DNA of 40,874 nt from a virus: positions 1 through 40,874 of the IMG/VR virus record IMGVR_UViG_3300008218_003004; one strand, 5' to 3'. Both the position numbers and the translations under genes were made by a program. This document shows, piece by piece, positions 1 to 40,874 of the stretch (position 1 is the first letter of the stretch; the number at the start of each line of letters is the position of its first letter). The notes below the pieces were generated by a model. That model did no database searches. It worked only from the letters and a program-made list of their open reading frames with translations, and had not been told where the DNA came from.

Positions 1-294
1 TCATGCCCAGACACGAACCGGCGTCGATGGCGCATCAATCTCAAACGGCTGCAATTCAGCCGGAAGTGCTTCGCCCCGGTAGTTGACGTGCCAGCCGGGG
101 ACGGGAGCCAGCTCAGGGTAGACGATGCCGTCTTCGCTGGTTAGCATTTCCCCCGTGGCTTCGCGGATCACGCCGATCACGTCCAGTGCATGGCCTTGTG
201 GAACAATCGTTCCAAACTCAGTTGCGAAACCGGCTGCACCAAGTGCCGCGTCGAATGCTTCTTTGGATTCGGCTTTCAAGTAGTAGTCGTTCAT
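1..294 (-). CDS. Hypothetical protein at the distal end of the tail-fibre cluster
   Basis: A 97-residue soluble protein with no signal peptide or membrane segment. It is the last gene of the late operon in this window, and its start codon overlaps the stop of the preceding fibre gene by 4 nt (ATGA), so the two are probably translationally coupled. I recognise no domain. Small proteins in this position are often fibre-assembly chaperones or lectin-like accessories, but nothing in the sequence proves that here. The stop codon sits at the very first bases of the window, so the gene is complete. Confidence 0.75.
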   Translation of the reverse strand: MNDYYLKAESKEAFDAALGAAGFATEFGTIVPQGHALDVIGVIREATGEMLTSEDGIVYPELAPVPGWHVNYRGEALPAELQPFEIDAPSTPVRVWA

Positions 295-1469
295 GCTGTC
301 CTGTCCTCAAGTTCACCTGCAGGCATTGTGTAGGGGTAATACCGGAGGCTTCTTATGTGCCCGTTCGCGTAGCTGGCGAAACCGCCACCGATGCTTAACA
401 CATCCTGCGCTTTATTCGTTGAGCCCGATTCTTGCACGTTCGCCGGGAGTCCGTTCACGGAATATGCAAAATAGCCGTCCGAGAAAGAGAACCCGAATCT
501 GGTGACGTTGCCTGTCAAGAGTGGGTGGTCAAAAGCGTGGGTGTACTGAGACGCGCCGTTTTTCCTTGTCGTTGCAGATGCTCCCGCGTTGGTCAGCCGA
601 AGAAGCGCATTATACTCAGAGCTAGAGACGTCATTGATTGTGGCCGCGAATTGGATATTCCCCGGCACATAACTGCTGGCCGAATAGAAATCGACGAACA
701 GAGTTCCCTGCCCTTGGGTGAACCACGGGGACATATCATTAACGTCGGCGAGCTCATTTGCTCTTGTCGCTGCTGCCCCGGTAGTTGGGATGTAAGAGGT
801 GAAGGAACTTCCCGTCTCGTAGGAGGCCGCAGCGAAATAGCCTTCGCTGCTCCCAGACCCTGGATCGCCGATAGCAAAGTAAAGGATGCCAACCTCCCCC
901 TCGGCCCCTGCCAACAAGTTGAACGATGCCCAGAGGATAAACCACCCATCTTTCAGAGGCACAGCCCCTGACTCTATCACGCTTGGTGTGTTGACCGTTA
1001 CGTCACCAGCGGCGTTGACGAGGACGTTGCCGGCAGTCTCTACGATGTTTCCGCCGAGTCGGAACCCAGCCCCACCCACCACAGGCTTGACGATTAGCGA
1101 AACGACGTGCGGCCCCGTTGTCGCGGGGTTATTGAACGCTTGGCTTGAAAGGTGCAGCGCCGTGCCGCCCACGACGTGCCGGACAAAACCCTGCAAGGCC
1201 GAAACCGGAGTGGCTGAAGACGAAACTTGCTCATCCGTCGTGGGGGCGCTGTCGAAGGCTCCGAACCCGCTTTCGTCGCTTGTGGGTAAAAAATTCGTCC
1301 GCGCCTCTTCAATCGGAATTCCCAGCGGCTCCCCTGTTACCGGGTCGTGATCAAAGCGCGGCTCATCGATCGCGGCTGTTTGTAGCACACCGTTCGCGTC
1401 CCAGTACGTCGCTGCGCTGTTGCGGGTGAACGTGATGAGGTCTTCAAACTTCACAGTTTTGTTGAGCAT
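291..1469 (-). CDS. Phage spike/tail fibre protein with lectin-like domain
   Basis: A 392-residue structural protein. The N-terminus (residues 7-60) carries the pattern FTRNSAATYWDANGVLQ, then EPRFDHDPVTGEPLG and IEEARTNFL, which is typical of the phage head-spike/fibre family that precedes a concanavalin-like sandwich. Residues of about 90-385 are rich in beta-forming and Gly/Ser residues, consistent with a LamG/lectin-like receptor-binding part. It starts with ATG directly at the stop of the upstream fibre gene (TAATG). Its likely role is recognition of a host surface carbohydrate at the tail tip or baseplate. The family is recognised from the motif; the ligand is unknown. Confidence 0.75.
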   Translation of the reverse strand: MLNKTVKFEDLITFTRNSAATYWDANGVLQTAAIDEPRFDHDPVTGEPLGIPIEEARTNFLPTSDESGFGAFDSAPTTDEQVSSSATPVSALQGFVRHVVGGTALHLSSQAFNNPATTGPHVVSLIVKPVVGGAGFRLGGNIVETAGNVLVNAAGDVTVNTPSVIESGAVPLKDGWFILWASFNLLAGAEGEVGILYFAIGDPGSGSSEGYFAAASYETGSSFTSYIPTTGAAATRANELADVNDMSPWFTQGQGTLFVDFYSASSYVPGNIQFAATINDVSSSEYNALLRLTNAGASATTRKNGASQYTHAFDHPLLTGNVTRFGFSFSDGYFAYSVNGLPANVQESGSTNKAQDVLSIGGGFASYANGHIRSLRYYPYTMPAGELEDRTA

Positions 1470-2095
1470 TACGCGCCCCCCAGTGCATAGGATTGATTGA
1501 TAAAGTCGAGGCGCAAGGTGCCCAAGTCGCCGTGCAGGGACTGGATCAGGGCCAGAACACGCTCTTCATAACCCGCAAGAGCATCCACCGCTTCCTGCAG
1601 GGTCGTGCTGTTTGGGTATTCGCCCTGCTCTACGCCCGTGCCGGTTTGATTCTGGTACAGCTTCAGGGTGCCGCTATCGGACACCCAGAAGTATTCGGTG
1701 TCACTGGTGGCAGACTCGCCGGCGGCAATGCTCGGATAGATCGTTGCGCCGGTTCCGGCAACGCCGCCAAGCTGGCCCAGCAGCCCCTGGAGCTTGCGCA
1801 TGGCCCGGGTAAATATGGCCGCCGTCTCAATATCACCCTGGGCCATTTCCGGGATGCCGTCGCTGGTGAAGTCTCGCTGTACCGCATAGGCACCTGATTT
1901 CCCGGTCCCACCGTAAGGTGCTGTCAGGGTGATCTGGGTGTCGCTATCCACGCTTGCCACGTCATAGACCAGGCTGACGCCGGCCATCACGAAACTGTCA
2001 CCCACCTGGACGTTTGCAAGCCATTGCGTCCCAGATCCAGACACAACTGCGCTGCCGTTCACCACCGTGGCGGTGCCCGTTTTATATTGAGCCAT
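1469..2095 (-). CDS. Tail fibre/collar-type structural protein
   Basis: A 208-residue protein. The N-terminal half (residues 1-80) is a small beta domain with the pattern TGTATVVNGSAVVSGSGTQW and a later TLTAPYGGTGKSGAY, as in many phage tail-fibre N-terminal attachment domains. The remainder, with repeated short hydrophobic heptads, could trimerise. It lies between the large tail-tip protein (12-bp gap) and the spike gene, and is probably translated from the same late mRNA. Assignment to tail fibre rests on this domain and the position; a baseplate adaptor is an alternative. Confidence 0.7.
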   Translation of the reverse strand: MAQYKTGTATVVNGSAVVSGSGTQWLANVQVGDSFVMAGVSLVYDVASVDSDTQITLTAPYGGTGKSGAYAVQRDFTSDGIPEMAQGDIETAAIFTRAMRKLQGLLGQLGGVAGTGATIYPSIAAGESATSDTEYFWVSDSGTLKLYQNQTGTGVEQGEYPNSTTLQEAVDALAGYEERVLALIQSLHGDLGTLRLDFINQSYALGGA

Positions 2096-2107
2096 TGGTT
2101 GCTCCGG

Positions 2108-5100
2108 TTATTCCTGCATGAAGTAGAAATCGCTGAGGTGGGCTTCGGCTTCCATTGTTTTGTTGCCCGTTGTCTCCATCGAGACTTTTAAGGCGTCACC
2201 CGGATTGAAGTCATTAATTGTGTAGGTGCCGGTCAATGCAAAGGTTTCATTGCCTTCAGGTGTACTTACCGTTACTTCGTCATTTTCCAGATCAACAAAG
2301 CATTCAACCCCGTAGAACTGCCCAAGAGGTGCAACGATCACAGTCGTCCTCGGCACCACTACGGTCACTGTCGATATGGTTCGGGTTTCTGTAGTAATTC
2401 CCTGCCTTAGCCTTATTCTATGTGTTTCTGTCCATTCCCTATCATCACCAGAGCCTGAATAAACCCAGTCGCTTTCTATTTCATATTGGGCCTGACAGAA
2501 GTTGGCGCCACTGTCCCTGCATGAGAAAAGCTTCATGTTCATGACGGTATTAACGCTATCGCCACTTCCGTAGATGCCATTTGCAGCAGCACGGAAAGAG
2601 AAGCCCACCTTCATCCTGAAGTTTGAGCTAGCCTCCGCCTGATCAATAATGTAGCGAGGCGCGTAATGATAAAAATCGACCTTATCGCCATTTCCTGACG
2701 TCTCAAGCCAAAGGGAATACCTGCCTCTATTTAAAGCTGCACTACCCCCGCCAACCACGCTGAAATTGTCATCAGGCACAAATGCTGTGAGGAAGTTATC
2801 GTGAACATAGAGCTTCCTGCCGTTGTAGGAATCCACGCCTATTAGTGTGGTTTCCCGGCCAGCAGTAAAATCAGTCCCGTCAAATTTCAGGTACTTCTGA
2901 TCGCCGTCACCAAAGTAGAAAGTGCCATCGTTTTCGATGAACGCCCGCCAGTTGGTGCCATCGTAATAGCCCAGATGGGTGGCTGTGAGGTTCAGGCCCG
3001 CAGTCGGTGTATCTCCAAGGCGGGAAGGTATGTTTTGCAGGTTGCTGGACCAGTCAGCGCCGGCAGTAGCGCCAGACTCGACCCCGCCCAGCTTTGTCCC
3101 TTCCCCGCTGTTGATGTCGCCTAGAGAGCCTGGCTTGTCACTCAAGTTGGCATAACCGCTGCCGCCGGTGATCGTCACCGCTCCGGAAAAGGCCGCGCTA
3201 CCATCGCTGTACACAGCAAACAGGGTCACACCATCGTACTGATAGGTGATCATGCCGGTCTTGCTGTCGGCGGACTTGGGGCCAATAGTGGCTACGGCAT
3301 CGCCCACAACGCTTTCCACCTGCCCCGCCACACTGATTTTTTCAGTAGCTGCCAGGGTGCCGGTGACAATCTTCGAGGCCGTGAGCTTGACGATCTTGGT
3401 GCCTTCGATGGCGTTATCTTCCAGATTCGCATCGATAAAGGCTTTGTCAGCGTCGGTAACCGTGGCCCAGGGGCTCAGACCATCCACCTCGGCAGCGGCA
3501 AGGCTGGGAGTGGTGACACTGAATTCCTGACTCACACTTCCCTGACCGAACGCGTCATAGGTCGCGAAGCGCAGGAAGTATTCCGTGTTATCTGCCAGGC
3601 CAGCAATAATCACTGGCCCGCCATAGGCTTGCGCCACCTGATTGGTCGGGCCCGGCGTGAATCCTTCGCTCTGGCTCAGCCAAACACGGGTTTCCTTGTA
3701 ATCCAGATCCTCCGGCGGGTCATAGTCGATCTGCAGGGACCGGAAACTGGCGGACACAGTGATAGCGTCGGGCAATTCTGGCGCCACGTTCTCCACGGGC
3801 AATTTTGCGGCCTGTGCGCTTAGTTGGTTCTGGCGGCCCCGGCAGTACACCCTGACCTCAAAAGCCCGCCACGCGCCAGCCTGACCCTGCTCTCGCGCAT
3901 AGTCTTCGGCATTCTTCTCGTAGGTGTAGACGAAAGCGGGATCAACCACCCACTCCGTGCGCACCAGAGAGTCATCCGCCCAGATTTCCACCTGGTAATC
4001 CTTGAAGTACAGATCCAGAGAGCCGCGAGAGGCACCCAGCTGGCCTTCGCTGCCCATTTCCAGCCACTCGGTAACGCTGGTCTTGCGCCAGACGAACTTG
4101 GCGTCACGGCCACCAAAAACAGCATCGTTGCCTTGCTCGAAAAGCTCCAGGCCGTGGACATTGGGCACCTCTACAACTTCATCCACTTCCTCGTCGCCTG
4201 GGTCGGCGTTCAGAATCTTGGTGGTGGTGATCTCTTGGATCGGTGCATCAGGCACGACATTGCCGGACAGGGATACACCACGCGCCCGGATCTCGTAGGT
4301 CTTACCATCGCTGGGAACTACAAAGCCCGCTTCCGGGGAGGCCGGACCCACCTCAAACCAGCCCTGCTGACCCTTTTCCCGGTATTCCACCAGTGCGTAT
4401 TTGTAGCTGCTGACGCTGGGCGGCTGGACTGATACCTCAATGGTGGACAGGTTGGCGTTTGCGCTTCGCGGGGTGTTGGTCAGCTCTGCAACTGTTACCG
4501 AAACCGGGTTCACTGTGTCTTCCGGGATGTCCGGGGTCACAGGGATTGAACCGGTCAGCTGATGGACCACATAAGCTGATTGCCAGACGTTCAGGGCAGT
4601 GGGCTGAGGGCTTCTAAGCGGGGAAAGAATTTCGTTACTGCTGCTTGAGTAGTAACGATAAACATTCGGCACGGGCGTAATAATGAAATCCAGCCCCTCG
4701 CCACCTCGCGTACCTTGGAACCCTGGAACTTCCGCTTCGCCATAAAAGGCGTGGAAGTTTCCCTCTGTGATGTCTCCAGGGATTGAGGTTTCACCATCAA
4801 TCACAAAGTACAATGCACCGGGACCACCCGGCGCCCCAGTTCCTGGGTATGCACGCGCCCAGCTGTCTGCTTGATAGAATTGTGAGTGTGTGCCGGCGTC
4901 GCCACCAGAAAGATCAATAAGACCGTTGTCACCTATAGCGAAGCCACGGCAAATAATGGCCAATCCGGCACCTGAATTACCGCCTGAAGAACCAGGCCCA
5001 AGGAAGGTGAGGTCTTGGAATGTGGGGGTTTTGGCTACAAATCCCCCCCCATGACCACTGCTGCCCCATAGATAAGCCGGCAGGCCTCGGAGACTCCCAT

Positions 5101-7279
5101 CTGATACCTCAAGGCCGGCACGCGCCGCGCTTATAACTTGCCCGCCAACCGGCTCTAACTCAGGGAAAGAGCCCTCCAGCTCTACTGGCTGACCGCCAGA
5201 TTCAAACCGATAGTATCCAGAGGAATAAACCCATTGCAGGCCATTTTGTTTGAAGATATTGGAATCTGGCTGGGGCATGGATTCGGCACGCAGATAGCCC
5301 GGCAAGCCACGGTTTTCGTTCTCCCACTTGGCATATCGGATCGAATAGGTGGGGTCTGTGGTTATCTGGTCCAGCCCTTGCCCACCAGGCTGACCATTTC
5401 CTCTGCCATCGATTTTCCCGTTGTTCTGGAAGTAACCAGCAACACGAATCTGGACGTTCTCGGTGACCGTGACAACTACGCCACCATCAATGGTCAGATC
5501 TTCAGGGCACCAATAGATGGCGGCGGCGTCTGAAATTGACGCATGCCCATCCAGAGTGATGTTTGATGTGATGCGCCGGCCACCGGCCTCCTCAAGGACA
5601 GCACCCGGGAAGTTGGCCGCGCTGATCTCAGTACCTTCGCTCTGGTACCAGCTCAACGGGAGCGCAGAGCCAAACTCATCAACCGGCAATTCACTGGCCC
5701 GCTGGCTGGACCCGAACAGGTCCACGGTGACCTTGCCCGTCTGCCAGTCCACCTTGACCTGCTGGACCTCGAAATTCCGATTCAGCGTCACATCCACCTG
5801 GTCGGTGCTGTAGTCCTTAACCCCGGCCAGGTTCACCCGGACAATATCGCCCACTTCCAGGTCGTTGTTCTCAGGGGAAAGCTCAAGGGAAGTGCGCAAA
5901 GGCGGGCCAGCGTAGCGATCGCGCAGGCTGTCGAGGATGTTCTTGATGGTGGTATAGGTGTGCCGCTCCGCTGTAAGACCCCGAAACTCGATTTCCAGCG
6001 TTTCGGACTGGCCATTTCGCTCGATGGAGCCGGAGTCCAGCAGCCGGTTTACCCGGGTGAAATCCTCCTTTCGCTGATTCCAGTTCCAAAAGACGAGGAT
6101 GTCATTGATCATCCCGCCCATGTCGTGCTCAAGAGTTGCTGCTTTAAGCACATTCCCTTCGTTAAGAACCCGGGAGTATCCACTTTGAGAAGGGATAAGG
6201 GTCATGCGACGAAGGCCAATTTGACCGTCGGAGTAGATCGGCGGATAGCAACCCATCAGCCGGAAGACCTGCTCTTCTACGAATTTCTTACCGCTCTCCT
6301 TCTCCAACCCGGAAAGCTGAACAGAGAGACCCGCATCAAAATCATCAAGATCCCAAAGGTCGGCGCCGATATTCACGTATTCAGATGTTCGAATGAATTC
6401 AGGCCCAACCCCCATGTGCCAATGATCTGGCAGGTATTCTCCCGGGTAGCCGTAAATTGAGCCTGTCAGCAGGGCATAGGCCAGCATCGGTGCCGGCATG
6501 TCCAGATAAACGTATTCCGTGACTTTCGGCGCATTGTCGCGCTTCTCATCCGGGTCTACCTCAATGGCCAATGGCGTGGTGCCCAGAACGCCCCTGGTGA
6601 CCTGCTTCAGGGTGTTGGTGCTTTCGTCAATCTCCTCCGCCATGGCGATTTCAAAGGCGTCGTTTTCTCCTTCAAGGCGCACCAAGCAGATTCTTTTCCC
6701 GCTGGCCAGGGTGCGGCCAGACGGGCTAACAGGCTGTTTCACCAGCTTCAGGCCGTTCACGGAGTAAACCTCAATCTCCGTGGCGTCAGCAGCCAGCGAG
6801 GCGCTGAGCGTGGTTTCCTTCAGGACAAATATGTCATCACGCATCTGGCGCTGAATGTCAGCGCACTTGAAGGTGTATTCCTGCTCTTTGTAGGAGGCAC
6901 CCTGGATCAGCTGGGTTTGCACCAGGGTGAATGATGACCAGGACAGCTCAGCAAAGCCGGCGTAATATCGAACCCGCTTGTTCCGCAGGCCTTTGTCATC
7001 GTTCAACTTCGCCTGCTGCAGCTCAGTCAGCCCTTCATCAGCAATGCGGATCGTCATGGAGCCGATCTTGCTGTTGGCCTTATCCGGATCAAGCTTCTGG
7101 CTGGTGCTGTCCACCCGGGTCAGCACCCCATCGGTCACATTGGCGCCTGCAAGACCGTCAATCGGGTGGCTGGTGAAGTAGTGGTAATCCTCTCCCCCGA
7201 AGTCGAACTCAATAACGAAACGCGGTTCCCGGACAGCTTCTGTGTTCAGAGAGCCAAAGGCGCTGTTATGCGTTCTCAT
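2108..7279 (-). CDS. Tip-attachment protein J-like central tail fibre/hub
   Basis: A 1723-residue protein, the largest in the window. Residues 1-560 form the tail-hub-like part; about 590-900 is a Gly-rich, low-complexity beta region with clusters such as GRGNGQPGGQG; about 925-1265 looks like a series of fibronectin type III domains ending in YFLRFATYDAFGQGS. Residues of about 1260-1400 carry the DNAIEGTKIVKLTASKIVTG segment typical of the J C-terminal region, and 1480-1723 is an unrelated beta-sandwich-like tip. It follows a 136-aa tail gene with a 14-bp overlap. Inferred role: closes the tail tube and contacts the host receptor. The Gly-rich insertion is unusual for classical lambda J. Confidence 0.85.
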   Translation of the reverse strand: MRTHNSAFGSLNTEAVREPRFVIEFDFGGEDYHYFTSHPIDGLAGANVTDGVLTRVDSTSQKLDPDKANSKIGSMTIRIADEGLTELQQAKLNDDKGLRNKRVRYYAGFAELSWSSFTLVQTQLIQGASYKEQEYTFKCADIQRQMRDDIFVLKETTLSASLAADATEIEVYSVNGLKLVKQPVSPSGRTLASGKRICLVRLEGENDAFEIAMAEEIDESTNTLKQVTRGVLGTTPLAIEVDPDEKRDNAPKVTEYVYLDMPAPMLAYALLTGSIYGYPGEYLPDHWHMGVGPEFIRTSEYVNIGADLWDLDDFDAGLSVQLSGLEKESGKKFVEEQVFRLMGCYPPIYSDGQIGLRRMTLIPSQSGYSRVLNEGNVLKAATLEHDMGGMINDILVFWNWNQRKEDFTRVNRLLDSGSIERNGQSETLEIEFRGLTAERHTYTTIKNILDSLRDRYAGPPLRTSLELSPENNDLEVGDIVRVNLAGVKDYSTDQVDVTLNRNFEVQQVKVDWQTGKVTVDLFGSSQRASELPVDEFGSALPLSWYQSEGTEISAANFPGAVLEEAGGRRITSNITLDGHASISDAAAIYWCPEDLTIDGGVVVTVTENVQIRVAGYFQNNGKIDGRGNGQPGGQGLDQITTDPTYSIRYAKWENENRGLPGYLRAESMPQPDSNIFKQNGLQWVYSSGYYRFESGGQPVELEGSFPELEPVGGQVISAARAGLEVSDGSLRGLPAYLWGSSGHGGGFVAKTPTFQDLTFLGPGSSGGNSGAGLAIICRGFAIGDNGLIDLSGGDAGTHSQFYQADSWARAYPGTGAPGGPGALYFVIDGETSIPGDITEGNFHAFYGEAEVPGFQGTRGGEGLDFIITPVPNVYRYYSSSSNEILSPLRSPQPTALNVWQSAYVVHQLTGSIPVTPDIPEDTVNPVSVTVAELTNTPRSANANLSTIEVSVQPPSVSSYKYALVEYREKGQQGWFEVGPASPEAGFVVPSDGKTYEIRARGVSLSGNVVPDAPIQEITTTKILNADPGDEEVDEVVEVPNVHGLELFEQGNDAVFGGRDAKFVWRKTSVTEWLEMGSEGQLGASRGSLDLYFKDYQVEIWADDSLVRTEWVVDPAFVYTYEKNAEDYAREQGQAGAWRAFEVRVYCRGRQNQLSAQAAKLPVENVAPELPDAITVSASFRSLQIDYDPPEDLDYKETRVWLSQSEGFTPGPTNQVAQAYGGPVIIAGLADNTEYFLRFATYDAFGQGSVSQEFSVTTPSLAAAEVDGLSPWATVTDADKAFIDANLEDNAIEGTKIVKLTASKIVTGTLAATEKISVAGQVESVVGDAVATIGPKSADSKTGMITYQYDGVTLFAVYSDGSAAFSGAVTITGGSGYANLSDKPGSLGDINSGEGTKLGGVESGATAGADWSSNLQNIPSRLGDTPTAGLNLTATHLGYYDGTNWRAFIENDGTFYFGDGDQKYLKFDGTDFTAGRETTLIGVDSYNGRKLYVHDNFLTAFVPDDNFSVVGGGSAALNRGRYSLWLETSGNGDKVDFYHYAPRYIIDQAEASSNFRMKVGFSFRAAANGIYGSGDSVNTVMNMKLFSCRDSGANFCQAQYEIESDWVYSGSGDDREWTETHRIRLRQGITTETRTISTVTVVVPRTTVIVAPLGQFYGVECFVDLENDEVTVSTPEGNETFALTGTYTINDFNPGDALKVSMETTGNKTMEAEAHLSDFYFMQE

Positions 7280-7676
7280 CGAAGACCTTCACTTGCCAAG
7301 AGTAGGAGTAGAAACCAGCCGAATTGATCAGGCGCTTGCTGGGGTTACCGCGGAGCTTGTATGTCACCGGGTCAACAGGAGCGCCAGGGGCTCCCATGAG
7401 GTCCACACTGAATAGCTCGCCAGCGGCCACAGAAAGCACAAACTCACGCATTTCGGCTAGAAGCCCCACATCATCAATCGCCACCGTGGTGAAGCTGTCT
7501 CGCTCTTCAATCCGGTAAAACGTGGTGAATTCCTTACCATTCAGCGTGGTGAGCGTGTTTTCCTCACGGTTGAAGGTCGGCGAAACGCCCTCAATGCCGA
7601 CTTCCAGCTCATAAGTCTCACCGGCAGTGTGGCCCGAAGTGACCCCTCGCTTTGCCGTGTAGATGATTACCGCCAT
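7266..7676 (-). CDS. Minor tail protein upstream of the tip protein
   Basis: A 136-residue protein. I chose the ATG at 7676 because it is preceded by GGAGAAAG at good spacing, while an upstream extension would run through a terminator hairpin. It is rich in beta strands (IIYTAKRGVTSGHTAGETY at the start, SYSWQVKVFDENA at the end) and has no cysteines or signal peptide. Its stop overlaps the start of the J-like gene by 14 bp. The position between tape measure and tail-tip genes is that of lambda M/L or distal-tail-type proteins. That function is inferred from context only. Confidence 0.75.
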   Translation of the reverse strand: MAVIIYTAKRGVTSGHTAGETYELEVGIEGVSPTFNREENTLTTLNGKEFTTFYRIEERDSFTTVAIDDVGLLAEMREFVLSVAAGELFSVDLMGAPGAPVDPVTYKLRGNPSKRLINSAGFYSYSWQVKVFDENA

Positions 7677-7691
7677 GCTTTCTCCAGGCAT

Positions 7692-7712
7692 AAAAAAAGG
7701 CCCCGAAGGGCC
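7692..7712 (-). terminator. Intrinsic terminator after the antirepressor gene
   Basis: On the minus strand a GGCCC stem, TTCG loop and GGGCC stem are followed by seven T. It ends the Rha-KilAC cassette just before the tail gene that starts at 7676. Late transcription from upstream would have to read through it to reach the tail-tip genes, as expected if late polymerase is modified by a Q-type antiterminator. Confidence 0.85.
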
Positions 7713-7747
7713 GTGTTTCATTCCAATGGGCGCAAAATTGCGCTCAT

Positions 7748-8473
7748 TTAGTCAACTGCTCGAATTTCTCTCCGGCGCTCCCAAAGCTCTTGGAGCTTGG
7801 TCAGCCCCTTGCCGGTCACCAGTGTGGTCACTGATTGCTGGAGTCCGTGGTCTGGGTGATTCCAGCTACCCAGTTTCACATCCAGATAACCCTGCTCGAT
7901 TTTGGCTTGGTATGGCTCTCTATAGCGGGTCACCCAGCCAATTTGGCGCATGAAAGCAAAAAGGCGCGTTCGCCCGGTGCCAATTGTCTTGGCGGCCTGT
8001 GCGACAGAGATAGAGTCATCCGCCTTGGTGACCTGGTCATAAAAGGCCACCTTCGGCGCAACCGACTGCAATTTGGATTCCAGCGCAATGCGGCCCTGCT
8101 CCGCCTCCATGGCCATGGCGAGAATGTCCAAGCGGCTAAGATTCGCCATATCCGGCACCTTCTGCTTCTGGTGCAGGTCAAAGAAGGCCCGGACCAGCCG
8201 CTTTTTGAATTCCCGAACTACGTCATTGTTGCGCATGTAAGTCAGGAGCAAGGTGGCGTGCTGCTCATTGAGGATGGCGAATTCGGTAGGCCGCCCGGCC
8301 CCGGATTTTGAATTCTGGATTTCAAATCCAATATTGCCGAACTCCTCCAGATCACTGGTGTTCTGACGGATAAGCTTGATGACGGACGAGTGCGGATTGC
8401 CCACACCTTCGGCAATGGCCAGAGAGGTGGTTACGGCATCGCCTGCTTCATTGGTGGCTACTAACTGGTTCAT
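7748..8473 (-). CDS. Rha-family regulator with C-terminal KilAC antirepressor domain
   Basis: A 241-residue protein. Residues of about 10-95 match the Rha regulatory domain (GNPHSSVIKLIRQN, GRPTEFAILNEQHATLLLTY, FKKRLVRAFFDL). Residues of about 140-238 match the KilAC/ANT domain of phage antirepressors (VAFYDQVTKADDSISVAQAA, GRTRLFAFMRQIGWV). Proteins of this build bind DNA or inactivate repressors. It overlaps the preceding 175-aa ORF by 4 nt (ATGA) and is followed by a terminator. Its place downstream of an Arc-like repressor gene parallels P22 ant, so a role as antirepressor of CI or of a superinfecting phage's repressor is a reasonable inference. Confidence 0.88.
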   Translation of the reverse strand: MNQLVATNEAGDAVTTSLAIAEGVGNPHSSVIKLIRQNTSDLEEFGNIGFEIQNSKSGAGRPTEFAILNEQHATLLLTYMRNNDVVREFKKRLVRAFFDLHQKQKVPDMANLSRLDILAMAMEAEQGRIALESKLQSVAPKVAFYDQVTKADDSISVAQAAKTIGTGRTRLFAFMRQIGWVTRYREPYQAKIEQGYLDVKLGSWNHPDHGLQQSVTTLVTGKGLTKLQELWERRREIRAVD

Positions 8474-8997
8474 GCTGCTTCCTCCAGTGCGCGAATGTAC
8501 GCATCTTCATCAATCATCAGGGCATTGCGGAGACGTGCGACAAGCTCTGCCTCCGGGATGGCGTCCAAATTGGCGCCAAGGTTTTTGGCTGACGCCTTGA
8601 GCCACCCATCCAAGCAGTTAAAGAAACCGACAAATTGGCCGCAGATAGAGTCCTGTTCGTAGCTTCTTTCGCTCCATTCGATGGAGTTGAAGCCTTCCAG
8701 CACTCCCTGTTCCGCCATCTTTGCGCACATTGAGGCAGCAATCTGCCCGAGCGGCCCCAGTGGGCCATCGTCGTCCCGGTAAGCCTTGAGCAGCATGTGG
8801 GCGGCGTTCTTGCCAGCCGCATTGCCGCCGCAGTAACCGCCAGACATTGGCATGTCCCAGCACCGCTGGCCGCCCTTGTCCTTGGTGTTCATGTAAGGCA
8901 ACCGCCAGTATGGGGTTTTAGCCCGGCTGTACTTCACGCCACGCGCCGCAGCGCGGATAGATTGATCACTGGTTTGGGATTCGCTAATATAGGTCAT
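8470..8997 (-). CDS. Unknown protein of the immI-like cassette
   Basis: A 175-residue protein starting at ATG 8997, preceded by GAAGGAAG at good spacing. No recognised domain. It contains four cysteines (in RCWDM, GGYCGG, ASMCAK, DSICGQ), a Gly-rich patch around residue 55-63 and an acidic C-terminal helix. It sits between the Arc-like repressor and the Rha-KilAC gene, with which it overlaps by 4 nt, so all three are probably one operon. Its translation-start region is complementary to a predicted antisense RNA on the plus strand. Being first in the operon after arc, it occupies the position of P22 ant but does not resemble Ant. Confidence 0.75.
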   Translation of the reverse strand: MTYISESQTSDQSIRAAARGVKYSRAKTPYWRLPYMNTKDKGGQRCWDMPMSGGYCGGNAAGKNAAHMLLKAYRDDDGPLGPLGQIAASMCAKMAEQGVLEGFNSIEWSERSYEQDSICGQFVGFFNCLDGWLKASAKNLGANLDAIPEAELVARLRNALMIDEDAYIRALEEAA

Positions 8998-9066
8998 GTC
9001 ACTTCCTTCAGATTTGACGTTTGCTCCGAAGCCCTGGGTGTTGCTGCACTCGGGGCTTCTCTCTTT
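8997..9066 (+). ncRNA. Candidate sar-like antisense RNA
   Basis: Prediction. On the plus strand TTGATC (8962-8967) is separated by 17 bp from TAATAT (8985-8990), giving a start near 8997. A strong imperfect hairpin, 13 pairs with two G-T wobbles and a 6-nt loop, lies at 9028-9059 and is followed by TCTCTTTC, so a transcript of about 70 nt could end near 9066. It would be antisense to the ribosome-binding site and start codon of the gene at 8470-8997. P22 sar is a similar short antisense RNA lying between arc and ant. The hairpin and promoter boxes are seen; transcription is inferred. Confidence 0.4.
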
Positions 9067-9227
9067 CAGGCCTCTGCCTGCTCTCTCTGCTTGCGCCATT
9101 TTAGGCCCTCCTCTACCAATGTAATAAACTCAGCGGTCGCGCTGCGGCGGTTCTTTTTGGACGTCTCTCTTACCGTGTCCAGCAGATCCGTTGGGATGCG
9201 CAAGTTGAACTGGGTGTCTTTTTTCAT
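9066..9227 (-). CDS. Arc-like ribbon-helix-helix repressor
   Basis: A 53-residue protein from the second of two adjacent ATG codons (9227), which sits about 5 nt after AGGGAAG; 53 residues is also the length of P22 Arc. Residues 4-11 (DTQFNLRI) form the DNA-contacting beta strand, followed by two helices (TDLLDTVRETSKKNRRS, then TAEFITLVEEGL), the standard Arc/MetJ ribbon-helix-helix fold that binds as a dimer of dimers. It is the first gene of the leftward cassette and is divergent from a second protein of the same fold at 9342. It probably represses the promoter in the region between them and thus the downstream antirepressor genes. Confidence 0.85.
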   Translation of the reverse strand: MKKDTQFNLRIPTDLLDTVRETSKKNRRSATAEFITLVEEGLKWRKQREQAEA

Positions 9228-9341
9228 CATCTTCCCTGCCGTGTGCATTTAATGTTCATTCAATGTACATTTATGGCACATTCATATCAAGTGCTTTTTG
9301 TGTCAGAGTTGCACATTAAATGTATACCTACGGTGCAACAG
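9228..9341. promoter_or_regulatory. Divergent promoter and operator array between Arc-like and Mnt-like genes
   Basis: The minus-strand promoter is TTGATA (9290-9285), 17-bp spacer, TACATT (9267-9262), aimed at the Arc-like gene. The sequence holds three direct repeats with an 11-bp period (TCATT at 9256, ACATT at 9267, ACATT at 9278), a perfect palindrome AATGTACATT at 9262-9271 over the -10 box, and a 10-bp inverted pair CATTTAATGT (9246-9255) and ACATTAAATG (9313-9322). Subsites one helical turn apart are what Arc-type tetramers bind. The plus-strand promoter is less clear; a weak candidate is TTGTGT (9298) with TGTATA (9321). Confidence 0.7.
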
Positions 9342-9593
9342 ATGGCTCAGGAAGACACTCAGTTCAATTTACGGCTACCAATGGACCTCAAGCACAAGCT
9401 TGCCCAGGCCGCTCACGCGAACCGGCGCTCAGTAACCGGGGAGATAATTGCCAGGCTGGATGAGAGCCTTGCAGCTGATGCCAGCCCTGAAACCCAAGAC
9501 CCCAAGGCCGAGTCCGTAGAGCGTGCCTTGCGTCAAATTCTGGCCGACATTGAATCCGGGAATATGGTGCTGCGCACCAAACGCCGGACATAA
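9342..9593 (+). CDS. Mnt-like ribbon-helix-helix repressor
   Basis: An 83-residue protein from ATG 9342, the same length as P22 Mnt. Residues 4-12 (EDTQFNLRL) are the recognition strand, then NRRSVTGEIIARLDESL the second helix; a C-terminal part (AKAESVERALRQILADIE) can form a coiled coil as Mnt does for tetramerisation. It shares the TQFNLR-P-DL and NRRS-T-E positions with the divergent Arc-like protein at 9066-9227, so the two are paralogues. It is the only plus-strand CDS in the late region, as expected for a maintenance repressor expressed in the lysogen while the opposite strand is silent. No strong ribosome-binding site is visible. Confidence 0.85.
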   Translation: MAQEDTQFNLRLPMDLKHKLAQAAHANRRSVTGEIIARLDESLAADASPETQDPKAESVERALRQILADIESGNMVLRTKRRT

Positions 9594-9614
9594 AAAAACC
9601 CGCCGAAGCGGGTT
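9592..9614 (-). terminator. Intrinsic terminator between the convergent lipoprotein and Mnt-like genes
   Basis: The minus strand reads AACCCGC, loop TTCG, GCGGGTT and then a T run, ending the transcript of the lipoprotein gene at 9636-10055. On the plus strand the hairpin follows the Mnt-like stop codon, but the following bases (CTGGTG) give a poor U tract. The same hairpin, loop included, recurs at 18390-18411. Confidence 0.85.
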
Positions 9615-9635
9615 CTGGTGTTTGGTGCGGCTTTA

Positions 9636-10055
9636 TCAGTCGCAAGCCATTCGTATTACCTTCAAATTGAAGGAATCTCTGGTGCTCTCGACGACAGCCT
9701 TGCCGCCAGCAAGCTGCATAAACCTTCGATAGCCCACATAGCCGCCATACGAGTTCTTTGCATTAACCTCGCCACAAACAGCATGATTTCCGCTGTCATC
9801 TTTCATTCCTGCAACCTCATACAGGTTGCGGAATTTGGCGCTATCCGGGTCTTTAAGGCCATTCTTGGCAGCCTCCATGGCTTCAGCTGCTCTCTTTTCA
9901 GTTATTGGAAGCCTCTCTGCTGGCTTATTGGCCGGCTTCGGCTCTTCTACCTTCTGAATAACTGGTGGCTCAGTATTTTCCGCGGTAGTAGCACACCCGT
10001 AGGCGGCCAACAGAAAAATAGGCACCATAGCCGCCTTGCAGATCTTTGCAGTCAT
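9636..10055 (-). CDS. Predicted lipoprotein, paralogue of the CI-linked secreted protein
   Basis: A 139-residue protein with a lipoprotein signal: basic start, hydrophobic stretch VPIFLLAAYG and a cysteine at residue 21 (YGC-A). A Pro/Glu/Lys linker follows (about 30-50). The C-terminal domain (about 65-139) has LKDPDSAKFRN, CGEVNAKNSYGGYVG and a last conserved Cys near the end. The same domain occurs at 32110-32457. Start ATG 10055 follows AAGGAAA. The gene lies between tape measure and the Mnt-like gene, with its own terminator, so it looks like an inserted accessory gene (moron) acting in the cell envelope. Its molecular function is unknown. Confidence 0.8.
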   Translation of the reverse strand: MTAKICKAAMVPIFLLAAYGCATTAENTEPPVIQKVEEPKPANKPAERLPITEKRAAEAMEAAKNGLKDPDSAKFRNLYEVAGMKDDSGNHAVCGEVNAKNSYGGYVGYRRFMQLAGGKAVVESTRDSFNLKVIRMACD

Positions 10056-10131
10056 ATTGGTTTCCTTCCCCTTGTGGACCTCAAATCCTATTTCACCAAG
10101 ACTTGCCCGTCCACTTGGCCGCTTCCCCTGG

Positions 10132-13062
10132 TCATTTACCGGAAAGCTCCCGACCTTGGCGGCTGGTCTTGTTGATCAGCACATAATCAAGATCGTTTAT
10201 CTGTTCGCCCAGCTTGCCAACCAAGGCTTGAGTGAGACTATCCTCATCCAGGCCGTTCACGTCGCCCTGGAAGTAGATGTTTACCCCGCTTCCTCCGCCG
10301 CCGCCTGACCCGTCAAGCTGAACAGGTGCAGGCGCAGCCGGTACCGTCTGAACGCCCCCAGTGATTCCGGGGCCCCCGCCTACAGATCCACCTCCGCCCC
10401 CGAAAGTCGTAGATTTGATGGCGCTAACGCGGGCAAAGCCGGTTAGCAGCAGCGCCGCGGATGCGGGGATAGCCGCCCAGTAAGGAAGGTCTTTAAAGGC
10501 TCGAACAGAACCAGCAATCGTGTCTACTGTAGCCTGTGCAATAGCCGCGGCCTTGCCGATCTCGAACATCTTGCGATTTTCGCTAGACATAAGGCCTGAG
10601 AGCATCCCAAGGTAACCGCTCGTAATTGATACTCGGCTATCCCACTCAGCCCTCTTCATAGCAGTCAGACTTTTCTCGTGGTTCTCCTCTTCGTCCATGA
10701 TGGCAGCATCCCACTTGGCCTTATTCTCATAGTCAGCAGCGCGGGCGGCCTCAAGAATTTCTAGTCGGTTTTGATGATGAAGATTAAGCAGCTCTTCCTC
10801 TGTAGCGTATTGCTCAAGTAGCTGCTCTCCACCATCAATTTTCTTTTGCCTCTCTGCCTCCATCTCGGCAACAATCTCAGCGGCGGCCCTGCGTGACTCC
10901 AGATTCCGCTCTATCGCCTCCCTTTCGGCGTCGTAGGCGTCAATGGTCGCGTATGCCTGTTCGGCAGCGCGCAGCTGACTCTGTGTGGCCCCATCAATCT
11001 TCAGCTTGTAGAGATCCGCCTGCGTGGCGGTCATGCCCAGGGTTTCCGCTTCCAGGCGCAGTGCTTCGATACGCTTCTGGATGGTCTTGGCAGCTTCGTT
11101 TCCGCCACCGCTATTCCCAGCCGGCTTATCTTCGCTGGGCCGACTGGATGGGCCACCTTCAGCGATTTCGAACAAGCGAGAGAATGTAGACCGGTAGTCC
11201 TCTGCTTTCTGCTGAACGGTATCCAGCTCCGCACGCAGTTCGATCAGGCGCCTTTTCCAGTTGTCTGCGCTTCGGTCTTCCGGGTTCCGATCAAGCAGCA
11301 GCTGGTAGCTCTGGATGCTGTTGTAAAGCCGGATCGCCTCGTCTTGCAGGTCCTCAAACGGCTGCTCCAGATCCATCAGCTTCTTCTTGGCCTGCGCTGA
11401 TGTCAGTCGCTCGAAGGAGCCAGCCAGCTTGTCGATCTCGGAATCCAGATCAACGGCTTTTTCCTCGGCTTCTCCTGCACTGGTGGCAAAGTAGCCCAGG
11501 GCAAGCACAGCCGTTGTCACCACCCCTACCGGGCCACCCAGCAGCCCCATGGCGCCCGATGCTGCCCGGGCAGCAACACTGGCCCGGCTAGATGCAGCGG
11601 CAGCTGCATTTGCGGCAGCAGTATGCGCAGCCTGGGCGGATGAGGCTCTGGCCGTCGCCTTGGTCAGGTTGTCCATGGCGAAGGCGTGGGCATTGGTGCC
11701 TGCCGTGGCCTTGGCGTCCGCAAGGGCTCGCTGCTGGATGGTCCGGGAAGCAATCAGCTCTGCTTCAGTTCGGCGCGCGATCGCGGCCGTGGCTACGGCC
11801 TCAGCTTTCGCGTCCTCAATGGAAGCCAAAACTGAGCGGCCTTTGGCTGCCGCATAGGAAGCCACCGCCGCCGTGGCGCGCCCAGCTACCAGAACCGCCA
11901 GTCCCTCAATCACGGCAGACAGCTGCTCTGTGCTCTCTTGAGCCTCACCCAGGGTGTCACCGTACCCAGACCACAAGCGCACCAGGTCGGTAGCTGTCTG
12001 TGTGGCTGAGCGCATCAGTCCTGCTTGAGAGTCGCCAATGCCAATCAGGGCAACGTCTACAGCACTGAAGAACGAATCAATATCACCCTGCAGGGTGTCC
12101 AACTGGGCCGCCGCAGTCTCTGCAGCTTGCCCTGTCGATTGCAGCCGCGATTCCATGTCGCGCAATGCGCTGGAGCCATTGCTCAGAAGAGCAGCAAGCG
12201 CGGGGCCTGCCTCTGCGCCGAACATGGCAACCGCACGGCTAGCCGTTACACCGTTGGCTTCAAGGTCAGCAATAATATCGACAAGGGGCCGGAATTCGCC
12301 CGCAGAATTGCGGACAGAGATGCCAAGATCATCAGCCTGATCCGGCAGCTCATTGAGGATGGCTCGAAGGCCGGTACCTGCACGCTCGCCATTACCGAAT
12401 GCAGTGGTCAGCAAGCCAAGGGTGGCAGTAGTGCCCTCAAGGGACTGCCCCAATGCCGCCGCTGTCGGCCCAGCATTACGCATGGCGACCTGCAAACGAT
12501 CTACGTTCAGGGCACTGGCGCCAATTGATGCAGTGTAAACATCAACAACGCGGCCGGAATCAGAAGCAGCCAGCTCGAACTGATTCAGGGTGGAGGTTAC
12601 CAGCTCAGTGGCTCGCCCCAGCTCTGCCTGACCAGCTTCGGCCAGGTTCAAGACGTTATCCAGCGAGGCCATCTGTTCGGTGGCGCTCTGGCCACTGGAT
12701 GCAAGTGCATAGAGGGCTTCGGTGGTTTGCGCGGGGTTGAATCTGGTGGAAGCAGCAGCTCTTAGCGCGGATTCGCTCAACTGATCAAGCTCTTCTGTCG
12801 TGGCGCTCGATACAGCGCCCACGTTTTTCATGCCCTGCTCGAAGCTGGCTGTTCCCTGAAGGATGGAACGGAAAAACTGAGAAGTGGCGACCGTGGCCAG
12901 CGCGGCGCCAAGCAGCTTCAAGCCGCCGGACATCTGATCAGTGGCGCGAGTTACCTTGCCTTCGGTCTGCTCAGCCTGACGCCCTAAACTATCAAGGTGG
13001 CGCTGGCCGCTTTGAATGTCTGTGCTATCAACCGCCAGTACGAGACGCGCTGTTTCTGTCAT
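10132..13062 (-). CDS. Tail tape measure protein
   Basis: A 976-residue protein. Residues of about 60-330 match the TP901-type tape-measure core (ASFEQGMKNVGAVS, ALYALASSGQSATEQMA, FGAEAGPALAALL). A long Ala-rich coiled coil follows, with hydrophobic segments near 505-530 (LGGPVGVVTTAVLALGYFA) and 855-880 that could insert in the host membrane during ejection, and a Gly-rich tail end. At about 0.15 nm per residue the tail would be near 145 nm (inference). It starts at ATG 13062 after GAAGG, inside the 3' end of the frameshifted chaperone gene (35-bp overlap), which is the standard siphophage arrangement. Confidence 0.95.
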   Translation of the reverse strand: MTETARLVLAVDSTDIQSGQRHLDSLGRQAEQTEGKVTRATDQMSGGLKLLGAALATVATSQFFRSILQGTASFEQGMKNVGAVSSATTEELDQLSESALRAAASTRFNPAQTTEALYALASSGQSATEQMASLDNVLNLAEAGQAELGRATELVTSTLNQFELAASDSGRVVDVYTASIGASALNVDRLQVAMRNAGPTAAALGQSLEGTTATLGLLTTAFGNGERAGTGLRAILNELPDQADDLGISVRNSAGEFRPLVDIIADLEANGVTASRAVAMFGAEAGPALAALLSNGSSALRDMESRLQSTGQAAETAAAQLDTLQGDIDSFFSAVDVALIGIGDSQAGLMRSATQTATDLVRLWSGYGDTLGEAQESTEQLSAVIEGLAVLVAGRATAAVASYAAAKGRSVLASIEDAKAEAVATAAIARRTEAELIASRTIQQRALADAKATAGTNAHAFAMDNLTKATARASSAQAAHTAAANAAAAASSRASVAARAASGAMGLLGGPVGVVTTAVLALGYFATSAGEAEEKAVDLDSEIDKLAGSFERLTSAQAKKKLMDLEQPFEDLQDEAIRLYNSIQSYQLLLDRNPEDRSADNWKRRLIELRAELDTVQQKAEDYRSTFSRLFEIAEGGPSSRPSEDKPAGNSGGGNEAAKTIQKRIEALRLEAETLGMTATQADLYKLKIDGATQSQLRAAEQAYATIDAYDAEREAIERNLESRRAAAEIVAEMEAERQKKIDGGEQLLEQYATEEELLNLHHQNRLEILEAARAADYENKAKWDAAIMDEEENHEKSLTAMKRAEWDSRVSITSGYLGMLSGLMSSENRKMFEIGKAAAIAQATVDTIAGSVRAFKDLPYWAAIPASAALLLTGFARVSAIKSTTFGGGGGSVGGGPGITGGVQTVPAAPAPVQLDGSGGGGGSGVNIYFQGDVNGLDEDSLTQALVGKLGEQINDLDYVLINKTSRQGRELSGK

Positions 13063-13722
13063 GCCAGGCCTTCGCTCTGAGTTGGTCCAGACGGCGCAAC
13101 ACGTCCACCTCCCAGGGAAGAAGATGGATTTGCTTCAGTGCTGCCCAATGGTGGATCTCGGTATAGGTGCAATCGCCCAGCTGACAGAACCACCCCCAGA
13201 GGTACTCCATACCTTCCGGGGGCGACTCAATCTTCAGGCTCTTGGGTTTCTTGCCGGTTTGCTTCCAGACCTGCTCCAGTCGCTGGCGCTGGCTGGTTCC
13301 GGTCTTGGGGTCAGGTAGATCTAGGGCTATTTGCCCTTCCGCCCAGTCGTAGAGTCGCTGGACGGTTTCGTGAAAAAACGGGCATCGTTGGAGGCGTACC
13401 GGTCGATCATGTCCCGCAGCTGGGGCGCCTCACGCAGAAGCTTCTGCACGTTTTCGGGGGTGCACTCCTCTTCAAACGACCAGTCACCCACCAGTGCGGC
13501 AGTCAGGATCACGGTGCGATCCTCCGGCTTTACTTCCTCCTGGCCGGCAATAGCGGCCAGATCCGCCCGGTATGCCTCGGATTTTGCCTTCTGGAAACTG
13601 TCAGACCATTGAGACCGGATCACCAGATAGTGTTCGGTCTTCTCCCCTTCCGGGGTGCGCAAGGGCACCTTGATGCCCTCGTTCGCCTTATCCCGGGTGA
13701 AAAACGCATCCATCCCTACCAT
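13028..13722 (-). CDS. Tail assembly chaperone fusion gpGT, made by -1 frameshift
   Basis: About 231 residues: the first 117 codons of the gpG-like gene, then 114 residues in the -1 frame to a stop at 13028. The -1 frame is open from the slippery site with no stop; the extension begins HETVQRLYDWAEGQIALD, continues EYLWGWFCQLGDC and ends IHLLPWEVDVLRRLDQL, the signature of small tail-chaperone (DUF1799-like) proteins. The first ATG in this frame is 13210, far inside the domain, so independent initiation would lose half of it. In lambda, gpG and gpGT bind the tape measure and recruit tail tube subunits; the same role is inferred here. Confidence 0.85.
13327..13722 (-). CDS. Tail assembly chaperone gpG-like
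   Basis: A 131-residue protein starting at ATG 13722, which overlaps the tail tube stop (TAATG) and follows AAGGTG. It is acidic and helical, with a beta-rich start (DAFFTRDKANEGIKVPL) and EKTEHYLVIRSQWSDSFQKA, features common in the first of the two tail chaperones. Normal termination at 13327 gives this short form; a fraction of ribosomes shifts at 13372-13378 to give gpGT. Position directly between tail tube and tape measure supports the assignment. Confidence 0.85.
   Translation of the reverse strand: MVGMDAFFTRDKANEGIKVPLRTPEGEKTEHYLVIRSQWSDSFQKAKSEAYRADLAAIAGQEEVKPEDRTVILTAALVGDWSFEEECTPENVQKLLREAPQLRDMIDRYASNDARFFTKPSSDSTTGRKGK
13372..13378 (-). other. Programmed -1 frameshift slippery site
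   Basis: The minus strand reads CGT TTT TTC in the gpG frame, so the heptamer is T TTT TTC, a classical -1 slippery sequence: both tRNAs can slip back one base and re-pair. Shortly downstream, GTCCAG and CTGGGC can form a 6-bp stem (one G-T pair) with an 11-nt loop, which may stimulate the shift. The site lies 15 codons before the gpG stop. Confidence 0.85.
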
Positions 13723-14660
13723 TACGCGGCACCTTTGGTGATTACGATTTGGCTCTCCTCGGTTTCATCAAAGAGGGCCATGATGTCCAGAGAAATGGTC
13801 ACCTCGCCTTCGCCGCTCACGTCCGGCTGGCCGCTGTTGTACTTGATGCGCGGCAGTGTGAAAGCGTAGGCGTTGGTGCCATCACTCAGGGTGAATTCCA
13901 GGCTGGATTCAGTCTCGTTGAGGAACTTCTCGTAGAGCGCCTCGGATTCGAACCAGGCAGTGACGGAGCCGGAAAGGTTGGACCGGGCAATGCTCAGGCA
14001 GGCGGCAGTGTCAGAACCGACTGTAAACAGAGCACTCAAGCCGTTTTCCAGGGTCAGAGACAGTTCGGTGATGATGGCGATGGCCGAACCGCCCTCCTCG
14101 ATGGTTCCGGAGAAACTGTCGAACGGGCTGGATGTGGTCCCCGGGTCATAAGTGGCACCGGCGATAGCGGTCTGGGCCGGAGCATCCATGGAGCGACCAA
14201 TCAGCCCGAAGTTGCTGGTGATAATCGCGTTCGGCGATACCGTCAGGTTCCAGGTGTTGAATTCGCAGCCCTTGTAGCGCAGGTACTGGCCAATATCGGC
14301 AAAGTGGCGTTCGATGGTGAAGGGCCGGCGGACAACGCCAGCTTTCAGCTCATCGGTGCCTGCAGTAGGGGTATCTACCTCCCAGGTGCCGCAAAGCACC
14401 GCCTCCAGCATGGTGTCGAAGGCGCCGCCATAGGAGAGCTCACAGTTGATGTCGCCACCGACCTGCTTGTTGCCATGGCGCATGTCAGCGATCTGCCGAT
14501 CAGGGCGCAGTTCCTGAGACTGGATGGTCTCCTTGGTCAGAGCCAGCGTGGTACCGGTCTGCCGGATCGGCGTAAATACGGGAGTTGCTGGTGTGGTACC
14601 GGCAACAGATTCGGCCACCAGGGCCATAGAGTGGCGAGAGCCATTTGCAGGGCAGCCCAT
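13722..14660 (-). CDS. Major tail tube protein
   Basis: A 312-residue protein. ATG 14660 is chosen because GGAGG precedes it at 6-7 nt; upstream in-frame codons lie in a terminator. The sequence has the tail-tube look: MALVAESVAGTTPATPVFTP near the start, KETIQSQELRPDRQIADM, RHGNKQVGGDINCELSYG, then a repeated beta-rich domain ending before TEESQIVITKGAA. It forms the stacked hexamer rings of the non-contractile tail. Residues of about 190-290 (SFSGTIEEGGSA, FTVGSDTAACLSI) could be an Ig-like or duplicated tube domain. An upstream terminator suggests it may have its own level of expression. Confidence 0.88.
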   Translation of the reverse strand: MGCPANGSRHSMALVAESVAGTTPATPVFTPIRQTGTTLALTKETIQSQELRPDRQIADMRHGNKQVGGDINCELSYGGAFDTMLEAVLCGTWEVDTPTAGTDELKAGVVRRPFTIERHFADIGQYLRYKGCEFNTWNLTVSPNAIITSNFGLIGRSMDAPAQTAIAGATYDPGTTSSPFDSFSGTIEEGGSAIAIITELSLTLENGLSALFTVGSDTAACLSIARSNLSGSVTAWFESEALYEKFLNETESSLEFTLSDGTNAYAFTLPRIKYNSGQPDVSGEGEVTISLDIMALFDETEESQIVITKGAA

Positions 14661-14682
14661 AGGGAACCTCCAGTCGGGACAT

Positions 14683-14708
14683 AAAAAAAGCCCGCACATT
14701 GGCGGGCC
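14683..14708 (-). terminator. Intrinsic terminator upstream of the tail tube gene
   Basis: On the minus strand GCCCGC, a 6-nt loop and GCGGGC are followed by seven T, between the tail terminator gene (stop 14732) and the tail tube start at 14660. In a late operon it would lower downstream expression unless polymerase is antiterminated; here the downstream gene is the highly needed tube protein, which makes its placement curious. Confidence 0.85.
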
Positions 14709-14731
14709 TTGGGGTTGTAGTTTTTCGGGGG

Positions 14732-15202
14732 TTAAGCGATTGCCCGGCTAACCCAGGCGCTGTAATAGATCGTCATTGTCGTTCGGGACCAGTTCTCTAC
14801 CCGGCGCGGCTGTTCGTAGCCGCAGGACCGAATCAGTACTTTCAGCGGATCCCAGACCAGGTATTCCTGAGCAACGAAATCAAGGCTCAGGGTTTCACTC
14901 AGCGCCGGGGCATCAAAGCGCTGGCCCGCTTTGTAGCGGCGGGCAATCTGATCAGCCAAGGCAATCGCCTCCTGATCACCCGAATTGAGGGGATGGTTCA
15001 GGTCGATCTGCATGAATCCGTCATGTCGATCCATGCCCTCGTCGCCCAGGGTCGATACGCCGGGCCGGGCCGGGACAACGAACAGCTTCGCCCAGGGTTC
15101 AGTCCCCGGGTCGTGCTTCTTGTTCGGGTACGCTGTATTCAGACCGAAATCGCCATCAAGCCAGCTCAGGACCAGGGCATTACGGATGTCGAGGAATCTC
15201 AT
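14732..15202 (-). CDS. Tail terminator/completion protein (gpU-like position)
   Basis: A 156-residue protein. It begins MRFLDIRNALVLSWLDGDFG and contains PWAKLFVVPARPGVSTLGD and FMQIDLNHPLNSGDQEAIAL, a pattern seen in phage proteins of the tail-terminator family (DUF4128-like): an N-terminal helix, then a beta sheet with a DxNxP-like strand. It overlaps the preceding gp10-like gene by 4 nt. In this order (connector, gp10-like, this gene, tube) the expected role is the ring that ends the tail tube and joins it to the head. The family call is by pattern and position. Confidence 0.7.
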   Translation of the reverse strand: MRFLDIRNALVLSWLDGDFGLNTAYPNKKHDPGTEPWAKLFVVPARPGVSTLGDEGMDRHDGFMQIDLNHPLNSGDQEAIALADQIARRYKAGQRFDAPALSETLSLDFVAQEYLVWDPLKVLIRSCGYEQPRRVENWSRTTMTIYYSAWVSRAIA

Positions 15203-15594
15203 ATGCGGTTCTTCCTCGCAGCGTTTTGAACGATTTTCTGGTACTCGGATACAGTCCGGCGCACCATCCCGTGCGGCGCCTGGTCGGACCAGCCTTCAAA
15301 CTCAAGGCGGTGACCATACGGCAGGTTATTGGAGATGAAAGACACCCGCCCACCCTTGAGATCCCTGACCACTGACTGCATTTCCTCGATTGAGGGTTGT
15401 GCACCGAGACGGTCAATTTCACCGGTGACCGCAGAGCCGACACTGGTTTGCCAGTTACCACGGAACCTGCCCTTATCGACCGGGGACCGGATAATCACCA
15501 GGGTCATGACCTCAATTTCTACTTCTGTCGCGGTCTTGTTCAGAGCCTCAGATGCCCTTTCTACAAAGCCAGTGACTTCAGTCAGAAAGCTCAT
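15199..15594 (-). CDS. HK97 gp10-like head-tail/tail completion protein
   Basis: A 131-residue protein from ATG 15594, which overlaps the preceding stop as ATGA. It shows the HK97 gp10/lambda Z-like pattern: an N-terminal helix, VEIEVMTLVIIRSPVDKGR with the typical PVDTG-like turn (here PVDKGRFRGNWQTS), then SNNLPYGHRLEFEGWSDQAP with the conserved LPYA-like/LE-G motif, and HGMVRRTV. These proteins act in joining heads and tails. It is translationally coupled on both sides. Confidence 0.85.
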   Translation of the reverse strand: MSFLTEVTGFVERASEALNKTATEVEIEVMTLVIIRSPVDKGRFRGNWQTSVGSAVTGEIDRLGAQPSIEEMQSVVRDLKGGRVSFISNNLPYGHRLEFEGWSDQAPHGMVRRTVSEYQKIVQNAARKNRI

Positions 15595-15950
15595 GCGTCC
15601 CTCAGCTGGATGGTCCAGGTGGCTTTCGCTGGATCCTGCCAAACATTCATCACCCGCTTGCTGGCAATGTCGTCTCCGATCTCTGGGGTGGTGCCAAGCT
15701 CGCTCTGGAGTACTGTCAGCTTTTCATCAGTTGCCAGGATGTGCTGATCATCCACCTGCTCAGTCTTGAAGCCGCCAAATACTCCACGGCTATCAAAGTT
15801 ATCGGTTGTCTGGGTCTCATCCCCTGTGATCGGGTCGTAATCGGAGCCGGTAACCCGCGTCAGGGTGAAGGCCCGGACGGCATCGGCCAGGCCATCAGCA
15901 TCATCAAAGGCCTCGGCAATGTCGGCTTGTAGTTCGTCACGCAGCCCCAT
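15591..15950 (-). CDS. Head-tail joining/head closure protein
   Basis: A 119-residue protein, acidic at the N-terminus (LQADIAEAFDDADGLADAVR), then a small beta barrel with LTRVTGSDYDPITGDETQ, GVFGGFKTEQVDDQHILATD and WTIQLRDA. Proteins like this sit between the DnaT-like connector and gp10 in many siphophages and form the head closure ring. It starts exactly at the end of the preceding gene and overlaps the next by 4 nt. Function is inferred from position and general fold appearance. Confidence 0.75.
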   Translation of the reverse strand: MGLRDELQADIAEAFDDADGLADAVRAFTLTRVTGSDYDPITGDETQTTDNFDSRGVFGGFKTEQVDDQHILATDEKLTVLQSELGTTPEIGDDIASKRVMNVWQDPAKATWTIQLRDA

Positions 15951-16330
15951 CAGGCTCTCCGCACGGCAAACTGGTTGCCGCTGCTACCTGCCGGGATAAA
16001 CGGCCCCAGCAGGTCATAAATAAGGGACAGGGCGCCGGACGTGGCCCGGCTCCCGTCTTGGTACTCCTTCTCGGATTCCACCGTGTCGGCCTTCACGCGC
16101 TTGCGCTTCAGTGCGCCCTCAGAATCGGCATAAAGCCGACCGTTGGCCGCTTCCTGTGCCAGCAACGATCCAGCCATCACAATGTCATCCTCCACCGGAT
16201 CACCAGCCACGACGCCCCGCGCCGTCATCCAGGCATTGGCCTCCAGCACGGCACGGTCCTTGTCGCCTGTGCCTTCCCATCCAGCGCCCAGGGTCGCGTC
16301 AACGTCTGCGGTGGTGATATAGGCGGTCAT
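15950..16330 (-). CDS. Head-tail adaptor, DnaT-like connector family
   Basis: A 126-residue helical protein: ITTADVDATLGAGWEG, DRAVLEANAWMTARG, then AGSLLAQEAANGRLYAD and VKADTVESEKEYQDGSRA, ending IYDLLGPFIP. This matches the family labelled putative DnaT-like in phage genomes, which sits right after the capsid gene and acts as the first head-tail adaptor ring on the portal, not in replication. It abuts its neighbours without gaps. Confidence 0.8.
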   Translation of the reverse strand: MTAYITTADVDATLGAGWEGTGDKDRAVLEANAWMTARGVVAGDPVEDDIVMAGSLLAQEAANGRLYADSEGALKRKRVKADTVESEKEYQDGSRATSGALSLIYDLLGPFIPAGSSGNQFAVRRA

Positions 16331-16593
16331 TACTGTCCCTTCTGCCCGGCGGCTTCGTCGTGCTCTTTCTTGGTGATGGTTTCAGCACCTTCCGGCAGCA
16401 CGCCGCCCTTTTCTGTGATGCCAACTTCGCCGGTGTCGGCATTCTTCCAGTAGGTCTTTTTGCCTACGGCATCGGGATTGGCCGGAGAGGTAGGCGCATT
16501 GCCGCCCTTCTGCCTGGCGGCTTTCTGCTGGCGAATGCGGTTGTCGATATGGCGAGCACTGGCCAGCATTTCTTTCAATGTCGGTTGTGACAT
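16330..16593 (-). CDS. Small hypothetical protein between capsid and connector
   Basis: An 87-residue, charged, low-complexity protein (ARHIDNRIRQQKAARQKGG, then a Gly/Pro/Asn linker and EHDEAAGQKGQ). ATG 16593 follows CTGGAGA at good spacing. No membrane segment, no known motif. It lies directly after the terminator-like hairpin that follows the capsid gene and immediately before the DnaT-like connector. It could be a head decoration or assembly accessory, but there is no specific evidence. Confidence 0.65.
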   Translation of the reverse strand: MSQPTLKEMLASARHIDNRIRQQKAARQKGGNAPTSPANPDAVGKKTYWKNADTGEVGITEKGGVLPEGAETITKKEHDEAAGQKGQ

Positions 16594-16605
16594 GTCGATC
16601 TCCAG

Positions 16606-16627
16606 AAAACCGGGGCCGAAGCCCCGG
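16606..16627 (-). terminator. Hairpin with short U tract after the capsid gene
   Basis: On the minus strand CCGGGGC, loop TTCG and GCCCCGG are followed by TTTTC. The stem is very stable but the U tract is short, so it may be a partial terminator or an mRNA 3'-end stabiliser that raises capsid mRNA relative to the downstream connectors. Confidence 0.65.
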
Positions 16628-16634
16628 CACGGTC

Positions 16635-17648
16635 TTAACCGTTGGTGGTCAGGAAGGCCAGAGGAACGTTTTTGCGATCAACCACGCGATTCCAGTTGGC
16701 CGCCGTTGCCAGTTCTGCCCAGGTCGGACTTTCGCCAGCTACGGACGCTTCCTGCCAAGCGAAACCGAACGGATGGATCAGCCAGGATTTGCGCTCCCAC
16801 AGAGTTTCGACGCCACCACCGTTACCCTGGTTGGCTTCGCGCTGCAGCTCAACAGGAACCTTCGGAATCCCGTCGCCATAACCCACTGCGCCCTCACCAA
16901 ACAGCACAGAGGTGTATTTGAAACCACTGGTGCCGCCGGCAACTACCGGCATGCCGTCATCCACGATCACGCGACGGCCCAAGAAGGTCGGGATAGTCAG
17001 ATTGCCCTGGGAGTCCGGGATGAACTCGACATCGTTGTTATCCACCATCCGCTTGTAGACCACAGAGTGGACCGCAATGGCAGAGGTGGACTCGAACATG
17101 TCGCCCAGGGTGAAGGCGGCGCCAGTGAAGGCGGTACGGCTGAACAGGTTGGTCTCGGCAGCATTGTTGCCGTCCTCGATGGCAATGTCTTCCACCATAT
17201 CGCCGCCATCGTTGGCCACGTTGTCCGCAAGAACGCCGTTCAGGGCCGGAATCAGACGGCGCTGCCACTGGCGCATCCAGTAGGTGCCAAAGCGGTTGCG
17301 CACGCGCTGGATAGGATCGGAACCAGCGATCTCGCCAGACAGGTCGGCAGAACTGTAGCCCTGGTTCAGGTAGGCCATACGGGCAACCTGCTTGCCTGCT
17401 ACCACCTTCTGCGGCGCAGCCTCGTCAGCGGGGTTGTCGGTGCTGTAGTTGGGTTCCACGCTGGCGTCCAGATCCTTCCAGAACGGCACATTCAACATTT
17501 CGCCGCCAGAGTTGGCTTTCTGGTCCAGCATGGGGTTACGGACGGCCACGCCGGACTCGAAAAAGGCAGTCTTTTCCGGGCTGTTTTCAGCCTCATAGTC
17601 GGCGTAAACCTCGGGTACGATTACATCGGAAAGCAAAGTGCTTGGCAT
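16635..17648 (-). CDS. Major capsid protein
   Basis: A 337-residue protein beginning MPSTLLSDVIVPEVYADY, with ENSPEKTAFFESGVAV, GGEMLNVPFWKDLDASVEPN, QVARMAYLNQGYSSADLSGE and DPIQRVRNRFGTYWMRQWQR, the pattern of the major capsid protein 13-like family (HK97 fold). SAIAVHSVVYKRMVDNNDVE and TFLGRRVIVDDGMP are the usual P-domain segments. It comes directly after the scaffold gene, with GAGG 9 nt before the start. There is no N-terminal propeptide-like segment, in line with a separate scaffold protein. Confidence 0.93.
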   Translation of the reverse strand: MPSTLLSDVIVPEVYADYEAENSPEKTAFFESGVAVRNPMLDQKANSGGEMLNVPFWKDLDASVEPNYSTDNPADEAAPQKVVAGKQVARMAYLNQGYSSADLSGEIAGSDPIQRVRNRFGTYWMRQWQRRLIPALNGVLADNVANDGGDMVEDIAIEDGNNAAETNLFSRTAFTGAAFTLGDMFESTSAIAVHSVVYKRMVDNNDVEFIPDSQGNLTIPTFLGRRVIVDDGMPVVAGGTSGFKYTSVLFGEGAVGYGDGIPKVPVELQREANQGNGGGVETLWERKSWLIHPFGFAWQEASVAGESPTWAELATAANWNRVVDRKNVPLAFLTTNG

Positions 17649-17663
17649 GATTGTTTACCTCAA

Positions 17664-18320
17664 TTAGGCGGTTTTCTCGGCATCACGCAACCGGCGGTAT
17701 TCCTCTGGGTTGTCGCGATACAGCTCCACTCGTTGTTTCTCGGTCATTTCCGAGAATTTTTCGGCGGCGCCCCCGCCTCGGCTGCCAGGGGAGCCCCCAC
17801 CTGACGCCTGAGAGCCAGCAAGGTATGCGTCATAGCGACCGCTTTCCGTGATGGCCTTTTCCAACTGCTCCAGCGAGCTGATGCCGTCACCTGCGACAGT
17901 CACCTTGCCGGCCTCGTTGTCATAATCGAATTCAAACCGGGTCTTGAGCAGGTCGCGCAAGTCCTCGTTCTTCTGTCCGCCTGCGCCGAGCTTAGTGACC
18001 AGATCGTTAACGGCGTTGCCGACTTTTTCGCCACGAATCTGCTTGATTAGCTTCTGGCTTTCCAGGCGCTCACTTTCCAGGCGCTCTTCCATCAGCCGTT
18101 CCAGCTTCTCGTAGTCACCATCACGCTTGGCCTTTTCCTCCTCGGCCTTGCGTTTCTCGTCATCTACGGCCTTCAGCTTGTCAGCCAGCTCCTTTTTTTC
18201 GTCCTTCAGGTTCTGGTTGGTCACCTTTAGGGCCGTCACCTCATCAGCCACCGCGTCTTGCAGCTCTTTCTCGGTGTAGACCTTGATGGTTTTGCCGTCT
18301 TTCTCGACCTCGAATGGCAT
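17664..18320 (-). CDS. Capsid scaffold protein
   Basis: A 218-residue protein starting at the second of two ATG codons, 6 nt after AGGAGA. After a short beta start (PFEVEKDGKTIKVYTEKEL), residues of about 25-100 are a heptad-patterned, highly charged coiled coil (EEEKAKRDGDYEKLERLMEE), then a small domain (GEKVGNAVNDLVTKLGAGGQ), a Gly/Ser linker and a C-terminal helix rich in Arg/Glu. This is the build of siphophage scaffolds, which hold capsid subunits through their C-terminus. Position directly upstream of the capsid gene supports it. Confidence 0.88.
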   Translation of the reverse strand: MPFEVEKDGKTIKVYTEKELQDAVADEVTALKVTNQNLKDEKKELADKLKAVDDEKRKAEEEKAKRDGDYEKLERLMEERLESERLESQKLIKQIRGEKVGNAVNDLVTKLGAGGQKNEDLRDLLKTRFEFDYDNEAGKVTVAGDGISSLEQLEKAITESGRYDAYLAGSQASGGGSPGSRGGGAAEKFSEMTEKQRVELYRDNPEEYRRLRDAEKTA

Positions 18321-18389
18321 CATCGTCTCCTGAGTTGATGCTTTGCAGCTACCTGCTGCTTGGTGCTCGGCACCTGCCAAGCGGACATT

Positions 18390-18411
18390 AAAAAACCCGC
18401 CGAAGCGGGTT
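18390..18411 (-). terminator. Intrinsic terminator after the minor head gene
   Basis: On the minus strand AACCCGC, loop TTCG and GCGGGTT run into T residues, just after the stop codon at 18415. Same hairpin sequence as at 9592-9614. It separates the terminase-portal-minor head group from the scaffold-capsid group. Confidence 0.85.
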
Positions 18412-18414
18412 GTG

Positions 18415-19431
18415 TTATGCGGCGAGCGCCAAACCCTCTCGGGCTCTCAGCTCGTCCAGCGTCAATGTACGCCCCAGGTCATCGGTGAAGCGCTCAATGC
18501 TCACTTTGCCGGAGCGGAACAGTGCGGCCCGTTTCGGGCCCAGCACGTCATCCTGAAATTCTTTGCTTTGCTGCCGGAGCCAGCCGCCGTAAGTGGTGCG
18601 ATTGTCCACCGGGCCAAACTTGCTGGCCCGTTCGCCCAGCGCCTGGATGCGGTATTGCTCTTTGACCACCGGCACCATGATTGAGCGGCAGCCAAAGTGG
18701 GCCGGCGGCCTTGGACCCCGACCCAGCGGGTAAACCTCACGATCCCGGCCGGCGCAGATCAGCGTAGTGCGCCCATCCAGGGTGCTTATCCAGCGCTCAC
18801 CCTCCAGAATATCGGCGTTGGCCTGATAAACCGTGTTCCGAGCAATGCTGCCGATGTGGTTGGTGGCTGTCCTGACAAGGCTCTCTGCCTGCTGCCGGCT
18901 TCTGGTGGTGACCAGCTCAGAGACGCCGCGCGCCATCTGCTGCTGGGTCTTGCCTTCCAGAATGCCCGCCTGCACCACTCTCAGCGCATCGCGGCCCACA
19001 CCCTGTGCGAATTCATCAAAGGCCTGCCGAAGCGTGAGCCGTTTGATGTTGTCGCCCGACACCAGGGTCATCAGGCTGCGAGTGGTTACTGCCCGGAGTT
19101 GATCCGGGCTGATGGTCGGGGCCAGGTCCACCGCGACAGCAGCACCAAGCACCTTGTTGGCGAAATCCACCTCATGCTGGGCGAACTCGTCAATCTCCAG
19201 CAGGCCTTGAATGTCCGCCGTGGCTGTCGCAATCAGGGTGCGAATATCGCTTTTCATGCCAGCCGCACGGCCTGCCTGAAACTCTGTCAGCCTGCCGCCC
19301 TCGATGCGGTCCCGAAGATCGCGGGCAAGCTGGCGCAGAATTGGCAGAGCCCGCTTTACCGCAGACCCGCCGTAGCGCTGGATGAATATCTGGTGCCTGA
19401 CCAGCGCCTCAATGATGCCGTGGGAGGTCAT
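18415..19431 (-). CDS. Minor head protein, Mu gpF/SPP1 gp7 family
   Basis: A 338-residue protein. The C-terminal half has the family signature: RTATNHIGSIARNTVYQAN, then ISTLDGRTTLICAGRDREVY, followed by RPPAHFGCRSIMVPV (about residues 215-253), with the conserved Cys, His and Cys-Arg-Ser. These proteins are packaged in a few copies with the portal and needed for head morphogenesis or DNA ejection. The N-terminal part (RALPILRQLARDLRDRIEGG) is helical. The start overlaps the portal stop by 4 nt. Confidence 0.92.
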   Translation of the reverse strand: MTSHGIIEALVRHQIFIQRYGGSAVKRALPILRQLARDLRDRIEGGRLTEFQAGRAAGMKSDIRTLIATATADIQGLLEIDEFAQHEVDFANKVLGAAVAVDLAPTISPDQLRAVTTRSLMTLVSGDNIKRLTLRQAFDEFAQGVGRDALRVVQAGILEGKTQQQMARGVSELVTTRSRQQAESLVRTATNHIGSIARNTVYQANADILEGERWISTLDGRTTLICAGRDREVYPLGRGPRPPAHFGCRSIMVPVVKEQYRIQALGERASKFGPVDNRTTYGGWLRQQSKEFQDDVLGPKRAALFRSGKVSIERFTDDLGRTLTLDELRAREGLALAA

Positions 19432-20792
19432 AGCACAGTGCCGCCGGCCTGCACCTCGTCGTCAATTTCTTCATCGGTGCGGTCAGGCGCGATCCCGCCG
19501 GTCTTGCGGCGCCAGTCGCGGTAGTCCTTCTTGGCGATCAGGCCCCGGTCCAACTCCATAATGCGGGCGGTGACCATCTGCGGGTCAGCATCCTGCTCGT
19601 AGAACTCTTGGTTCAGCTTGAAGATGATTTGCTCGTGCAGGTCCGCCGTGGACATGAACATGGCCGCCCACTCAAGGCAGTTTTCCAGGCCGTCGCTGAC
19701 GTTGTGTGCCAGACTGGACAGGTTGGCATTCTCGGCACCAGAGCGAGCCCGCACAGCTTCTGCTGTCTCATTCTGTCCGCTCTGCTCAATGAGGCGCGCA
19801 CCGATGGCCAGCATCTGCGCCTCTTTCTTCGTCATCAGCTCGCCGGGCAGCGCGTTGGGCTCAGCCTGTACCAACTCCAACTTGCCGCCGCGAGTCTGGA
19901 CGCCAGCCCGAGAACCCCACCGCAGGCCATTGGGGTTCAGCTCTTTCCAGTCCTGCGTACTGGTGGTCTCGCCAATATCCACATGCGGCATTGGCTGGCC
20001 GACTGTGAACGCGCTTTCCTCCAGATCCGCGCTGTTGCGATAGTGGCCGATGTTTAGGTCGGCAATATCCAGCAGCAACGGCTTATCCGGGTTCTCGTCG
20101 TTATTGACGGTGCCCAGGAACTGGAACGGGATAAAGGGCCACGCGCCACCGTTGGCCATGCGCGGGTAGGTATCCGCCACCACCTCATCACCACGGAAAA
20201 CGCGCTGCCGGTAACCGGTCGCATCCAGAGAGAGAACGCGGTATTGCTGCTTGCTCTCAACGGTGAATTCGTCAATCTCTTCTTCGTAGGTCTCGGACAA
20301 CACCACCAGTGCCAGGTCTTCACCAACACGGCGCCAGTTGACGATGCTCTCATCGACGTAATGGCGAAGCGTTGCCCGTAGGCCCTGGGTCTGTTCCCGG
20401 GTCAGTCCGTCTTCCGCCTCTGGGTAATCCACGAGCACGCCGTGACGCCCATCCTGCATGGTGTCGCTGGTGGAGCGGCGGGCGAACTGGGCCAGGCTCA
20501 TGCCGGAACCGTCCGCGTCATCAAGCATGTACTGAATGACTGTCGGCAGCTCAACGGTCGGGGCCTTGCGGAATACCGCGCCCAGCATGCCGTCATGTGT
20601 GCGCGAGGTAACGCCAAGCCACTGAGCCCGGCCCTTGTAGTCCCTGTAGCGGTCCGGATCGTCTTTGTCCGGATTTGGCAAATACTCCGTGCCACGCGCC
20701 TTGATCGCATCAGAGCCCGCAACCGCATCGCGCACCCGTCGCGCTTTCTTCTGATGCGCGGCGTAGGCTTTATGTTGTGCGTTTACGGGCAT
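19428..20792 (-). CDS. Portal protein (DUF4055 family)
   Basis: A 454-residue protein with the DUF4055 portal pattern: RGTEYLPNPDKDDPDRYRDY near the start, FRKAPTVELPTVIQYMLDD, DTMQDGRHGVLVDYPEAE, and later DLNIGHYRNSADLEESAF and GQPMPHVDIG, with QSGQNETAEAVRARSGAENA near the stem/wing part. It forms the dodecameric ring through which DNA enters and leaves. ATG 20792 is preceded by GAGGAATC. It lies 6 bp after the terminase stop, the expected order. Confidence 0.92.
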   Translation of the reverse strand: MPVNAQHKAYAAHQKKARRVRDAVAGSDAIKARGTEYLPNPDKDDPDRYRDYKGRAQWLGVTSRTHDGMLGAVFRKAPTVELPTVIQYMLDDADGSGMSLAQFARRSTSDTMQDGRHGVLVDYPEAEDGLTREQTQGLRATLRHYVDESIVNWRRVGEDLALVVLSETYEEEIDEFTVESKQQYRVLSLDATGYRQRVFRGDEVVADTYPRMANGGAWPFIPFQFLGTVNNDENPDKPLLLDIADLNIGHYRNSADLEESAFTVGQPMPHVDIGETTSTQDWKELNPNGLRWGSRAGVQTRGGKLELVQAEPNALPGELMTKKEAQMLAIGARLIEQSGQNETAEAVRARSGAENANLSSLAHNVSDGLENCLEWAAMFMSTADLHEQIIFKLNQEFYEQDADPQMVTARIMELDRGLIAKKDYRDWRRKTGGIAPDRTDEEIDDEVQAGGTVL

Positions 20793-20798
20793 GATTCC

Positions 20799-22028
20799 TC
20801 ACTGGAACTTGATGGGGCCGATGCTGGCCGGCTTAATCACTGGGTATTCGTAGTGGATGAAATAACCGCCACCATCCGGCAGATGGTCAAGCCCCTGCGT
20901 TTTGTCCGGTTCGCCGTTCTTGTCGTATGCCTGCTGCTCCAGACACTTTACATACGATGGGCAGCGGTCCACGTTGATCTTGTAACCGGTCTCAAAGGCC
21001 GCGTTCATCGCGTTAATGCGGTCCTTCACCGGCGGGTTCTTCTTCGGCGCGTGCACGCTGAAACCGGCATCACGCAGAATGGCTATGTCGGTCTTGCTGG
21101 CGTTAACGCTCTTTCTGCTATCACCGGACGCATCCGGATAGACGTGGATGGCATGGCCTGGGTAGCGCTGCTGCAGCAAGCGGGCCATGTCTGGCGTGTC
21201 GTAGGCCTTGGTGATCTCAGCCACCGCAACCGGCTTCCCTTCCCGCTTCACATGGATAACGGCAGCCATGTTGCCCACGTTGAAGTCCATACCAACGAAC
21301 AGCGGTTCGCCTGGCTGCTCTGTCTCGTGCGTGTTGCACTTGTGCCGGTCATACTGGATGTAGACCGTGCCGCTCGTCAGGTTGACGAACAGGCCCTCAA
21401 TGTAGGCGTCCAGCAGGTTGCTTGGGTAAATGTCCCGCAGGCTATCTATGTAGCCTTCAGGCAAATGCGGGTTGCTGTAGCTGGGCGCCCTGATGATTTC
21501 GTACCCGGGCGGCTTCTGCTCTTCCCATGTCTCGTAGACGAACCGGAATCCTTCAGGTGTGGTTGCCACACCTACGGTGTTCTTCGATCCGTCCAGCTTC
21601 TTCTGCCGATTCCGTGACAGGATCCGGCGCCACACCTCGGCTGCATCATCCCGTTTCAGGGTGTCCAGCTCGTCCACATCCGAATCACCGACCTCAAAGC
21701 CGATAATCCGCTGGGGGGTGTCCATGCTCCGAAAGATGATTCGGCCATGACCTTCAATGTCCAGCACGTTATGCGGGTGCTTCGTCAGCCGGTACGGAAC
21801 GCCAAGACCGGAAAGCATTTCCTCGAACCTGGGCCAGGCGATCATCCGAATCAGGTCATAGGTGGGCTCGTAGAAAGCCCGGTCGTTATTCGGATAGGCC
21901 AGCTTCCCCAGCAGGGAGCGAACAATCAGCGCTTCCGTCTTGCCAGCACCAAACCCGGCCACAATCGCCGGATACTGCGCCTCGCTGAATATGAACTGGT
22001 CCTGTGGGACCGTTGGGTTAATTTCCAC
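20799..22028 (-). CDS. terL: Terminase large subunit
   Basis: A 409-residue ATPase/nuclease that packages DNA. Walker A is GFGAGKTEA at about residues 25-33; Walker B with catalytic Glu is in GFEVGDSDVDELDTL (about 110-124). The RNase H-like nuclease domain starts at FVGMDFNVGNMAAVI (about 243-257, Asp as metal ligand) and continues with IHVYPDASGDSRKS (about 296-309). Initiation is at GTG 22028, overlapping the small subunit by 11 bp with no clear ribosome-binding site, so translation is probably coupled. Length fits the short Terminase_3/6 class. Confidence 0.95.
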   Translation of the reverse strand: MEINPTVPQDQFIFSEAQYPAIVAGFGAGKTEALIVRSLLGKLAYPNNDRAFYEPTYDLIRMIAWPRFEEMLSGLGVPYRLTKHPHNVLDIEGHGRIIFRSMDTPQRIIGFEVGDSDVDELDTLKRDDAAEVWRRILSRNRQKKLDGSKNTVGVATTPEGFRFVYETWEEQKPPGYEIIRAPSYSNPHLPEGYIDSLRDIYPSNLLDAYIEGLFVNLTSGTVYIQYDRHKCNTHETEQPGEPLFVGMDFNVGNMAAVIHVKREGKPVAVAEITKAYDTPDMARLLQQRYPGHAIHVYPDASGDSRKSVNASKTDIAILRDAGFSVHAPKKNPPVKDRINAMNAAFETGYKINVDRCPSYVKCLEQQAYDKNGEPDKTQGLDHLPDGGGYFIHYEYPVIKPASIGPIKFQ

Positions 22029-22563
22029 CGGGGCGATTTACCACAACCGTGACACCCTGGGCAGGCATCTGAATTTGGTCTTTGAAGGCCTGAACATCAA
22101 TGTGCTTGCCGATCAGCTCCAGGCGCTTTGTGCGGTCTGAAAGCTTCACCTTCACCACAACGCCATCCGGCTCTTTCTCTCCATCGATGTAAGTCCAGCG
22201 CTGCTCTACCTCAACTCCGGCCACCAGCCCCTGGCGCCAAATCTTCGGCCACTGGTGTATGGGCTTTAATCCGCCCTCATCGTTATACAGATCAGCCAAG
22301 TCCGCCTCTGCCTCGTCTGCCAAACGTTTGAGCAGCCAATCTGCATCCACTTGCGTGCGCTCTGAACGGGATTTCTTGGCCTTTGCAATAGCTTGCGCAA
22401 TCTGAGGTTTTCTAAGGTTCTCGGCGCCCATGGCTGCGGCTGTTTTTTTGCTGTAGCCGGCGCGTATTGCTGCCTGAGTGGCGTTAAGGTCCACCAGATA
22501 CTCTTCAACAAAAGCCTTCTGCTTGCCGTTCAGTTTTGGATTCAGCACCGCTGATTCCTCCAT
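22018..22563 (-). CDS. terS: Terminase small subunit
   Basis: A 181-residue (or 176-residue) protein of the Terminase_2 family: LNGKQKAFVEEYLVDLNATQ followed by AAIRAGYSKKTAAAMGAENL is the classic DNA-binding helix-turn-helix, and IGKHIDVQAFKDQI lies in the C-terminal oligomerisation part. It recognises the packaging site. ATG 22563 has a weak upstream signal, whereas GTG 22548 is preceded by GGAGGA at 8 nt, so the real start may be 22548. It directly precedes terL. Confidence 0.92.
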   Translation of the reverse strand: MEESAVLNPKLNGKQKAFVEEYLVDLNATQAAIRAGYSKKTAAAMGAENLRKPQIAQAIAKAKKSRSERTQVDADWLLKRLADEAEADLADLYNDEGGLKPIHQWPKIWRQGLVAGVEVEQRWTYIDGEKEPDGVVVKVKLSDRTKRLELIGKHIDVQAFKDQIQMPAQGVTVVVNRPGGN

Positions 22564-22598
22564 ACCGTCCCCGCCGGCTCACTTCGTTCACCGCCCGA

Positions 22599-22949
22599 TT
22601 ACTTTTTCACTGTTGCCGACTGGGGTGTCTTCTCCACCACAACGGCGTCAAATTTGGGCACCAGCCCCACAGCAGCTATCACCAAGGTGAGGACGGCAAA
22701 CAGGACGGTCAGCACCTTGGCCATGCCCTTCACATACGATGTGAGGCTGGTTACCGCGTCCCGGGTGGCCTTGGCGTCCTGAGCTACGTCGAGAAGGTGC
22801 GCCACGCTACCCTCCAAGGTTCCGACCCGATGCGGCAGCTTCTCCACTTCAAGCTGCTTCAGGCGGTGGTCATGCAGGCTCTGGCCGCGCTCCAGCTCAT
22901 TCACCCTGAGAGGGATACTGTCCATTTCGCTGTTTGCCTCATGTGTCAT
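22599..22949 (-). CDS. Membrane-anchored coiled-coil protein near the lysis cassette
   Basis: A 116-residue protein from ATG 22949, 8 nt after GGAGAAG. Residues of about 10-70 form a heptad-patterned region (LRVNELERGQSLHDHRLKQL, LPHRVGTLEGSVAHLLD), and one transmembrane helix follows (VLTVLFAVLTLVIAAVGLV, about 80-98), with a short polar C-terminus. This topology resembles XhlA-like or DUF7201-like lysis accessory proteins. It overlaps a small membrane ORF and lies between spanins and terminase, so a role in lysis or host membrane modification is plausible but unproven. Confidence 0.7.
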   Translation of the reverse strand: MTHEANSEMDSIPLRVNELERGQSLHDHRLKQLEVEKLPHRVGTLEGSVAHLLDVAQDAKATRDAVTSLTSYVKGMAKVLTVLFAVLTLVIAAVGLVPKFDAVVVEKTPQSATVKK

Positions 22950-23079
22950 CCCGGAAACTTCTCCAACACTGCCGGGCCACGTAGGCCAGACCAAGCCAAC
23001 AAAAAAGAATGATGATTATTGCCAGGACGGCTGCATGGGCCGTGTCCTGTGCGTATTTACTCAGCCGCCCGGATCGCAT
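22939..23079 (-). CDS. Tiny membrane protein (46 residues) after Rz1
   Basis: An open frame from ATG 23079 to TGA 22939. After a basic start (MRSGRLSKYAQD), residues of about 17-36 form a strong transmembrane segment (LAIIIILFCWLGLAYVARQC) with a positively charged end (WRSFRDD). It overlaps the Rz1 stop by 23 bp and the next gene's start by 11 bp, the same compact style as its neighbours. No strong ribosome-binding site. It could be a small holin, antiholin or pinholin-like protein. No family recognised. Confidence 0.5.
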   Translation of the reverse strand: MRSGRLSKYAQDTAHAAVLAIIIILFCWLGLAYVARQCWRSFRDDT

Positions 23080-23311
23080 CGACAAGTCCGTTATGGCGGG
23101 TTGCGCAGTCGTGGTACTGGCTCGCCCACTGCTTCATGGTGGTCAGCACGGTACCGGCCTCCCCGTCACTGAGGGTCGGCAGCGTCTTCGGGCACGTCGC
23201 CATCAGGTTCTGCTGGTAGCTGGGAAGTGTCGTTGAGGGCCGCAGCATTGAGCAGCCCGACACCAGCGCCAGGCAGGCACACGTTGCGATACACCGGCTT
23301 AATGACTTCAC
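23057..23311 (-). CDS. Outer-membrane spanin, Rz1-like lipoprotein
   Basis: An 84-residue lipoprotein starting at GTG 23311 (GGGGTGA about 5 nt upstream). Signal peptide IATCACLALVSGC with lipobox LVSG-C20. The mature part is short with Pro/Ser (MLRPSTTLPSYQQNL), as in o-spanins. It starts inside the Rz gene in another frame and extends beyond its end (146-bp overlap). With Rz it would fuse inner and outer membranes as the last step of lysis. Confidence 0.88.
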   Translation of the reverse strand: MKSLSRCIATCACLALVSGCSMLRPSTTLPSYQQNLMATCPKTLPTLSDGEAGTVLTTMKQWASQYHDCATRHNGLVDAIRAAE

Positions 23312-23540
23312 GGGTCACCCCACGGTCGATAACGGTTTGGTTGGCCTTCAGCCCGGACAGCTTCTCTTCGACCACCCGGGCCACGTCGCTGTGACTCTCC
23401 AGGGCCTCATCAATGGCAGCGCGGGTTACCCGCTCCCTGAGCAGGTCCAGATTTCCCTCGTACCAGCCGCGGATGGTCCAGCCCCCGAACAACAGGGCCA
23501 CCACTGCAACAAGGCCAACAATGATCCGTATCTGGCTCAT
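23166..23540 (-). CDS. Inner-membrane spanin, Rz-like
   Basis: A 124-residue protein from ATG 23540, which overlaps the holin-candidate stop (ATGA) and follows GGGAGC. Residues of about 3-22 form an N-terminal membrane anchor (IIVGLVAVVALLFGGWTIRG) and the rest is a periplasmic coiled coil (NLDLLRERVTRAAIDEAL, ARVVEEKLSGLKANQTV), then GVTREVIKPVYRNVCLPGAG, a segment typical of Rz C-termini. Partner of the overlapping Rz1-like lipoprotein. Confidence 0.88.
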   Translation of the reverse strand: MSQIRIIVGLVAVVALLFGGWTIRGWYEGNLDLLRERVTRAAIDEALESHSDVARVVEEKLSGLKANQTVIDRGVTREVIKPVYRNVCLPGAGVGLLNAAALNDTSQLPAEPDGDVPEDAADPQ

Positions 23541-23749
23541 TTCTGCTCCCGGCGCCACTTCCAGATGCCAACGCCGATGGCCGGCAGGCCGAATACCGTG
23601 GCCAGCGCCGCGGCGGTACCCGTGGGCACGTCCGGCGGGTTGTCACCGAATACGCGGATGGTCACCCAGGTGGTGAGAGTGATGGCCCAGATAATGACCA
23701 TGGTGCTCATCAAGGCGTTTTCAGTGATGAAGCGGTACAGGCGGGCCAT
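23537..23749 (-). CDS. Holin candidate
   Basis: A 70-residue protein from ATG 23749, 6 nt after GGAG and overlapping the endolysin stop (TGATG). Two hydrophobic segments: about 11-34 (ENALMSTMVIIWAITLTTWV) and about 45-63 (PTGTAAALATVFGLPAIGVG), then a basic tail WKWRREQK, which fits a class II-like holin with two membrane helices. Position between endolysin and spanin genes is the usual holin place. No specific holin family is recognised with certainty. Confidence 0.75.
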   Translation of the reverse strand: MARLYRFITENALMSTMVIIWAITLTTWVTIRVFGDNPPDVPTGTAAALATVFGLPAIGVGIWKWRREQK

Positions 23750-24129
23750 CAGTAGCTCCACACCCAAGGCCGGGGCCGCCCCGGCTCGTGCTTCAGGTCA
23801 TCCAGGTGGATGAATCTCCCGTCGCCCTTCTGGTTGACGCCGATACCGGTGAAGCCGTGCTTCAGAGCCAGCTCAATCAGCTTCAGGGCGTCACCGCCCT
23901 GCACAGCAATGTCTGCGGCTCTTCCACTGGCATGGGCACCCGGGGAGGCTTTACGGGCCTCAATGGGGTGCGTCGGGTGCCGGTAACCGCTTGTCACGGT
24001 CATAGGCTTGCCGTATTCGGTGCGCAGGGCTTGCAGCTTTTCCATAAAGCCCGGCTTCATGCCGTTCTTGCCGGTGTGGGAGCACGCGAATTCATGCGGC
24101 TGGAAGTTGGCGAATCTGTCCCAGTCCAT
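23749..24129 (-). CDS. Endolysin: M15 family peptidoglycan peptidase
   Basis: A 126-residue peptidase of the M15_3 type. Motifs: FQPHEFACSHTGKNGMKPGF at the start, MTVTSGYRHPTHPIEARK, the zinc motif GAHASGRAADIAV (His and Asp ligands), and RFIHLDDLKHEPGRPRPWVW with the second catalytic His/Asp pair. It cuts the peptide stems of peptidoglycan. No signal peptide, so export depends on a holin. ATG 24129 is chosen because of GGAGC 6 nt before it. It is the first protein gene of the late transcript. Confidence 0.92.
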   Translation of the reverse strand: MDWDRFANFQPHEFACSHTGKNGMKPGFMEKLQALRTEYGKPMTVTSGYRHPTHPIEARKASPGAHASGRAADIAVQGGDALKLIELALKHGFTGIGVNQKGDGRFIHLDDLKHEPGRPRPWVWSY

Positions 24130-24144
24130 TGCATGCTCCGATAT

Positions 24145-24220
24145 TGGTAGCAGAGGCCGGATTTGCACCGGCGACCTCCAGGGTATGAACCTGGCGAGCT
24201 ACTGGCTGCTCTACTCTGCG
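24145..24220 (-). tRNA. tRNA-Met (CAT), initiator-like, slightly divergent
   Basis: A 76-nt cloverleaf with encoded CCA. Acceptor stem GCAGAG/CTCTGC with C1 opposite T72 unpaired; D stem GAGC/GCTC (A11-U24); anticodon stem CCAGG/CCTGG around loop TTCATAC; T stem GCCGG/CCGGC. An unpaired 1-72 position and A11-U24 are hallmarks of bacterial initiator tRNA, and the overall sequence closely follows initiator tRNA-fMet. Deviations: the D loop is 8 nt with A where G18 is expected, the T loop is TGCAAAT (G at 55), and one of the three G-C pairs in the anticodon stem is A-U. It lies at the start of the late transcript. Confidence 0.75.
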
Positions 24221-24222
24221 TC

Positions 24223-24245
24223 AAAAAAAACCCCGGGCGGCCGGG
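24223..24245 (-). terminator. Second of two tandem terminators in the late leader
   Basis: On the minus strand CCCGG, a 4-nt loop and CCGGG are followed by G and eight T, ending two bases before the tRNA. With the hairpin at 24269-24297 it forms a double stop between the late promoter and the late genes. Confidence 0.8.
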
Positions 24246-24268
24246 CTACTCCCAACCCATCGGGACAG

Positions 24269-24297
24269 AAAAAGAAAAACCCGCTCAAGGCGGGTTT
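24269..24297 (-). terminator. First terminator in the late leader (tR'-like)
   Basis: On the minus strand AAACCCGC, loop CTTGA and GCGGGTTT are followed by a T-rich tract broken by one C. It lies about 80 bp downstream of the predicted late promoter, as expected for the tR' terminator that a Q-type protein overrides. Confidence 0.85.
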
Positions 24298-24380
24298 GGG
24301 GGATGCTGGCCAATGGGTTCGGGGGAAGGGTCGGCCAACGAAATCAAATTGTTTCGGTCACCTCTGGCAACCATAGCTGT

Positions 24381-24409
24381 TTTGTACCACTGGACTGCCG
24401 GGCAGTCAA
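24381..24409 (-). promoter_or_regulatory. Predicted late promoter (PR'-like)
   Basis: On the minus strand TTGACT (24409-24404), a 17-bp spacer and TACAAA (24386-24381), with TGG directly before the -10 box (extended -10). It lies just after the Q-like gene and before two terminators, the arrangement of lambda PR'. Bases 24298-24380 hold the early leader with no ORF of note; a small hairpin (CGAAA with TTTCG) is present. The rest up to the Q stop at 24450 shows nothing else. Confidence 0.65.
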
Positions 24410-24449
24410 CAAATTGCCAGCGTTATTTTGACAGTGAACATATGGGCAG

Positions 24450-24848
24450 TTACGCGGCCATGGCCAGCATGGCGGCCACCATGTTGATACCGATCTCCAA
24501 GCGCTTCACCGCGGTATCGCGATTCACCCGCAGGCGCTTGGCCAATACGGATTTACTGATTGCCCGGTAATCATCCCCATCGGGGAAGGCGTAGTAGTGG
24601 CGCAGAGCCTGATAGGCTTCCGGGTTGTTATCCCGAACGTGCCGGATCACATGGGCGTCGAACGCCTCGCAGTCGTTATCCTCCCAGGCTCTCACGGGCC
24701 GCTCGTCGTTCTCCACAATTGTGCCGACCAGGCGGTCTACCATCGGCCCCATCCAGCTGATAGCCCCCTTCGGCCCCGGGGTGGCCGTCCGGCACCAGAT
24801 GCCCCACTGCTCCAGTGCAAACTCAGCTTGTGCGTGTACCAGTGCCAT
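24450..24848 (-). CDS. Q: Antitermination protein Q-like
   Basis: A 132-residue protein from ATG 24848, 3 nt after the strong signal GGGGAGGG. Pattern of the phage antitermination Q/DUF1133 type: [12 protein letters not shown] near the start, [38 protein letters not shown], then [19 protein letters not shown], a helix-turn-helix. Q proteins bind at the late promoter and let RNA polymerase pass terminators. Both expected targets, a promoter and tandem terminators, lie just downstream. It ends the early right operon. Confidence 0.85.
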
Positions 24849-25179
24849 CTGCCCTCCCCTTCGCCGCTTCCAGTAATCGTTTGATAACGTCGATTGCCGT
24901 TCCGTTGGTGACCATTTCTGTGCTGCACCGGTAAACCACCCAGCCCAGCAGCTGCGCTTCGCCGTACTTCTCCAGATCCGCCTGAAATCCGCTTCCCCGG
25001 TTGTGGCGGCCACCCGTCCAGATGCCGCCCTCGACTTCCACCGCGAACAGTAATTCCGGCCAGGCAAAATCAAAACGCCAGCGACGGGTCGGGTGGAACC
25101 GGTGTTCGCGCACCCAGCCCTCCACCTTGTCCGCCCTCAGATGCAAGGCCAGCGCTTCTTCGCCTTTGCTCTTCTTCAT
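24823..25179 (-). CDS. DUF559/Vsr-like PD-(D/E)XK endonuclease
   Basis: A 118-residue protein from ATG 25179. The fold motif is clear: [20 protein letters not shown] followed by [13 protein letters not shown], giving the Asp and Glu-x-Glu-type metal site of the restriction-endonuclease-like fold, then [19 protein letters not shown] and YRCSTEM. Phages carry such proteins in the nin region; the role may be in recombination intermediates or DNA processing. It overlaps Q by 26 bp and the preceding gene by 4 nt, so it is co-translated. Confidence 0.8.
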
Positions 25180-25367
25180 CGGTAAATGCTCCCCGGCTGA
25201 CTCGGCTCGTTGCTGCCGGTGCAATCCAGCCCGTGATCACTTGCCTTCGGGCAGCGCTTATTGCCGCATTCCGGGCAAAGAATCATTCTTGCGCCCACCA
25301 AGATCAGGCCCAATGGATTGCGCTGGCGTCTTTCGTTCGTGCATCGGTAACACTGGCATTCATTCAC
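25176..25367 (-). CDS. Small zinc-binding-like protein
   Basis: A 63-residue protein with two Cys pairs: [17 protein letters not shown] at the start and [17 protein letters not shown], then [14 protein letters not shown]. The spacing of Cys and His suggests one or two zinc ribbons. This is a familiar lambdoid nin-region protein of unknown role. It overlaps neighbours by 8 and 4 nt. Confidence 0.75.
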
Positions 25368-25611
25368 TTGGCAGATACCCCATGTCAGCGAGAATCATGG
25401 TTTTGACGGTTTCAACAAGCGCCAGCGCCTCCGACATCTTCAGGCCTGCATTCCGGTAGCCAACCAGATACTGATCATCATCGTTGAGCAGAATCAGAAA
25501 GCCCTTCTTGAAATGGCTCGTCTCCGTCTCAGCGCTGTTTAACAGCATGGACTCAAGCGTGATTCGTGAAGCATCGCCGGCAGCCATCCCGATTCCTGTC
25601 ACCTTCGCCAT
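25360..25611 (-). CDS. Hypothetical nin-region protein
   Basis: An 83-residue soluble protein from ATG 25611, with AGGTAGGTGG upstream; GTG 25620 is a possible alternative. It has mixed alpha/beta composition, with KKGFLILLNDDDQYLVGYRN and a C-terminal helix MSEALALVETVKTMILAD. I recognise no family. It overlaps the next gene by 8 bp and starts 10 bp after the HNH gene. Confidence 0.7.
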   Translation of the reverse strand: MAKVTGIGMAAGDASRITLESMLLNSAETETSHFKKGFLILLNDDDQYLVGYRNAGLKMSEALALVETVKTMILADMGYLPSE

Positions 25612-25620
25612 AATCGCCAC

Positions 25621-25992
25621 CTACCTGTGATAATTTTCGATAGCCGCCAAAGCATCCGCAGGCACCGGCAACCAGCCATGTTGCCGCCGGTAGTGCGCCA
25701 CATGTCCCGCGAAGATGGCCTTTTCCAGCTCTTTACGGGTCATGTCCCGGGCCTCGCCGTAATAATCCAGGATGAACTGCGCGGTGTTTTTATCGATTGC
25801 CGCCTCGTGCCGGTGGTGACGCGGGCACAGCGGGATTACAAAATCGTTCCCGATGTGGATCTTGTTGTGCCTGGCAGTGCTGCCGACGCAGTGATGAATC
25901 TCTGCCGGCGCGCCACAGCAGGAACAGCCATGCTCTACAAGCCAGTCCCACCAGTGCTTCTGGTGAACTGTTGGTGCTTTGCCGCCTTTCAT
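25621..25992 (-). CDS. HNH-like nuclease, Ref/DUF968 type
   Basis: A 123-residue protein with a zinc-bound HNH core: HGCSCCGAPAEIHHCVG (two Cys and the HH pair), then GNDFVIPLCPRHHRHEAA (the second Cys and histidines) and a helix with AIFAGHVAHYRRQHG. This pattern is like the P1 Ref recombination-enhancing nuclease and related phage HNH proteins that act on recombination intermediates. Start overlaps the preceding stop by 4 nt. Substrate is unknown. Confidence 0.8.
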   Translation of the reverse strand: MKGGKAPTVHQKHWWDWLVEHGCSCCGAPAEIHHCVGSTARHNKIHIGNDFVIPLCPRHHRHEAAIDKNTAQFILDYYGEARDMTRKELEKAIFAGHVAHYRRQHGWLPVPADALAAIENYHR

Positions 25993-26207
25993 CGCGTCAC
26001 CATTGAGAATTTCAATTCACACGTCGCAGCGTCATAGCCCGCGCTGTAGCCAACGGACCCTGCAATCAGCAAAGCGAACACAAAAACAAACACCGCAAGC
26101 CAGGTCATGCTTGGCCCGTTGATGAATTCGCGCATACGGCTTTCTCGCTCCAGCCGCTCAACCTTCTCTCGTTCGGCGGTCAACAGCTCTTCAAGATCCT
26201 CTCTCAT
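25989..26207 (-). CDS. Small membrane protein with N-terminal coiled coil
   Basis: A 72-residue protein: residues 1-30 are charged and heptad-like (EELLTAEREKVERLERESRM), then one membrane helix (WLAVFVFVFALLIAGSVGYS, about 36-55) and a short tail with one Cys. GGAAGG precedes the start, and both ends overlap neighbours by 4 nt. No family recognised. Confidence 0.65.
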   Translation of the reverse strand: MREDLEELLTAEREKVERLERESRMREFINGPSMTWLAVFVFVFALLIAGSVGYSAGYDAATCELKFSMVTR

Positions 26208-26356
26208 CCTTCCACCCTCGAAAGTTCGTTGGGTTCCACCTCAGCCTGCGGCCAGTGGAACCGGGCAAACTTCAAAGCCTCGGCGCGGTCTATCGCTTCG
26301 CCTACCATGTAGGCCAGACGCTTGCCGTGTCGGGTTACTAGCCAGCAGCGGTACAT
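26204..26356 (-). CDS. Hypothetical 50-residue protein
   Basis: Starts at ATG 26356, overlapping the preceding stop by 1 nt (TGATG). Sequence MYRCWLVTRHGKRLAYMVGE then AIDRAEALKFARFHWPQAEV looks like a small beta-hairpin plus helix, with no membrane segment. It fits the compact overlapping style of the operon. Function unknown. Confidence 0.6.
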   Translation of the reverse strand: MYRCWLVTRHGKRLAYMVGEAIDRAEALKFARFHWPQAEVEPNELSRVEG

Positions 26357-26595
26357 CAGTTCCACCGGAAGCGCTTGCCACAAATCACCACTCCAACCCA
26401 TTTAAAATTGGATACTCGCGGCACCCTATTAAGCTCGGCGCCAGGCTTATCCTTGTGGAATTGCTCGGCCAGGGAAGTTTTAACCTCTTGCCAGTTTCGA
26501 GTAATTCCTCCTGAAACCAGGATTTCAGCGTTCGCCTGCACAGACTGAGAGCCCCGTGTAAAGCCATCCCAAGCCAAGAAATAAATACGCAACAT
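26356..26595 (-). CDS. Hypothetical 79-residue protein
   Basis: Starts at ATG 26595 (MLRIYFLAWDGFTRGSQSVQ), overlapping the preceding small ORF by 1 nt. The protein is a mixed alpha/beta soluble domain with the end VSNFKWVGVVICGKRFRWN. I do not recognise the family. Confidence 0.6.
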   Translation of the reverse strand: MLRIYFLAWDGFTRGSQSVQANAEILVSGGITRNWQEVKTSLAEQFHKDKPGAELNRVPRVSNFKWVGVVICGKRFRWN

Positions 26596-26729
26596 CACAC
26601 CACCCCCAGCGCAGCCAACTGCAGGACGATTGCCAGACCGCCAAGGGTGGCGCATACCCAGTCACGCACCTCAAGGGCCAGCAGGGTGCCGAACACCGTT
26701 GCCACAAGGACAAGAATTGCCATGGTCAT
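26595..26729 (-). CDS. Tiny membrane protein (44 residues)
   Basis: An open frame from ATG 26729 to TGA 26595. It has two hydrophobic segments: AILVLVATVFGTLLALEV and LGGLAIVLQLAALGVV, separated by RDWVCAT, so it could be a hairpin membrane protein. Start and stop overlap its neighbours (4 nt and TGATG), which strongly suggests a real gene of the operon despite its size. Function unknown. Confidence 0.6.
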   Translation of the reverse strand: MTMAILVLVATVFGTLLALEVRDWVCATLGGLAIVLQLAALGVV

Positions 26730-26875
26730 TGTTCATTCCCCTTTTCAAGGGTCCGGCAGATGCAGTAAGCCGAGACATAAATTGCGTAATCCAAATTCAA
26801 ATTCGGAGCGTCTTCGCCATACGAGGCCACGAAAACGATGCCGACCATAATCAGCAGCAAGGTTGATAGCCTCAT
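26726..26875 (-). CDS. Tiny membrane/secreted protein (49 residues)
   Basis: An open frame from ATG 26875, overlapping the ninB stop by 4 nt, to TGA 26726, overlapping the next start by 4 nt. The N-terminus MRLSTLLLIMVGIVFVASYG is a membrane helix or signal peptide; the rest (EDAPNLNLDYAIYVSAYCIC) has two Cys near the end. Function unknown. The frame fills an otherwise empty gap in a tightly packed operon. Confidence 0.6.
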   Translation of the reverse strand: MRLSTLLLIMVGIVFVASYGEDAPNLNLDYAIYVSAYCICRTLEKGNEQ

Positions 26876-27327
26876 TGGTTTGCCTCACGGTATTCGGCGT
26901 AGACGGCCTGGGCCTTCTCGCTCCAGTGGATGCCGCTTTCTGAGCCGTAGCTGTAGATCAGCTCGATCAGCTCCGAAAATTCCGCCTTGCGCATCTTGCT
27001 GGTGCTGTGGCCGAGCATGACCACGCCGCCATCGATACCCATGGCAATTCGGCTTTCACGCTTCAGTGCTGCGGTAAATACGTCCTTCCACTCCTCACGG
27101 GTGGCCAGACACTTCTCGCCGTTGATCAGCAGAGTGCACTGGCAGGCCACGTCATCCAGCAGGCACCAAAGCTTTGCGTTCTGATCCAGTGACCGCTTGG
27201 GTTCACGCAGGGCCATCTCCAGCGCCTGACGCCCTTTGCGGAATTGCTCGGCCAGCAGGGCTTCAGCGTGATCCAGGGCGCGCTTGAAGTTGTCCTCGCG
27301 CAGCCGGTAAACCTTCTCTCTGCTCAT
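26872..27327 (-). CDS. ninB: Recombination protein NinB
   Basis: A 151-residue protein from ATG 27327, which overlaps the preceding stop by 4 nt. It shows the NinB (Orf) signature: MALREPKRSLDQNAKLWCLL (the SLDQNAK-W-LL motif), a central REEWKDVFTAALKRESRIA, and GHSTSKMRKAEFSELIELIY near the C-terminus. In lambda Orf it supplies RecFOR-like function, helping load recombinase on SSB-coated single strands. Its presence fits with RecT, exonuclease and SSB in the left operon. Confidence 0.92.
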   Translation of the reverse strand: MSREKVYRLREDNFKRALDHAEALLAEQFRKGRQALEMALREPKRSLDQNAKLWCLLDDVACQCTLLINGEKCLATREEWKDVFTAALKRESRIAMGIDGGVVMLGHSTSKMRKAEFSELIELIYSYGSESGIHWSEKAQAVYAEYREANQ

Positions 27328-27500
27328 CGACGCCCCCGAATAAGCGCGGCGATGATGTTTGCAGCCCGCAACGCCTCCTCGTGACTTTTCGTGAAGCGCC
27401 GACCAGGCAACACCCAACCCTTGTGCTTGTCGTCATAACAAACGGTTGCGTCACGAACGATGATGTTCTTCTCTCTGGGTTTGCGAATGTGTGTATTCAT
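27324..27500 (-). CDS. Hypothetical 58-residue basic protein
   Basis: Open frame from ATG 27500 to TGA 27324, overlapping neighbours by 4 nt on both sides (ATGA). The sequence is basic and amphipathic (NTHIRKPREKNIIVRDATVC, then GWVLPGRRFTKSHEEALRAA, ending AALIRGRR), with beta strands and a C-terminal helix. No family recognised. The overlap pattern makes it very likely to be real. Confidence 0.65.
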   Translation of the reverse strand: MNTHIRKPREKNIIVRDATVCYDDKHKGWVLPGRRFTKSHEEALRAANIIAALIRGRR

Positions 27501-27724
27501 ACCGCCTCCATCGCTTTCAGTGCCGCTTCATCGCAGCGCCGCTGGTGATCTTTCAGGCCCTCCCAGCTCCACTGGTGACCGCTGGTGCATTCGGTATGAA
27601 TCGGGCACCTCGCACAGCCTTTGCCCTGCTCGTAGCGGCTATCGCAAAGCTGGTAGCGTGGTGCCTTCGGTTCGCGAGGAATGAAGTTGGCCTGCTCTGC
27701 GGGGAACATTGGTATCTGGCTCAT
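27497..27724 (-). CDS. Hypothetical Cys-containing protein
   Basis: A 75-residue protein with SRYEQGKGCARCPIHTECTS, a possible zinc or iron-sulfur knuckle (C-x2-C-x5-C with an earlier Cys in QLCDSR). C-terminal helix DHQRRCDEAALKAMEAV. Start overlaps the preceding gene by 4 nt. Role unknown; small Cys-rich proteins are common in nin regions. Confidence 0.65.
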   Translation of the reverse strand: MSQIPMFPAEQANFIPREPKAPRYQLCDSRYEQGKGCARCPIHTECTSGHQWSWEGLKDHQRRCDEAALKAMEAV

Positions 27725-28029
27725 GCCGCACCTCCCAGCGCCACCAGAACGGGAGTGGGCACCGGCATGGCGTCCCGAATGCAGCTCTCCAGAACAATTC
27801 TTTCCTCGTCATCGATCAGACCGTGCGCAAACGCATCACTGACAATCAGCTCAAGGCGGCTGGAATTCTTTCGGGCCGGCGAATTCGGATTGCCCCGCTG
27901 CTCCCACAGCAGAACGAGAGACCGGGGCAGCGAGTACAGCAGGTTCTCAACATGGGAAATGTCGGGGTGCGGCCCTGAGCAGAGCGGCACTACAGGCGCA
28001 GAGAAATCGAATAGGCTTTGCTGAATCAT
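27721..28029 (-). CDS. Hypothetical 102-residue protein
   Basis: Starts at ATG 28029, sharing one base with the preceding stop (TGATG). N-terminal IQQSLFDFSAPVVPLCSG resembles clamp-binding QxxLFDF-type peptides, which is interesting next to a replication operon but unproven. The rest is helical (ENLLYSLPRSLVLLWEQRG, LELIVSDAFAHGLIDDEER). No family recognised. Confidence 0.6.
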   Translation of the reverse strand: MIQQSLFDFSAPVVPLCSGPHPDISHVENLLYSLPRSLVLLWEQRGNPNSPARKNSSRLELIVSDAFAHGLIDDEERIVLESCIRDAMPVPTPVLVALGGAA

Positions 28030-28295
28030 CACGCCGCCCTCCCCGCTTTCCGCGCCATGGCCGCCCGTTGGTCGCCGCTCAGGCGGTACTCAATGTTCAG
28101 GGTGGCCGTTACCGGGCAGATGCAGCGCCGTACCCGGGTGATGTGCTTCAGCTCTTCCAGTTCGCGCAGCCGGCGGCACAGGGTCTGAACCATCAGGCCG
28201 GTGTCGCGGGCAATGAGATTGCGGGTCGCGCCAAACGGGGACAGGTACAGGTACTGCCGGATGCGTTCGCGCTGGGTTGCTGCGTTGTGTTTCAT
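28029..28295 (-). CDS. Winged-helix-like DNA-binding protein
   Basis: An 88-residue protein from ATG 28295 (4-nt overlap with the preceding stop). Sequence TQRERIRQYLYLSPFGATRN, LIARDTGLMVQTLCRRLREL, EELKHITRVRRC reads as a three-helix winged HTH of the MarR/DnaD kind, followed by a basic end MARKAGRAA. It is likely to be a small regulator or replication accessory, directly after the helicase and a tiny membrane protein. Confidence 0.65.
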   Translation of the reverse strand: MKHNAATQRERIRQYLYLSPFGATRNLIARDTGLMVQTLCRRLRELEELKHITRVRRCICPVTATLNIEYRLSGDQRAAMARKAGRAA

Positions 28296-28471
28296 TGCGC
28301 CAACTCCACTCTGCATGTAATTGAAACACCGCTTCCGAATTCGAAGCGGCCATCTTCTTTGCAGCTCACAAAGACATCCGCCTTTGTAAATTTTTCGCCA
28401 ATGTCCATAAGGGCCACCGGCACGAAGAAGCTGGCCAGCGCAATAGATAAGAAAAAGGCAAAGTCCCTCAT
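28292..28471 (-). CDS. Small secreted or membrane-anchored protein
   Basis: A 59-residue protein from ATG 28471, which overlaps the helicase stop by 4 nt. The N-terminus RDFAFFLSIALASFFVPVAL is a signal anchor; the rest (DIGEKFTKADVFVSCKEDGR, then ITCRVELAQ) is a small periplasmic strand region with two Cys that might form a disulfide. Function unknown. Confidence 0.65.
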   Translation of the reverse strand: MRDFAFFLSIALASFFVPVALMDIGEKFTKADVFVSCKEDGRFEFGSGVSITCRVELAQ

Positions 28472-29736
28472 ACCGCCTCCCGTGCCACGTTGAGCACTCG
28501 CTGATTGGCGCCTGACCAGCACGTCCGAACATTGCCGGTCGGGCCGTGCCGGTTCTTCTCGATAAGCACTTCCAGAATTCCTTTGTCCTGGCTGTCCGGG
28601 TTGTAAACTTCATCCCGGTACAGGCACATGATCTGGTCGGCTTCCTTCTCGATTTCGGAGCTGTCGGACATGTCGCCCATGCCGGGGCGCTTGTTGCTGC
28701 GCTTGTCCACGTCGCGGCTCACCTGAGCCAGCGCCACCACCGGAATATCCAGTTCTCTGGCCAGCTCTTTCATCTGGCGCACCACCTCGCCCACCTGCTC
28801 GTGGCGTTTGGCTCTCGGGTCTGTGGACTTGATTCGCTGGATGTAATCGACGTACAGGGCGCGGATGCCGTGCATGTGCTTCCACTTCCGGGCTTGGCGC
28901 ACCACTTCCATGATGGAAATGCCCGACCGGTCGTTGATCTGGATTCCCACATCGGTGTACCGGGAAATGGTCTTGGGCAGCACGTCCCACTCAATCGCCG
29001 TCAGTTGCCCGGCGCGCAGCTTGCCAAGGCCGACACCCGAACCGATGGCCAGGGTTCGCATACCCACCTGCTCGTGGGGCTGCTCGCTGCTGATAATCCC
29101 GACCGGATGCCCAGCGTTCAGTGCCAGATTCAGCAGGAATGCGGTTTTGCCCATGGCAGGCCGGCCACCCACGACGATCAGGTCAGACGGGTGCAGGCCG
29201 CCCAGGTTGTGGTCCAGATCCGCCAGCCCGGTGGGGATGGTGTTCACCTCGCCTTTGCGGGCCTGCTCCATCAGGTCCACGGCGGCGCGCAGCGATTCCT
29301 TCATCGTGTATTCATAGTTTTTCGCCGTGGCGGTCACTTCCATCAGGGCGCCCATCAGCGTGTCGATGGCCTCCATGCCCTTGCTGGGGATTTCCTGCAA
29401 GGCTTGCTGGCAGGCCTGCGTGGCGGCGAGCTTCTGGCGGACCTTGCGCAGCTCCTTGGCGTAGGCGCCCACCCCGGCAGCGCTGGGAGTGTTCCGAAGA
29501 CGCTCCGACAGGTACTTCGTCCAGTCGCGCCCCCCGGTGTTCTCCTTGAGCCAGGAACAAACCGTCATCAGCTCAACCGGTCCGGCCATGTCCACGTTCT
29601 GGATGGCTTGCCAGACGGTCTTGGCGTTCGGGGTAACGAAATCCCCCACGGTCAGATCCAGGCTGGACAGAACGGAGTTGTTCAGCAGCACAGCGCCGAT
29701 GATGGCGTCTTCCGCTTGCATCGCTTGATCAATCAA
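28468..29736 (-). CDS. dnaB: Replicative DNA helicase, DnaB family
   Basis: A 422-residue hexameric helicase. Residues 1-110 are the DnaB N-terminal domain (AEDAIIGAVLLNNSVL). Walker A is VVGGRPAMGKTAFLLNLAL (about 188-205), Walker B ALYVDYIQRI (about 292-301), then VVALAQVSRDVDKRSNKRP and LYRDEVYNPDSQDKG with LIEKNRHGPTG (arginine finger region). It replaces the lambda P loader strategy with a phage-encoded helicase. It follows the O-like initiator with an 8-bp overlap. Confidence 0.95.
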   Translation of the reverse strand: MIDQAMQAEDAIIGAVLLNNSVLSSLDLTVGDFVTPNAKTVWQAIQNVDMAGPVELMTVCSWLKENTGGRDWTKYLSERLRNTPSAAGVGAYAKELRKVRQKLAATQACQQALQEIPSKGMEAIDTLMGALMEVTATAKNYEYTMKESLRAAVDLMEQARKGEVNTIPTGLADLDHNLGGLHPSDLIVVGGRPAMGKTAFLLNLALNAGHPVGIISSEQPHEQVGMRTLAIGSGVGLGKLRAGQLTAIEWDVLPKTISRYTDVGIQINDRSGISIMEVVRQARKWKHMHGIRALYVDYIQRIKSTDPRAKRHEQVGEVVRQMKELARELDIPVVALAQVSRDVDKRSNKRPGMGDMSDSSEIEKEADQIMCLYRDEVYNPDSQDKGILEVLIEKNRHGPTGNVRTCWSGANQRVLNVAREAV

Positions 29737-30505
29737 GGGTCAGCTCCCGTGGCCGTGCCGGGCCGCCCGTTGGTTGCTGTCCCCGTGGTGCGAAATCAGG
29801 AGACTTTCCGAGCCATGTGCGGAACGCTGCCTGCCAGTCAGCTTGGCGCCGGTCGTTGGCCAGGGCATGGTCGATAAACTTCGGCAATTCGTTATTCAGC
29901 GAAACACCCAACTCCAACGCCTTGGCTTTGCAGGACTCATTAGGAGTGAAGTCATCAGGGATTGGGGTTGCAGGTTTCTTGCGGGATTGCCTGCCGGTTT
30001 TTTCGCTATCTCCGGCAGCGCCGGAATATACTTCCTGCTCCTGTTCCTGCTCCTGTTCCTGATAAGGCATACCCTTCGCGAAGGCTTCCGGTAAGGCTTT
30101 CGCAAAGCCTTCCCCTTTGCCTTCCGTAAAGGCTTTCGCTCTAGCAATCACGCGGCTTTTAAGCTCGCACTCAGGCAGAAGATCAAGCGCACCACCCCAT
30201 GCTTTGACCACGTTCGGAGACTCAGGCGGGTTGTACTTGATGAACCTTGGAAGGGCGATCAAACAAGCCTTCTGGTCATGCTCTGCCATACCCTTGGACA
30301 AGGCTTCCCGGAAGGCTTCCCGGAAGGCTTCCGGCTCCCACCCCATTTCTTCAGCCAGTCCGGCAACCGTTGCTCGCATGGCGCCCAAGGCGGTCATGTT
30401 TGGGTGGGTGAGCAGCATGAAAAACACCAGCTTGGCGTTGTCGCTCAGGTCACGGAACTTGGCATCGTTCCAGATGCGCGGGTCCACTTTGCGATAACGA
30501 GCCAT
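29729..30505 (-). CDS. Replication initiator (O-like) with iterons in its coding region
   Basis: A 258-residue protein from ATG 30505 (overlapping the preceding stop, TAATG). Residues 1-85 form a winged helix (YRKVDPRIWNDAKFRDLSDN, LVFFMLLTHPNMTALGAMRA), as in phage O/DnaD-like initiators. The middle (about 55-70 and 122-145) has 4-residue repeats (EAFREAFREALSKGM, EGFAKALPEAFAKGM) caused by 12-bp DNA repeats, then an EQ repeat. The C-terminal ADWQAAFRTWLGKSP is like the DnaT/DnaD helicase-binding end. It likely binds the origin in its own gene and loads the adjacent DnaB. Confidence 0.85.
   Translation of the reverse strand: MARYRKVDPRIWNDAKFRDLSDNAKLVFFMLLTHPNMTALGAMRATVAGLAEEMGWEPEAFREAFREALSKGMAEHDQKACLIALPRFIKYNPPESPNVVKAWGGALDLLPECELKSRVIARAKAFTEGKGEGFAKALPEAFAKGMPYQEQEQEQEQEVYSGAAGDSEKTGRQSRKKPATPIPDDFTPNESCKAKALELGVSLNNELPKFIDHALANDRRQADWQAAFRTWLGKSPDFAPRGQQPTGGPARPRELTLD
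30069..30140. repeat. Iteron array 1 (probable replication origin)
   Basis: Six degenerate 12-bp units in register starting at 30069, 30081, 30093, 30105, 30117 and 30129; the best are AAGGCTTCCGGT, AAGGCTTTCGCA and AAGGCTTTCGCT. They lie inside the initiator gene, as lambda iterons lie inside O. A second low-complexity 12-bp repeat (CCTGCTCCTGTT twice, coding for Gln-Glu) lies nearby at about 30031-30060. Confidence 0.65.
30300..30334. repeat. Iteron array 2 (perfect 12-bp tandem repeat)
   Basis: Just under three copies of AAGGCTTCCCGG in tandem (30300, 30312, 30324). Across each junction the sequence GGAAGGCTTCC is an interrupted palindrome, as in initiator-binding iterons. It shares the AAGGCTT core and the 12-bp period with array 1, 160 bp away, supporting one origin with two initiator-binding clusters. 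Confidence 0.65.
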
Positions 30506-30636
30506 TACTTCAGCCCCTCTTTGATGTGCTTGCCCCAGCAGTTTCTGGTCCGGGTGCAAGGCTTTTCCGCCATGCGCTTTGCGGCTTGTTTGGCCAGCCG
30601 CTTGTGTCTCTGGCTTTTCTTTTCGTGTTTTGGCAT
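30505..30636 (-). CDS. Small basic protein (43 residues)
   Basis: From the third of three consecutive ATG codons (30636), 6 nt after GGAG, to TAA at 30505, which overlaps the initiator start. The sequence PKHEKKSQRHKRLAKQAAKR, then MAEKPCTRTRNCWGKHIKEG is strongly basic, so nucleic-acid binding is likely. It lies between the CII-like gene and the O-like gene. No family recognised; a role as a small antitermination or RNA-binding factor is possible but unsupported. Confidence 0.6.
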   Translation of the reverse strand: MPKHEKKSQRHKRLAKQAAKRMAEKPCTRTRNCWGKHIKEGLK

Positions 30637-30656
30637 CATCATCTCCGGAAGACCTG

Positions 30657-30690
30657 ATGCCCCGGTTTCGCCTGACCAGCGCCGGGGCAT
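30657..30690 (+). terminator. Plus-strand terminator-like hairpin at the end of the CII-like gene
   Basis: A 9-bp perfect stem (ATGCCCCGG with CCGGGGCAT, 16-nt loop) followed on the plus strand by TTTCTTTATC. On the minus strand, the coding strand here, there is no U tract. It therefore stops transcription running against the early operon, or marks the end of an antisense RNA like lambda OOP. Confidence 0.5.
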
Positions 30691-30695
30691 TTTCT

Positions 30696-31046
30696 TTATC
30701 GGCTGGCCCTGCTCTCGGCCAGCTTGTCCTGCAATGCCTGAATCTGGCGCTCAATCTCAGCCGGATTAACCTTCGCCAAGAACTTCTCCACCAGATACAG
30801 AACCGGCTTCGTGTCGCCGGTCACGTCCATGTATGTCTCCAGATCGTCCAGGGTGAAACGGCGGGAATCGTCGGGGTTCTGTGCCAGCTTTCGGCTCAGG
30901 TCGGACGGGCTGTAATCCATATCAGCCGCGATTGCCTTCTGTGGCTTTCCCTGCTGGTGAACACGGGCGGCCACATACTCCCGGCAGGTGCCGTAGCACT
31001 CAGCCAGTCCGCGCTCGAAATTCAGGGCTATCTGTCCGGTTTCCAC
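30696..31046 (-). CDS. Phage regulatory protein, CII-like
   Basis: A 116-residue protein starting at GTG 31046, 8 nt after AGGGGAA. Residues 20-70 include a helix-turn-helix (QQGKPQKAIAADMDYSPSDL then SRKLAQNPDDSRRFTLDDLE), the signature of the phage CII regulatory family, and the C-terminus (NPAEIERQIQALQDKLAESR) can form a coiled coil for tetramers. It lies after cro and a terminator, the lambda cII position, and probably promotes establishment of lysogeny. Confidence 0.82.
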   Translation of the reverse strand: METGQIALNFERGLAECYGTCREYVAARVHQQGKPQKAIAADMDYSPSDLSRKLAQNPDDSRRFTLDDLETYMDVTGDTKPVLYLVEKFLAKVNPAEIERQIQALQDKLAESRASR

Positions 31047-31095
31047 TTTCTGGTTCCCCTACTTTCCTGTTGTTTCCCCTACGAATCGGGGGCAA

Positions 31096-31122
31096 ATAAA
31101 AAGCGCCGGGTTATGCGGCGCT
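31096..31122 (-). terminator. tR1-like terminator at the end of cro
   Basis: On the minus strand AGCGCCG, a 7-nt loop and CGGCGCT are followed by TTTTATTTG. The upstream arm overlaps the last codons of cro. It is placed as lambda tR1, between cro and cII, so downstream early genes should need read-through. Confidence 0.85.
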
Positions 31123-31293
31123 GTGCTGCTTGGCGGCTTTGAGGCGCCCTTTTGAGATCACCTGAATCTGGAATTGGCGACCTTCCGGCACGCGATCCTC
31201 CGGCCATTCACGGACGGATTGATAGCGGATGCCCAGGGCGTCTGCGGTTTGCTGGATGCCGCCGAAGAACTCGACAACTTCAGATTTCTTCAT
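31111..31293 (-). CDS. cro: Cro-like repressor
   Basis: A 60-residue protein with a P22-Cro/YdaS-type helix-turn-helix: VVEFFGGIQQTADALGIRYQ then SVREWPEDRVPEGRQFQIQV, ending in a Lys/Arg-rich tail. ATG 31293 follows AAGGAGA. It is divergent from cI across the right operator and is the first gene of the early right operon. It would act against CI by binding the same operators. The last bases overlap the terminator hairpin. Confidence 0.88.
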   Translation of the reverse strand: MKKSEVVEFFGGIQQTADALGIRYQSVREWPEDRVPEGRQFQIQVISKGRLKAAKQHSAA

Positions 31294-31397
31294 TGGTGGT
31301 CTCCTTAACTTTGTGCCGCTATTAAGGCATACCTGAACTTAAAAGGTCAAGCATTATGCAGGCATACCTTTCAGGACCACCTGTAAAGTCTGGCTCT
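31294..31397. promoter_or_regulatory. Right operator region (OR) between cro and cI
   Basis: Two operator copies with core AGGCATACCT are visible at 31325-31334 and 31360-31369, and a weaker half-site AGGTCAAGCA lies between (31344-31353). The first lies in the 19-bp block CTATTAAGGCATACCTGAA (31319-31337), repeated exactly in inverse orientation at 32613-32631. The cro promoter on the minus strand is TTGACC (31350-31345), 18 bp, CTTAAT (31326-31321), so its -10 box lies inside the 19-bp operator. The cI promoter is weaker, perhaps with CATTAT at 31352-31357. Confidence 0.8.
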
Positions 31398-32084
31398 ATG
31401 AATGAACACGCTGAAAGAGTCAGGCAGCTTCTCGTTGCCAGAGGGGTGAAGGATCGGAGCATGAAGCCGGAGCTTGCCCGTGTCTGCGATATTTCCTATC
31501 AGTCGGTCCAGGGCTGGTTTGATGGCAGCACAAAAAGCATCACCGCCAAAAACCTGGCCAAAATTGCCAAGCACTGGAATGCGGATCTCGCTTGGCTAAC
31601 CACCGGTCGGGGCGAAATGGATGCGCTATCTGGCGTCTTTGAAGAGGGGCCGACTTACCGAATAAGAACTGGGGTGCAGGGAGTGCCAGTAGTAGGCAGG
31701 GCAGAGCTGGGATCAGAGGGCTTCTGGAATGAGACAGAGCACCCCGTTGGCAATGGTGACGGGTTCATTGATTGGCCAACCACCGACCCGAACGCCTATG
31801 CTGTGGAGGCCAACGGGGACAGTATGGCGCCACGCATCAAACACAGGGAGTTCATCATTGTGGAGCCCAACGCAGAGATTATGCCGGGCGACGAAGTGCT
31901 GGTGAAGACCTGGGAAGAGCCGCCCAGATGCATGGTGAAGGTATTTCAGTACACCCGCGACGGCAGGCACCATCTAGCCAACATCAACACAGAATATGAA
32001 GACTTCAGGCTGGACGAAGACAAGGTGGCAAAGATGCACTTTGTTGCCGGTATCGCAAAACGCAAGATGCACCGCCACGAATAA
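31398..32084 (+). CDS. cI: CI-like repressor with S24 peptidase fold
   Basis: A 228-residue repressor from ATG 31398; the upstream ATG at 31356 lies in the operator and is unlikely. N-terminal HTH at about 22-65 (MKPELARVCDISYQSVQGWF). C-terminal LexA/S24 domain: Ser142 in ANGDSMAPRI and Lys170 in GDEVLVKTW form the catalytic dyad. The linker reads VPVVGRAELGSEG; no Ala-Gly or Cys-Gly cleavage pair is seen before the catalytic domain. No ribosome-binding site precedes the start, as in leaderless PRM transcripts. It is the central repressor of lysogeny. Confidence 0.92.
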   Translation: MNEHAERVRQLLVARGVKDRSMKPELARVCDISYQSVQGWFDGSTKSITAKNLAKIAKHWNADLAWLTTGRGEMDALSGVFEEGPTYRIRTGVQGVPVVGRAELGSEGFWNETEHPVGNGDGFIDWPTTDPNAYAVEANGDSMAPRIKHREFIIVEPNAEIMPGDEVLVKTWEEPPRCMVKVFQYTRDGRHHLANINTEYEDFRLDEDKVAKMHFVAGIAKRKMHRHE

Positions 32085-32109
32085 TGGGAAATACACCCAA
32101 GGAGGGAAC

Positions 32110-32457
32110 ATGAAGAAAATCCTTTTTTGCATATCCATAATGCTATCTGCCACAGCAACAGCGAACCCAAATGCCTACGACAAAACAACCGATTACAAGA
32201 AAATCGGCTGGATGGATAAGGGCATGGAGCAGGTGAAAGCCAAACTCAAAGATCCTGAATCGGCTCAGTTTTCTGGCGTATACTTCCATAGGGGAGCGGA
32301 TGGCGTGCCCATGACCTGCGGGAAAGTTAATGCCAAAAACAGTTTTGGCGGTTATACCGGCTCCGAGCGATTCTTCTCTGCGGGAAAACCACATTTGACC
32401 TTTCTTGAGTCGCAGGTTGATGGCTTTCCTGGCCTTTGGTCCAAGTTCTGCCAATAA
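32110..32457 (+). CDS. Secreted protein co-expressed with CI (moron candidate)
   Basis: A 115-residue protein with a signal peptide (KKILFCISIMLSATATANPN, cleavage near Ala18). ATG 32110 follows AAGGAGGG, the strongest ribosome-binding site in the area. The mature domain has KLKDPESAQFSGVYFHRGAD, CGKVNAKNSFGGYTGSERF and a C-terminal Cys, the same domain as the lipoprotein at 9636-10055. It lies 25 bp after cI on the same strand, before a terminator, so it should be made in the lysogen. That suggests a lysogenic-conversion role in the periplasm, possibly exclusion or a host-fitness effect. Confidence 0.82.
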   Translation: MKKILFCISIMLSATATANPNAYDKTTDYKKIGWMDKGMEQVKAKLKDPESAQFSGVYFHRGADGVPMTCGKVNAKNSFGGYTGSERFFSAGKPHLTFLESQVDGFPGLWSKFCQ

Positions 32458-32476
32458 TCGCACCCCTCTTCTATCT

Positions 32477-32501
32477 GGCCCGCCACTGAGCGGGCCTTTT
32501 T
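32477..32501 (+). terminator. Intrinsic terminator after the cI-moron unit
   Basis: GGCCCGC, 6-nt loop, GCGGGCC and TTTTT on the plus strand. It isolates the lysogenic transcript from the left operon. Confidence 0.9.
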
Positions 32502-32564
32502 ACATCCCCCCTGCCCTCCTCTTTCGCTGAACCAGCATAAATCATATCGGTCATTTTGGGCCTA

Positions 32565-32631
32565 TTTTAAGTTTTACCTTAAAATAAGTTAAGGCACCCC
32601 TTTACTCCATAATTCAGGTATGCCTTAATAG
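32565..32631. promoter_or_regulatory. Left operator region (OL) and PL promoter
   Basis: Three operator-like sites with centres about 22-24 bp apart: AGTTTTACCT (32570-32579), AGGCACCCCT (32592-32601) and AGGTATGCCT (32616-32625). The last lies in the exact inverse copy (32613-32631) of the 19-bp OR block. On the plus strand TTTACT (32601-32606), 17 bp, CTTAAT (32624-32629) is the likely PL, with its -10 box within the operator, mirroring the cro promoter. Confidence 0.78.
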
Positions 32632-32663
32632 TTCCACGCTAACCGAACAGCCCGGAGCCAGAC

Positions 32664-32978
32664 ATGAACTCAGCCCTCAGAAATCAGCAAGCCATGACCA
32701 ACGCGCAAGCGGCCTATGACAACGCCCTGCCGGTGGACGATCTGGATTTCCTGGACGACGACAAAACCGACTTCGACCGGGAAGAGGAAGAGGCGCTGGC
32801 AGAAACCGGAGCTGGCCGGGTCATCGAACCGGAAAAGCTGTGGGCAGCCCTTCGCCGCAAGCCTGAATTCCGGTCCGTTCTGGACACCGTAATCAACGAA
32901 TTGATGGACGACGAGCGTTACCAGCAGGCCCGCGACGAGCGCATGAAGCTGGACGCAGAACAACGGATGGAGCCGTAA
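32664..32978 (+). CDS. First gene of the left operon, acidic hypothetical protein
   Basis: A 104-residue acidic protein (Asp/Glu cluster ALPVDDLDFLDDDKTDFDRE), then PEKLWAALRRKPEFRSVLDT and a charged C-terminus. ATG 32664 follows CGGAG. It occupies the place of lambda N, but is acidic rather than Arg-rich, so it is not an obvious N protein. It may be an adaptor or inhibitor of a host protein; this is speculative. Confidence 0.7.
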   Translation: MNSALRNQQAMTNAQAAYDNALPVDDLDFLDDDKTDFDREEEEALAETGAGRVIEPEKLWAALRRKPEFRSVLDTVINELMDDERYQQARDERMKLDAEQRMEP

Positions 32979-32981
32979 GCC

Positions 32982-33269
32982 ATGAGCGAATCAAAACGCA
33001 TTGAGATTCTGAGCGAGCAGGCGGTCATTGACGCCAAATCGCTCAGCCACGAATGGGTCAGCGTAAGAGCGGCAGAAGTGGTGCGCTTCACCTGGCATGG
33101 CAAGTGGGAAATGGCGCAAATCGAGTGGGGCGCGCTGAGTCTGACCTGTCTGACCATCAACCGGGCGCTGGCTCTGATTGATGCGGTCATTGCGCACAAG
33201 TTGGGCGTCTCTCGGATTGCTCCGCCGCCCCAGATCATCTACCCGCAAGCACCCCGGAGCGCCGCATGA
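32982..33269 (+). CDS. Hypothetical protein of the left operon
   Basis: A 95-residue soluble protein, 3 bp after the preceding stop. MSESKRIEILSEQAVIDAKS then RFTWHGKWEMAQIEWGALSL, followed by a helix CLTINRALALIDAVIAHKLG and a Pro-rich end. No family recognised. The next gene overlaps by 4 nt. Confidence 0.65.
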   Translation: MSESKRIEILSEQAVIDAKSLSHEWVSVRAAEVVRFTWHGKWEMAQIEWGALSLTCLTINRALALIDAVIAHKLGVSRIAPPPQIIYPQAPRSAA

Positions 33270-33475
33270 GATACGGAAACATTGTTCTCGGTTCCGCCGT
33301 CGCGATGGCTCTACTCGCCATCCTTTGCATGGCCGGGGAAATGGACTACCAGGACGCCAAGCTGGAAGAACAGCACACCTGCGCCATGGTGCGCGATGGA
33401 ATCTGGCCCGCTGAGCAGGCCGAAAACTACAACTGCGCCGATCCGGTGCAAGTGGCAGGAGTTGAGCATGAGTGA
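33266..33475 (+). CDS. Small membrane-anchored protein
   Basis: A 69-residue protein with one N-terminal membrane helix or signal peptide (VLGSAVAMALLAILCMAGEM) and a small outer part with two Cys (QHTCAMVRDGIWP, ENYNCADPVQ). It overlaps both neighbours. Function unknown. Confidence 0.65.
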   Translation: MRYGNIVLGSAVAMALLAILCMAGEMDYQDAKLEEQHTCAMVRDGIWPAEQAENYNCADPVQVAGVEHE

Positions 33476-33734
33476 AGTTAATGGTGGCGGCCCAGCATTC
33501 CCGCACCCGCAAGGATGGAGAAAAGACGGCAGCGCCGTGGGAGAAGGCCTGTCGCTGCGCGACTACTTCGCCGCTAAGTGCGATGTGTCTTTTTACGCGC
33601 CCTCCGAGACCCTGGAGAGACAAATGGGGCGCAACCCAACAATTGGCGAGATGGCTGATTACATCGCCTCCATTCGTTACATAGAGGCCGACGCAATGCT
33701 GGCCCAAAGAGATACCGATACGACAGAGCGCTGA
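33468..33734 (+). CDS. Conserved phage protein with GGPAFP and SLRDYFAAK motifs
   Basis: An 88-residue protein from ATG 33468, overlapping the preceding gene by 8 bp. Motifs SEVNGGGPAFPHPQG, VGEGLSLRDYFAAKCDVS and MADYIASIRYIEADAML are found in a widespread class of small phage proteins of unknown function next to recombination genes. The competing frame at 33472 encodes an implausible Ser/Arg/Cys-rich protein. Confidence 0.72.
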   Translation: MSEVNGGGPAFPHPQGWRKDGSAVGEGLSLRDYFAAKCDVSFYAPSETLERQMGRNPTIGEMADYIASIRYIEADAMLAQRDTDTTER

Positions 33735-33786
33735 TCTGTTGTTTTGCGGGGTCCGCCCCGCCTTTTATTCGAGCAAGGAGCAGAGC

Positions 33787-34524
33787 ATGAACGCGATTGC
33801 ACAGACCAACGGCTTCGCCTTGAAGCCAACCAGCATGCAGGAAGCCATGGCGTTTGCTGAGAAGATTTCCAGCAGCCAGATGGTGCCGAAGAACTATCAG
33901 GGTCGCCCCGATGACACGCTGGTGGCAATGATGATGGGCAGCGAGCTGGGGCTGAACCCGATCCAGGCATTGCAGAACATCGCCGTCATTAACGGGAAGC
34001 CGGCCATCTACGGTGATGCCCTTCTGGCCCTGGTTCAGAACCACCCGAAATTTGGTGGCCATGAAGAGAGCTTTGACGAAGGCACCATGACTGCCACCTG
34101 CACCGTCTGGCGCAAAGGTGACGAGAAAAAACACACCGTGACTTTCAGCCGCCAGGATGCCGAGCACGCAAAGCTGTGGGGCAAGCAAGGTCCGTGGCAG
34201 CAGTACCCCAAGCGGATGCTCATGTGGCGCGCTCGTGGCTATGCCCTGCGGGATAAATTCGCCGATGCCCTGGGTGGCCTGATTACCGTGGAAGAGGCCC
34301 GGGACATTCAGGAGGAGCGCGACATCACCCCGCGTGAAGCTGACAAGCCGCAGGCGCTGCCCCATTACCCGGCTGGTGACTTCGAGACCAATTTTCCCAA
34401 GTGGGCCGCGCTGATCCAGTCCGGCAAGCGCAGCGCACAGCAGATTATCGACATGGTGGCCAGCAAGGCGCCGCTGACTGAAGAGCAGGCCCAGCAGGTC
34501 CAGGCCGTAGAGCAAGGAGAATAA
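33787..34524 (+). CDS. recT: RecT family single-strand annealing protein
   Basis: A 245-residue recombinase from ATG 33787 (AAGGAGCAG upstream). RecT motifs: AMMMGSELGLNPIQALQNI, VINGKPAIYGDALLALV (about 55-83), then AKLWGKQGPWQQYPKRMLM and WRARGYALRDKFADALGG, the conserved core near residue 140-165. It anneals complementary single strands for recombination and perhaps genome circularisation. The exonuclease gene follows by 2 bp, its usual partner. Confidence 0.95.
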   Translation: MNAIAQTNGFALKPTSMQEAMAFAEKISSSQMVPKNYQGRPDDTLVAMMMGSELGLNPIQALQNIAVINGKPAIYGDALLALVQNHPKFGGHEESFDEGTMTATCTVWRKGDEKKHTVTFSRQDAEHAKLWGKQGPWQQYPKRMLMWRARGYALRDKFADALGGLITVEEARDIQEERDITPREADKPQALPHYPAGDFETNFPKWAALIQSGKRSAQQIIDMVASKAPLTEEQAQQVQAVEQGE

Positions 34525-34526
34525 CG

Positions 34527-36122
34527 ATGCAGATTATCAACGTCACCCAAGGCAGCCCGGAATGGCAGGCCCTTCGCGCCAACCACAATACCGCCAGCGA
34601 AGCGCCGGCCATGATGGGTAAGAGCAAATACCAGTCCCGCTCTGCTCTGCTGGAGCAGAAAGCTACCGGCATGGTCGAGGAAATCACCCCGGCCCAGCAG
34701 GCCATCTTTGACCGTGGCCATGCTGCTGAGGCTGCCGCCCGACCGATTGCCGAGGAAATCATCGGTGACGAGCTGTTTCCGGCTACCGCTCTGGATGATG
34801 ACGGTGTTCTGCTGGCCAGCTACGACGGCGTGACCATGTTGGAAGACGTGATCTGGGAGCACAAGCTGATTAACGACAAGCTGCGTGCCGCCACCGTGGA
34901 CACCCTGGAAGAGCACTACAAGATCCAGATGGATCAGCAGCTGCTGGTGAGTGGTGCCGAGAAGTGCCTGTTCATGGCCAGCGATGGCACCAAGGAAGAC
35001 TGCAACCACTTCTGGTACACCACAACCCCGGAGCGCCTGGCAGCCATCAAGGCAGGCTGGGAGCAATTCAACGCCGATCTGGCCGAGTACCAGCCACGCA
35101 AGCAAGAGCAGTCTGCCACCGCCACGGTGACCGAAGACCTGCCCGCCGTATCGGTTCAGGTGTCAGGCTCCCTGTCCATCGTGGACAACTTCGACCGGTT
35201 TGAGACTGAGCTGCGCCAGTTTGTTGAAGATCGCCTGATTCGCGACCCGAAGACCGATCAGGACTTTGCCGACCTGGACAACCAGGTCAAAGCGCTGAAA
35301 AAGGCCGAGGACGCGCTGGACGCAGCCGAAGCCCAGCTGCTGGCCCAGGTTGAAGCCGTGGACACCGCCAAGCGCCGCAAGGACATGCTGCACAAGCTGG
35401 CCCGCGATAACCGCCTGATGGCCGAGAAGCTGGTGAAGGAGCAGAAGAAGGCCATCAAGCTCCAGATTGCCCAGGACGCAAAGCAGGCGGTCGAAGACCA
35501 CGGCGCCAAGGTGCAGGCCACTCTGGACGGCTACACGCTGCCCCGCGTGCCCACCGACTTCAACGAGGCCATGAAGGGCAAGCGCACGATCACCACTCTG
35601 CGCGATGCAGCCGACAACGAAGTGGCCCGGGCGAAGATCGCCATCAACGAAGCCGCCGACCTGATCCGGGCAAACGCCAAGATCATTGCCGACGCCGGCC
35701 ACGAATTCCTGTTTGCCGACCGGCAGCAGCTGGCCCTGAAAGACAGTGAGCTGGTGAAGCTGGAAGTGGAAAGCCGCATCACCCGGCACAAACAGGAAGA
35801 AGAACGCCGCCTGGAAGCTGAGCGCCAGCGCATCGCCGCCGAGGAAAAGGCCAAGGCCGAGCGTGAGGCACAGCAGAAAGCCGACGCCGAGAAAGTCGCC
35901 CAGCAGGCCAAGGAGGCGCCGAAGCCTGAGCCGGTAGCAGAGCAGCCCGCACAGGTGAAAACCGAGCCTCGCGCCGAATACAAGGCGGCAACCACCGAGC
36001 CGGAGCGCCCCAGCGACCAGGATATTCTGCGCGCCATCGCCGCCGAATTTCAGGTGGACGTGCATACCGCTGCCGGCTGGGTGCTGGAAATGAATCAACA
36101 GGAACTGGAACGCGTCGCCTAA
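34527..36122 (+). CDS. YqaJ/lambda-exo-type nuclease with long coiled-coil extension
   Basis: A 531-residue protein. Residues 1-200 are a YqaJ exonuclease domain: QGSPEWQALRANHNTASEAP, the metal site ASYDG (about 97-101), WEHK (about 110-113, Glu-x-Lys) and KIQMDQQLLVSG (about 132-143). Residues of about 225-320 and 400-480 are charged coiled coil (KQEEERRLEAERQRIAAEEK), with an intervening DUF1351-like helical segment (RDAADNEVARAKIAINEAAD) and a C-terminal helix QELERVA. The exonuclease should make 3' overhangs for RecT. The extension is unusual relative to the roughly 200-residue standard nuclease. Confidence 0.88.
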   Translation: MQIINVTQGSPEWQALRANHNTASEAPAMMGKSKYQSRSALLEQKATGMVEEITPAQQAIFDRGHAAEAAARPIAEEIIGDELFPATALDDDGVLLASYDGVTMLEDVIWEHKLINDKLRAATVDTLEEHYKIQMDQQLLVSGAEKCLFMASDGTKEDCNHFWYTTTPERLAAIKAGWEQFNADLAEYQPRKQEQSATATVTEDLPAVSVQVSGSLSIVDNFDRFETELRQFVEDRLIRDPKTDQDFADLDNQVKALKKAEDALDAAEAQLLAQVEAVDTAKRRKDMLHKLARDNRLMAEKLVKEQKKAIKLQIAQDAKQAVEDHGAKVQATLDGYTLPRVPTDFNEAMKGKRTITTLRDAADNEVARAKIAINEAADLIRANAKIIADAGHEFLFADRQQLALKDSELVKLEVESRITRHKQEEERRLEAERQRIAAEEKAKAEREAQQKADAEKVAQQAKEAPKPEPVAEQPAQVKTEPRAEYKAATTEPERPSDQDILRAIAAEFQVDVHTAAGWVLEMNQQELERVA

Positions 36123-36302
36123 TTCATGGCCCCAGCGGGCGGTGGGCAACACCCGCAGCCAGGGCGCCCGGCTCCTTGCCCCCTCTTAACCACGGAAGGC
36201 CGTGGGGATAGCCAAAGGCGCGAGGGGAGCGAATCTCATGGCGTGACCTGACCGACTGGCCCGGTCGATAAACGGGCGTTAATTCAAACAGTGGAGAAGA
36301 TG
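36123..36302. other. Non-coding stretch with several small inverted repeats
   Basis: About 180 bases without a convincing gene. Possible hairpins: GCGGG with CCCGC early on (about 36132-36156), CCACGG-AAGG-CCGTGG at about 36189-36206, and CCCG with CGGG near 36259-36275. No T run follows any of them. It could be an mRNA processing or regulatory leader for the genes that follow; no function is assigned. Confidence 0.4.
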
Positions 36303-36509
36303 ATGGATACCGATAAGTTTTGGATTTCGCTCTGGAAGATCGGGGCACTGACCCTTTGCGTCATTGTGATCAGCGTCATGACTAGCTGTCAGATGACCAA
36401 AGAGAAGGTGGCGCGAATGGTTGAGGCGGGTGCCGGCCCAATGGAGGCTTCATGCTCTCTTTCGGAGAGCCAGCACATGTGCCACAGCATTATTGCGGCT
36501 GGAAAATAG
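36303..36509 (+). CDS. Small membrane or lipoprotein-like hypothetical protein
   Basis: A 68-residue protein from ATG 36303, 6 nt after GGAG. N-terminal membrane segment WKIGALTLCVIVISVMTSCQ with a Cys resembling a weak lipobox (MTSC), then KEKVARMVEAGAGPMEASCS, a phrase common in small phage proteins. Function unknown. Confidence 0.65.
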   Translation: MDTDKFWISLWKIGALTLCVIVISVMTSCQMTKEKVARMVEAGAGPMEASCSLSESQHMCHSIIAAGK

Positions 36510-36543
36510 GACGGCGGCGTGAACAACGGCACAGGAGAGCACC

Positions 36544-36696
36544 ATGGATCTGGTTTTGATCTTCCTCCTCTGCCTCTGGTTTGGCTGGCCGCCGCCTACC
36601 GGTCAGCCATTTGAGAGCGCGGACCACCGGGCGGAACTGGTGGCAGCCATCAGCACAGAGGCAACCGCACTGGGTTGGACGGTGTATGGAGCGTAG
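36544..36696 (+). CDS. Small protein with N-terminal membrane segment (50 residues)
   Basis: Open frame from ATG 36544, preceded by AGGAGAG at 6 nt, to TAG 36696. Starts MDLVLIFLLCLWFGWPPPTG (membrane segment) and continues as a short soluble helix (HRAELVAAISTEATALGWTV). The good ribosome-binding site and in-frame length support a real gene. Function unknown. Confidence 0.6.
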   Translation: MDLVLIFLLCLWFGWPPPTGQPFESADHRAELVAAISTEATALGWTVYGA

Positions 36697-36711
36697 GCAA
36701 GTGAACAAGCG

Positions 36712-36936
36712 ATGCGGTGCGGCGCTGAAATACGGAGAAGCGCTCAAGAGTCCCGGAAATACGGCCCGGATTATGCGGGCGGAAGCTCTGAGTACAAACA
36801 GACATTATACCCGCTGCCGGGGATCGTGCGGGTCAATGGCCCTGAGCGATTTGTGCGAACAAACCGCAAGCCGGAGTGGCGACCGGCCACCGCATCCATT
36901 CAGACAACGGAGAGAGATACATGGCTAACGATTTGA
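36712..36936 (+). CDS. Possible hypothetical protein (frame uncertain)
   Basis: A 74-residue frame ([20 protein letters not shown], then [20 protein letters not shown] and [20 protein letters not shown]) running 16 bp into ssb. The composition is protein-like, but no ribosome-binding site precedes it. A competing frame from ATG 36686 to 36928 encodes a Cys/Arg/Ser-rich product, which looks less plausible. I keep this as a low-confidence gene. Confidence 0.35.
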
Positions 36937-37412
36937 ACCTTTGCCTTTTCATTGGTCGCCTTGGCGCTGACCCGGAAACGCGCTTTGCGCCGAGTGGAAC
37001 CGCTGTGACCAATATCCGCATTGCCGTTGGCAAAACGTGGAAGGACAAGAATGGGCAGACCCAGGAAGCCACCGAATGGGTGCCAGTGGTCATGTTTTCC
37101 CGCCTTGCTGAAGTGGCCGGCGAATACCTGAAGAAAGGCTCTCGGGTGCGGATCAATGGCGAGTTCAAGACGCGCAAGTGGGAGGGTCAGGACGGCCAGC
37201 CGCGCTACACCACCGAGATCGTGGCCAACGAAATGCAGATGCTGGACGGGCGCGGTGACGGGCAGCCATCACAGAATGGTGTCATGCAGGCCAGTCAAAG
37301 CTATCAGCAGAACCAGGCACCAGCTCAGGGTGGAGGGTTTGGCCCGTCTGCGCCAGCGGATGATTTCGACGATTCCATCCCATTCGCTCCACTGGACTGG
37401 AGGCTGACATGA
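36921..37412 (+). CDS. ssb: Single-stranded DNA-binding protein
   Basis: A 163-residue SSB from ATG 36921, 8 nt after GGAGAG. OB fold: [80 protein letters not shown] and [17 protein letters not shown] (about 4-110), then a Gln/Gly-rich linker. The acidic tip DDSIPF, which recruits partners, is followed by eight further residues (AP...LT) instead of being the C-terminus. It works with RecT, exonuclease and NinB. Confidence 0.95.
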
Positions 37413-37591
37413 ACCTTAACCCAGACACCATCCAGCAGCTCCTGTGCCACCGCATACAGGGATTGGGAGCGCAGGACAGGACACAGCAGAGAGCCCAGCG
37501 CCTGGTGCTGGTGAAGGTCTGCAAAGGAAAGAAGGCGCTGCTAGCACTGAGAGAGACAACGGCCTTTGTGGCCAGGGAGACGGACAAGTGA
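37409..37591 (+). CDS. Hypothetical 60-residue basic protein
   Basis: Overlaps the ssb stop by 4 nt (ATGA) and the next start by 4 nt. Sequence [20 protein letters not shown] then [20 protein letters not shown] suggests a small helix-strand basic protein. Competing frames give unlikely products. Unknown function. Confidence 0.55.
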
Positions 37592-38652
37592 ACGCAATTG
37601 AGCTGATAGCAGCCCTGAAGGGCGCGGACGAAGAAACGGCCATGGAGCTGGTTGACCGGCTTCAGTGCGGAGAGATTGACTGCTCAGTATTGCCCACCGG
37701 TAAAGATAATGCAGTCCAGCAGGCCCAGATATGGGCGCAAGAAGCACGCACCCAGAAAGGGATCGTTGAGGAGATCGGCAAGCTGGTGGGCTGCGCCAAC
37801 GACTGGGAAATGGTCGACGCCATCAAAGCCGCCCTTAGCGCCAGTGGTGGGGAGGCGCCGGTTGGCTGGATGTGGGAAGCATATGGGCAGCGCAATTTTA
37901 CCGCCGGATGTCACCACAAGGAGGTGCTGGAATCTGATGGCGTGGTGATGACGCCCCTCTACACCCACCCCGTCCCGCCATCTGTTGCGGTGCCGGAGGG
38001 CTGGAAGCTGGTGCCGATTGAGCCGACAGCTCTAATGATGGATGCGGCTTGTCACGCCTACGGTGGTGACGATGATTGGCTGTTCCACAACGGCCATGAC
38101 GTGATCCTCTGCCACCGCGCCATGGTGAATGCCGCCCCATCCCCCGACCATTCCGGTGACGCCAACAAAGTGGTGGATGATCTGCCGGGCATGTGGGACC
38201 AGTCAGACCTTTCTGGCGGTGAGACTGATGCCGACCATATTGCCGACGCTGGGAAGGTGTCTTTCGTGGATGGCCTTGGTGCGCAACGGATGACTGCTGA
38301 GGAATGTAAGGAAGGCATTGAGTACATCATTCACGGCGACAGCATTTATTGGCCGCTATCTGATGATGACGAACTGCGCTTAATACAGGCTGCGTGCGGC
38401 AACGGAGAATTTACTTATCCGCAAGCCACCCCCTCTGTGCCGGAGAACGATAATGGTGTCTCCAGTGCCTACGACAGCGGCTACCTAGATGCGATGCTCT
38501 ACGCTCGCGTCTGCTGCGATCGATTGGACAACCCTGAAAACACTAAAGATTATCGAGATTGTGCAAGGTTTCTGGATTTGATTTTCAAGAGCGAAATTGA
38601 TGAAGCCGCCCGCCTCCGCACCGCTGGCGACGAGGGGGAGGGGGTGGAGTGA
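37588..38652 (+). CDS. Hypothetical Ea22/eaa-like early protein
   Basis: A 354-residue protein starting at GTG 37588 (GTGA overlap, GGGAGA upstream). Modules: N-terminal [20 protein letters not shown] with helix pairs, a strand motif VGWMWEAYGQRNFTAGCHHK and TPLYTHPVPPSVAVPEGWKL followed by VPIEPTALMMDAACHAYGG, which recur in lambdoid early-left proteins, and a C-terminal helical part. It looks mosaic, with the middle phrase shared between many phage genes. The function is not known. Confidence 0.7.
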   Translation: MNAIELIAALKGADEETAMELVDRLQCGEIDCSVLPTGKDNAVQQAQIWAQEARTQKGIVEEIGKLVGCANDWEMVDAIKAALSASGGEAPVGWMWEAYGQRNFTAGCHHKEVLESDGVVMTPLYTHPVPPSVAVPEGWKLVPIEPTALMMDAACHAYGGDDDWLFHNGHDVILCHRAMVNAAPSPDHSGDANKVVDDLPGMWDQSDLSGGETDADHIADAGKVSFVDGLGAQRMTAEECKEGIEYIIHGDSIYWPLSDDDELRLIQAACGNGEFTYPQATPSVPENDNGVSSAYDSGYLDAMLYARVCCDRLDNPENTKDYRDCARFLDLIFKSEIDEAARLRTAGDEGEGVE

Positions 38653-39044
38653 TGAGCGGCCTTAAATGCTACCTCGGCGGAACTCGTGACCCAGGTGCAG
38701 AATTCGACTTCGCCGCAGCCTGCTTTGCCAAAGACCAAAAACAAGCACGGCGACTGCTTTGGGCGCACGGCGATCTGCGCGAACACTGCGAGCATGAGTA
38801 TTTCATGCTGAGAGTGATCAGAAAACCAGAATATGACGAGCATTGCTCAGAAGCGACTGATGGCTATCTGGTCAGTGATGACGCCACGTTAAGACAAATG
38901 GGCTGGGCTTGCGAAGGGGACAGATCGTGCGCCACTTGTGGCCTTCACGAGTTTGACGGGAAGTGGCCAGTTTGCCCGGACTGCTATCAGTGCTGCGAAT
39001 GCGGCTGTGACTGTGACTGTGACCCCACCAGCGAGGAAGAGTGA
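38652..39044 (+). CDS. Hypothetical protein with Cys-rich zinc-ribbon tail
   Basis: A 130-residue protein from ATG 38652 (one-base overlap with the preceding stop). The C-terminus is Cys-rich: DRSCATCGLHEFDG then PVCPDCYQCCECGCDCDCDP, with several C-x2-C pairs typical of zinc ribbons. The N-terminal half (FAAACFAKDQKQARRLLWAH) resembles phage proteins of unknown role that also carry a trailing ribbon. Stop and next start overlap. Confidence 0.65.
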   Translation: MSGLKCYLGGTRDPGAEFDFAAACFAKDQKQARRLLWAHGDLREHCEHEYFMLRVIRKPEYDEHCSEATDGYLVSDDATLRQMGWACEGDRSCATCGLHEFDGKWPVCPDCYQCCECGCDCDCDPTSEEE

Positions 39045-39613
39045 TGGATAAGCTGAAGCCGTGCCCGTGCTGCGGAAGCGAGCGGGTTGATACCCTGAAA
39101 GGAAACTGGATGGAGAGCGAAAAGCCATTCTGGAAGGTCTGGTGCAAGTCATGCCAATTGCGGACATGGTGCGAGCCAACCCGCAAAGGCGCTATCTCTG
39201 TCTGGAACACCCGCGCCACCGACACCGACCCCGCCCTCGCAGCGGCCGAGGCGGAACTGAAAGAGTGGCGCGACATGGGCGTCCGCGCGGTTACGGGCGG
39301 GCGAGGTTCTGGCCTTGAACTGCCTATGGCAAACGAGATTTGGCCGAACGAGTGGCGGCAAGATGTTGCTATGGTCGCCCACTTGATCCACAGCCATGAG
39401 ACGAGGATTGCGGAGCTGGAGTCATATAACTTCGGGCTAGCTACTGAGTCCCACCAGCAGCAAGAGCGCATCGTCGCCCTTGAGAAGGTGCTGGAGCGCA
39501 TCAAGGCGCGGTCCGACGCATATGTTGATGCTGATGCACCCATGAATCCTGATTCCAGCGTGCAAGTCATCTCGGACATTTGCGCCGCTGCCCTGCTCAA
39601 GGAGAAGGAGTGA
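39044..39613 (+). CDS. Lar-like zinc-ribbon protein with coiled-coil extension
   Basis: A 189-residue protein from ATG 39044. N-terminus MDKLKPCPCCGSERVDTLKG with WCKSCQLRTWCEPT and ISVWNTRAT matches the Lar/restriction-alleviation zinc ribbon (CPxCG ... C..C ... A...WN.R). Residues of about 60-185 are helical with heptads (ERIVALEKVLERIKARSDAY). Lar eases type I restriction in Rac; the same role is possible, not shown, since many phage proteins share the ribbon. Confidence 0.65.
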   Translation: MDKLKPCPCCGSERVDTLKGNWMESEKPFWKVWCKSCQLRTWCEPTRKGAISVWNTRATDTDPALAAAEAELKEWRDMGVRAVTGGRGSGLELPMANEIWPNEWRQDVAMVAHLIHSHETRIAELESYNFGLATESHQQQERIVALEKVLERIKARSDAYVDADAPMNPDSSVQVISDICAAALLKEKE

Positions 39614-39645
39614 TGATGCGCACAGAGCCTGCATTGAGGTGATCC

Positions 39646-39843
39646 ATGAAAGATAATCCGAATCTGGTGACCGAAGAAGAGCTGCTGGCCTGGACTCACT
39701 TCAAGACCCGGGCGCCGCTCGTTCGCTGGCTGGACCAGCAGGGCATCGAATACCACAGGGGCGCCGGCGGGCGGGTGTGCACCACCCTGCAGGCCCTGAA
39801 TGCCCGTGGCAGCGCCAACGATGACGGCTTGGAGTTTGCCTGA
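39646..39843 (+). CDS. DUF4224 protein beside integrase (possible excisionase)
   Basis: A 65-residue protein: LVTEEELLAWTHFKTRAPLV then RWLDQQGIEYHRGAGGRVCT, the DUF4224 pattern. This small winged-helix-like domain is regularly found directly upstream of tyrosine integrases. Its stop codon shares a base with the integrase start (TGATG). A directionality factor role is inferred from the location. Confidence 0.8.
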   Translation: MKDNPNLVTEEELLAWTHFKTRAPLVRWLDQQGIEYHRGAGGRVCTTLQALNARGSANDDGLEFA

Positions 39844-40874
39844 TGGGTCGTGGTCGCAGCACAAGGCGGGACAACAGCCTGCCAGAGTACGTTTACCGGG
39901 TCGCAAGCAAGAACCGGGTTATCTGGCGTGAGTACGCAGGCAAAGGCCAGTTCTCAGGCCAGATAACACTGGTTTCACCCAATGGCCGTCCCCTGCCCCA
40001 TGACGCGCCGCACAGGGACATTCTGGCTGCCTACCAGCGGCAGGTGGCCACCGGCGGCAAGCGCACCCTTGGAAACCTGCTCAGGGACTACATGTCGGCG
40101 CCCAGGGTGGCGCCTATCAAGCCGAAGACCCGGGCGGAATACCTGAAGTACGCGGATGCCATTGCCGCCAAGCCAATGCGCAACGGATCCCGCTTCGGGG
40201 ATGTGGCTCTGGAGAAGATTTCCGCCGGCGTGATCGCCAAGTACCGGGACAGCCTGGCAGACAAGCCCACCACGGCAAACAGGCATCTGCAGTTTCTCTC
40301 TGTGGCGTTCGGCTGGGCCATCGAGCAGGAACTGATGGCATCCAACCCGTGCCAGGGTGTGCGCCGGTACCGGCTGGAGGCCCGGACCCGCTATGTGGAG
40401 GACCGGGAATTTGACCTGGTGCAGGGGCTGGCGCCGGACTATGTGGCCGTGATGATGGAGTTGGCCTTTCTGATGCGGGCCCGGAAAGGGGAAATTCTGG
40501 CACTACGCCGGGAGCATGTGACCGACCGGGGCATTTTCCTTGAGCGCAGCAAGAACAGCGAATCAGAGGTGACCTTGTGGACGCCGCGGCTCCGGGACGC
40601 CTACAAGGCGGCCACGGCCATCAACCGGGGCGTTATCAGCCCGTGGCTGCTACACGGCAAGGATGGCGACGCTATCAAGCCGGAGGCCTTCTCCACTGCC
40701 TGGCAGCGGCTCATGGCCAAGGCACTGGCAAACGGCCTGAAAGAGCGGTTCACGTTCCACGATCTGAAGGCCAAGGGCCTGACGGATGATTCGGAGCATT
40801 GGGCGGGGCATAAATCGGAGAGGATGCGGCAGGTTTACCACCGACTGGCCCGGGAGAAGCAGGCAACCCGGTAG
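39843..40874 (+). CDS. int: Tyrosine site-specific recombinase (integrase)
   Basis: A 343-residue integrase. N-terminal arm-type region (SLPEYVYRVASKNRVIWREY), core-binding helices (PKTRAEYLKYADAIAAK; KYRDSLADKPTTANRHLQF), then the catalytic part: FLMRARKGEILALRREHV (catalytic Arg), FTFHDLKAKGLTDD (box II, His then Lys in place of the usual Arg), WAGHKSERMRQVYHRL (Gly-His and the nucleophile Tyr). The HDLKAKG form is common in this subfamily, so it is likely active. The window ends at its stop codon, so no attachment site is visible. Confidence 0.93.
   Translation: MGRGRSTRRDNSLPEYVYRVASKNRVIWREYAGKGQFSGQITLVSPNGRPLPHDAPHRDILAAYQRQVATGGKRTLGNLLRDYMSAPRVAPIKPKTRAEYLKYADAIAAKPMRNGSRFGDVALEKISAGVIAKYRDSLADKPTTANRHLQFLSVAFGWAIEQELMASNPCQGVRRYRLEARTRYVEDREFDLVQGLAPDYVAVMMELAFLMRARKGEILALRREHVTDRGIFLERSKNSESEVTLWTPRLRDAYKAATAINRGVISPWLLHGKDGDAIKPEAFSTAWQRLMAKALANGLKERFTFHDLKAKGLTDDSEHWAGHKSERMRQVYHRLAREKQATR

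Follow-up and report, generated by a model that had tools for sequence, protein, structure and literature searches.

A probable second immunity region resembling P22 immI among the late tail genes of a temperate siphophage

Results

The window, that is, the whole stretch of DNA analysed, comprises the 40,874 bases of the virus record, and by gene content, as judged from profile searches of its proteins, it belongs to a temperate tailed phage. An integrase gene is found at 39843-40874 (+ strand) and a gene for a CI-like primary repressor at 31356-32084 (+ strand; phrog_4 transcriptional repressor, 1.2e-32). Since a separate CI-like repressor and an integrase are present, the phage has a primary immunity of its own, and the CI-like repressor is the presumed target of the antirepressor described below. 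RecT/RecE-like genes are also present, and a late operon on the - strand is made up of genes for terminase, portal, capsid, tail tube, tape measure, tail and fibres. Since a tail tube and a tape measure are present and no sheath gene was found among the proteins scanned, the phage is probably a siphophage.

The cassette lies in this late operon between the tape measure gene (13062-10132, - strand) and a distal tail gene (7676-7266, - strand), as the first-pass annotation had proposed. When read along the operon from the tape measure, the order is a lipoprotein gene with its terminator, a gene on the opposite strand for an 83-aa ribbon-helix-helix (RHH) protein, a gene for a 53-aa RHH protein, a 175-aa ORF (orf175), a gene for a Rha-KilAC protein (rha) and a terminator; every part named in that annotation is present at its place. 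The cassette proper occupies approximately 7699-9593 and is bordered by a terminator hairpin with a T run at 7699-7712 (- strand) and, on its other side, by the terminator of the lipoprotein gene at 9595-9616 (- strand). The lipoprotein gene (9636-10055, - strand; phrog_2320), which adjoins the tape measure gene, had been listed with the cassette in an interval of 7692-10055. The immunity genes do lie within that interval, but since the relatives L011 and L015 carry the lipoprotein gene (86% identity) without the cassette, we reject it as a cassette member and regard it, together with its own terminator, as a neighbouring independent insert. The antisense RNA and the operators did not feature in the first-pass annotation and are added here.

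The two RHH proteins are divergently encoded and have the lengths of P22 Arc and Mnt. Both match the Pfam Arc family in the HMM comparison that had been suggested for them, with 7.8e-13 for the 83-aa protein (9342-9593, + strand) and 3.7e-9 for the 53-aa protein (9227-9066, - strand). When compared with all PDB chains by phmmer, the 83-aa protein had Mnt (1mnt) as its best match at 4e-5, with AmrZ close behind. The best matches of the 53-aa protein were pArc (1.6e-7) and Arc (4.4e-5), with Mnt at just 0.09. The Arc-like gene is co-directional with the antirepressor genes, lies 5' of them and is the first gene of the operon, and the Mnt-like gene is divergent. By analogy with P22, where mnt is divergent and arc is first in the ant operon, this layout fits the assignment of the two repressors. 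Longer forms of the two repressors (60 aa and 116 aa) are less likely since their reading frames would extend across the operators or as far back as the predicted transcription start. Compared with the consensus, the promoter of the Mnt-like gene is weak, and no clear Shine-Dalgarno sequence is seen at the start of the gene.

Operator-like repeats, which by their sequence are candidate sites, are found between the mnt-like and arc-like genes. The candidate operator at 9242-9285 consists of three copies of TGTNCATT at an exact 11-bp period (9242-9271) and a weaker fourth copy. Eleven bp is one helical turn and corresponds to the spacing between Arc half-sites. The triple repeat has 0 mismatches and was expected 0.00 times in 100 shuffles of the window, for a pattern that was picked after the sequence had been seen. 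A candidate operator palindrome, ACATTAAATGT, is located near the start of the Mnt-like gene (9313-9323), and the pattern RCATTWAATGT, which like the other operator patterns was examined after the fact, occurs in the whole window at 9245-9255 and 9313-9323 only (0.02 expected). A pattern-free count of repeats between the repressors gave P = 0.007. The predicted arc/ant promoter (TTGATA, 17 nt, TACATT; 9262-9290, - strand) has its -10 (TACATT) within the candidate operator repeats. The repeats in other cassettes differ from those of the window, as would be expected if each cassette has its own specificity.

An Rfam scan of 7600-10100 gave one credible match, to the P22 ant regulator sar (RF00262), an antisense RNA, over positions 1-68 of 68 with E 3.1e-4 and a score of 33.3 bits, which is below the RF00262 gathering score of 43. 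Together with folding and covariation, this match points to a sar-like antisense RNA of two hairpins at 8996-9062 (+ strand), on the strand opposite the arc-orf175 junction. Its 5' end is at the orf175 start codon, covering the end of the codon, and its next bases are complementary to the orf175 ribosome-binding site GAAGGAAG. The gap from arc to the next gene is 68 nt (8998-9065), as it is in P22. The 3' hairpin (9028-9059) is terminator-like, with a stem that could form from either strand, and the folding z of the RNA is -6.1. RF00262 also matched the same junction in the relatives L026 (40.7 bits) and L022 (27.4 bits, a weak match with E 0.15), and likewise in UFJF_PfDIW6 (37.4 bits) and TL-2011b (44.8 bits). 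Eight RNAs, those of P22 and PS-1 among them, share the fold into two hairpins, and five pairs of the 3' hairpin are changed on both sides; its covariation was 0.268, where shuffles averaged 0.154 (0 of 500) and slid controls gave lower values (8 loci). L088, which was outside the set used to build the RNA model, scored 46 bits with it.

The predicted sar promoter, Psar (TTGATC, 17 nt, TAATAT; 8962-8990, + strand), lies inside the coding region of orf175. Scored as sigma-70-like, it is the best position on the same strand within 2.5 kb for the distance to the start point, using hexamer weights that are our own approximations and a position that was examined after the fact. In most loci, promoter-like sequences are present at the right distance on the antisense strand (combined P ~7e-16 for the eight non-P22 loci). 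As a predicted transcript, an antisense RNA of the sar type is found between arc and the antirepressor operon genes.

The first gene behind sar is orf175 (8470-8997, - strand), which overlaps rha by 4 nt. It matches phrog_12849 (3e-23), but it belongs to no Pfam family and its profile found nothing credible in the PDB, in agreement with its earlier description as an ORF of no recognised function. An AlphaFold model made from a shallow alignment was helical, with a mean pLDDT of 47, and was too poor to be used for a fold search. Among named records, relatives of orf175 are found in Pseudomonas phages, and JBD68, D14L and Ostro have a phrog_12849 and Rha pair in the early region near cro. Each of the IMG/VR relatives found (36/36) is followed by a Rha-family gene that it overlaps by exactly 4 nt, as in the window. 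It thus appears that a coupled pair from an early operon has been placed under mnt-arc-sar control in the window.

The second operon gene behind the arc-like gene, rha (7748-8473, - strand), encodes a protein of 241 aa that joins two domains known from antirepressors, Phage_pRha (3.2e-16) and ANT/KilAC (6.1e-25), and its best PHROG is phrog_63, anti-repressor Ant (2.9e-50). The Rha-KilAC antirepressor recognised in the first reading, and the terminator hairpin behind it, are thus borne out. The antirepressor had also been described as entirely different from that of P22, which is correct in that its domains are Phage_pRha and ANT and not P22_AR, but a non-P22 antirepressor is not exceptional in such cassettes since Bro-N, KilA-N and ORF6N versions occur behind the same junction.

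Such cassettes can be located by the sar hairpin, a simple DNA marker that needs no protein similarity. When IMG/VR was scanned with the bare hairpin pattern, using no protein information, at least 80 loci were found, unsorted by phage type, many of which are probably enterobacterial and P22-like. Among the 80 matches listed, 55 have an RHH gene on the opposite strand whose end lies no more than 60 nt from the hairpin, and a divergent RHH gene is present too in 49 of those 55. The first genes behind the motif were of known antirepressor types in 24 of 25 representatives (11 P22_AR_N, 10 Bro-N, and one each of KilA-N, ORF6N and Rha-KilAC), the sole exception being orf175 of the window. The P22_AR type, to which the antirepressor of the window does not belong, is therefore not universal, as the 10 Bro-N representatives demonstrate. 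When the RNA model was applied to 369 genomes belonging to a single class, 4 matches resulted, three of them with the hairpin alone; since its filters were strict, this survey is uninformative about prevalence.

Relatives with tape measures 74-90% identical to that of the window keep the flanking tail genes and differ in the interior. Between the tape measure and the tail gene, L011 and L015 have just the lipoprotein gene and a 52-aa ORF, L012, L016 and others have two lipoprotein genes, L025 has a HicBA-like pair, and in the distant L078 the tape measure directly adjoins the tail gene. Divergent RHH genes are found at the site with a Bro-N gene in L026 and with a P22_AR_N gene in L022 and L072. 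Homology to the cassette-free L057 stops at ~9570 and begins again at 7710, so that its limits coincide with the terminator hairpins. Judged from these alignments, the interval from tape measure to tail gene is a family-wide insertion hotspot. The arc-ant junction of L026 is 86-87% identical at the DNA level to those of the window and of L070, while the antirepressor genes are unrelated; it seems that antirepressors have been exchanged behind a conserved head. The cassette is also a mosaic, since a 262-nt part of rha matches L004 DNA at 85% identity. The identical copy of the cassette in a second contig (L002, L003) shows sequence stability only. When genome contigs were scanned with the tail gene, one relative was found, an Alcanivorax prophage without the cassette, and among named phage records there was no close relative of the distal tail gene (7266-7676).

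Discussion

We propose that the cassette is, very probably, a second immunity region comparable to P22 immI, which a temperate siphophage carries as a moron among its late tail genes. The gene set and its order, the RNA match and fold, the predicted promoters, the repeats and the insertion site can all be read from the DNA and support the same proposal in the first-pass annotation, with repression and antirepression as the functions that we infer. In P22, Mnt silences the operon in the lysogen, and the antirepressor, which acts on the primary repressor, is limited by Arc and sar after infection (PMC11016777). By analogy with P22, the divergently expressed Mnt-like protein would bind the operators in the prophage and silence the arc/ant promoter. 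Upon infection or induction this promoter would fire, and the Arc-like protein would then turn it off again. The sar-like RNA would pair with the orf175 ribosome-binding site and thereby block orf175, and rha would also be blocked through its coupling to orf175 by the 4-nt overlap. The Rha-KilAC protein, perhaps together with the orf175 product, may relieve CI repression of its own phage or of a resident prophage. Counting against this explanation are that the gene directly under sar is orf175, which is no recognised antirepressor, that the sar score is below the gathering score, that the Mnt-like gene has weak expression signals, that the operator patterns and Psar were examined after the fact, and that the regulation is predicted from sequence.

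The conserved hairpin might instead merely attenuate or terminate transcription of the arc-ant mRNA and not be part of an antisense RNA. Such a role would be consistent with a stem that forms on either strand and with the three loci of the 369-genome survey that matched the hairpin alone, but on the antisense strand all 68 positions of the Rfam model are matched, those of the 5' hairpin among them, and the properly spaced antisense promoter-like sequences of most loci, significant even without P22, also make this unlikely. The cassette could also be a relic, an old immI cassette that is hitch-hiking with an antirepressor no longer active on its own CI. Degraded ant or arc genes are known in several P22-like phages (PMC2629481), and the mosaic rha gene would suit such a history. 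In the window, however, all four genes are open and coding-like, and the hairpins, promoter and operator repeats are intact, so that we consider a relic quite improbable.

A toxin-antitoxin module, or another selfish moron with RHH antitoxins that is unrelated to immunity, was named in the first-pass annotation itself as the finding that would overturn its reading. RHH proteins are common as antitoxins, the Pfam search gave weak sub-threshold matches to the CopG_antitoxin and FitA-like families, and the same hotspot holds the HicBA-like pair in L025. Against this, searches of Pfam, NCBIfam and PADLOC found no toxin or defence family for any cassette gene, the operon encodes an antirepressor, and a sar-type RNA and the Mnt/Arc pairing are specific to immI. 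We therefore give a module of this kind very little chance of being the correct explanation.

Beyond the proposal of a second immunity region, we suggest tentatively, and with somewhat less than even confidence, that mnt-arc-sar is a portable regulatory head which moves between podophages and siphophages, with unrelated antirepressors swapped at the sar junction. In the window this head would gate a two-gene antirepressor derived from an early operon (orf175 and Rha-KilAC), with sar controlling rha only via translational coupling to orf175. The immI region of P22 is textbook bipartite immunity, and the published comparison that we found covers P22-like phages only. The window extends this to the whole predicted circuit, including the antisense RNA, in a siphophage, at a family-wide hotspot and with exchangeable antirepressors, and the cassette can now be tested as a mobile module for rewiring induction and superinfection immunity.

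The likeness to P22 immI holds beyond the lengths of the repressors noted in the first reading. Like P22 (NC_002371), the window has the same gene order and directions, repressors of 83 and 53 aa, a 68-nt arc-ant gap with a correctly oriented sar match, a predicted sar promoter inside the next gene and a terminator at the end followed by the next late gene, all within the late operon and before tail genes. Candidate operators lie between its two repressor genes. Unlike P22, the phage is a siphophage with the cassette between tape measure and distal tail genes, Rha-KilAC stands behind orf175 whereas P22 has P22_AR_N/P22_AR_C, the operator sequence differs, and no sieA was seen. The eps34 paper names the P22 version the "ant moron", a variable, independently expressed late-operon insert, often with mnt, arc, sar and ant, which is in high flux, with ten types in sixteen P22-like genomes (PMC2629481). 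The comparison in that paper is confined to P22-like phages and to the interval from gene 16 to gene 9 (PMC2629481).

Among other siphophages, in which a search for the gene pair had been recommended, Pseudomonas PS-1 (AP014684) and Acinetobacter TCUAN1 (ON531988) like the window have a divergent RHH pair and antirepressor genes among the tail genes beside the tape measure. PS-1 shares with the window a sar-type hairpin and a Rha gene that is second in the operon, and a search with RF00262 gave no sar match in TCUAN1. In both phages the cassette lies before the tape measure gene, whereas it lies after it in the window, and the first genes are others. Ab11510-phi may have a comparable cassette among its tail genes. 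The P. aeruginosa siphophages JBD68 and D14L resemble the window in having a phrog_12849 homologue directly before a Rha-family gene, with a 4-nt overlap, but there the pair is just behind cro in the early operon, without Mnt/Arc/sar control. In the open-access literature, to which the search was confined, we found no description of immI among the tail genes of a siphophage. Similar siphophage cassettes are thus already deposited (PS-1, TCUAN1), and what is new here is a variant of the P22 immI/ant moron.

Within the Rha domain of the window's antirepressor gene, 262 nt (8173-8434) share 85% DNA identity with positions 6028-6289 of L004, a phage sequence that is otherwise dissimilar to the window. 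This suggests that recombination on the scale of a domain has occurred within the antirepressor gene. The Mnt-like gene of the L004 cassette is adjoined by a gene with a SocA/Panacea domain (4786-5232; 1.5e-14).

A stretch of 33 bp including the terminator of the lipoprotein gene (window 9585-9617) has a second copy, with 94% identity, in an intergenic gap among the head genes (18382-18414). Hairpins resembling this terminator also mark the borders of homology in the compared phage sequences L026, L070, L072 and L075, and terminators may be the sites at which morons, the independently expressed inserts of late operons, are exchanged. The hotspot between the tape measure and distal tail genes, where the window carries its cassette, is occupied in the relative L025 by a HicB/HicA-like pair (12799-13403), and likewise in L069. 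The phage genome also includes a tRNA gene (window 24148-24220, minus strand; 57 bits).

PHROGs gives the name "partition protein ATPase" to phrog_795, the family matched by Mnt proteins, and mnt carries this label in RefSeq records of P22-like phages too, P22 included; for this family it is apparently a misnomer.

The candidate operator ACCCAATGGGT, present in three copies, is nearly identical between L004 (5648-5712) and L085 (5876-5942). The two cassettes are themselves unrelated, and from these operator sequences they could have a common immunity specificity. In the cassette of the faecal phage L088 (4790-4918), the candidate operators GGACCACGGTGGT resemble the Mnt operator of P22, GGTCCACGGTGGACC.
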